Below are positions 1 to 33,701 of a stretch of DNA of 33,701 bases, piece by piece; positions within the stretch are counted from its first letter, which is position 1, and the number at the start of each line of letters is the position of its first letter. The translations under genes and the position numbers were made by a program. The stretch lies in contig CAIOJL010000167.1 of assembly GCA_903858595.1 (NCBI GenBank), forward strand, positions 1 through 33,701. The letters are read 5' to 3'. The notes under the pieces are model-generated. The model was not told the origin of the DNA. It was given only the letters and a program-made list of their open reading frames with translations, and did not search any database. Source of the stretch: an uncultured Spartobacteria bacterium (GTDB taxonomy: Bacteria > Verrucomicrobiota > Verrucomicrobiia > Chthoniobacterales > UBA6821).

Positions 1-232
1 CTCTCGTTCCATCAAAAAGCACTGGAACGGGGTGGTGGCCTTCATGAGGACAAGGCTTACCAATGGGGCCATGGAGGCCATCAATGGACTGCTCCAACTA
101 GCAAAGAGGCTAGCCAGGGGGTTCCGTTCCCTACGCCACTTTCGCATCATGGCCTATCTCAAAGCTGGCAAGCTTCAGCTCGAACTGCCATCCTTCAGAC
201 CGTTACCCATCCACTCAAAATAGCGAGGAACC
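1..232 (+). mobile_element. ISL3-family insertion sequence, right end
   Basis: The window opens inside an insertion sequence. The transposase C-terminus ends at 223, and the sequence CCACTCAAAATAGCGAGGAACC (211-232) has the form expected of an ISL3-family terminal inverted repeat, in which the transposase stop codon lies inside the repeat. I place the element boundary at 232, so the bases at 233-240 (ACTTTTTC) would be one copy of the 8-bp target duplication typical of this family. The left end lies outside the window, so neither the matching inverted repeat nor the second target copy can be checked. The element is inserted in a gene read on the opposite strand. Confidence 0.7.
2..223 (+). 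CDS. ISL3-family transposase, C-terminal part (5' truncated by window edge)
   Basis: The frame is open from base 2 to a TAG at 221-223 and continues upstream out of the window. The visible stretch carries the conserved C-terminal block of the ISL3 DDE transposases: RLTNGAMEAINGLLQLAKR followed by ARGFRSLRHFRIMAYLKAG. In this family the block holds the last acidic catalytic residue (the E of NGAMEAIN) and the helical tail after it. The protein catalyses cut-and-paste movement of the element through its terminal inverted repeats. Only about 73 residues of an expected 400 or so are visible, so I cannot say whether the full gene is intact. A GTG at 32 is an internal codon, not the start. Confidence 0.75.
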   Translation, partial: SRSIKKHWNGVVAFMRTRLTNGAMEAINGLLQLAKRLARGFRSLRHFRIMAYLKAGKLQLELPSFRPLPIHSK

Positions 233-399
233 ACTTTTTCAATGGTCACCCACGGCGATGCGATCACGGTGCCTTTTCCTGCGTCATCGCCCTTTGGGCT
301 GATAAAATAGTCTGCGGCGCATAGCCGACTGCTCAGTGATGCGCTCAGAGCTGCCGTGGTGAGCAGCCCCAGGATTGATTTTATGAGATGGTCTTTCAT
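233..399 (-). pseudogene. Secreted beta-helix-type protein, N-terminal remnant cut by the ISL3 element
   Basis: Reading leftwards from an ATG at 397-399, the product starts MKDHLIKSILGLLTTAALSA, a typical signal peptide with a short positive start, a hydrophobic core and likely cleavage after LCAA. The mature start is ADYFISPKGDDAGKGT then SPWVTIEKV. The pattern (A)DYFVSPxGxDxxxGT...PxxTIxKA is the usual beginning of secreted right-handed parallel beta-helix proteins, often polysaccharide lyases or surface proteins. After IEKV the frame runs into the end of the insertion sequence and soon stops. The remainder of the gene should lie on the other side of the element, outside the window. A next in-frame ATG at 423 would add eight residues but gives a poorer signal peptide. 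Confidence 0.62.
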
Positions 400-490
400 G
401 AGCAATACGATGGTGATGTGCATTTATTGTTGGTTCTCTTCGGTTGTTGTCTCGTGTGACGTTCCCCCAGGACGCTCCTGTCGCTTGTAG

Positions 491-517
491 ATGATGGTCG
501 GGTTCGCCAACCATCAT
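491..517. other. Intergenic stem-loop between the beta-helix remnant and the GH36 gene
   Basis: ATGATGGT at 491-498 pairs with ACCATCAT at 510-517, and GG/CC can stack inside, leaving a five-base loop. There is no T tract on either side, so it is not a standard intrinsic terminator. It lies between the stop of the GH36 gene at 584 and the start of the truncated gene at 399, both on the minus strand, and could be a transcript-end structure or an operator. The rest of 400-583 shows nothing else. Confidence 0.35.
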
Positions 518-583
518 GGATGGGATCACGAAATAATGGTATGTATGCTTTAGCCGTAGTCATCACTGCCTTCTTTATTAAAC

Positions 584-3115
584 TTACTCTTTGTCCACCT
601 TCCGCCGGTAGAAGAGCAACCGGCTCTCCGGCGCGGTTTCTAGGATCAGGCGCACACCACGCTCGCGGAGTTCCTGGCCGGACTGTTGCCAGGTGCGGCC
701 TGTTTCGGCGTCCTCGAACTCGTATTTCGTATCGAAATCCAAGCCATGGAGGCGGAAGTCGGCACTGACAAAGTGCGATTCCGGGCGCCGGAGCGCAAGC
801 ACAAACCCTTCCCCGATATCCGGCCGGTGCATCTGGTAGGCTGCCCATTGATCATGCTCGGGCCGGCAGGACGACAGGGGATAGTAGTCGCCGTAGAACA
901 GCGGACGGGCACGGCGGGCCTCGGCCAGCATGCGCCGGTGCCAGTCGTAGGGATAATCCGGGCGGAGCGGCGTACCCTCAGAGGGCGCCAGGTGGAAACA
1001 GAGCGCCGCGGAGAGCGAACTGCGGAAATTGTAGGTGTCGCCTGGACGCACTCCAGTGCCGCAGGCGGAGAGCGGCAGCCAGTAATTCAGCCCCATTCCC
1101 TCAACCTGGCAGCCGACCGGATCGAAGTGTGGACCACACTGCCAGTCACTGCGCCAGAGAGGGATGCTGCGGCTGCAGGTTTCGAGATCGAGGCGTCGGC
1201 CGCCGCTGGCGCAGTTGTCGATGATGAGTCCCGGATGGCGCCGCAGGAGCTCATCCCAGAACGCATAGAGCCCTTCAATATGGCGGATCTCACTCATCCC
1301 CTGCCGGTCAGTCGCGTCGGCTGCTCGCCAGTAGGGGAGAGGATCGACGTTGAAATCCTGACGATAGAGGTGCACTCCTTGTGTCGTCAGGCAATCGGAG
1401 ATGAAATCAATCAGCCAGCGCCGGGCCGTGAGGTTGCCGAGATCCAGTAGCAGGCTGGCGCCCGGCTTACGCTCGCCCAGGAACCACTCCGGATGCTCGA
1501 TTGGCAGCGGCGTGCCGACCACGGCGCGCTCCGGCTCGAACCAGAGTAGCAGTTTCGTCCCGGCAGCAATGGCCGCGTCGCTGATCGGACGGAACCCCTG
1601 CGGATACCCCACCGGGTTGATGCGCCAGTCACCGACATGCTTGGCCCATTCGCCGGTGGACTCCTCCGGCGAAAAACTCTCCGGCGGACCGTACCAGCCG
1701 GCGTCGATCCAGTAATACTCGTTGTCGATCCCATGCTGCCGGTACGCCTCAATGCGCTCAAGGTGCTCGGAGGTGCGCATGCCGCCCCAATGTCCCGTCG
1801 TCAACGGTCCGCGCAGGAGTTCGCCATCCGGCCGCGGCGTGTGGTGTGCGAGGATGAATCGTCTCAGCGTGTTGTGACTGGTCTGCGGGGCGCCATTCCA
1901 AAAGAGCTGCATGATCCGCGGCGTGCGGATCTCCTCGCCGGGATGCAGCACCAGGTGCGTCAGTTCCTGACCGGCCCTGATACGGAGCTCGCCGCCCGCA
2001 GTGCCGCGCGTCAAACTGGCGGCCCATTGCCCCGTCCATCCGATACCGGTGATGACACCGGAGTCGCCTGACTGGAGGTTGAAGAACGGTAACCAGTTGT
2101 TTGAGGAACGCCCGCCGCCTGCGGCCATCGAGATCGTCTCACCCTCGGCCAGCGGCGTGACCAGGTATTCGAAGTCCGCCACCGAGGACTGCGAACCGCG
2201 GGAGCGCCGGAGCTGGGTCTCGCCGGTCACGGCCCACACGGTGTCCAGCGGTTGGATATTTTCCAGCAGCGGCGTGTCCATTGTGCCCGTATTGCGGAAG
2301 CGCAGTAGCCATTCCGCCGCCGGAAAGCCTTCGAAGGTCTGGAGCTCGAGTTCGCATTCGAGGCCAGTCTGGGGGTCGTGCCAGATTACCAGTTGTCCGG
2401 TGACACCATCCGCGCAGGGCTTGGAGCTGCGCGTCACACGCCAGCCGGTGAGAAGTTCTGCGGAGGCACGCCCGCCGAACGTGAAGGAAAATGGGGGAGT
2501 ATCGTAGGGAAGCGGCTGCGCGGCATAGGCACAATCGATCGGGCTCACCGTGGTGCCATCGGCCAGCTCAAGTTCGACATCCGCCCAGTCGGCATGTGCA
2601 TAGCCACTGTCGCTGTTCACATCCCACACTTTCAACGTCACTTCGGTGCCCCCGGGGACTGGCGTGTCGATCCGCACCGCTGGGGTATCCACGCCGAGGG
2701 CGGGACTCCGCCAGAGTTCGCGGCCCCCCCCCGCCTCGACGGCGAAAATCAATCGCTCGGAACCGCCAGCATTGCCCCCGCGGCAGACAATACTGCCATC
2801 CATGCCGGCCCAGGCACGGAACCGGCGGATCGGCTGGTTGGCATGCAGGACGATCTCGCTATCGGCATGCGTGCCGAAGCCGTGGGTGAACGTTTTACCG
2901 CCGATGACGATGGGCTGATCGAGGATCGAGCGGTTGAACCGCATCACTCCCCAACCCTGCTTCTGGCACACCGCCCGCAGCACGTGTTCATCGCCCGGCA
3001 GTCCGACGGCAGCAGCCGCCCATTGCCCGGCGTATTTCAGCGCCTCTGCGATTCCGGCAGGGCGCAAGTCGAGTGGTTTTGGAAACGGGGGGGGGTCTTC
3101 GCTTTTTGAGATCAT
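584..3115 (-). CDS. GH36 alpha-galactosidase with N-terminal NPCBM domain
   Basis: The 843-residue product is a retaining alpha-galactosidase-type hydrolase. Residues about 65-190 form an NPCBM domain (GGKTFTHGFGTHADSEIVL, later WADVELELADG), a sugar-binding module. The GH36 beta-sandwich occupies about 200-430 and the TIM barrel follows. Barrel motifs include EYYWIDAGWY, LLLWFEPERAV, YRQDFNVDP with the likely nucleophile D587, IDNCASGGRR, and LWRSDW with the likely acid/base D657. No signal peptide is seen, so it should act in the cytoplasm on imported galactosides. It is the last gene of the hydrolase operon. I chose the ATG at 3115; a TTG at 3178 overlaps the GH38 stop as TTGA, but its extra 21 residues are encoded by a TTGG-rich repeat and match no domain. 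Confidence 0.88.
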   Translation of the reverse strand: MISKSEDPPPFPKPLDLRPAGIAEALKYAGQWAAAAVGLPGDEHVLRAVCQKQGWGVMRFNRSILDQPIVIGGKTFTHGFGTHADSEIVLHANQPIRRFRAWAGMDGSIVCRGGNAGGSERLIFAVEAGGGRELWRSPALGVDTPAVRIDTPVPGGTEVTLKVWDVNSDSGYAHADWADVELELADGTTVSPIDCAYAAQPLPYDTPPFSFTFGGRASAELLTGWRVTRSSKPCADGVTGQLVIWHDPQTGLECELELQTFEGFPAAEWLLRFRNTGTMDTPLLENIQPLDTVWAVTGETQLRRSRGSQSSVADFEYLVTPLAEGETISMAAGGGRSSNNWLPFFNLQSGDSGVITGIGWTGQWAASLTRGTAGGELRIRAGQELTHLVLHPGEEIRTPRIMQLFWNGAPQTSHNTLRRFILAHHTPRPDGELLRGPLTTGHWGGMRTSEHLERIEAYRQHGIDNEYYWIDAGWYGPPESFSPEESTGEWAKHVGDWRINPVGYPQGFRPISDAAIAAGTKLLLWFEPERAVVGTPLPIEHPEWFLGERKPGASLLLDLGNLTARRWLIDFISDCLTTQGVHLYRQDFNVDPLPYWRAADATDRQGMSEIRHIEGLYAFWDELLRRHPGLIIDNCASGGRRLDLETCSRSIPLWRSDWQCGPHFDPVGCQVEGMGLNYWLPLSACGTGVRPGDTYNFRSSLSAALCFHLAPSEGTPLRPDYPYDWHRRMLAEARRARPLFYGDYYPLSSCRPEHDQWAAYQMHRPDIGEGFVLALRRPESHFVSADFRLHGLDFDTKYEFEDAETGRTWQQSGQELRERGVRLILETAPESRLLFYRRKVDKE

Positions 3116-3126
3116 GGTTTTAGCAG

Positions 3127-3152
3127 GTTGGTTGGTTGGAAGAGTTGGAAAA
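3127..3152. repeat. TTGG-rich spacer repeat between GH38 and GH36
   Basis: The short gap holds GGTTGGTTGGTTGGAAGAG followed by TTGGAAAAGG. The same kind of wording (TTGGAAGTTGG) recurs inside mutL at 23028-23070, so it looks like a copy of a dispersed low-complexity repeat. It supports starting the GH36 protein after this stretch. Confidence 0.4.
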
Positions 3153-3174
3153 GGGTGCCCAGCGATCGTTCGAA

Positions 3175-6100
3175 TCAAGGATTACCCCGTTCCCTTGATA
3201 TGCGGAGACTCGCGATCTGGTAGGGGCGGAAGTCGATTGTCGATCCGCTCTTCCCGATGAGAGCGCCGGAGAGATCGACCGGGGTCGCCTTCCAGCCTTC
3301 GGCCAGAAGGATGAGGCAGGAGCCTGACCTTCCGAGCGTCTCGTGGAGCCGCAGCGTCCAGGAGTCCTTGCCCCCGGGCACTACCCAGGCCGGCTGAAGC
3401 GACTCACCCCCTTCGAGGCCGAGGAATCCGCAATCCGCCGGACCTCCGGAGTATTCCAGCACGGGGGTGAAGAGCGTCTCCGCGAGAGCGGCGGGCTGCT
3501 CCTCGCGGGGAGCGGCGGGATCGAAGCGACCGATGGCGATCCGGATCCGGTGCTCTCCGATGTCGCTGCAGACATTCGGGGCAAGCGTGCGGCGGATCGG
3601 CTCGGGATGGGTGCCACGCTGGTGGCCGCGGTCCTCGTTTGTGATCTTGGCGCTGCGGATCAGACTCGGCGCGAGCACCCCGTCGCGGCAGGAAAATCCA
3701 TACTTGTCCTCCGTCACCACGAAGAACCCCTCACTCTCCGAGTCATCGCTCACCACGGCCCAGCGGCTCGCGGGAACCTCCCACATCGCTTCGGCCTGCG
3801 TGTCACCGCCGAGTTGCGGGCGCCGGACACTCCCGTAGGGAATGGCGAAACGAGCGTGACGCCCCATGAATGCTGTTGGGAAGGCGGTTTTGAGCAGCGC
3901 ATTCTCCTCCTTCCAGTCGAGATCATAGTCGATGCGGAGCACCGGACTTCCGGCCTCGAGGATGTAATGGACGGAGACCTTGCCGCTCTTGCCCAAGGGA
4001 CGCTCGAAGACAACCTCCGCGCGGAGAGGATCCTTGGCGGAGACGCGGACCGTGGCCTTTCGGTGATTCTCCTTGCCGAGCGAGAGCGCCTGGCGGTCGA
4101 TATCCCAGGCCTCGAAGGTGGTCGGGAATTCCGGGTAAATCATGAAAGCGTTCGCGGCTCCGGTGAACGGCAGCGCCTTGTTATCGACGGAGAGGCGCGT
4201 AATTCGGCCTGCGGTGTCGAAGCGCACATCGACTCGTCCGTTCCCCATCCGGGTCGCGGAGGCGGTGACCTTCCCGGTCTCCATTGCGGGGAATGTCTCA
4301 ACAGGAGCGCCGGCAAGAGGGGGGAGCAGGAGGCATTTCCCGGCATGCCGGTGGAGGCGCGGCTGCGGAAGGGGGTTGAAGAGCGAGATCCCCACCGCCT
4401 TCTTTCCCTTCCCCCCGAGCACCTTCGCGGAGGAATCGAGGGCCGATTTGGCGATGCCGAGCAGTTCCGGCTTGGCCTCGGCATAGACCTCGTGGATCGA
4501 ACTGCCGGGGATGTAGTCGTGGAACTGGGCGAAGACAACCCGCTTCCAGGCAGCCTGGCCGATCGAGCCGCCGCCGGTGACGCAGGCTACAGCCTCGCGC
4601 ACCTGGAGAGCGCGCTCAGCGGCGCGCATGGCTGCCTTGATCTCCCCATGCGTGGTGTAGGTGCCCCGATGGTACTCGAAATAGAGCTCCCCTCTGTAGA
4701 TCGGAAGCTTGTCACGCAGGCCCCCGAGGCGATCGAAGAAGCCCGAGAGACTGCCCCATTGAGCGGGCGGGACCCCCTGGATATCGGCGACACGTCGGGC
4801 CCTCTCGCACATCTCCTCGGTGACGCCGCCGCCGCCGTCGCCGAAACCGGTCGGCGCGAGAAACTCGGGATGAACATCGCATTGTTTGTGGTTGGCAGCC
4901 CCGCTGCGCAGCTCACCGACAAAGACATTCTGGTTGTATCCTCCTCCCGGAATCCCCTGATTGGATCCGGAACAGTTCACCAGGTAGGAAACCACCTCGC
5001 TCCCGTCGATTCCCACCCAGCGGAAACTGGTGAAGGGGAAGGGAGTGATGGCGTTCCAGGCAAGCTTGGTAGTGAAGAAATAATCGACCCCCGTCTCCTT
5101 CATCATCTGGGGAAGACAGCCGGAGTAGCCGAACACATCGGGAAGCCAGAGAATCGGCGACGGTTTTCCGGAGAGCCCCCGGAATCCCTCCTGACCGATC
5201 AGGAAACTGCGCGCCAGGGCCTCCCCGCAGGCGAGCAGCGTGTCGCTCTCGACATAGGTGGCGCCGTGAGCCTCCCAGCTTCCCTGTTTGATGCGCTTCT
5301 TCACCACTCCGGAGAGAGCGGGGGAAATCCGCTCCACGGCCTCGTAGCTGGCGGGCTGGGAATAAGCGAAACGCATCTCAGGATAGCGCTCGAAGAGGCG
5401 GTTCATCGTGGCAAAGGTGTGCACCGCCTTGCGATCCCCGACCCTCTCCGGCCAGAGCCAGACGAGGTCGATGTGGGCGTGGCCGTTGAGGATCCCCCTG
5501 GGAGTCGCCGCGTTGCCCTTCAGGTCGGCGAAGGCCGCTTTCAGGACCTTTTTGGCATCGGCGAGTCCCCCGCCGTCCAAGGCATTGATCGCATTGTCGA
5601 GATGGCGCAGCAGGCGGCGCAGGAGGGGAGGGAGGATTGAGAGCTGAGGCTTCACCCCGATGGGGCCGAAATTCACCTCCTGCGCTGGGAAAGCGGCACG
5701 GATCTCCTGCCACATTAGGTCCTCTAGGACTAGCATGTCATGCAGGACTTCCCAGGCCAGATCGTTCCGGGTGAGCAGCTCGGCCCCCTTCAGAAGACTT
5801 CCCTCGGGACTCAGACCGTCGGAGTGTGGGTGCCAGATGGCTGTGCGGCAGACGATCGATTCCACCCAGACCTCGCGGGTTCCCCTCCCTGTTTCCTTAC
5901 CCGTTGCCTTGCCCAAACTCTTGGGAAGCGGGGCGATCCGGTGTGGATCGTCGAATCCGTAATAAGGGACCCCGTCGACATAGAGCGTCGATTCAGCCTC
6001 GTCCTCCCAGCGCAGATAGGTCTCTCCCCGGTGTTCCGGTAGACGGAGTCGGTACCAACGCTGATCCCAGAGCTTACCATAATGTTGGGGCAGTTTCCCA

Positions 6101-6276
6101 ATCGGCTTCAGGACCGATTTTCTAGCCGCCTCCCATTCGATGTAGGCGGGCGAGGGGGCCGTGGCCGAGATGTCGGTAACTGTGGAAACGCTTGCCCAGA
6201 CTTGCGAGCGGATGCGGGCAACCGCCTGGGGAAGACGGGCTGGAACAAGTTGAAGGAACGGATTGGCGGGATCCAT
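3175..6276 (-). CDS. GH38 alpha-mannosidase
   Basis: The 1033-residue product is a zinc-dependent retaining alpha-mannosidase. The catalytic domain carries GHAHIDLVWLWP (zinc ligands H268 and D270), LWLPDVFGYSG with nucleophile and zinc ligand D380, and QFHDYIPGSS with zinc ligand H586. The N-terminal 250 residues form the usual lead domain (YLRWEDEAESTLYVDGVPYYG), and the C-terminal 400 residues are the beta-sandwich domains of the family. Length is normal for bacterial GH38. No signal peptide is present. It releases mannose from alpha-mannosides such as N-glycan or mannan fragments. The ATG at 6276 has one of the few clear ribosome binding sites in the window (GAAGGA, six bases before the start). 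It lies 18 bases after the preceding gene, so it is co-transcribed with it. Confidence 0.92.
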   Translation of the reverse strand: MDPANPFLQLVPARLPQAVARIRSQVWASVSTVTDISATAPSPAYIEWEAARKSVLKPIGKLPQHYGKLWDQRWYRLRLPEHRGETYLRWEDEAESTLYVDGVPYYGFDDPHRIAPLPKSLGKATGKETGRGTREVWVESIVCRTAIWHPHSDGLSPEGSLLKGAELLTRNDLAWEVLHDMLVLEDLMWQEIRAAFPAQEVNFGPIGVKPQLSILPPLLRRLLRHLDNAINALDGGGLADAKKVLKAAFADLKGNAATPRGILNGHAHIDLVWLWPERVGDRKAVHTFATMNRLFERYPEMRFAYSQPASYEAVERISPALSGVVKKRIKQGSWEAHGATYVESDTLLACGEALARSFLIGQEGFRGLSGKPSPILWLPDVFGYSGCLPQMMKETGVDYFFTTKLAWNAITPFPFTSFRWVGIDGSEVVSYLVNCSGSNQGIPGGGYNQNVFVGELRSGAANHKQCDVHPEFLAPTGFGDGGGGVTEEMCERARRVADIQGVPPAQWGSLSGFFDRLGGLRDKLPIYRGELYFEYHRGTYTTHGEIKAAMRAAERALQVREAVACVTGGGSIGQAAWKRVVFAQFHDYIPGSSIHEVYAEAKPELLGIAKSALDSSAKVLGGKGKKAVGISLFNPLPQPRLHRHAGKCLLLPPLAGAPVETFPAMETGKVTASATRMGNGRVDVRFDTAGRITRLSVDNKALPFTGAANAFMIYPEFPTTFEAWDIDRQALSLGKENHRKATVRVSAKDPLRAEVVFERPLGKSGKVSVHYILEAGSPVLRIDYDLDWKEENALLKTAFPTAFMGRHARFAIPYGSVRRPQLGGDTQAEAMWEVPASRWAVVSDDSESEGFFVVTEDKYGFSCRDGVLAPSLIRSAKITNEDRGHQRGTHPEPIRRTLAPNVCSDIGEHRIRIAIGRFDPAAPREEQPAALAETLFTPVLEYSGGPADCGFLGLEGGESLQPAWVVPGGKDSWTLRLHETLGRSGSCLILLAEGWKATPVDLSGALIGKSGSTIDFRPYQIASLRISRERGNP

Positions 6277-6294
6277 GGTATGTCCTTCAGCGGT

Positions 6295-8325
6295 TCACCC
6301 GAGTGTGAGCGGAAGGTGTTCGGCTTTAAGCGTGTAGGTGTGCTGCGGCAGGAGGGTATGGGAGTCGGCGGGGGGCAGTTCCTTCCCGAGGGTCACGTCG
6401 AAGAGGGTTCCCGGCAAGCGCGCCTCCTGCGTGTCGAAGCTCCAGATCACGGCCGTATTGTTCTCATCGTTGTGCCAGATGATGCACTTGCCGTTTTTCT
6501 GCAGGTAGCGCGTTTTCATCAGCGGGAGAACCTCGTGGTAATCGGCCAGGACGCGCTTGTGCTCGGGAGTCCAGATCTCATCGGCCCGCTTCCCCTCTTT
6601 GTGGAGCGGCAGGCTCACATCGGTCTTGTGCGCGAGGATATAGTGGACGTACTCGTAGGCATCGGCGCGCAGATCCTCGTGGAGGGACAGGGCGGTGGGG
6701 ACGGTCGTGTAGTTATTGCCAACCCCGATCTCGAAGCAGACCCAGCAACGGTCGATGCTGTAGGAGCTCGGACACCCGTGCTGAACCCGTCCAAACGGCC
6801 CGAAGGACTCGATCAGGAAGTGCACGTCGGCCTCCTGCAGCTCCTTGAAGGCCGAGAGAAGCTGGCGCCACATCGTGCTGGGCCTGCCGTTGGTGTAATT
6901 CACCGGCATGAAGCCGAGGTTGTAAAAGCTGTCGAAGAGATAGCCGTTGAGTCCGGTGTTTTCGCGGTTTTTCTTGAGCGAATCGATCCAGAGGCGGCGA
7001 GGCTCCTCGTTGGCGAAATCAAAGATGCTGAAGACGTTCGTGTACGCCCCGCCGTATTTCGTGCGAGTGTCCTCCGACTTCACATACCAGTTGCGCGCGT
7101 CACGTTCTGATGCGTTGAGCGGACTCGAGTAGGCCTGGTCATTGTTCGTCCAGCTCATGACCTGGATGCCGAGAGAGGAGGCCCGGTCGACGAGTTCCTT
7201 GAGCTTGGGGATGCCGCCAAGGGAGGGGGCCGGTTCGTACTCGTGGCCGCAGCACATATTGCCGATACCCCCCTCGGTCATGGCGCTCTTGTTCACGTTG
7301 TCGATGAAGACCTGCTTGAATCCCAGGGCCGCGGCCGCGGGAATGAGGTCCTTGAGATAGCTTTCGAAGTTGAAATTGACCCAGAGATTCTGGCCCAGAC
7401 GCGGGATCACCGGCTCCTTCCGCAAGCCGAACTCCGCGCGGGCCCGTTCGTGGACCTCGTCGATGGTCCAGGTCCAGAGGTTCTGCATCTCCGTCTCGTC
7501 GGTGATCCCCCCGGCCAGAAGGATCTTTTTCGGAACAGTCGAGAATCTCCGCGCCTGGTCGAAGATGTGCTTGTCGAATGTCTTGAGTTCCGCGGCACCC
7601 TTCTCGCGCCGCAGAAGGCTGCGGATGAGATCCACCCGCTCGAAGACCCCGAGGAGCACCCTCCCGTTCTTCCATTGGAAGTCGAAGGCCTGATGACTCG
7701 CCCAGCGGGGAAGGTTGTGGGTCATCACCGGATTCGGCATTGTGGGATCCCAGTGGATAAGACCCTCGGTGGTCCAGGCGGTCTCCTCCCCGATCGTCAC
7801 CAGGGGATCCGAACAGGAGCTTTGCGAGACGACCGTGGCACCGCGGATATCGCCGTCGAGTTCCCAACTCGACTTCTCCAGCAGATGGAAGAGCTCGACC
7901 GTCCCCCCGCGGTATTCGTAATGGTAGGCGAAACCGGAGGCCACGACATTGTTGAAGGAATCAGCCGTGGGTTTAAAAACGATGTCGAGTTCGCCGTCAG
8001 CCACGGGCTCCGTCGCATCCCAATCCCCCGACTCATGGATCGGGTCGAAGGAGTGATCGCGCATCAGCTTCGTCTCCGCAGTAGAGAAGAGCGTTTGCAG
8101 GCGGACGCGGAGCTCGCCGGCCGACTCCTCCGCGCCGAGGAACCCGAGACCGCGCAGCTCCTTGCCTCCGAAACTTGTCGAGCGGATCGTCAGGGGGAGG
8201 CGGCCGGAACGGACCAGCGTCTCGCCGATCCAGATCCTTCCAATGCCCGCGAAGGTGTTGCCGGAGAGAAGGAGTTCGATGCGGGTGTCGCCGAGCGGGT
8301 GCAAGGAGGACGTTATGGGTGTCAT
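6295..8325 (-). CDS. Uncharacterised glycoside hydrolase-like TIM-barrel protein
   Basis: I do not recognise this 676-residue protein as a named family. It is laid out like clan GH-D/GH31-type enzymes: about 300 residues that look beta-rich (FNNVVASGFAYHYEYRGGTV, FDFQWKNGRVLLGVFERV), then a barrel beginning GQNLWVNFNF. Barrel strands can be followed in LGFKQVFIDNV, LGIQVMSWTNNDQAY, LNGYLFDSFYNLGF, VHFLIESFGPFG and RCWVCFEIGVG. By position D465 (GYLFDSF) would be the nucleophile and E506 (LIESFG) or a later acid the proton donor. That assignment is inference. The tail resembles the C-terminal beta domain of GH36. No signal peptide is present. It sits between GH31 and GH38 in the operon, so a role on the same oligosaccharide is likely. 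The start lies just after a doubled 9-mer GGGTCCGTT (8326-8343), with no ribosome binding site. Confidence 0.65.
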   Translation of the reverse strand: MTPITSSLHPLGDTRIELLLSGNTFAGIGRIWIGETLVRSGRLPLTIRSTSFGGKELRGLGFLGAEESAGELRVRLQTLFSTAETKLMRDHSFDPIHESGDWDATEPVADGELDIVFKPTADSFNNVVASGFAYHYEYRGGTVELFHLLEKSSWELDGDIRGATVVSQSSCSDPLVTIGEETAWTTEGLIHWDPTMPNPVMTHNLPRWASHQAFDFQWKNGRVLLGVFERVDLIRSLLRREKGAAELKTFDKHIFDQARRFSTVPKKILLAGGITDETEMQNLWTWTIDEVHERARAEFGLRKEPVIPRLGQNLWVNFNFESYLKDLIPAAAALGFKQVFIDNVNKSAMTEGGIGNMCCGHEYEPAPSLGGIPKLKELVDRASSLGIQVMSWTNNDQAYSSPLNASERDARNWYVKSEDTRTKYGGAYTNVFSIFDFANEEPRRLWIDSLKKNRENTGLNGYLFDSFYNLGFMPVNYTNGRPSTMWRQLLSAFKELQEADVHFLIESFGPFGRVQHGCPSSYSIDRCWVCFEIGVGNNYTTVPTALSLHEDLRADAYEYVHYILAHKTDVSLPLHKEGKRADEIWTPEHKRVLADYHEVLPLMKTRYLQKNGKCIIWHNDENNTAVIWSFDTQEARLPGTLFDVTLGKELPPADSHTLLPQHTYTLKAEHLPLTLG

Positions 8326-8372
8326 GGGTCCGTTGGGTCCGTTGGCTTGGCTTGTGATGTTGGAGGCGGGTG

Positions 8373-10712
8373 TTACTCGGCAGAACGGTCGAGCTGGATC
8401 GGATCGGTGATCTCAGGCGAGGCCCACCGTGCGCGGATCTCCAGATCAGGCCCCGTGTAGCCAAGTCGGTGCACGCCATTCTCGAACGAGTAGCGGAGCG
8501 CCCCGGACTTCCCGTTGACATCGAGCGGCAGTTCGGTGACACCCCCATCGCGGCGATGCGGGGTCATCACCACGTCGAGCTGGCGGATAGGCTTCTCGCC
8601 GACATGGCTCATCGGCTCCTGCATCGGGACAAGCGCCCCCTCGCGAAGGTAGAGAGGAATGGTCGCGAGCGGCGAGACTGTCGTGATCCAGCGCTCTCCC
8701 TGCTCCACAGCGCCCGTCCACCAGCAGGTCCATTCCCCGGCAGGGAGATAGAAACTCCGCGCGCCGTCGGCCGTGAAGACCGGGACCACCAGGAGACTCT
8801 CTCCGAAGAGGTACTGGTCGTAGAGAGGCCAGGTCGTCGGATCCTCTTGGAAATCGATGACCAGAGGCCGCGCCATCGGTAGCGATTCGGCGGCCGACTT
8901 GAGGGCGCTTCCTAGGACATAAGGCATCATCGCGTAGCGCAGGCGGATGATGTCGCGGCAGTGACGGAGAGCCTCCGGGGAGAACTTGTAGAGCTCCCGG
9001 TCGCCGAAGCCGTGAATACGGGAATGCGACAGGAACATGCCGAACTGCATCCAGCGGATCAGCAGCAGGTCGTCCGTGGTGCCGCAGAATCCCCCGATAT
9101 CCTGGCTCCAGAACGTGAAGCCGCTCAGGCCCAGCGAAAGACCGCCAGCAAGCTGCGGGATGATATTGTGGAAGTTCGGACTATTGTCCCCGCCCCAGTG
9201 GAGGGGATATCGTTGACTTCCGGCCCAGGCCGAACGGGCCCAGACAGCCCCCTCGCCCGTCGTCGATTCCGTGATCTCGAAGGCGGCCTTGTTGTAGAGA
9301 AGCGGGTAGAGATTGTGCATCCGCGAGCCCGGAGTTCCATCATAATAGACGCCGTCCGACGGGGCGAACTCGCCGAAATCGGTCTTGATAACGCTCGCCC
9401 CAGCCTCGAGCAGGCCACGGACCCTTGCCTGGAAGACCTCGACCGCCCGGGGATTGGTGAAGTCGATGACACCCACGACTCCCTTGAATCCCGGCGTGAA
9501 GCAGGTTTTGGAGTCGTAGATCTCGCCGTCGGCAGTTTTCACGAAGCCCTCCACCGCCTTGAGTTCCTCGAAGTAAGAGGATCCCTCCGGGATGTAGGGA
9601 AGCTGCCAGAGCGAGACACGGATTCCCATGTCACGCAGCTCGCGCATGAATGCGGCGGGATCGGGGAAGCGCTCCCTGTCGAATTCCAGATCGCAGTACC
9701 AGTCCTCCTTGAACCAATGGGTATCAAGATGCACCACATCGCAGGGAACATCGTTCTCCCGCATCTTGCGCATGACATCGATGACCTCTTCCGCCGACTT
9801 GTAGCTGATCTTGCTCTGCCAGTAGCCGAAGGTCCACGGCGGAGGGACCGCGGGACGGCCCGTCAGTCCCGTGTAGCATACCAGCACCTCCTTGATGCTG
9901 CCCGCGATGAAATAGTAATCGAGGAAAGGATCGTCCACCGCCACCTGGATGTCCGCGGCGCTGCGGCTGCCGACCCAGAACGTCATGCGGCTCGAGTGGT
10001 TAAAGTAGATCCCGTATCCGGCCGTGGTCACGTAGAAGGGAATATTCTTATAGCTCCGGGGAGTCATCACCCCGATGGCGTCGTCGGTGTCGAGCTCGAT
10101 GGTCTGGCCGGTCTTGTCGAGCTTCAGGAACTTTTCCCCGAACCCGTACACCGCTTCCCTCGGCCGCAGCGAGAAATTCTCGGTGGCGACGCGCTGGCTT
10201 CCGTTGTGAAGCAACCCGGCGTTGAGCGAGTCCCAGTTTACGAAATTATTCTTCTCCCCTCCCCCCACCTCGGTGAGGAGACGTCCGGCCGGGTCGGTCG
10301 CCACCATGCGGAACGGCGAGGTTTCGACCGTCCAGGAGAGCCGGAAGGTCGTGATCGTGACCTTCTCGCCGCTGACCGAGATTTCGGGATCGGCACCCAG
10401 TTCCAGCTCCACCTGCAGCATCGGCGTCAGGTTCTCGGGCACAGCGTCCCCCTCCGCATAGCGGACACGGATCACGGAAGCCGAGACGACATCCAGCCGA
10501 AGCTCCCCTTCGATCGGTTTCTCGAAGGTCGCCCGCTCCTTGAGCGCCGCCATCTCGGGGTCGGCCGAAGAGATCGTCCCCTTGAAGCGCAGCGAAGCGA
10601 AGGTGCGGAAACGGACGAATCGGGGTCCCTGTTCCACAAGCTCGACCTTGTCGATGCTGGTGCGGAGGCCGCTGTACTCTTCGAGAATGAGGGTGGGATT
10701 TTTGGATGGCAT
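8373..10712 (-). CDS. yicI: GH31 alpha-xylosidase (YicI type)
   Basis: The 779-residue product is a retaining alpha-glycosidase of family GH31. The N-terminal beta-sandwich ends near PPWTFGYWQSKISY, and the barrel has VVHLDTHWFKEDWYCDLEFD, VIKTDFGEFAP with nucleophile D445, and YPLHWGGDN with acid/base D509. KTDFGE and HWGGD are the signatures of the Escherichia coli YicI alpha-xylosidase group, and the 64-residue spacing of the two aspartates matches it. Expected substrates are isoprimeverose or xyloglucan fragments, with xylose released. No signal peptide is seen. It is the first gene of the four-gene hydrolase operon; 47 bases separate it from the next gene. The promoter should lie in 10713-11239. 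Alpha-glucosidase activity is the main alternative. Confidence 0.88.
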   Translation of the reverse strand: MPSKNPTLILEEYSGLRTSIDKVELVEQGPRFVRFRTFASLRFKGTISSADPEMAALKERATFEKPIEGELRLDVVSASVIRVRYAEGDAVPENLTPMLQVELELGADPEISVSGEKVTITTFRLSWTVETSPFRMVATDPAGRLLTEVGGGEKNNFVNWDSLNAGLLHNGSQRVATENFSLRPREAVYGFGEKFLKLDKTGQTIELDTDDAIGVMTPRSYKNIPFYVTTAGYGIYFNHSSRMTFWVGSRSAADIQVAVDDPFLDYYFIAGSIKEVLVCYTGLTGRPAVPPPWTFGYWQSKISYKSAEEVIDVMRKMRENDVPCDVVHLDTHWFKEDWYCDLEFDRERFPDPAAFMRELRDMGIRVSLWQLPYIPEGSSYFEELKAVEGFVKTADGEIYDSKTCFTPGFKGVVGVIDFTNPRAVEVFQARVRGLLEAGASVIKTDFGEFAPSDGVYYDGTPGSRMHNLYPLLYNKAAFEITESTTGEGAVWARSAWAGSQRYPLHWGGDNSPNFHNIIPQLAGGLSLGLSGFTFWSQDIGGFCGTTDDLLLIRWMQFGMFLSHSRIHGFGDRELYKFSPEALRHCRDIIRLRYAMMPYVLGSALKSAAESLPMARPLVIDFQEDPTTWPLYDQYLFGESLLVVPVFTADGARSFYLPAGEWTCWWTGAVEQGERWITTVSPLATIPLYLREGALVPMQEPMSHVGEKPIRQLDVVMTPHRRDGGVTELPLDVNGKSGALRYSFENGVHRLGYTGPDLEIRARWASPEITDPIQLDRSAE

Positions 10713-10748
10713 GGGCGTCAGAAGGATGGAAGCCTTTCCTTATGGATG

Positions 10749-10771
10749 AAGGGTTATCATTTGCAACCCTT
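10749..10771. promoter_or_regulatory. Hairpin or operator-like palindrome upstream of the GH31 gene
   Basis: AAGGGTT (10749-10755) and AACCCTT (10765-10771) form a perfect seven-base stem around ATCATTTGC. It starts 37 bases before the GH31 start codon on the minus strand, where an operator for a sugar-responsive repressor or a leader hairpin would be expected. No regulator gene is present nearby, so the function is a guess. Confidence 0.3.
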
Positions 10772-10861
10772 TCATCATGAAAATGAAAAATGAAGTTTTG
10801 CGGCTCCTCACTGTTTGGAGTGGGTGAGGACGTAAGGCTGAGATGCATGGAGAAAATATGG

Positions 10862-10876
10862 AACTCAAGAACTCAG
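10862..10876 (+). repeat. Inverted repeat arm, left
   Basis: AACTCAAGAACTCAG is repeated exactly, in inverted orientation, at 11109-11123. The two arms bracket 232 bases without any gene. Sequences of this wording look like members of a dispersed intergenic repeat rather than transposon ends. Confidence 0.5.
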
Positions 10877-11108
10877 AAACTCATCCGTAACAAACCTCCG
10901 ACTGGGTGGAGGAGGTAGAACTGCAAAGTATAAGCAGCCCCCAAGTGGAGAGCGGCGTGGTCACGCCCTAGTTCAAATGCAAAGCAACGGTCGGGCCGCG
11001 CAAACTCAGAAAATAACTAGAAACAAAAGGCATTTGCTTAGATTTAGGCATCTTGTTCCGGAGGCCGCGCAAGCAGGGAAAAGACCCTCTCTTTTATCAC
11101 TTCCTTTC

Positions 11109-11123
11109 CTGAGTTCTTGAGTT
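11109..11123 (-). repeat. Inverted repeat arm, right
   Basis: CTGAGTTCTTGAGTT is the exact reverse complement of the arm at 10862-10876. It is followed within 20 bases by a copy of the TTTCATCCCCTTCATCCC repeat. Confidence 0.5.
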
Positions 11124-11141
11124 TCAGATTTTTACCTCTCC

Positions 11142-11164
11142 TTTCATCCCCTTCATCCCTGTGA
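11142..11164 (+). repeat. Dispersed intergenic repeat, copy 1 (TCATCCCCTTCATCCCTGTG)
   Basis: This 23-base stretch recurs with one or two changes at 19096-19119 and 31460-31482, always at the edge of a gene in the same orientation on the plus strand. It is imperfectly self-repeating (TTCATCCCC TTCATCCC). Confidence 0.55.
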
Positions 11165-11239
11165 GTCCTGCATATTGTGGCCAGAACTTCTGGTTTCCTT
11201 GAACCATGAGGCGGCATAGAGTAGAAGTGTCTAATCCCT

Positions 11240-11863
11240 ATGCATGTTCCGGCCGACAACTCCCTCCACCGGAAACAACGCGGTTTTTCGCTACTGGAGC
11301 TGCTTCTGGTCATCGCCATCATGGGTCTCCTGGCCGTGATGGCGTCGGGCACCTTGGGGATGGTGGATGCCAACCGCATCACCACCGCGGCCCTGAAACT
11401 GCGCAGCACCGCCGAACTGGCGCGCCAGACCGCCATTACCTCCGGGAGTCCTGTGGATCTGAGGTTTTACCAGCCGACGACCTCGCCGACGGGTTCCTCC
11501 AATGATTATACCGCCTTCCGTCTGGTGACCATCAGCGGCTCGGTCCAGACCCCGATGAGAATCATCCGACTGCCCGACGGTATCGGCATGAGGAGCAATG
11601 CCACCTCCTCCACCCTCCTGAGCAGCAGCAACCCCTGCACAATCACGGAGACGACACCGCCCGGCGGCTTCCTGTCGACTGCCAGGTATGTGCGGTTCCT
11701 GCCGAACGGCGGCCTCGACATCCTCGCCCATTTGCCCTCCATCCCTTGGTGCGTCTCCATCGCCAAGTCCGCGGCTCCCGCCGTCGCCAACGGCCTTCCG
11801 ACGAATTTCGCCACCGTCTGCTTCGACGCCCTCCTCGGCTCGACAGGGATCTACAGGCCCTGA
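11240..11863 (+). CDS. Prepilin-like protein, Verru_Chthon cassette protein D type
   Basis: The 207-residue product starts with a short leader ending RG and then FSLLELLLVIAIMGLLAVMA, a type IV prepilin cleavage and N-methylation motif with the conserved E five residues into the mature chain (E20). The helix is followed by LARQTAITSGSPVDLRFYQ, the segment I associate with Verru_Chthon cassette protein D, a pseudopilin-like family restricted to Verrucomicrobiota. It would be processed by a prepilin peptidase and held in the inner membrane. The role of the cassette is unknown. Protein C follows 122 bases downstream, and a repeat-bearing gap separates them. The ATG at 11240 has no ribosome binding site. 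A plain GspH-type pseudopilin is the alternative. Confidence 0.75.
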   Translation: MHVPADNSLHRKQRGFSLLELLLVIAIMGLLAVMASGTLGMVDANRITTAALKLRSTAELARQTAITSGSPVDLRFYQPTTSPTGSSNDYTAFRLVTISGSVQTPMRIIRLPDGIGMRSNATSSTLLSSSNPCTITETTPPGGFLSTARYVRFLPNGGLDILAHLPSIPWCVSIAKSAAPAVANGLPTNFATVCFDALLGSTGIYRP

Positions 11864-11872
11864 AAAATTAAT

Positions 11873-11900
11873 ATGAAGTATGAAGTATGAAGTATGAAAC
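11873..11900 (+). repeat. Tandem 7-base repeat ATGAAGT
   Basis: ATGAAGT occurs three times in a row (11873-11893) and is followed by ATGAAAC. Similar strings of ATGAA-type units occur at 19034-19067 and 22301-22336, so this is a member of a dispersed low-complexity family found only between genes. Confidence 0.6.
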
Positions 11901-11910
11901 GGGATTTCCA

Positions 11911-11927
11911 GGAGCCTCTTTGGCTCC
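11911..11927 (+). other. Stem-loop between prepilin genes D and C
   Basis: GGAGCC (11911-11916) and GGCTCC (11922-11927) form a perfect six-base stem with the loop TCTTT. It lies 48 bases after the protein D stop. No T tract follows, so it may attenuate or stabilise the transcript rather than end it. Confidence 0.4.
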
Positions 11928-11985
11928 CGAGTCACCAACCCTTCAACCCTTCTCCTTATAGCTTCTTTAATCCCCCTCATGACCC

Positions 11986-12996
11986 GTGACGCGTAACCAT
12001 CAAACCCAACCCGACCAGGGCTTCACCCTGATCGAAATCATCCTAGCCATCGCGATCATCTGCTTCGTTGTCGTCATGATTGCCTCCATCGTGAACACGG
12101 TTTCCGGCTCGTGGAAGCGGAGCAGCTCCGAGATGACAAGCTTCCAGAACGCCCGCTTCGCCTTCGACCGGCTCAACTCGACGATCAACCAGTCCACGCT
12201 CAATCCCTACTGGGACTACGTCGATGCGAGCGGAACCCGACGCACCTCCAACAACGCGGCGACATTCGCTCCTTCCAAATACGCCCGCTGCAGCGACCAG
12301 CACTTCATGATCGCCCCCGTCTCCAACTACACCAACAGCGGGCAAACGATCGCCTGCTTCTTCCAAGCTCCGCTCGGTTATTCGACGAACACCAGCCTGA
12401 CCAGCCTGAACAACATGCTCAACGCCGTCGGTTTCTTTGTCGAATTCAACAGTGACGGCGACAGCAACACGTGCTCCCTCAAGCCCTCCTTTGCCGGCCA
12501 GGCGAAATGGCGCTACCGCCTCATGGAGCTGCGACAACCAAGCGAGAACAATAGTGTGTTCACAAACACCACCAACAGCGCGTGGATCACCAATGCCATG
12601 ACCGTTCCCGGCCGGCAGGCACGACCCATCGCCGACAACATCATCGCCCTTGTGCTCATGGCAGAGGATGTCAACGGGAACCCGCTCTTCTCCAGCACGA
12701 ACAACAGCTACACCTACGATTCGCGCAACTCCAACTCCACGAACACCTATAACCAGCTCCCCGCCCAGGTTCAGGTCACCATGGTCGCCATCGACGAGGC
12801 CTCGGCGTCGAGGCTCGCTGCCAAGAATGGCAGTACTGCCCCCTCCATCGTCAGCTCAAACTACTTCCAGGATCCCGCCAACTACACCACAAACCTGGCC
12901 TCCCTGCAGCAGGAACTGGCAACGAATTCCTCGAAGCCGACCTTCCGGGTCTTCAGCACCTCGATCCGTATCGAGGCCGCAAAGTGGAGCCAGTGA
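11986..12996 (+). CDS. Prepilin-like protein, Verru_Chthon cassette protein C type
   Basis: The 336-residue product starts with the prepilin motif QGFTLIEIILAIAIICFVVV after an 11-residue leader; the conserved E is E17. Family-like landmarks follow: FQNARFAFDRLNSTINQSTL, then NPYWDY, KYARCSDQHFM near residue 100, and VTMVAIDEASASRL near residue 270. Together these match my memory of Verru_Chthon cassette protein C. It is Asn/Ser/Thr-rich in the middle, as surface-exposed pseudopilins often are. The only possible in-frame start is GTG at 11986, because a stop lies just upstream; an ATG at 11979 is out of frame by a 7-base near-duplication. Proteins A and B of the cassette are not present beside it. 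Confidence 0.72.
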   Translation: MTRNHQTQPDQGFTLIEIILAIAIICFVVVMIASIVNTVSGSWKRSSSEMTSFQNARFAFDRLNSTINQSTLNPYWDYVDASGTRRTSNNAATFAPSKYARCSDQHFMIAPVSNYTNSGQTIACFFQAPLGYSTNTSLTSLNNMLNAVGFFVEFNSDGDSNTCSLKPSFAGQAKWRYRLMELRQPSENNSVFTNTTNSAWITNAMTVPGRQARPIADNIIALVLMAEDVNGNPLFSSTNNSYTYDSRNSNSTNTYNQLPAQVQVTMVAIDEASASRLAAKNGSTAPSIVSSNYFQDPANYTTNLASLQQELATNSSKPTFRVFSTSIRIEAAKWSQ

Positions 12997-13108
12997 TGGG
13001 GATGGGGGAATGAAGGCCAAAGGGGGCAGGCGAAGAGGGCACAGGGCACATCACCCATTTCCCATAACCGATACCCATCTTGGCTTTTCTCATGCTAAGC
13101 TAGGTCCT

Positions 13109-14839
13109 GTGTCAGGAACAGCCTACAATCCCCCTGCCTCTATCCCTCTTTCAAGGCCTGCCGCGCTGCACCGGAAGCTGCGTGAGGTGCCACATAAGCC
13201 CGGCGTTTACGTGATCCGTGACCGATTCGCCAAGATCATCTATGTCGGCAAGGCCCACGATCTGCGCCGCCGTCTCTCCAACTACTTTACCCCATCCAGC
13301 CGGAACCGGGTCGACCTGAAGACTCGGGCCCTGATCGACAGCGCTAACGACTATGAATGGCATCTCGTCAAGAGCGACGCCGAGGCAGTGCTCTTCGAGG
13401 GAAAGCTGATCAAGGAATGGCGCCCCAAGTACAACATCAGCTTCCGGGACGACAAGCGCTTCATCATGGTTAGAGTGCAGATGGCGGATGCCATTCCTCG
13501 CTTTGAATTGGTGCGCTTCCGCAAAGAAGATGGTGCCCGCTACTTCGGCCCCTTTGCCAATGCCGGCGCCCTTCGCACCTCCCTGCAAGCCATCAAGAAA
13601 CAGTTTGGCCTCCGCTCTTGCCGTCCGTTGGAACCCATGGAACGTGATTTCAAGCACTGCCTCGACCATGTGATCAAGAACTGCTCCGCACCCTGTATCG
13701 CACGCATCTCGCGCGAGGAGTACAAAGTCCGCGTCGACAAAGCCTGCGAGGTTCTTGAAGGAAAATCGAGGGAGATGATCGCCTCGCTGGAAGAAGAAAT
13801 GGAAAAGGCCGCGGCGAAGCTTGATTTCGAGAAGGCCGCCTCCCTCCGCAACCTGCTGAAGGATCTCCGCGAGACCAGCAAGCCGATGAGGAGATTCACC
13901 CGCAAATCTCTTCCCAACAGTATTAACCCCGGGGAGGACGTCACGGATCTCAGCGACGCCCTCGGACTCTCTCGTCCCCCGCGTATTATGGAGTGCTTCG
14001 ACATCTCGAATATCTCGGACAATCACATCGTCGCCTCGATGGTCCGTTTCCGCGACGGCATTCCGGATCGGGAGAGCTACCGCCGCTACCGCATCACCTC
14101 GACCAAGGGTCAGAATGACTTCGCCAGCATGGCTGAGGTGATCCGCCGTCGTTACAAGCGACTGCTCAAAGAGGCGGTGGAGGCATCACCCGAACTGGCG
14201 GATTCCCAAGAAATTCCCGCTGAAGCATTGGATCGAATGGCAAGACTCACACAGTCAGCTAAGGGGAAGGAAAGCCCCCTTCCCGATCTCATCATTGTGG
14301 ACGGAGGTAAGGGCCAGCTCGGCATGGCCTGCCGCGAGCTTCAGACATTGGGACTCCATGACCAACCTATCATAGGACTGGCCAAGGAATTTGAAGAGAT
14401 CTATCGGCCTGGGGAATCAGTCCCCCTCCGTCTCGACAAGGACTCGGGCGCGCTGAAACTCCTGCAGCGCATCCGCGACGAAGCCCACCGGATCGCCAAC
14501 GGCTACAACGAACTCCTCCTGCGGAGGCGGATTTCGGAAAGCGCCCTGGATGATGTTCCGGGTGTCAGCGAGGCCAAGAAAAAGGTTCTACTCACCCGCT
14601 TCGGCAGCATATCCCGGCTCAAGAAGACAATGCCTGAGACTTTGGGCGAGACCCCAGGCATCAGCAAAGAGATGGCCGAGAAAATCCTTGCCGCGCTGAA
14701 TCACAAACCCACGAAGAGGGTTTGTGAGACGTTTACTCCTCCAGATGACGGTTCCGCATGGCGTCATACCGGCGCGCTTTGCTCGGTTGGTTCTGTCGCT
14801 CCCTCCGTTCGAGAGTCATCTGGCGTTTCTGGCGGCTGA
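13109..14839 (+). CDS. uvrC: UvrABC excinuclease subunit C
   Basis: UvrC makes both incisions flanking DNA damage after UvrA/UvrB loading. The 576-residue product has the GIY-YIG nuclease (PGVYVIRDRFAKIIYVGKA, residues 31-49), a UVR helix pair (EEEMEKAAAKLDFEKAASLR), the RNase H-like nuclease (MECFDISNISDNHIVASM; LIIVDGGKGQLGMA; IRDEAHRIA) and C-terminal helix-hairpin-helix motifs (LDDVPGVSEAKKKVLL and LGETPGISKEMAEKIL). I chose the GTG at 13109; an ATG at 13010 would add 33 residues with no domain similarity, though it has a G-rich upstream stretch. After the last motif an unusual tail of about 45 residues crosses a hairpin and overlaps the 3' end of rsgA on the other strand by 107 bases. 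Confidence 0.93.
   Translation: MSGTAYNPPASIPLSRPAALHRKLREVPHKPGVYVIRDRFAKIIYVGKAHDLRRRLSNYFTPSSRNRVDLKTRALIDSANDYEWHLVKSDAEAVLFEGKLIKEWRPKYNISFRDDKRFIMVRVQMADAIPRFELVRFRKEDGARYFGPFANAGALRTSLQAIKKQFGLRSCRPLEPMERDFKHCLDHVIKNCSAPCIARISREEYKVRVDKACEVLEGKSREMIASLEEEMEKAAAKLDFEKAASLRNLLKDLRETSKPMRRFTRKSLPNSINPGEDVTDLSDALGLSRPPRIMECFDISNISDNHIVASMVRFRDGIPDRESYRRYRITSTKGQNDFASMAEVIRRRYKRLLKEAVEASPELADSQEIPAEALDRMARLTQSAKGKESPLPDLIIVDGGKGQLGMACRELQTLGLHDQPIIGLAKEFEEIYRPGESVPLRLDKDSGALKLLQRIRDEAHRIANGYNELLLRRRISESALDDVPGVSEAKKKVLLTRFGSISRLKKTMPETLGETPGISKEMAEKILAALNHKPTKRVCETFTPPDDGSAWRHTGALCSVGSVAPSVRESSGVSGG
14701..14727. terminator. Perfect 10-bp hairpin between convergent uvrC and rsgA
   Basis: TCACAAACCC (14701-14710) pairs perfectly with GGGTTTGTGA (14718-14727) around a seven-base loop. 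It begins six bases past the rsgA stop codon on the minus strand, where a terminator is expected, and lies within the last part of the uvrC frame. A long T run is lacking on both sides, so I call it a probable bidirectional transcript end with moderate confidence. Confidence 0.5.
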
Positions 14840-15824
14840 GCCTGAGTTTCTCTATTTCCTCTTCCAACTTGAGAAATCCCTCAAGCCGCGAGATTTCCAT
14901 TCTTCCGTCTGTCATCGCGACACGGATTGCGCAGCCTGCGTGGGGACCATGTCGGCAGTTGTCGAAGCGGCATTCCCCGGCCAGCTCCACGATGTCCGCA
15001 AACTGCTCGCGGAGCGTCGCCTCATCCGTCCACATGTGGACCTCCTTGATGCCGGGATTGTCGATGATGATCCCGCCGCCCCGCAGCACCATCAGTTCGC
15101 GAGCCGTGGTGGTGTGGCGTCCCTTTCCAGTGTTTTCATTGACCTCGTCGGTAAACTGGTATTCCCCTCCGAGGAGATGATTGATCACCGAGGATTTCCC
15201 CGTACCGCTCGATCCGATGAAGGTAATGGAGATGCCCGGCTTCAGATAAGCCTTCAGCGCCTTGAGACTGCTCTTTTTCTTTAGGCTGGTGACATGCACT
15301 TCCGCCTCGGGATTCTGGGTTCGGATCGCTTCCGCAGCCGTCTGGTTCTCCTGATCGGAAAACAAATCAGCCTTATTGACCAGCACGACAGCCTTTGCCC
15401 GGCTGCGGCCGATGATCGCGAAATACCGTTCCATCCGGCGAAGATTGAAATCGGGGCCCGCATCGGTAACCACGATGACGATCTGGATATTGGAGGCGAT
15501 CACCTGTTCCTCCATGCGTTTTCCGGAGGCTTTCCGTGAGAAGCAGGTTTGCCGGGAAAGCCTTGCGCGGATGATATGCTCGTTGTTCTCGTCTCCGACC
15601 TCGAGGGCCACCCAATCCCCTACAGCAGGCAACTCCGCATCCGAGGCGGCAGCATGGTAGACCCTACCTCCCATCACCACCTCCAGCTCACGACCATCTC
15701 CCAGCAGGGCACCATAAGTGATCTTGTTATCGCGGATCAGACGAGCCGGCTCCCAGCCCTTTCCGTCAAATGCGGAGAATTCCTCTGCGAAGGACTCGTT
15801 CCAGCCCAGATCCTCGAGCGTCAT
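14733..15824 (-). CDS. rsgA: Ribosome small subunit-dependent GTPase A
   Basis: RsgA is a circularly permuted GTPase that tests and releases the maturing 30S subunit. The 363-residue product has an N-terminal OB fold (about 35-110), then G motifs in permuted order: G4 NKAD (150-153), G1 GSSGTGKSS (204-212), and G3 DNPG (255-258). The C-terminal zinc knuckle is C285, C290, H292 and C298 in ECRFDNCRHGPHAGC. The basic tail ending RYDAMRNRHLEE is normal for the group with longer N-termini, so its stop at 14733 is credible. Its ATG lies eight bases after engB, which places it last in a DUF6172-engB-rsgA operon, and its 3' end overlaps uvrC. Confidence 0.95.
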   Translation of the reverse strand: MTLEDLGWNESFAEEFSAFDGKGWEPARLIRDNKITYGALLGDGRELEVVMGGRVYHAAASDAELPAVGDWVALEVGDENNEHIIRARLSRQTCFSRKASGKRMEEQVIASNIQIVIVVTDAGPDFNLRRMERYFAIIGRSRAKAVVLVNKADLFSDQENQTAAEAIRTQNPEAEVHVTSLKKKSSLKALKAYLKPGISITFIGSSGTGKSSVINHLLGGEYQFTDEVNENTGKGRHTTTARELMVLRGGGIIIDNPGIKEVHMWTDEATLREQFADIVELAGECRFDNCRHGPHAGCAIRVAMTDGRMEISRLEGFLKLEEEIEKLRLSRQKRQMTLERRERQNQPSKARRYDAMRNRHLEE

Positions 15825-15832
15825 GCAGAAGT

Positions 15833-16432
15833 TTATGATTTTTCTGAGAGTGCGTCACCAATCAGATGGAGGATTTCCTTGCGCCCCTGCTGGTCCTTGG
15901 AAGAGCTCAGCACATGGGCGGGCTCCTCCTCGGTGATCTCGCGCATGCTGAGCAGGAAAGTCTCGATGTTTTTCTGGACAGCCCCCTTGGAGAGCGCGTC
16001 TGTCTTGGTAAAGGCTAGAATCAGAGGCAGGCCGCATCCCACCATCCAGTTCAGGAATTCCAGATCGAGAGTCTGGGGGCTCAGCCGGGAATCGATCAGC
16101 ACGAAGGTTCCGCGGAGATTGGGCCTGTGCTGCAGATAGTCCGCGACGAAGGCACTGAATTTACCCCGATCCTTCTTGCCAACCTTCGCGTAGCCGTAGC
16201 CGGGCAGATCGACCAGATTCCAGGTGTTGTTGATGGTAAAGAAGTTGATCAGCTGCGTTTTGCCCGGGACTTGTGAGACCTTCGCCAGTCCCTGCGAGCG
16301 GGTCAGCATATTGATGAGCGACGATTTCCCGACATTCGAGCGGCCGATCAGCGCAAATTCTGGCAGGGCTGATTCAGGGCATGAGGCCAGATCAGGAGAG
16401 CTCGCCTTGAAGGTCGCGCTAAGGATCTTCAC
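15833..16432 (-). CDS. engB: Ribosome biogenesis GTPase EngB (YsxC/YihA)
   Basis: EngB is a small TRAFAC GTPase needed for late assembly of the 50S subunit. The 199-residue product has G1 GRSNVGKSS (30-38), the switch region VPGKTQLINFF, G3 DLPGYGYAK (75-83), G4 TKTD (142-145) and a G5-like SSSKDQQG. Length is normal. The start is GTG at 16432, overlapping the TGA of the DUF6172 gene as GTGA, which implies translational coupling. The next gene, rsgA, also acts in ribosome maturation, so the operon has a common theme. Confidence 0.95.
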   Translation of the reverse strand: MKILSATFKASSPDLASCPESALPEFALIGRSNVGKSSLINMLTRSQGLAKVSQVPGKTQLINFFTINNTWNLVDLPGYGYAKVGKKDRGKFSAFVADYLQHRPNLRGTFVLIDSRLSPQTLDLEFLNWMVGCGLPLILAFTKTDALSKGAVQKNIETFLLSMREITEEEPAHVLSSSKDQQGRKEILHLIGDALSEKS

Positions 16433-16746
16433 GTTTCCCGGCGATGATGAGGTGCCGAAGAAGATCTCTTCACCCTGTTTCCGGCAGAGGCCATGATCTC
16501 CACATAGACCTCAGCCCCACCCGCCTGAGCGACGACCTCGACAGCCTGCGGAACCTCGGGCAGTGGGATTAAGGCGGCTGTTACGCTGTCAGATCCCACC
16601 TTGCAGGCGAATTCCCAGACATCGAACTCCGGGAGCAATGTCTTCCGCCTCTCCCGCTTCACATACTTGGTGATCTCGAGCTTGATCGCATCGAGAACTC
16701 TCGGGTCTTTCTTGCCCGGAACATGGAGGGGGAAAGTTTTTTTCAT
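16429..16746 (-). CDS. DUF6172 family protein
   Basis: The 105-residue product begins MKKTFPLHVPGKKDPRVLDA and continues KYVKRERRKTLLPEFDVWEF, the pattern I know from the uncharacterised DUF6172 family (MKKTFxLxxPxxKxxRxxEA...KYxKRERRKxLPE). The end is basic (NRVKRSSSAPHHRRET). The function is unknown. The lysine/arginine-rich centre would suit nucleic-acid contact, but that is inference. It is the first gene of the engB-rsgA operon and overlaps engB by four bases, which hints at a link to ribosome assembly. Confidence 0.75.
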   Translation of the reverse strand: MKKTFPLHVPGKKDPRVLDAIKLEITKYVKRERRKTLLPEFDVWEFACKVGSDSVTAALIPLPEVPQAVEVVAQAGGAEVYVEIMASAGNRVKRSSSAPHHRRET

Positions 16747-16921
16747 CTTTTTTTGAGCCTAGCATAGAGACCCACATACGAGTGAGTTAAAAGCTGGAGT
16801 CGCTTGCCGGATTATCCCTTCCTTCGGTTAGGCTCTGGTGCGTCGCTCCCCAAACACTCCGCATTCAGTACGTGGCCAGGAGATGGGCCGGATAGAATTT
16901 GCGGTGCAAATACTGGGACTT
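16747..16921. other. Gap upstream of the DUF6172 gene
   Basis: No gene is seen here. It should contain the promoter of the DUF6172-engB-rsgA operon. A short hairpin TTTGC-GGT-GCAAA lies at about 16898-16910. Together with the inverted-repeat element to its right it makes a 335-base stretch without coding potential. Confidence 0.4.
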
Positions 16922-17082
16922 ATACCAATCACCATCAGAAATGACACTCTATGGCTGGTTTTTTTGGCGTGTATCAGTGTCGTCATAGCTCTGATTACCT
17001 GAAGGAAGCCATCTCTCTTCCTCCGCGCCACCCACTAACACTCCTTCGTCGCTAGAGTACCATTTCCTCCTGTGATTGGTAT
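16922..17082. mobile_element. MITE-like 161-bp inverted-repeat element
   Basis: ATACCAATCAC at 16922-16932 is repeated exactly inverted at 17072-17082. The match extends inward: GAAATG and ACTCTA recur at the same spacing in both arms, so 23 of 30 terminal bases agree (16922-16951 against 17053-17082). The interior has no open reading frame of note. This is the layout of a miniature inverted-repeat transposable element; flanking TA dinucleotides would fit a TA-targeting transposase such as IS630/Tc1 types, but that is inference. The right arm shares a base with the TAA stop of glgE, so the glgE transcript would run into a large foldback. Confidence 0.6.
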
Positions 17083-19022
17083 TATCTCCGAACTCGGAGG
17101 ATATGGGCTATCCTTTGGGACGGAGCCAAGGAGATGAAATTCCGGGCTCCATTCCATGTAAAGATTTCTCCAGTGAGGAGATCCTCAACCTGATACGGGG
17201 AATTGGGAGACAGGCCCAGATCCTTTGTCGGAACATCGATCCAGCCAGCTTGAGCGGTACGGAAGTCGGCGGTGACGATGACAAGGATCTGACTGGCTCC
17301 ATCGGCGCTCCACTTGCGGTAGCAAAGGATGGAGGGATTCTCGGATCCGAAGAAACCGAGATTGTTGGTCTGCTGAAGCGCTGCGTTCTCGAAGCGGATA
17401 GCATTGAGCCGGGTGATGAGAGGCTTGATGTTCCCCGAGGCATTCCAGTCACGCTGCTTGTACTGGTACTTCTCGGAGTCGAGGTACTCCTCGCGGCCAG
17501 GCAGGGCTGAATTCTCGCAGAGCTCGAATCCGCTGTAGATCCCGTAAACGCCGCTCAGCGTGGCGGAGAGCACTGCCCGGATCATGAAGGCCGGCCTCCC
17601 CCCTTCCTGTAGATAATGGGGGAGGATGTCTGGTGTGTTAGGGAAGAGATTAGGCCGGAAATACTCCCTCATCGGAGTGGCTGTCAGCTCGGTGAAGTAC
17701 TCGCGTAGTTCAGCGGGAGTATTACGCCAGGTGAAGTAGGTATAGCTCTGGGTGAAGCCGACCTTGGCCAGAGCCTGCATCATCTTGGGACGGGTGAAGG
17801 CCTCGCTTAGAAAGATGACATCAGTAAACCTGGCCTGCACTTCGGCGATCGCAAACTCCCAGAAGGCCACCGGCTTAGTGTGAGGGTTATCGACGCGGAA
17901 GATCCTCACCCCTCGCTCTGCCCAAAAAAGCAGAACATCGCGCAGTTCCTTCCACAGGGCCTTCCAATCGGGGTTGTGATAATCGAGCGGATAGACATCC
18001 TCGTATTTCTTCGGGGGGTTCTCCGCGTACTTGATCGTCCCATCTGGGCGATGAAAGAACCACTCTGGATGATCCTTCACATAGGGGTGATCGGGGGAGC
18101 AGTTCAGCGCGAAGTCGAGGGCGACCTCCATGCCGCGGGCCCTGATCTCGCCCAGCAGCCACTCGAAGTCGGCCATAGTACCGAGCTCCGGCTCAACGGC
18201 GCAATGGCCTCCGGCAGGACCTCCGATCGCATAAGGGACTCCTGGCTCTCCGGGTTGGCAGGTCAGAGAGTTATTAGCTCCCTTGCGAGCGGTGATGCCG
18301 ATGGGATGGATCGGAGGGAAATAGATAACATCGAATCCCATTGCCTTGGCATCGTCGACGCGGCCGAGACAATCGCGAAAGGTGGATCCGACTCCCGCCT
18401 TCCCCTCGGCGGAGCGGGGAAAAAACTCATACCAGGCAGCGAAGGCGGCACCAGGCCGATCCACGCGCACACTCTGATAAGGCTCATGAATAGTCGAGAG
18501 AGAACGGTCGGGCCATGCCCCCATGAGATCGGCAAGCTCTGGGTTCGAGGCCACGGCGAAGAGTGCAGCGGGGTCAGGGGCTTTCTCGAGAAGCTCGGCA
18601 TGGGCCGTGAGTTTCTTGGCGTCCGCGTGTTTTCCCGCGCGTTTGGCTGCGTGCTGCACGAGGGCAGCACCCTCCAAGGTCTCCGAAGAAAGGGAGGCAG
18701 CTCCCCCCTCGACCTTTTTGCTGATCTCCTCGACCCAGGAACCGAAAGCATCACCCCATGACTCGATAGTCCACTCCGTGAATCCGACCGAACCTGCCGG
18801 AAAACTGGCGCTCCAGCGATCCTCAGCGACAGGTGACATCGGGGATTCCTTCCATTTTTTGGTGCTGGCAGTGCGCCACTTCACCACGGCAAGCACCACG
18901 TCGTGTCCTTCCTTGAAGATATCGGCAAAAACCGTGATTTCTTCTCCTGGTGTGCGCTTGATCGGGTAAAGGCCTCCTTCGATCTGAGGCCAGAGATTCT
19001 CAATGACGACGGGTTGGAACAT
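17082..19022 (-). CDS. glgE: Alpha-1,4-glucan:maltose-1-phosphate maltosyltransferase
   Basis: GlgE (GH13_3) transfers maltosyl units from alpha-maltose 1-phosphate to the non-reducing ends of alpha-1,4-glucans, in the route TreS, Mak, GlgE, GlgB. The 646-residue product has the N-terminal beta domain (ENLWPQIEGGLYPIKRTPGE), a helical insert rich in Ala (about 110-165), and a GH13 barrel: VIYFPPIHPIG, VALDFALNCSPDHPY, FRVDNPHTKP with nucleophile D378 and FLSEAFTRP with acid/base E407. The 29-residue distance between the last two equals that in Streptomyces GlgE. ALDFALNCSPDHPYVK is diagnostic for this subfamily. No other glycogen gene is adjacent. It stands apart from the upstream kinase by 75 bases filled with repeats. 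Confidence 0.92.
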   Translation of the reverse strand: MFQPVVIENLWPQIEGGLYPIKRTPGEEITVFADIFKEGHDVVLAVVKWRTASTKKWKESPMSPVAEDRWSASFPAGSVGFTEWTIESWGDAFGSWVEEISKKVEGGAASLSSETLEGAALVQHAAKRAGKHADAKKLTAHAELLEKAPDPAALFAVASNPELADLMGAWPDRSLSTIHEPYQSVRVDRPGAAFAAWYEFFPRSAEGKAGVGSTFRDCLGRVDDAKAMGFDVIYFPPIHPIGITARKGANNSLTCQPGEPGVPYAIGGPAGGHCAVEPELGTMADFEWLLGEIRARGMEVALDFALNCSPDHPYVKDHPEWFFHRPDGTIKYAENPPKKYEDVYPLDYHNPDWKALWKELRDVLLFWAERGVRIFRVDNPHTKPVAFWEFAIAEVQARFTDVIFLSEAFTRPKMMQALAKVGFTQSYTYFTWRNTPAELREYFTELTATPMREYFRPNLFPNTPDILPHYLQEGGRPAFMIRAVLSATLSGVYGIYSGFELCENSALPGREEYLDSEKYQYKQRDWNASGNIKPLITRLNAIRFENAALQQTNNLGFFGSENPSILCYRKWSADGASQILVIVTADFRTAQAGWIDVPTKDLGLSPNSPYQVEDLLTGEIFTWNGARNFISLAPSQRIAHILRVRR

Positions 19023-19033
19023 GGGACGGCGGG

Positions 19034-19067
19034 AAAATTATGAAGAATGAGGGATGAATTATGAAGG
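19034..19067 (+). repeat. ATGAA-type dispersed repeat between glgE and the kinase gene
   Basis: AAAATTATGAAGAATGAGGG followed by ATGAATTATGAAGG. The same words GATGAGGGATGAATTATGAA recur at 22301-22320, upstream of the GNAT gene, so the two ends of the GNAT-larB gene chain carry copies of one repeat. Confidence 0.6.
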
Positions 19068-19095
19068 GCAATTCACAAGGATAAGTTAATATCCC

Positions 19096-19119
19096 GTTCA
19101 TCCCCTTGATCCCTGTGGA
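19096..19119 (+). repeat. Dispersed repeat, copy 2, entering the kinase 3' end
   Basis: GTTCATCCCCTTGATCCCTG is copy 2 of the repeat at 11142-11164. On the minus strand its CAGGGATCAAGGGGATGA encodes the last residues QGSRG and the TGA stop of the kinase gene. Confidence 0.6.
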
Positions 19120-20108
19120 TCATTAAGATTTGAAACAAGCGCCTCCAAGTCATTGAGGCGATCGTTGGGATGCAAAGAGGCGAGAGCTTCGCGGAGTCGG
19201 ATCATTGCGGGGGCCACGTGGGCACGAAACGCCAGCTTGCCACGATGAATACTCAGGAACCCATAGGCCCCAAGGGCCTGCATCAGTCGCTGGACAGCGC
19301 ATTGCCAGAAGATGCGCTCGAAATTCTCCCCAACGCCGGTCCCAGCCTTAGCCTGCAACTCACAATAATACATGAGTAAATCATTGCGCTCTTTACCAGA
19401 GATCTCCACGTAGGGATCACAAAGTAGCGAGGCGAGGTCATATTGAGCCAAACCCGGCCTCATCCCTTGGAAGTCAATAAAAACTGCCTCTCCGTTGCGG
19501 ATGAGTATGTTTTGGGATTGAAAATCACGGTGGACGAGTTGCCTTGGAAGTAAGGCTAGATCCGAGGCAAGCCCCCTCATGGCTTCACTTGAGAGCAGGG
19601 CGGAACGCTCTGTTGCCGCCACATCGAAGAGTTCTCCCAGACAATGCTGCGTGAAGTACTCCTGCTCCCAGCAATAGAGCCTTTCATCAAAAGCAAGCTG
19701 CAGATGAAGACCCTCCACATCCGTTGCATGGGATGGGATGCGATGGAGCAACGAAATGCCCCGGAGCACTGACTCATAGAGAGGACGACGTATTTCCCAG
19801 GGCTCGTTGCGGGTGGCCCAGAGATCCTGCTCACCAAGATCTTCCAGCCAGAGAAGGCCCTCTCCATCAGAGCGGGCAAGCACACGGGGAACCGGCACGC
19901 CATGGGAGGAGAGAAATTTCGCCATGGAAGCATAGTGTCTGTTCTCTTCCTTCTCTCCGAGATCCTGCACGAGGATGACGGAGCGCTCTGGGGAACTCAC
20001 ACGGAAGAAGTATCGGCTCGACCCGCCCTTCTCGATGGGTTGAAGAGATATCGGGGAAAATCTGGGCAGCTCGGCGGCCGTCTTTTCCAGCAGAGTTGTT
20101 TCGTTCAT
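19098..20108 (-). CDS. Aminoglycoside phosphotransferase-fold sugar kinase, AmgK-like
   Basis: The 336-residue product has the APH kinase fold: a glycine-rich loop region EKGGSSRYFFRV (26-37), LLWLEDLGEQDL (85-96), the catalytic loop LVHRDFQSQNILI with D195, and the metal-binding IDFQG with D212. IDFQ after HRDFxxxN is typical of AmgK, the anomeric kinase for N-acetylmuramate and N-acetylglucosamine, and of its relatives (COG3178). The preceding gene is a sugar-1-phosphate nucleotidyltransferase overlapping by one base (TGATG), as in amgK-murU pairs, so the likely job is salvage of cell-wall amino sugars to UDP-sugars. A GGAGG-type ribosome binding site lies upstream. The last residues and stop come from a dispersed repeat. 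The substrate is unproven. Confidence 0.72.
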   Translation of the reverse strand: MNETTLLEKTAAELPRFSPISLQPIEKGGSSRYFFRVSSPERSVILVQDLGEKEENRHYASMAKFLSSHGVPVPRVLARSDGEGLLWLEDLGEQDLWATRNEPWEIRRPLYESVLRGISLLHRIPSHATDVEGLHLQLAFDERLYCWEQEYFTQHCLGELFDVAATERSALLSSEAMRGLASDLALLPRQLVHRDFQSQNILIRNGEAVFIDFQGMRPGLAQYDLASLLCDPYVEISGKERNDLLMYYCELQAKAGTGVGENFERIFWQCAVQRLMQALGAYGFLSIHRGKLAFRAHVAPAMIRLREALASLHPNDRLNDLEALVSNLNDPQGSRG

Positions 20109-21076
20109 CAGAGCACCCCTCCCTTGTGTTCTCCGGCAACAAAGTTTCTACCGCTCACGATACAGCCATCGAGACGCGCCTCGGATTCGATCACAGATCC
20201 CGGCCAGATCACGGAATCTTTCAAGACCGCTCCACTTCGCACGACGGCTCCCGGACCGACAGCCACCATACCCTCGAGTTTGACTCCAGATTCCACAATT
20301 GCCTCGGAATGGATCATGAGCGGCCATTCAGAATCGTGAAGATAGCCAGGGCGACTTAGCGGATTAGCCAACAGACGGTGAGCCTCCAGATAGGCGCTCG
20401 GAGTACCAAGATCCATCCAGAATCCATCCCTCACCAGCAGACCTCCGATTTCTTCACCAGATCGCATCGCTTGAATCAAGGCATCGATGATCGAATAAGG
20501 CCCCTCATCCGGAATCCAGTCAAAGATCCTCGGCTCAAAAACTGCGATCCCGGAATAGACAGTCAATTCATCCAGGTTCTTACCTAGCGCTCCCCTGAGA
20601 TCGAGCACGCGGCCGGAGGTCTTGTCAAAGTTCACATTGGCGACACCTCCACCCTCGCTTGGCCTCAGCAAGAGCGTTGCCAAGGCGCCGGAGGATGTGT
20701 GAATGCTCAGTAATTCAGCAAGGGGCAGATCAGCCAGGATGTCGCCGTTGTAGAGAAAGAAGGTCGATTCCCCCAATGCAGGACGGGCATTGCGGATGCC
20801 TCCTCCCGTGCCGAGCAGGAGCGGTTCATGAAAGAGACTCAGGGGTCGCTCACGATAGTGAGGATCCGTACCGAAGGCGGGTGTGAAGGCCTCCGGAAGA
20901 TGATGGGTATTGAGTGCAAGCTTCCCTATTCCTGCGGCAATCAGGCTATCCAGGGCGAAGTTCAGGAGCGGCTTGTGAAAGACCGGCACCAGCGGCTTGG
21001 GAAGAATCTCCGTCAGCGGCGCCAGCCGCGTTCCGAGTCCCGCGGCAAGAACGAATGCGGCGGGGACGCTACTCAT
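20108..21076 (-). CDS. Sugar-1-phosphate nucleotidyltransferase, MurU-like with beta-helix tail
   Basis: The 322-residue product begins with the nucleotidyltransferase signature VLAAGLGTRLAPLTEILPKP (9-28) and continues with GTGGGIRNA and FFLYNGDILADL, where the aspartate binds metal. The first 235 residues match MurU-like enzymes that make UDP-N-acetylmuramate from the 1-phosphate. The last 80 residues (IHSEAIVESGVKLEGMVAVG, then VVRSGAVLKDSVIWPGSVIE) are hexapeptide repeats of a left-handed beta helix, a part short MurU proteins lack. The partner kinase follows with TGATG overlap, and the preceding larB overlaps as ATGA. GDP-mannose or other NDP-sugar synthesis remains possible. A GGAGGAG stretch lies 11 bases before the ATG. 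Confidence 0.75.
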   Translation of the reverse strand: MSSVPAAFVLAAGLGTRLAPLTEILPKPLVPVFHKPLLNFALDSLIAAGIGKLALNTHHLPEAFTPAFGTDPHYRERPLSLFHEPLLLGTGGGIRNARPALGESTFFLYNGDILADLPLAELLSIHTSSGALATLLLRPSEGGGVANVNFDKTSGRVLDLRGALGKNLDELTVYSGIAVFEPRIFDWIPDEGPYSIIDALIQAMRSGEEIGGLLVRDGFWMDLGTPSAYLEAHRLLANPLSRPGYLHDSEWPLMIHSEAIVESGVKLEGMVAVGPGAVVRSGAVLKDSVIWPGSVIESEARLDGCIVSGRNFVAGEHKGGVL

Positions 21077-21795
21077 CCGAGATATTTCTCCTCCGTTTGT
21101 TTGCTCTTTTCAAGAAGTCTCAAAATGGCATCCGCTGCGCAGGCAGCCCCGAAGCCATTGTCGATATTCGTCACCGTGACTCCATTGGCGCAGCTGTTGA
21201 CCATGCCAAGCAGGGCGGTGAGACCTCCGAAACTGGCCCCATAACCGACACTCGTCGGCACCGCGATAACGGGAATCTCGACCAGACCAGCGACGGCGCT
21301 TGGAAGAGCACCTTCCATTCCCGCCACCACGATCAGGACTCCGCAGGCACGGATCCGATCGATTTCGTTAAGCAGGCGATGGATGCCTGCCACACCGACA
21401 TCATGAATCCTCTCCACTCGTCGCCCGAAGGCCTGTAGCGTGACCGCCGCCTCCTCCGCTACGGGCAGGTCGGAGGTGCCAGCGCAGAGGATGCCGACCA
21501 TCACGGATGAGTTATTCACCGGCGGCTTTCCGAGTGTCAGGCACCTGGCCCGCTCATGGTAGATGGCCGCGGTAAGCTGGGTTTGAACAACTTCCGCCTG
21601 GTCGACTGAAATCCGGGTGACCAGAACATGCCCCTCACGCCCGTGGATGGTGGAGGCGATCCGTGCTATCTCCACTGGAGTTTTCCCCTCGCCGAAAATC
21701 ACCTCGGCCCGACCGCAGCGCTCACGCCGAGTAGAATCGACACGGGCAAAACCCAAGTTCACAACTCCCTCCTGGGATGCCTCCTCACCGCTCAT
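21073..21795 (-). CDS. larB: Nickel-pincer cofactor biosynthesis protein LarB
   Basis: LarB carboxylates and hydrolyses nicotinic acid adenine dinucleotide to give pyridinium-3,5-biscarboxylic acid mononucleotide, the first step to the nickel-pincer cofactor of lactate racemase and related enzymes. The 240-residue product has a C-terminal domain related to PurE carboxylase with family hallmarks: LCAGTSDLPVAEEA, DVGVAGIHRLL, VVAGMEGALPSAVAGLV, VPTSVGYGASFGG and NIDNGFGAACAA. The length is near normal. It overlaps both neighbours by ATGA junctions, so it is firmly part of this chain. larC, larE and larA are not in the window. Confidence 0.92.
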   Translation of the reverse strand: MSGEEASQEGVVNLGFARVDSTRRERCGRAEVIFGEGKTPVEIARIASTIHGREGHVLVTRISVDQAEVVQTQLTAAIYHERARCLTLGKPPVNNSSVMVGILCAGTSDLPVAEEAAVTLQAFGRRVERIHDVGVAGIHRLLNEIDRIRACGVLIVVAGMEGALPSAVAGLVEIPVIAVPTSVGYGASFGGLTALLGMVNSCANGVTVTNIDNGFGAACAADAILRLLEKSKQTEEKYLG

Positions 21796-22289
21796 GAAAT
21801 CTCGTCAGCGGAAACAGGTCTCTTCTCATGGGGCGAGAAATAATAGCGCATCGGCACCATTCCGCTCTGTTTAAAGCCATGCTGCTCGTAGAAGGAACGG
21901 GCACCGTCCTCCAGCCTGTCGGTCAGGAGCGTGATACGCAGAAAATCCTTAGCCCTGGCATAACCTAGCGTATGCTCCAGCAGACGGCTCCCATAGCCCT
22001 GACCACGGTGATCCTTGTGAACCACAAGATCCTCTAGGATAAGCACAAATCCGCCCTCTGCCGTGCTGATGGTGATCAGCAGGTTGATCATCCCGATAAT
22101 TCGGGCTTGGTTACGCAGCACGAAGATTCTCCCACGGTTCGGTTGCTCCAGAATCAGCCGCAGGCCTCTCATCTGCTTTTCCCTATCCGGAATAAAATCC
22201 GCCTCTTGGAAAAAAAGATCGTAGAGCAGGTCGGCCAACTGGGGCAGATCGTCGGTCGTGGCCGGTTCTATGAAAAGTTGCTCGGGCAT
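21792..22289 (-). CDS. GNAT family N-acetyltransferase
   Basis: The 165-residue product has the GNAT fold. Motif A is VVHKDHRGQGYGSRLLEH, with the acetyl-CoA-binding RGQGYG at 95-100, preceded by the strand FVLILEDLV and followed by motif B (ARSFYEQHGFKQSGMVPMRY). Its acceptor cannot be read from sequence. It is the first gene of the GNAT-larB-nucleotidyltransferase-kinase chain and overlaps larB as ATGA. Acetylation of an amino sugar or of a peptide would suit the neighbours, but this is a guess. No ribosome binding site is visible at the ATG. Confidence 0.82.
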   Translation of the reverse strand: MPEQLFIEPATTDDLPQLADLLYDLFFQEADFIPDREKQMRGLRLILEQPNRGRIFVLRNQARIIGMINLLITISTAEGGFVLILEDLVVHKDHRGQGYGSRLLEHTLGYARAKDFLRITLLTDRLEDGARSFYEQHGFKQSGMVPMRYYFSPHEKRPVSADEIS

Positions 22290-22300
22290 CCGTAGGAAAG

Positions 22301-22336
22301 GATGAGGGATGAATTATGAAATATGAAGGATGAAAC
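22301..22336 (+). repeat. ATGAA-type dispersed repeat upstream of the GNAT gene
   Basis: GATGAGGGATGAATTATGAA is followed by ATATGAAGGATGAAAC. It shares GATGAATTATGAA with 19054-19066 and ATGAAAC with 11894-11900. Confidence 0.55.
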
Positions 22337-22338
22337 GA

Positions 22339-22404
22339 GGCCATGGGATGGCCGAGTTAGAGCCGCCGTAGGCGGACCCGAAGGGCGAGCCTCACGGGAG
22401 TGAG
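22339..22404. other. Cluster of three short hairpins between mutL and the GNAT gene
   Basis: Three perfect stems lie in a row: GGCCAT-GGG-ATGGCC (22339-22353), CCGCC-GTA-GGCGG (22363-22375) and CTCAC-GGGA-GTGAG (22391-22404). They lie 50 to 120 bases past the mutL stop on the minus strand and upstream of the GNAT gene's stop-to-start direction. They may end the mutL transcript or be a REP-like palindromic unit. The adjoining 22405-22455 holds nothing recognisable. Confidence 0.5.
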
Positions 22405-22455
22405 TGAGTACAATTATGAAGTCGGAAATAGGAGTCTGGGTAGCACTGTCATTCC

Positions 22456-24210
22456 CTATGCGGAGAACCGGCGCGCTAACTCCCCCGGCGAGAGCTGGCT
22501 GATGGTAGGACGCCCCTTCGGGGTGGCGTAGGGGAGATTACAGGCCAGCAGATCCCTGAGGAGCATGCGTGCGCTCTCCTCACCCCCAGGGAGTTTTGCA
22601 CCGGCGGCTGCCAGGCGACTGACGGAGGAGGCAAGCGTCTCGCGTGTGCCTTGATCCAAGGCGGATGAGTCACTCTGGGTTCTGAGTTCGTCCACAAGCC
22701 TGATCACGACTTCCATGACCGGAAGATCGGCTGCATCCGCCGGCACGGCATCGACCTTGACGCTTCCCTGGCCGAAGGATTCGGCCGAGAGACCAGCTTT
22801 CTGAAGAAGCTCGGCATGGGCCTCAATCCACGCGACATCGGCAGGTGAGATGGCAAGTACCTCGGGCAAGAGCAGGCGCTGACTTTCCATCTCTCCAATC
22901 GTCAACCTTGCAAGATAGCGCTCATAGAGAATGCGTTCACGGGCCGCCCGGATCTCGATCAGCATCAGGCTCTCCTGATCCTCAAAAAGCAGGTATCGCC
23001 CGCCCAGCGATCCAATAAATTGGACCGTTGGAGGAGTTGGAAGTTGGAAGTTAGAAGTTGGGAATGAAAACGCAGTAGGTGACTCAGCCAAGCGACCTGA
23101 TTCCACCTCCTGAACCTTAAACTCTCTTTGGGAATCGGATGTCGGCACCCATGCTAGCTTCGAGATAGGGGGAAAGAGCGGGTCTGAGCCGACACCAGGC
23201 GTGAATTTCCCATCCGGAGCCGCCTTTTCCCATGCCGATCGGGCAGCTTGTAGAGCCACGGCACGGATCGCTGCCGGATCACGAAAACGCACCTCACGCT
23301 TGGCCGGGTGCACATTGCAGTCGACGGCAGCCGGATCCATGTCAAAGAAAAGAAACGCCGGAGGGTGGAGCCCCTTAGCCAGCACCCCGTCGCAGGCTTC
23401 CCGCAGGGGGAGCGAGAGGATGGGACTGCGGATCATGCGTCCGTTCACAAAAGTCATCTGCAGCGAACGATCACTCCTACCCTCACCCGGCTTGGCGATC
23501 CATCCGCGGACCCTCACTCCGTGACTTTCGAGTGGAGGCATAGGAAGCAGTTTACCCAGAAATGCATCGCCATGCAGATCCCGGAGGCGAACGGCCAGAT
23601 CCTCCGTGGCGGCTAGGCGGAATACCTCGCGCCCGTCGCGCAGGCAGATGAAGGCGATTTCGGGATGAGCAACGGCCAGGATCTCGATCTGCTGGAGGAT
23701 ATTCGCCGCCTCGGTCTGCTCTCCCCGCAGAAATTTGCGGCGCGCCGGCACATTGAAAAAAAGATCACTCACTTCGATTCTGGTTCCGGGAGCCTCTCCG
23801 CTTTCCTGAACATCATGCACTTTGCCACCGGTCACTGTGATGAGGGTTCCCGCCTCATCCTCTCTGCGTCGAGTAGAGAGTTGAAACCGCGACACACTGG
23901 CAATGCTGGGAAGCGCCTCACCACGGAAGCCCATCGTCGTGATGGCTGTGAGATCTGCACTTTGGCGGATTTTACTGGTCGCATGCCGCTCCAGGCAGAG
24001 TAGGGCATCGGAACGATCCATCCCCGATCCATCATCGGTCACGCGCATCATCCGGGTTCCCCCACGCTGAAACTCGACGGTGATCCGCCTTGCACCGGCA
24101 TCGATGGAGTTCTCCACCAGTTCCTTCACCACCGAGGCGGGGCGTTCCACCACCTCGCCGGCAGCCACCTGGCTGGCGAGAATGTCAGGCAGAACATTGA
24201 TAGATCCCAT
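22456..24210 (-). CDS. mutL: DNA mismatch repair protein MutL
   Basis: MutL links MutS recognition of a mismatch to strand removal. The 584-residue product has the GHKL ATPase: VKELVENSIDAGA with catalytic E30 and N34, DDGSGM (59-64), HATSKI and GFRGEAL (94-100), then the transducer domain with NVHPAKREVRF. The C-terminal dimerisation domain begins near 398. The metal-binding endonuclease motif, normally DQHAxxExxxxE, reads EIRAARERILYE (419-430): the two glutamates remain, but the D, Q and H are lost. The end has NLPYATPKGRPT in place of the usual CPHGRPT. The linker is short and contains repeat-derived FSFPTSNFQLPTPPT. It is a single gene between two gaps. Confidence 0.93.
   Translation of the reverse strand: MGSINVLPDILASQVAAGEVVERPASVVKELVENSIDAGARRITVEFQRGGTRMMRVTDDGSGMDRSDALLCLERHATSKIRQSADLTAITTMGFRGEALPSIASVSRFQLSTRRREDEAGTLITVTGGKVHDVQESGEAPGTRIEVSDLFFNVPARRKFLRGEQTEAANILQQIEILAVAHPEIAFICLRDGREVFRLAATEDLAVRLRDLHGDAFLGKLLPMPPLESHGVRVRGWIAKPGEGRSDRSLQMTFVNGRMIRSPILSLPLREACDGVLAKGLHPPAFLFFDMDPAAVDCNVHPAKREVRFRDPAAIRAVALQAARSAWEKAAPDGKFTPGVGSDPLFPPISKLAWVPTSDSQREFKVQEVESGRLAESPTAFSFPTSNFQLPTPPTVQFIGSLGGRYLLFEDQESLMLIEIRAARERILYERYLARLTIGEMESQRLLLPEVLAISPADVAWIEAHAELLQKAGLSAESFGQGSVKVDAVPADAADLPVMEVVIRLVDELRTQSDSSALDQGTRETLASSVSRLAAAGAKLPGGEESARMLLRDLLACNLPYATPKGRPTISQLSPGELARRFSA
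23028..23070 (-). repeat. Low-complexity repeat inside the mutL linker
   Basis: On the plus strand the stretch reads GTTGGAGGAG, then TTGGAAGTTGGAAGTTAGAA and GTTGGGAATGAAAA. It encodes the linker of MutL in frame (FSFPTSNFQLPTPPT). Its wording matches the gap repeat at 3127-3152, which suggests that an intergenic repeat entered the gene at a tolerant place. Confidence 0.5.
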
Positions 24211-24374
24211 GACTCAAATGTTACAGGCTAAACACCTGGGGCTTAAAGGCAGAAACCCGGATCAGAATACCGAAGGAGAACAATTTCCTCTTATGGATCG
24301 TTTTGGGGGATATGGGATTACTTGATTTGCAGAGTGATGCTCGTAAGAGAGAAAGTCTCCAGAGTGTGGCAGCA

Positions 24375-24395
24375 ATCGGAGAAGGCATCTCCGAT
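24375..24395 (-). terminator. Stem-loop after the symporter gene
   Basis: ATCGGAGA (24375-24382) and TCTCCGAT (24388-24395) form a perfect eight-base stem with a five-base loop, beginning 22 bases past the symporter stop on the minus strand. No T run follows. It is the most likely end of the arabinose operon transcript. The rest of 24211-24417 should contain the mutL promoter, which I could not identify. Confidence 0.45.
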
Positions 24396-24417
24396 CGTGC
24401 ACGTGGCGTCATTCGCG

Positions 24418-26193
24418 CTATCCCCTGAAGTAGAGGTAGCCCCCGATGATCACCATAAGCACCAGGATGGATGCGGCAACTTCACCCCAGCCCCAACTGT
24501 CTCGCGTTTCGACCTTCTCCTCCTCGGAGGTGGTGGCGAAGGTGAGTCCTTTGATCCGGGTGTAGTCCGGTTCGGCGGTCGATTGACTCACCACAACCAT
24601 GACGATGGCGGAGACGATGGTGATCAAGATGCTGAAGTACTGGAAATTGATGTTGTTCACGATCCAGAAAAACGACCCCTCGGGATAGCCGTGCTTGAAT
24701 CCCTCAAGTCCCATGGTCACCGGCGTGTCGACCGCCATGCGGAAAAGACCGAGGATGAAACCGATAATCATCGCCCAAAGGCAACCCTGAGCGTTCAGAC
24801 GCTTGAAGAAGACACCGAAGAAGAAAACCACGAAGATCGGCGGAGCCATGTAACCCTGAACCGCCTGAAGATATTCATAAAGGCCATGAGCCCCCTGGAT
24901 CACGGGAATCCAGAGAAGCGCTATCACGGCCATGACACCCGTGGCGATACGCCCCATGTGAACGAGTTCCTTCTGTGAGGCCTTCGGACGCCATTTTTCA
25001 TAGAGATCCACCGTGAAGAGCGTGGAGCAGGCATTGAAGACACCGGCAAGCGATCCCATGAGAGCCGAGAGCAGACCGGCCACGACAAGACCACGCAGTC
25101 CCGGCGGAAGCAGATCCTTGACCAGCATCGGGAATGCACCCTGCGATCCCTGGGTCTCGAAACTGTGGGTCAGTTCGGGAATCTTGCCGCTCTTCGCCAG
25201 AGCGAAGCAGATCAGTCCGGGAATGATGAAGAGGTAGACGGGAAAGAGCTTCAGAAAAGCAGCAAAGATACTCCCCTGACGGGCCACCTTCTGGTTCGGT
25301 GCCCCCAGGGCGCGCTGGACGATGTACTGGTCAGTACACCAGTACCAGAGTCCGATCACCGGCGCGCAGATGACCATGCCAAGCCAGGGGAATGCGCCGT
25401 TGAAGTACCAAGCCTGTTTCACGATATGGCCGTCGGCTGCTTTTTCCAGCACGGGAGCCCAGGTCGCAATCTGACCAACAGGAATGATGGGCTTCCAGAG
25501 ATTGAACATCTCCGATCCACAGATCGCCCTGAGCTCATTCCATCCGCCGAGTTTGATGAGTCCGTAGATGGTAAGCGTGGCCGATCCACAGATCAAAACA
25601 ACGACCTGAACGGCATCGTTGTAAGCCACCGCCCTCATCCCGCCGATCATGGTGTAGAGGCCGGTCAGGACAATCACGAGGATCGAACCAACCCAAAAGC
25701 TGTTGAGTTCGATGCTTCCAATAGTCAGGTGCATCTCCGGCAGCAGGGTCGAGAAAACAATACCTCCCGCGAAGATGCCGACGGCAATCTTGGAGAGCAC
25801 GAAGGTGATCAGTGAGACGATCGAGAGAATGTAACGCGAGCCCACCGAGAAACGGCGCTCGAGGAACTCAGGCATCGTGAAGACCTGGGAGCGCATGTAG
25901 AAGGGAACGAATACCCACGCGAGTATCAGGAGACACCAGGCATGGAGTTCATAATGGGCCAGAGCGACACCATCCTTGGCTCCGGAACCGGCCAGACCGA
26001 CAATATGCTCGGAGCCGATGTTAGAGGCGAAGATGGAGGCGCCGATCACCCACCAACCGAGATTACGTCCCGCAAGGAAGTAATCCTGAGCGGTATCTTC
26101 ACGCTGATTGATGACCCAGATCGCGACTCCGGCAAGAAGAGCGAAATAGGCGCCTATGGCTATCCAGTCGAGTGTTCCGAGTGTGTTGTTCAT
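24418..26193 (-). CDS. SSS-family sodium/sugar symporter, probably for L-arabinose
   Basis: The 591-residue product is a multi-pass membrane carrier of the solute:sodium symporter family, with about 14 hydrophobic segments. SGLT-like signatures are present: FLAGRNLGWWVIGASIFASN, IGSEHIVGLAGSGA, GGMRAVAYNDAVQ, and ALMGSLAGVFNACSTLFTVD with the conserved sodium-site serine/threonine region. The last segment at the C-terminus (SILVLMVIIGGYLYFRG) is preceded by a charged loop. It is the final gene of the galM-araBAD cluster, 37 bases after araD, so import of L-arabinose with sodium is the natural reading. Another pentose or galactose is possible. The leader is C-rich on the coding strand without a ribosome binding site. 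Confidence 0.88.
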   Translation of the reverse strand: MNNTLGTLDWIAIGAYFALLAGVAIWVINQREDTAQDYFLAGRNLGWWVIGASIFASNIGSEHIVGLAGSGAKDGVALAHYELHAWCLLILAWVFVPFYMRSQVFTMPEFLERRFSVGSRYILSIVSLITFVLSKIAVGIFAGGIVFSTLLPEMHLTIGSIELNSFWVGSILVIVLTGLYTMIGGMRAVAYNDAVQVVVLICGSATLTIYGLIKLGGWNELRAICGSEMFNLWKPIIPVGQIATWAPVLEKAADGHIVKQAWYFNGAFPWLGMVICAPVIGLWYWCTDQYIVQRALGAPNQKVARQGSIFAAFLKLFPVYLFIIPGLICFALAKSGKIPELTHSFETQGSQGAFPMLVKDLLPPGLRGLVVAGLLSALMGSLAGVFNACSTLFTVDLYEKWRPKASQKELVHMGRIATGVMAVIALLWIPVIQGAHGLYEYLQAVQGYMAPPIFVVFFFGVFFKRLNAQGCLWAMIIGFILGLFRMAVDTPVTMGLEGFKHGYPEGSFFWIVNNINFQYFSILITIVSAIVMVVVSQSTAEPDYTRIKGLTFATTSEEEKVETRDSWGWGEVAASILVLMVIIGGYLYFRG

Positions 26194-26230
26194 GGGGGAG
26201 GGATGGGGGAATTAGGTGATGAAAACGGAA

Positions 26231-26923
26231 TCAGGTCTGCCCGTAGTAAGCATCCTTTCCGTGCTTGCGGAGGAAGTGCTTCTCACGCAGCGCCACGGGG
26301 AGTTCTCTAACCGAGGGATTCAGGGCGATGGTCTTGAGAGCCATCTCGGCGCAGATCTCGAGAGCGAGGGCGTACTCGACGGCCTTGTGTGCAGTGGTAC
26401 CCCAAGCGAAGGGGCCGTGCCCAGCAACCAGCACTGCGGGAACTTCCATGGGATCACTTCCTGCAAAGGCCTCGATGATCACCTTGCCGGTCTCCCATTC
26501 ATAGTCACCGGAGATCTCTTCGGGAGTCATGTGGCGGGTCACCGGCACGTCACCGCGAAAATGGTCGGAATGCGTGGTACCGAGGCATGGGAGCGGAGTA
26601 AGCGCCTGGGCGAAGGCAACCGCATTGCGCGAGTGGGTGTGGACAACCGCCCCGATGTCTACAAAGGTATGGTAGAGGCAGCGGTGAGTCGGCGAATCGG
26701 AAGAGGGACGGAGTGTTCCTTCCACGACATTCCCCTCCAGATCAACGATCACCATCTGATCTGGGGTGAGATCGGCGTAACCAACCCCGCTCGGCTTGAT
26801 AGCGAAAACCCCGGCGGCACGGTCGATCACGCTGACATTGCCGAAGGTCAGGTCGACGAGCCCTGTCGCCGGGAGACGACGGTTGGCCTCACAGCACTCC
26901 TCTCGTATAGAACGATGGTTCAT
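26231..26923 (-). CDS. araD: L-ribulose-5-phosphate 4-epimerase
   Basis: AraD converts L-ribulose 5-phosphate to D-xylulose 5-phosphate, the last step of the bacterial arabinose route. The 230-residue product is a class II aldolase fold with the zinc site HTHSRNAVAFAQ (H95, H97) and H169 in AGHGPFAWG. D76 in RPSSDSPTH is the conserved catalytic residue, and FGNVS and KPSGV bind phosphate. Residue numbering runs nearly parallel to the E. coli enzyme (231 residues). It begins nine bases after araA. Confidence 0.95.
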   Translation of the reverse strand: MNHRSIREECCEANRRLPATGLVDLTFGNVSVIDRAAGVFAIKPSGVGYADLTPDQMVIVDLEGNVVEGTLRPSSDSPTHRCLYHTFVDIGAVVHTHSRNAVAFAQALTPLPCLGTTHSDHFRGDVPVTRHMTPEEISGDYEWETGKVIIEAFAGSDPMEVPAVLVAGHGPFAWGTTAHKAVEYALALEICAEMALKTIALNPSVRELPVALREKHFLRKHGKDAYYGQT

Positions 26924-26932
26924 AAAAGGAGC

Positions 26933-28447
26933 TTACATGCGGCCGAGGCCGGGGGCGATATGGTAGTAGATCTCGTTGTTGCGGAGTTGCTGGCGGAACT
27001 CGCGGGTCCTCGTCTCCGCGTCGATAATGGCAACCTCCACTCCGGCAATCTCGGAAAGGTCCTCGATATGCTCGGCAGTAACCGCATAGCTGTAGCCGGT
27101 ATGGTGGGCTCCTCCGGCCTGTATCCAGGCGCCGACGGCAGTCTTGAAATCAGGGCGGCAAGTCCAGACGGCGCGCGCCACGGGGAGCTTCGGAAGATCG
27201 TGCGGCGGCTTGATCGCGTCGACCTCGTTAACAAGGAAGCGGAAGCGATTGCCAAGATCCATGAGGGCCACATTGACGGCAGCTCCGGGACGAGCGTCGA
27301 AAACCAGCCGGGCGGGATCGGCCTTGCCTCCGATGCCAAGGGGATGCACCTCAAGCCGGGGACGACCCTCAGCGATCGAGGGGCAGATCTCCAGCATATG
27401 TGATCCAAGGACAAGTTGGCCGGAGGGATTGAGCTCATAGGTATAGTCCTCCATGAAGGATGCACCGCCGGGCAGACCATCCGCGATCACCTTCATGGCG
27501 CGCACGACGGCGGCCGTCTTCCAGTCCCCCTCGCCGGCGAAGCCGTAGCCGTCGGCCATGAGGCGCTGGACGGCAAGGCCGGGAAGCTGGGCGAGACCGT
27601 GTAAATCCTCGAAGGTATCGCTGAAGCCGGTGAACCCACCCTCCTCAAGGAAGGAGCGAAGCCCGATTTCCTGACGGGCATTATAGCGGAGGATCGCATG
27701 GCGGTCGCCTGCCTTGCGGAGTGCGGGGGCCACCTCATAGGTCGCCTCATACTCGGCGCAGAGGGTATCGATTGAGGCGTCATTCACCGCCTCCATGACC
27801 GCCCTGAGATCGCCGACGCCGTGCGTGTTAACAGAGAATCCAAAGCGAGCTTCGGCCGCGACCTTGTCACCGTCGGTCACGGCGACCTGGCGCATATTAT
27901 CACCGAAGCGTACATAGCGGCCATTCTGCCAGTCAGCCCAGGCACGGGTGACACGCATCCAGGCGGCGACGCGGTCCTGGACCTCGAAGTCGCTCCAGTG
28001 ACCGACCACCACCTTGCGAGGAAGGCGCAGTCGGGCATGGATGAAGCCGTGCTCACGGTCGCCGTGGGCGGCCTGGTTCAGGTTCATAAAATCCATGTCG
28101 ATCTCGGCCCAAGGCAAATCCTGGTTGAACTGCGTGGCGAGATGGAGGAGCGGCTTGCGCAACTGAAGCAGGCCGTTGATCCACATTTTGGAGGGAGAGA
28201 AGGTGTGACACCACGTGATGACACCAGCACAGGTCGAGTTGTTATTGGCCTCGAGAAGAGTCGCGCGGATCTCCTCAGGACGGGTCAGGATAGGCTTAAA
28301 GACAAGCTTGAGCGGGAGGCGACCCGAGGCGTTGAGCTGGTCGACGATGCTTTGGGAATTTGCGGTGACCTGGAGAAGAGGCCCCTCACCGTAGAGGTGC
28401 TGAGTACCAGTGAGAAACCAGATTTCGGAGTTCGGGATGTTTTTCAT
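26933..28447 (-). CDS. araA: L-arabinose isomerase
   Basis: AraA interconverts L-arabinose and L-ribulose using manganese. The 504-residue product keeps the active-site residues at the same positions as in E. coli: E306 in [13 protein letters not shown]333 in [10 protein letters not shown]350 in [12 protein letters not shown], and the GGAHHT histidine pair at 448-449. The N-terminus ([20 protein letters not shown]) is typical, as is the length. It follows araB by 47 bases and precedes araD by nine. D-galactose may also be used, as in many members of the family. Confidence 0.96.
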
Positions 28448-28494
28448 GAGTTTGATGAATGGGTGAGTGGGTAAATGATTGAGGATTGGTCGGA

Positions 28495-30168
28495 TCAGGA
28501 GATGCTTTTCTTGCTGAGAGAGAGCAGGTCCTTCATGACGCGGGAGAGATCGCTCTTCCTGTTCAAACCTCCAAAGGCATCGTGAATCTCGCGGTAGAGC
28601 ACGTAGAGTTTATTATAGGTAAGCTGGGCGGAAGGGTTTGGTTTATAGGATTTGGGCTGAAGCTTCACCATCGCCTTCTGGGCGGTCTGGAAGTTTGGGT
28701 GGGCTCCCGCAAGCACGGCGGCCGAGATGGCCGATCCGAGCGCGCAGGCCTGACTGGAGCCCGCAATCTGGATCGTGCATCCTGTGATGTCGGCATAGAT
28801 CTGCATCAGCATCGGATTCTTCTCCGCAATTCCTCCGGCGCAGACAACCCGCTTCACGGGAATACCATACTCACGGATCCGTTCGATGATCGTGCGGGCC
28901 CCGAAAGCCGTGGACTCGATCAGCGCGCGGTAGATCTCGGCGCTGGTTGTGTGAAGGGTCTGGCCGATGACGCCGCCGGTCAGGAGAGGATCGACGAGGA
29001 TCGTGCGGTTACCATTGTGCCAGTCAAGGGCCAGCAGGCCGCTCTGGCCGGGCTTCAGCTTGGCCGCTTCTTTGGTGAGCGTGCCGTGCAGGGCGGCGTC
29101 ACCGCCGCAGATCCCCTCGACCCACCACTTGAAGATGTCTCCGACTGCTGACTGGCCCGCCTCGATGCCGAAAAACCCTGGAAGGATCGCTCCCGGAACG
29201 ATTCCGCAGATGCCGGGGATGTCGGCCACTTTCTTACTCATCGGGACCACTGCGCAGTCGCAGGTGGAGGTGCCGATCACCTTGACGAGCGTTCCTTCCG
29301 AGACACCGCATGCGATGGCTCCATAGTGTACGTCGAACTCACCGATGGCGATCGATATGCCGGCGGGAAGGTCGAGTTTCTTTGCCCAGGCCGGACAGAG
29401 AGCCCCGGCCGATTCGGTGGCGTCGTGGGCTTTGTTGTATAGACGCTCGCGGAGCGCTGGCAATTTGGGATGGAGCATCCCGAGGAACTTCTTGTCGGGG
29501 AGTCCGTTCCAGTCGTCGCTGTAGAGGGCCTTGTGTCCTGCGGCGCAAATACCTCGCTTCACCTTGAGCGGATCAACTACTCCCGCGAGCACCGAGGGGA
29601 TCCAATCCGCGAGTTCAACCCAGGAATAGGCAGCGTCAAAAACCTTCGGGGCAACCTTCAGGCAGTGCCAGATCTTGCTCCACCACCACTCGGAGGAGTA
29701 GGTATTGCCGCACTTGGCGATGTACTGGGGGCGGTGTTTGGCCGCAAGTTCCGTGATCCGGGATGCCTCCTCCCATGAGGTGTGGTCTTTCCAGAGCCAG
29801 CACTGGGCGGCGAGGTTTTTCTTCCACTTCGGATCCTGAGCGAGAGCCGCGTTCTTGCGATCAACGGGGATCGGGCTGGAACCAGTGGTGTCGACGCCCA
29901 AGCCGATCACCTGGTCGGGAGAGAATCCGGCCTGCTTTGTGGCCGCCACAAGAGCCCCCTTTACTGATTTCTCAAGCCCCAGCAGATAATCTCCCGGATG
30001 CTGACGGGCCAGATGGATATCCTTCGGGTCCAACAGGATACCTTGGTTGCCGCTCGGGTAATTGAAAACAGCGCTGCCGAACTCCTTTCCGTCTCGGCAT
30101 CGTACTACCAAGGCGCGGACAGAATTGGTTCCGTAATCAATGCCGATTGTGAAGGTCTCTTGTTTCAT
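28495..30168 (-). CDS. araB: Ribulokinase
   Basis: AraB phosphorylates L-ribulose to L-ribulose 5-phosphate with ATP. The 557-residue product is an FGGY-family kinase: it starts [17 protein letters not shown] (phosphate-1 motif), has [13 protein letters not shown], the second nucleotide site at [15 protein letters not shown], and the adenosine-binding region [20 protein letters not shown] near the end. The length is close to E. coli AraB (566). Its ATG overlaps the galM stop as ATGA, so it is translated together with galM. Confidence 0.95.
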
Positions 30169-31238
30169 AGAAAGCGGTAGATGATCGTATTTTTGTAGGT
30201 CTGGCCGGGTCTCAGCACGGTGGAGGGGAAGTTCTTGTGATTCGGCGAATCAGGGAAGTGCTGCGGCTCGAGGCAGAAACCATTGCGGAATCCATAGATC
30301 TTGCCCCCTTTCCCGGTAAGGGTGCCATCAAGAAAGTTACCGGTATAGAATTGCATACCGGGTGCCGTGGAGAGCACTTCCATAACGCGTCCACTTTTCG
30401 GTTCCTTCACCTTGGCGATCATGCCGAGTTTTCCCAGAGGTTTGTCGACAATCCAGTTGTGGTCGTACCCTTTGCTGATCTGGAGTTGCTCGTCTTTTTG
30501 ATTAATGCGTTCGCCGATGGCCGTCGGGTTGCGGAAGTCAAGGGGGGTCCCCTTCACCGGAGAGATCTTACCGGTCGGGATCTGGTGCTTATCCACAGGC
30601 GTGAACTTATCCGCATGGATGGTCACCACATGGCCGAGGATGTCGCCGCTTCCATGACCCGCGAGGTTGAAGTAGCTGTGATGAGTGAGGTTCACGATTG
30701 TCGGCTTGTCGGTCTTGGCGCGGTAGACCAGCTTGAGTTCGTTCTTGTTGGTGAAGGTATAGGTGGCCGTGACCGAGAGCTTACCCGGATACCCTTCTTC
30801 TCCATCCTGGCTTACATAGGTGAGCTTCAGCGCAGGACCCTGCTTGGTCTCCACGGGAGTGGCGCTCCAGACCACCTTGTCGAATCCCTTCCCTCCATGA
30901 AGAGAATTGGGCCCATTATTCACAGGCAGGCAATAAATCTTCCCCTCAAGCTTGAAGGTTCCCTTGGCGATGCGGTTGCCGTAGCGGCCTACAATGCAAC
31001 CGAAGTAGGGGCTCTTCTGCTCGTAATCGCCGATCTTGCTGAAGCCAAAGACGACATCGTCGAATCTGCCATTGCGGTCAGGAACACGGAGCGAGGTGAC
31101 CGTGCCGCCGTAGTTGATGATCGAGACACAGGCTCCATGGGCATTGGCAAGCGTGTACTGAGTGACTTTCTGGCCGTCGGTCGTTGCCCCGAAAGGCTTG
31201 GAAGTAATGGAGGAGTATTCCACAGGGGTCAGGGTCAT
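30165..31238 (-). CDS. galM: Aldose 1-epimerase (mutarotase)
   Basis: GalM speeds interconversion of the alpha and beta anomers of aldoses such as galactose, and acts on arabinose and xylose too. The 357-residue product shows NYGGTVTSLRVPDRNG, GRYGNRIAKGTF, NSLHGGKGFDK, the catalytic histidine region NLTHHSYFNLAGHG (184-197), and the catalytic glutamate E324 in NGFCLEPQHFPDSPNH. I chose the ATG at 31238; the open frame runs back to 31391, but the added residues (MRMPWDGGQGASEAAVVS and on) show no similarity. It is the first gene of the arabinose operon. There is no signal peptide, so it works in the cytoplasm. Confidence 0.93.
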   Translation of the reverse strand: MTLTPVEYSSITSKPFGATTDGQKVTQYTLANAHGACVSIINYGGTVTSLRVPDRNGRFDDVVFGFSKIGDYEQKSPYFGCIVGRYGNRIAKGTFKLEGKIYCLPVNNGPNSLHGGKGFDKVVWSATPVETKQGPALKLTYVSQDGEEGYPGKLSVTATYTFTNKNELKLVYRAKTDKPTIVNLTHHSYFNLAGHGSGDILGHVVTIHADKFTPVDKHQIPTGKISPVKGTPLDFRNPTAIGERINQKDEQLQISKGYDHNWIVDKPLGKLGMIAKVKEPKSGRVMEVLSTAPGMQFYTGNFLDGTLTGKGGKIYGFRNGFCLEPQHFPDSPNHKNFPSTVLRPGQTYKNTIIYRFL

Positions 31239-31532
31239 GGAGTTGGTATGGTCATTAGAGCGGTTTTGCTTATCCTCTAGACAGTCTTTGCGGCGGCATG
31301 AACGTTGGGCTGTATCACATCGCTTGGGCAGTAGTGCAGAGACTACAGCCGCTTCGCTTGCTCCTTGCCCACCATCCCAAGGCATCCGCAAATTCTTTGT
31401 CTATATCTCAATCAAAAACGCTCTAAGGAAAACTGGTGCCAAAATTTCCTAGTTATCGCTTTCATCCTCTTCATCCCTGTGAATTTTCTCTGCGTCTCCG
31501 CTCCTCTTCGGGAGATCTGAAACGCTGCGGTA
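31239..31532. promoter_or_regulatory. Leader region of the arabinose operon
   Basis: This 294-base gap lies between galM and slyD, both on the minus strand, so it holds the promoter of the arabinose operon and the end of slyD. I see an imperfectly placed inverted pair GGCTGTA (31308-31314) and TACAGCC (31344-31350), the dispersed repeat at 31460-31482, and a TTTTCTCTGCGTCTCCGC string after it. No gene for a regulator is near, and I cannot name an operator with confidence. Confidence 0.35.
31460..31482 (+). repeat. Dispersed intergenic repeat, copy 3
   Basis: TTTCATCCTCTTCATCCCTG at the start of this 23-base stretch differs from copy 1 (11142-11164) by one base. It is followed by AATTTTCTCTGCGTCTCCGC, another phrase with a repeat-like look. 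Confidence 0.55.
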
Positions 31533-32021
31533 TTAGTGATGATGGTCGCCGTCACCGTGCACATGACCGTGCTTGATTTCCTCGGCGGTAGCGGCTCGAA
31601 CTTCACAGATCTTGATGTCGAAGTTGAGATTCATGCCGGCTAGCGGATGATTGCCATCCAGGGTCACTTTGTTCCCCTCGATCTTGGAGACGACCACGAC
31701 CTGTTCGTCTTTCTCGCTATCATGGGAGGATTCCAACTGCATGCCCTCCTCGAGTTCATCGCCGCCCTCGATCTGATCGGCATCGACCACGGCGATCTTC
31801 GCCGGATCGATAAGGCCGTATCCATCCTCGGGAGCGACGCTGATCTTGAAAGTATCCCCGGTGCGTTTGCCCTCCATGGTCTTCTCAAGGCCCTTGACGA
31901 TCTGTCCCTCGCCTTGCAGGTAGGCTAGAGGGCCCGCTTCCTTTGAGGAGTCAATGAGTTCCTTGTCATCGTCAGTGAGCGTGTAGTCGAAGAGGACGAC
32001 GGAACCTTTAGTGATGGTCAT
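31533..32021 (-). CDS. slyD: FKBP-type peptidyl-prolyl isomerase, SlyD type
   Basis: SlyD-type proteins catalyse proline isomerisation and act as chaperones; in some bacteria they also carry nickel. The 162-residue product has the FKBP halves around an inserted flap: VVLFDYTLTDDDKELIDSS, AYLQGEGQIVKGLEKTMEGK, APEDGYG, the flap region about 70-120, then NHPLAGMNLNFDIKICEVR. A His-rich tail (HGHVHGDGDHHH) could bind metal, as in SlyD. I chose the ATG at 32021 rather than the upstream extension to 32138, whose 39 residues resemble no domain. It is divergent from the VOC gene, with 119 bases between them. Confidence 0.92.
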   Translation of the reverse strand: MTITKGSVVLFDYTLTDDDKELIDSSKEAGPLAYLQGEGQIVKGLEKTMEGKRTGDTFKISVAPEDGYGLIDPAKIAVVDADQIEGGDELEEGMQLESSHDSEKDEQVVVVSKIEGNKVTLDGNHPLAGMNLNFDIKICEVRAATAEEIKHGHVHGDGDHHH

Positions 32022-32140
32022 GGCGATTGGGTGTTTGTTGGTGAGGTTGCTTCGGCACAGTAGGCGATCACTCTTCGATGGCGAGCAGGAAAAGAAATTT
32101 CCTCGTTTCCGGTTTGCGAAACTTCTGTCAGTTGTCACTC

Positions 32141-32488
32141 ATGGACGTCGAACGACTCAAATACATCATCTGGGCTGCCGACACGGCCCGCGCGGCAAAG
32201 TTCTACACCACCGTCTTCGGCGGGAAGGTCATCCGGGAGAATCCAGCGGTGACCGATATCGAAGTCTGCAACGGCATCATCGGCATCCATGGGGGCGGTG
32301 AGGGCAAGCGCACCTGGACCGGCATGAGCTTTCAGGTGCCTGATGTGATCGCCGGTGCTGCTGAGATCGTCGCGGCAGGCGGTCAGTTATTACGTGAGCC
32401 TCAACCCGAAAATGGAGAGCCTCCTCACCTTGCCATGTGCACAGACACAGAGGGGAATGAGATTATGCTCTCCCGCAAGAGAGGCTAA
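32141..32488 (+). CDS. VOC (glyoxalase/bleomycin-resistance) family protein
   Basis: The 115-residue product has the paired beta-alpha-beta-beta-beta units of the vicinal oxygen chelate fold: DVERLKYIIWAADTARAAKF followed by YTTVFGGKVI for the first half, and TGMSFQVPDVIAGAAEIVAA with CTDTEGNEIMLSRKRG for the second. The terminal DTEGNEIML is the typical last strand with the metal-binding glutamate. The substrate cannot be inferred. I preferred the ATG at 32141 over 32078, because the family starts close to it. Its stop overlaps the convergent DUF4239 gene by four bases. Confidence 0.82.
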   Translation: MDVERLKYIIWAADTARAAKFYTTVFGGKVIRENPAVTDIEVCNGIIGIHGGGEGKRTWTGMSFQVPDVIAGAAEIVAAGGQLLREPQPENGEPPHLAMCTDTEGNEIMLSRKRG

Positions 32489-33288
32489 TTCATCTCGATG
32501 CGTTGGAAGGGTTCAGACGAAATCGTTGTCCCTCCTATGAATGGAAAATCCAGATCAATGATGATGTAAAAGGTCATGCAGATCACCCCAGTTAGCAGGA
32601 TGGTCAGAATGGCTTGAAGCCAGAAGTTTTGTGCCTCAAAGAGATAAGAAAGGCCGACGGTGGCAACGGCACCAACTAGAAGAACCAACCAAAGAACCGG
32701 AGGGAGGCTGGATGATGAGTCATCAATGCGCGATGCCCTCAAGCTATTAATGTTAGTAATATAGTGGAAAGACGTACGTAAAAACTCTTTTTCCTGATCA
32801 TTGCCGGGATTGAAACGCAGGTAGACCTCGCCAATCTTCTTCTCTAATTGGGAGGTTTTAGGACTGGCCTCGCCCTTTTCCAAGCTCTTCCACTCATCAT
32901 TCACCACGGAGTCGCGATAATTCCGCAGGAGTTGCTGCAGTTCACCCTGTGTCGGTTGGGGGAATGCCTTCGTGACGAAATAGAGATCGCGAAGATAGCG
33001 GGCTTCCTGGACGACATTGGTGGAGGTTGTAGAAAATGCCTGCCAAGTCGCGGTGAAGACGAAGGCTAGAAAAATTCCATAAACAGTTCCAAGTGTGCTG
33101 AAAAATGGCCCTGTGACGTCATGACTCTGCTTGAGAAAACGCAAGGGGATCGCCTTTCTGAAGAGATAAAGTCCAACGAGAGAGAGGAGCATTGGCGGAA
33201 GCACACACAAAGACAATAACTCCAGCGGCGAAAGAGAGACGCAGAGGGACTGCTCCTGGGAGATGGTGGCTATCAGGGGATTTGTCAC
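32485..33288 (-). CDS. DUF4239 family membrane protein
   Basis: The 267-residue product has four hydrophobic segments: LLSLCVLPPMLLSLVGLYLF near residue 25, FFSTLGTVYGIFLAFVFTAT near 62, LPPVLWLVLLVGAVATVGLS near 192, and LQAILTILLTGVICMTFYII near 225. A hydrophilic helical domain lies between the two pairs. The segment GTVYGIFLAFVFTATWQAF followed by EARYLRDLY is characteristic of DUF4239 proteins, which share the bestrophin-like topology; ion-channel activity is not established. The start appears to be GTG at 33288. It ends tail to tail with the VOC gene. Confidence 0.75.
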   Translation of the reverse strand: MTNPLIATISQEQSLCVSLSPLELLSLCVLPPMLLSLVGLYLFRKAIPLRFLKQSHDVTGPFFSTLGTVYGIFLAFVFTATWQAFSTTSTNVVQEARYLRDLYFVTKAFPQPTQGELQQLLRNYRDSVVNDEWKSLEKGEASPKTSQLEKKIGEVYLRFNPGNDQEKEFLRTSFHYITNINSLRASRIDDSSSSLPPVLWLVLLVGAVATVGLSYLFEAQNFWLQAILTILLTGVICMTFYIIIDLDFPFIGGTTISSEPFQRIEMN

Positions 33289-33591
33289 AGAGGAATTGTT
33301 TGTGTGCTCAGAGCAAAAGACAAGGTTGTAGACGGGGACTTGAGATTTTGGCTGATAGCTGTGTTAGCCAGCGGGCGCAGTAGTTTTATCTGCCACGACT
33401 AGGCATCTTCGGATCTGCTGATCCTAAACTTCTTGCCCCTCGCCTCGAATGATTGCCGCGTTTCTACGCCCCTTTTCTACAGCTTCGCTCGCGTACCTAG
33501 CACGGCATCAAAACTTCCTAGCCTTAATAGGCGAGTCTTTCAGCAGCTATTGGCTTTTACGAAGATTAAATACCAAAAACCACGGCATGTT
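33289..33591. other. Gene-free gap before the surface-protein fragment
   Basis: This 303-base gap shows no convincing gene on either strand; an open frame on the plus strand from 33433 lacks any recognisable feature. It should hold the DUF4239 promoter and the 3' flank of the surface-protein gene. AT content rises after about 33530 compared with the rest of the window. Confidence 0.4.
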
Positions 33592-33701
33592 TTAATTCAC
33601 GCTAAAACTCGTAGTGGCAGGCGCGGCTGCATTGTAGTTCACATTACCTGCTTGGTTTGCAGATAGGATGACAACTCCTCTTCCTGTGATCGTGAGTAGT
33701 C
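33592..33701 (-). CDS. Ig-like repeat surface protein, C-terminal end (partial)
   Basis: On the minus strand a frame enters from the right edge and stops with TAA at 33592-33594. It reads LLTITGRGVVILSANQAG followed by NVNYNAAAPATTSFSVN. The wording (V)TITGxGxVxIxAxQAGNxNYNAAxPVTxSFxV is that of bacterial Ig-like repeats found in long secreted or surface proteins of Verrucomicrobiota and others. Only 35 residues are visible. Proteins of this sort normally carry further domains or an anchor after such a repeat, so ending straight after SFSVN may mean a premature stop, but an authentic end cannot be excluded. Confidence 0.6.
   Translation of the reverse strand, partial: LLTITGRGVVILSANQAGNVNYNAAAPATTSFSVN

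Follow-up and report, generated by a model that had tools for sequence, protein, structure and literature searches.

Organization of the Gene Cassette

The window, that is, the whole analyzed stretch of 33,701 nucleotides from an uncultured Spartobacteria bacterium, carries a four-gene cassette on the minus strand, in which the genes follow in the order GH31, P0001, GH38, and NPCBM-GH36-like with gaps of 47, 18, and approximately 0 bases. The first gene (8373..10712) encodes a YicI-like GH31 alpha-glycosidase (Pfam GH31, E 1e-85; PDB matches 5f7c and YicI); the second (6295..8325), a candidate glycoside hydrolase of 676 amino acids, here called P0001; the third (3175..6276), an Ams1-like GH38 alpha-mannosidase (Pfam GH38N, E 4e-62; PDB match Ams1); and the fourth (584..3178), a GH36-like glycosidase with an NPCBM domain (NPCBM, E 1e-24; Melibiase, E 4e-20; PDB match AgaA), whose start codon, TTG at 3178, is uncertain. 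A C-terminal remnant of an ISL3-type transposase (2..220, plus strand; PF01610, E 2.3e-12) lies next to the cassette, where the contig ends. No signal peptide is obvious by eye in any of the four cassette proteins, P0001 included.

An earlier, sequence-only reading of this DNA had placed a 676-residue ORF at exactly these coordinates, at 18 bases from GH38 (start at 6276) and 47 bases from GH31 (stop at 8373). Both the ORF and the spacings are borne out by the gene coordinates, and the strand, absent from that reading, is minus. A plus-strand reading of 6295-8325 was rejected: a stop interrupts the frame, and the ORFs antisense to the gene are a by-product of high GC on the coding strand. The name alpha-xylosidase, previously given to the GH31 neighbor, is not established, since the protein scores 541 bits against a cut-off of 606 and its best PDB match is named alpha-glucosidase.

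Distribution of the Family

No Pfam cut-off is reached by P0001, the only matches being the sub-threshold ones to GH31 (E 0.0012, residues 373-465) and DUF5696 (E 0.13). Searches of NCBIfam and PHROGs gave no match, phmmer against PDB sequences gave nothing significant, and the viral contigs and plasmids searched contained no relatives. Within its own phylum, relatives were found in 17 of 387 other sampled genomes; strong full-length members occur in 8 of 246 Planctomycetota genomes. Eight close loci, at 48-55% identity, come from named MAGs of Planctomycetota, Lentisphaerae, and Verrucomicrobia. The family alignment and tree comprise 46 distinct members from Verrucomicrobiota (including Lentisphaerae) and Planctomycetota, and P0001 belongs to a clade of 11 rows (support 100/100) in which Planctomycetota, Lentisphaerota, and Verrucomicrobiota occur together. 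Two genomes, G407 and G408, have 7-8 near full-length copies each; this paralogous expansion covers loci L109, L115, L120, L124, L127, L117, L121, L125, and L128, with a tandem pair at G407:C565.

The proposal that P0001 may define an unclassified glycosidase family agrees with these data: the family has 46 aligned members, and P0001 shows no match above cut-off to an existing family in Pfam or NCBIfam. A strong hit to an existing GH family, named earlier as evidence against the proposal, did not appear in NCBIfam or in Pfam, the GH31 and DUF5696 scores in the latter staying sub-threshold. P0001 is thus placed, by sequence comparison, as a probable member of an unclassified family, the word "unclassified" being judged by Pfam and NCBIfam.

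Predicted Structure and Candidate Catalytic Residues

The AF2 model of P0001, made with 10 sequences, is of moderate confidence (pTM 0.78, pLDDT 69.8) and consists of an N-terminal beta-sandwich (residues ~1-272), a (beta/alpha)8 barrel (~305-600), and a C-terminal beta-domain (~605-667). Foldseek matched GH36, GH31, and DagB at E-values from 7e-16 to 8e-13, and the highest TM score among the 50 matches listed was that of the GH129 enzyme NagBb (0.53/0.57). The model and the matches together support the TIM-barrel layout akin to GH31 and GH36 that had been suggested from the letters. Of the folds put forward earlier for comparison, GH36 and GH31 were matched, whereas GH114 is not among the 50 matches listed.

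Only three of the 88 Asp and Glu residues of P0001 are near-invariant in the family. D465 (codon 6931..6933, minus strand), the proposed nucleophile, is conserved in 46 of 46 members; E506 (codon 6808..6810, minus strand), the proposed general acid/base, is Glu in 45 and Asp in one; and E155 (codon 7861..7863, minus strand), conserved in 45 of 46, belongs to a (T/S)WE motif of the N-terminal beta-sandwich, outside the barrel. In the model, D465 and E506 end consecutive barrel strands 4 (461-465) and 5 (502-506), and pLDDT falls below 50 directly after them, at 466-475 and 507-552.

The choice of D465 and E506 as candidate catalytic residues had been made before the family was assembled, and their conservation favors it. 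The peptides LNGYLFDSF and VHFLIESFG, which hold D465 and E506, respectively, are present in the translation and stand at barrel-strand ends in the model, as had been claimed; KxDxN, KTDFGE, and WxSD had correctly been read as absent. C-terminal to E506, no acidic column reaches even 60% among the 46 members, which leaves the family without the strand-6 acid/base that GH31 and GH36 have.

Profile Comparisons

The family profile retrieved from PDB sequences GH13 alpha-amylases (E 1.7e-9), GH36 (1.5e-6), and GH31 (1.1e-5). Comparison of the 46-row alignment with other profiles by hhalign gave P-values of 3.5e-9 for DUF5696, 1.4e-6 for GH31, 3.2e-6 for GH13 GlgE, and 3.3e-4 for GH36; the values for GH101 (0.02) and GH129 (0.19) were not significant. 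GH38 and the seven unrelated control proteins all had P of at least 0.1; the seven include aldo-keto reductase, URO-D, and other GHs, and several are TIM barrels. Taken with the retention of D465 in all 46 homologs and of E506 in 45, the gap between the controls and DUF5696 puts the observation beyond chance.

In GH13, the Asp/Glu pair serves as nucleophile and acid/base, and the corresponding Asp of GH31 is the nucleophile. In the profile alignments, D465 pairs with the Asp of GH13 GlgE (RVDNPH), GH31 (KTDFGE), GH101, GH129, and DUF5696, and E506 pairs with the Glu of GH13 (FLSEAF), GH101, GH129, and DUF5696, with no GH31 carboxylate opposite. Weak alone, the alignments to GH129 and GH101 are of value in that they meet the same residue pair. 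The tie between DUF5696 and GH129 is firm (profile-profile P 7e-39), and it is through DUF5696, itself uncharacterized, that the link of the P0001 family to GH101 and GH129 runs. Judged from these alignments, the D465/E506 pair seems to be of the GH13/GH101/GH129 kind (beta4 Asp and beta5 Glu) and not of the GH31/GH36 kind.

The features of individual families are present in P0001 only in part. A conserved Asp followed by a conserved Glu on consecutive barrel strands, as in GH101 and GH129, is found across the 46 members and in the AF2 model; in Pfam, P0001 has no match to GH101 (PF12905) and none to GH129 (PF11308) at E <= 10. Of the GH13 triad, the strand-4 Asp and strand-5 Glu align, a conserved counterpart of the strand-7 Asp is lacking, and there is no alpha-amylase Pfam match. 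For GH31, the strand-4 Asp is present without a second conserved acid after E506, and P0001 scores 18.7 bits against the Pfam barrel cut-off of 23.5; of three other members, one scores 17.6 and two have no match. GH36 is represented neither by KxDxN nor by a Melibiase match in P0001. A GH97 Pfam match was seen in only 1 of 22 members (E 0.0036), and GH114/GH191 gave no Pfam match for P0001 and is not among the 50 Foldseek matches listed.

Genomic Context and Possible Substrate

The cassette (window positions 1-10712) has a GC content of 0.60-0.64, compared with approximately 0.56-0.58 in the adjoining stretch. In 18 other genomes of the same taxonomic family, its GH31 and GH38 genes lack comparably similar counterparts; three of these genomes were also searched with P0001, and it is missing from them. 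The higher GC, the ISL3 remnant, and the absence from relatives make the cassette look horizontally acquired.

Elsewhere, the family is found beside other glycan genes. The member at locus L031 neighbors heparinase II/III-like, PL14-like, and GDSL genes; that at L035 has GFO/IDH/MocA nearby and a GH38 N-domain about 9 kb away; and regulators of the GntR/LacI type lie near the members at L031 and L158. GH2 genes stand near some relatives and, by eye, GH29-like and GH127-like genes near others. The set of GH31, GH38, and GH36 does not recur beside close homologs, the GH38 N-domain at L035 being the single exception. This context supports a role in carbohydrate catabolism and does not support a shared specific substrate. 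The shared oligosaccharide substrate proposed earlier from gene spacing is therefore not sustained: it rests only on apparent co-transcription in one genome, with partners that are not conserved and a cassette that looks horizontally acquired. Deducing the substrate from the operon partners is weak for the same reason; as a default guess from the GH31, GH38, and GH36-like neighbors, the substrate of P0001 might be a hetero-oligosaccharide taken up by the cell, from which it would remove an alpha-linked residue.

Several other neighbors of family members were observed. A 101-aa ORF resembling, by eye, the GH38 N-terminus lies close upstream of a member (L036:8475-8780, minus strand); it has no Pfam match and is possibly a truncated gene. 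An apparently secreted protein of ~1190 aa, with N-termini similar by eye, is encoded at most two genes from a member in three genomes (L042:10449-14030, L044:3502-7068, and L045:12019-15600). Large neighbors of 1000-1150 aa without a Pfam match (L037:1868-5125, L036:12942-16400, and L041:5174-8179) are possibly further unclassified carbohydrate-active proteins.

Discussion

The data described above make it quite probable that P0001 belongs to an unclassified family of retaining alpha-glycoside hydrolases and acts in the cytoplasm, probably in the exo mode. The ORF, its family, the conserved pair, the predicted fold, and the profile relation to GH13, GH31, and DUF5696 are direct results; catalysis, retention, alpha stereochemistry, and exo action are inferred, as is, from the lack of an obvious signal peptide by eye, the location in the cytoplasm. 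In the proposed mechanism, D465, which closes barrel strand 4, would attack the anomeric carbon to form a covalent glycosyl-enzyme, and E506, which closes strand 5, would first protonate the leaving group and afterwards activate water. Most likely, to go by alignments and the model, P0001 combines a scaffold of the GH31/GH36/GH129 type with a beta4-Asp/beta5-Glu pair of the GH13 type. Somewhat less certain, although still favored, is the broader view of a new GH family, with a GH31-like scaffold and a GH13-type pair, that would join GH31/GH36 to the GH13 and DUF5696/GH129/GH101 lineages, act on an alpha-linkage so far unassigned, and be expanded in some Lentisphaerae/Verrucomicrobia and present in Planctomycetota.

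It seems unlikely that P0001 belongs to a recent, already assigned CAZy family for which no Pfam or NCBIfam model or solved structure exists, since the papers found on recent families concern others: GH191 is GH114-like (PMC12054363), GH192-194 are beta-1,2-glucanases (PMC12102758), and GH195 is GH99-like (PMC13063451). GH114/GH191, GH192-194, and GH195 themselves are ruled out as the family of P0001 by their other relations. To a similar, small degree we would credit a divergent branch of DUF5696/GH129/GH101 that acts on residues of the alpha-GalNAc or anhydrogalactose type. In its favor, the nearest profile is DUF5696, which aligns at both catalytic positions and is tied to GH129, and NagBb has the best TM score among the Foldseek matches listed; however, direct comparison with GH129 and GH101 is not significant, a PF11308 search of genome G000 was empty, and DagB is a case where the fold alone settles neither family nor catalytic residues (PMC5698469).

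Still less probable is a divergent GH31 or GH36 enzyme (clan GH-D), with D465 as the nucleophile and a strand-6 carboxylate as acid/base. The sub-threshold Pfam GH31 match at 373-465, the GH31 profile with D465 on its nucleophile, and the top Foldseek matches to GH36 and GH31 all point that way, but the scores lie below the Pfam cut-offs, E506 is without a GH31 counterpart, and no acid after it is conserved in the 46 members. A non-hydrolytic relative (a transglycosidase, a phosphorolytic enzyme, or a catalytically dead sugar-binding protein) is comparably improbable: GH13 and GH31 do include transglycosidases and the genomic context alone is compatible, yet a dead protein would hardly keep the pair so strictly in 46 diverse members, and the exo-glycosidase setting suits hydrolysis.

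Pfam and NCBIfam have no model for a family that two genomes carry in 7-8 near full-length copies each, so glycan breakdown in Verrucomicrobiota (including Lentisphaerae) and Planctomycetota appears to be under-annotated. With a candidate catalytic pair named, the family becomes testable by two point mutants. Moreover, its profile ties together GH13, GH31, and the DUF5696/GH129 group, and thus bears on the divergence of retaining alpha-glycosidases.

Among known systems, the GH36 alpha-galactosidase AgaA has the best Foldseek E-value to P0001 among the matches listed (7e-16), although identity is 11%, KxDxN is absent from P0001, and D465 lies off the GH36 nucleophile. The GH31 alpha-glucosidases and alpha-xylosidases have the same succession of N-sandwich, barrel, and C-sandwich and align their nucleophile with D465 (profile P 1e-6 to 1e-8), whereas the conserved strand-6 acid/base is missing from the P0001 family, and P0001 itself lacks KTDFGE and WxSD and scores below the Pfam cut-off. 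In GH13 (GlgE and alpha-amylases), nucleophile Asp and acid/base Glu align with D465 and E506, but the N- and C-terminal domains are unlike those of P0001, and the third conserved GH13 Asp is absent from its family. DUF5696 (PF18952), uncharacterized and GH129-related, aligns over 574 columns with its Asp/Glu on D465/E506; by the Pfam rule, P0001 as a single sequence is not a member (11.2 bits against 25.6). The catalytic domains of GH129 and GH101 are similar, and the GH101 barrel is GH13-like (PMC8106489). Finally, the GH129 alpha-N-acetylgalactosaminidase NagBb (5wzn), in which Asp435 is one of two catalytic residues (PMC5698469), and the GH129-like DagB (5opq) have a domain layout in common with P0001, at 10-11% identity in structural alignment. 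For DagB, a new family was proposed on the grounds of 16% identity and catalytic residues that are not conserved (PMC5698469), an argument of the same kind as the one made here for the P0001 family.
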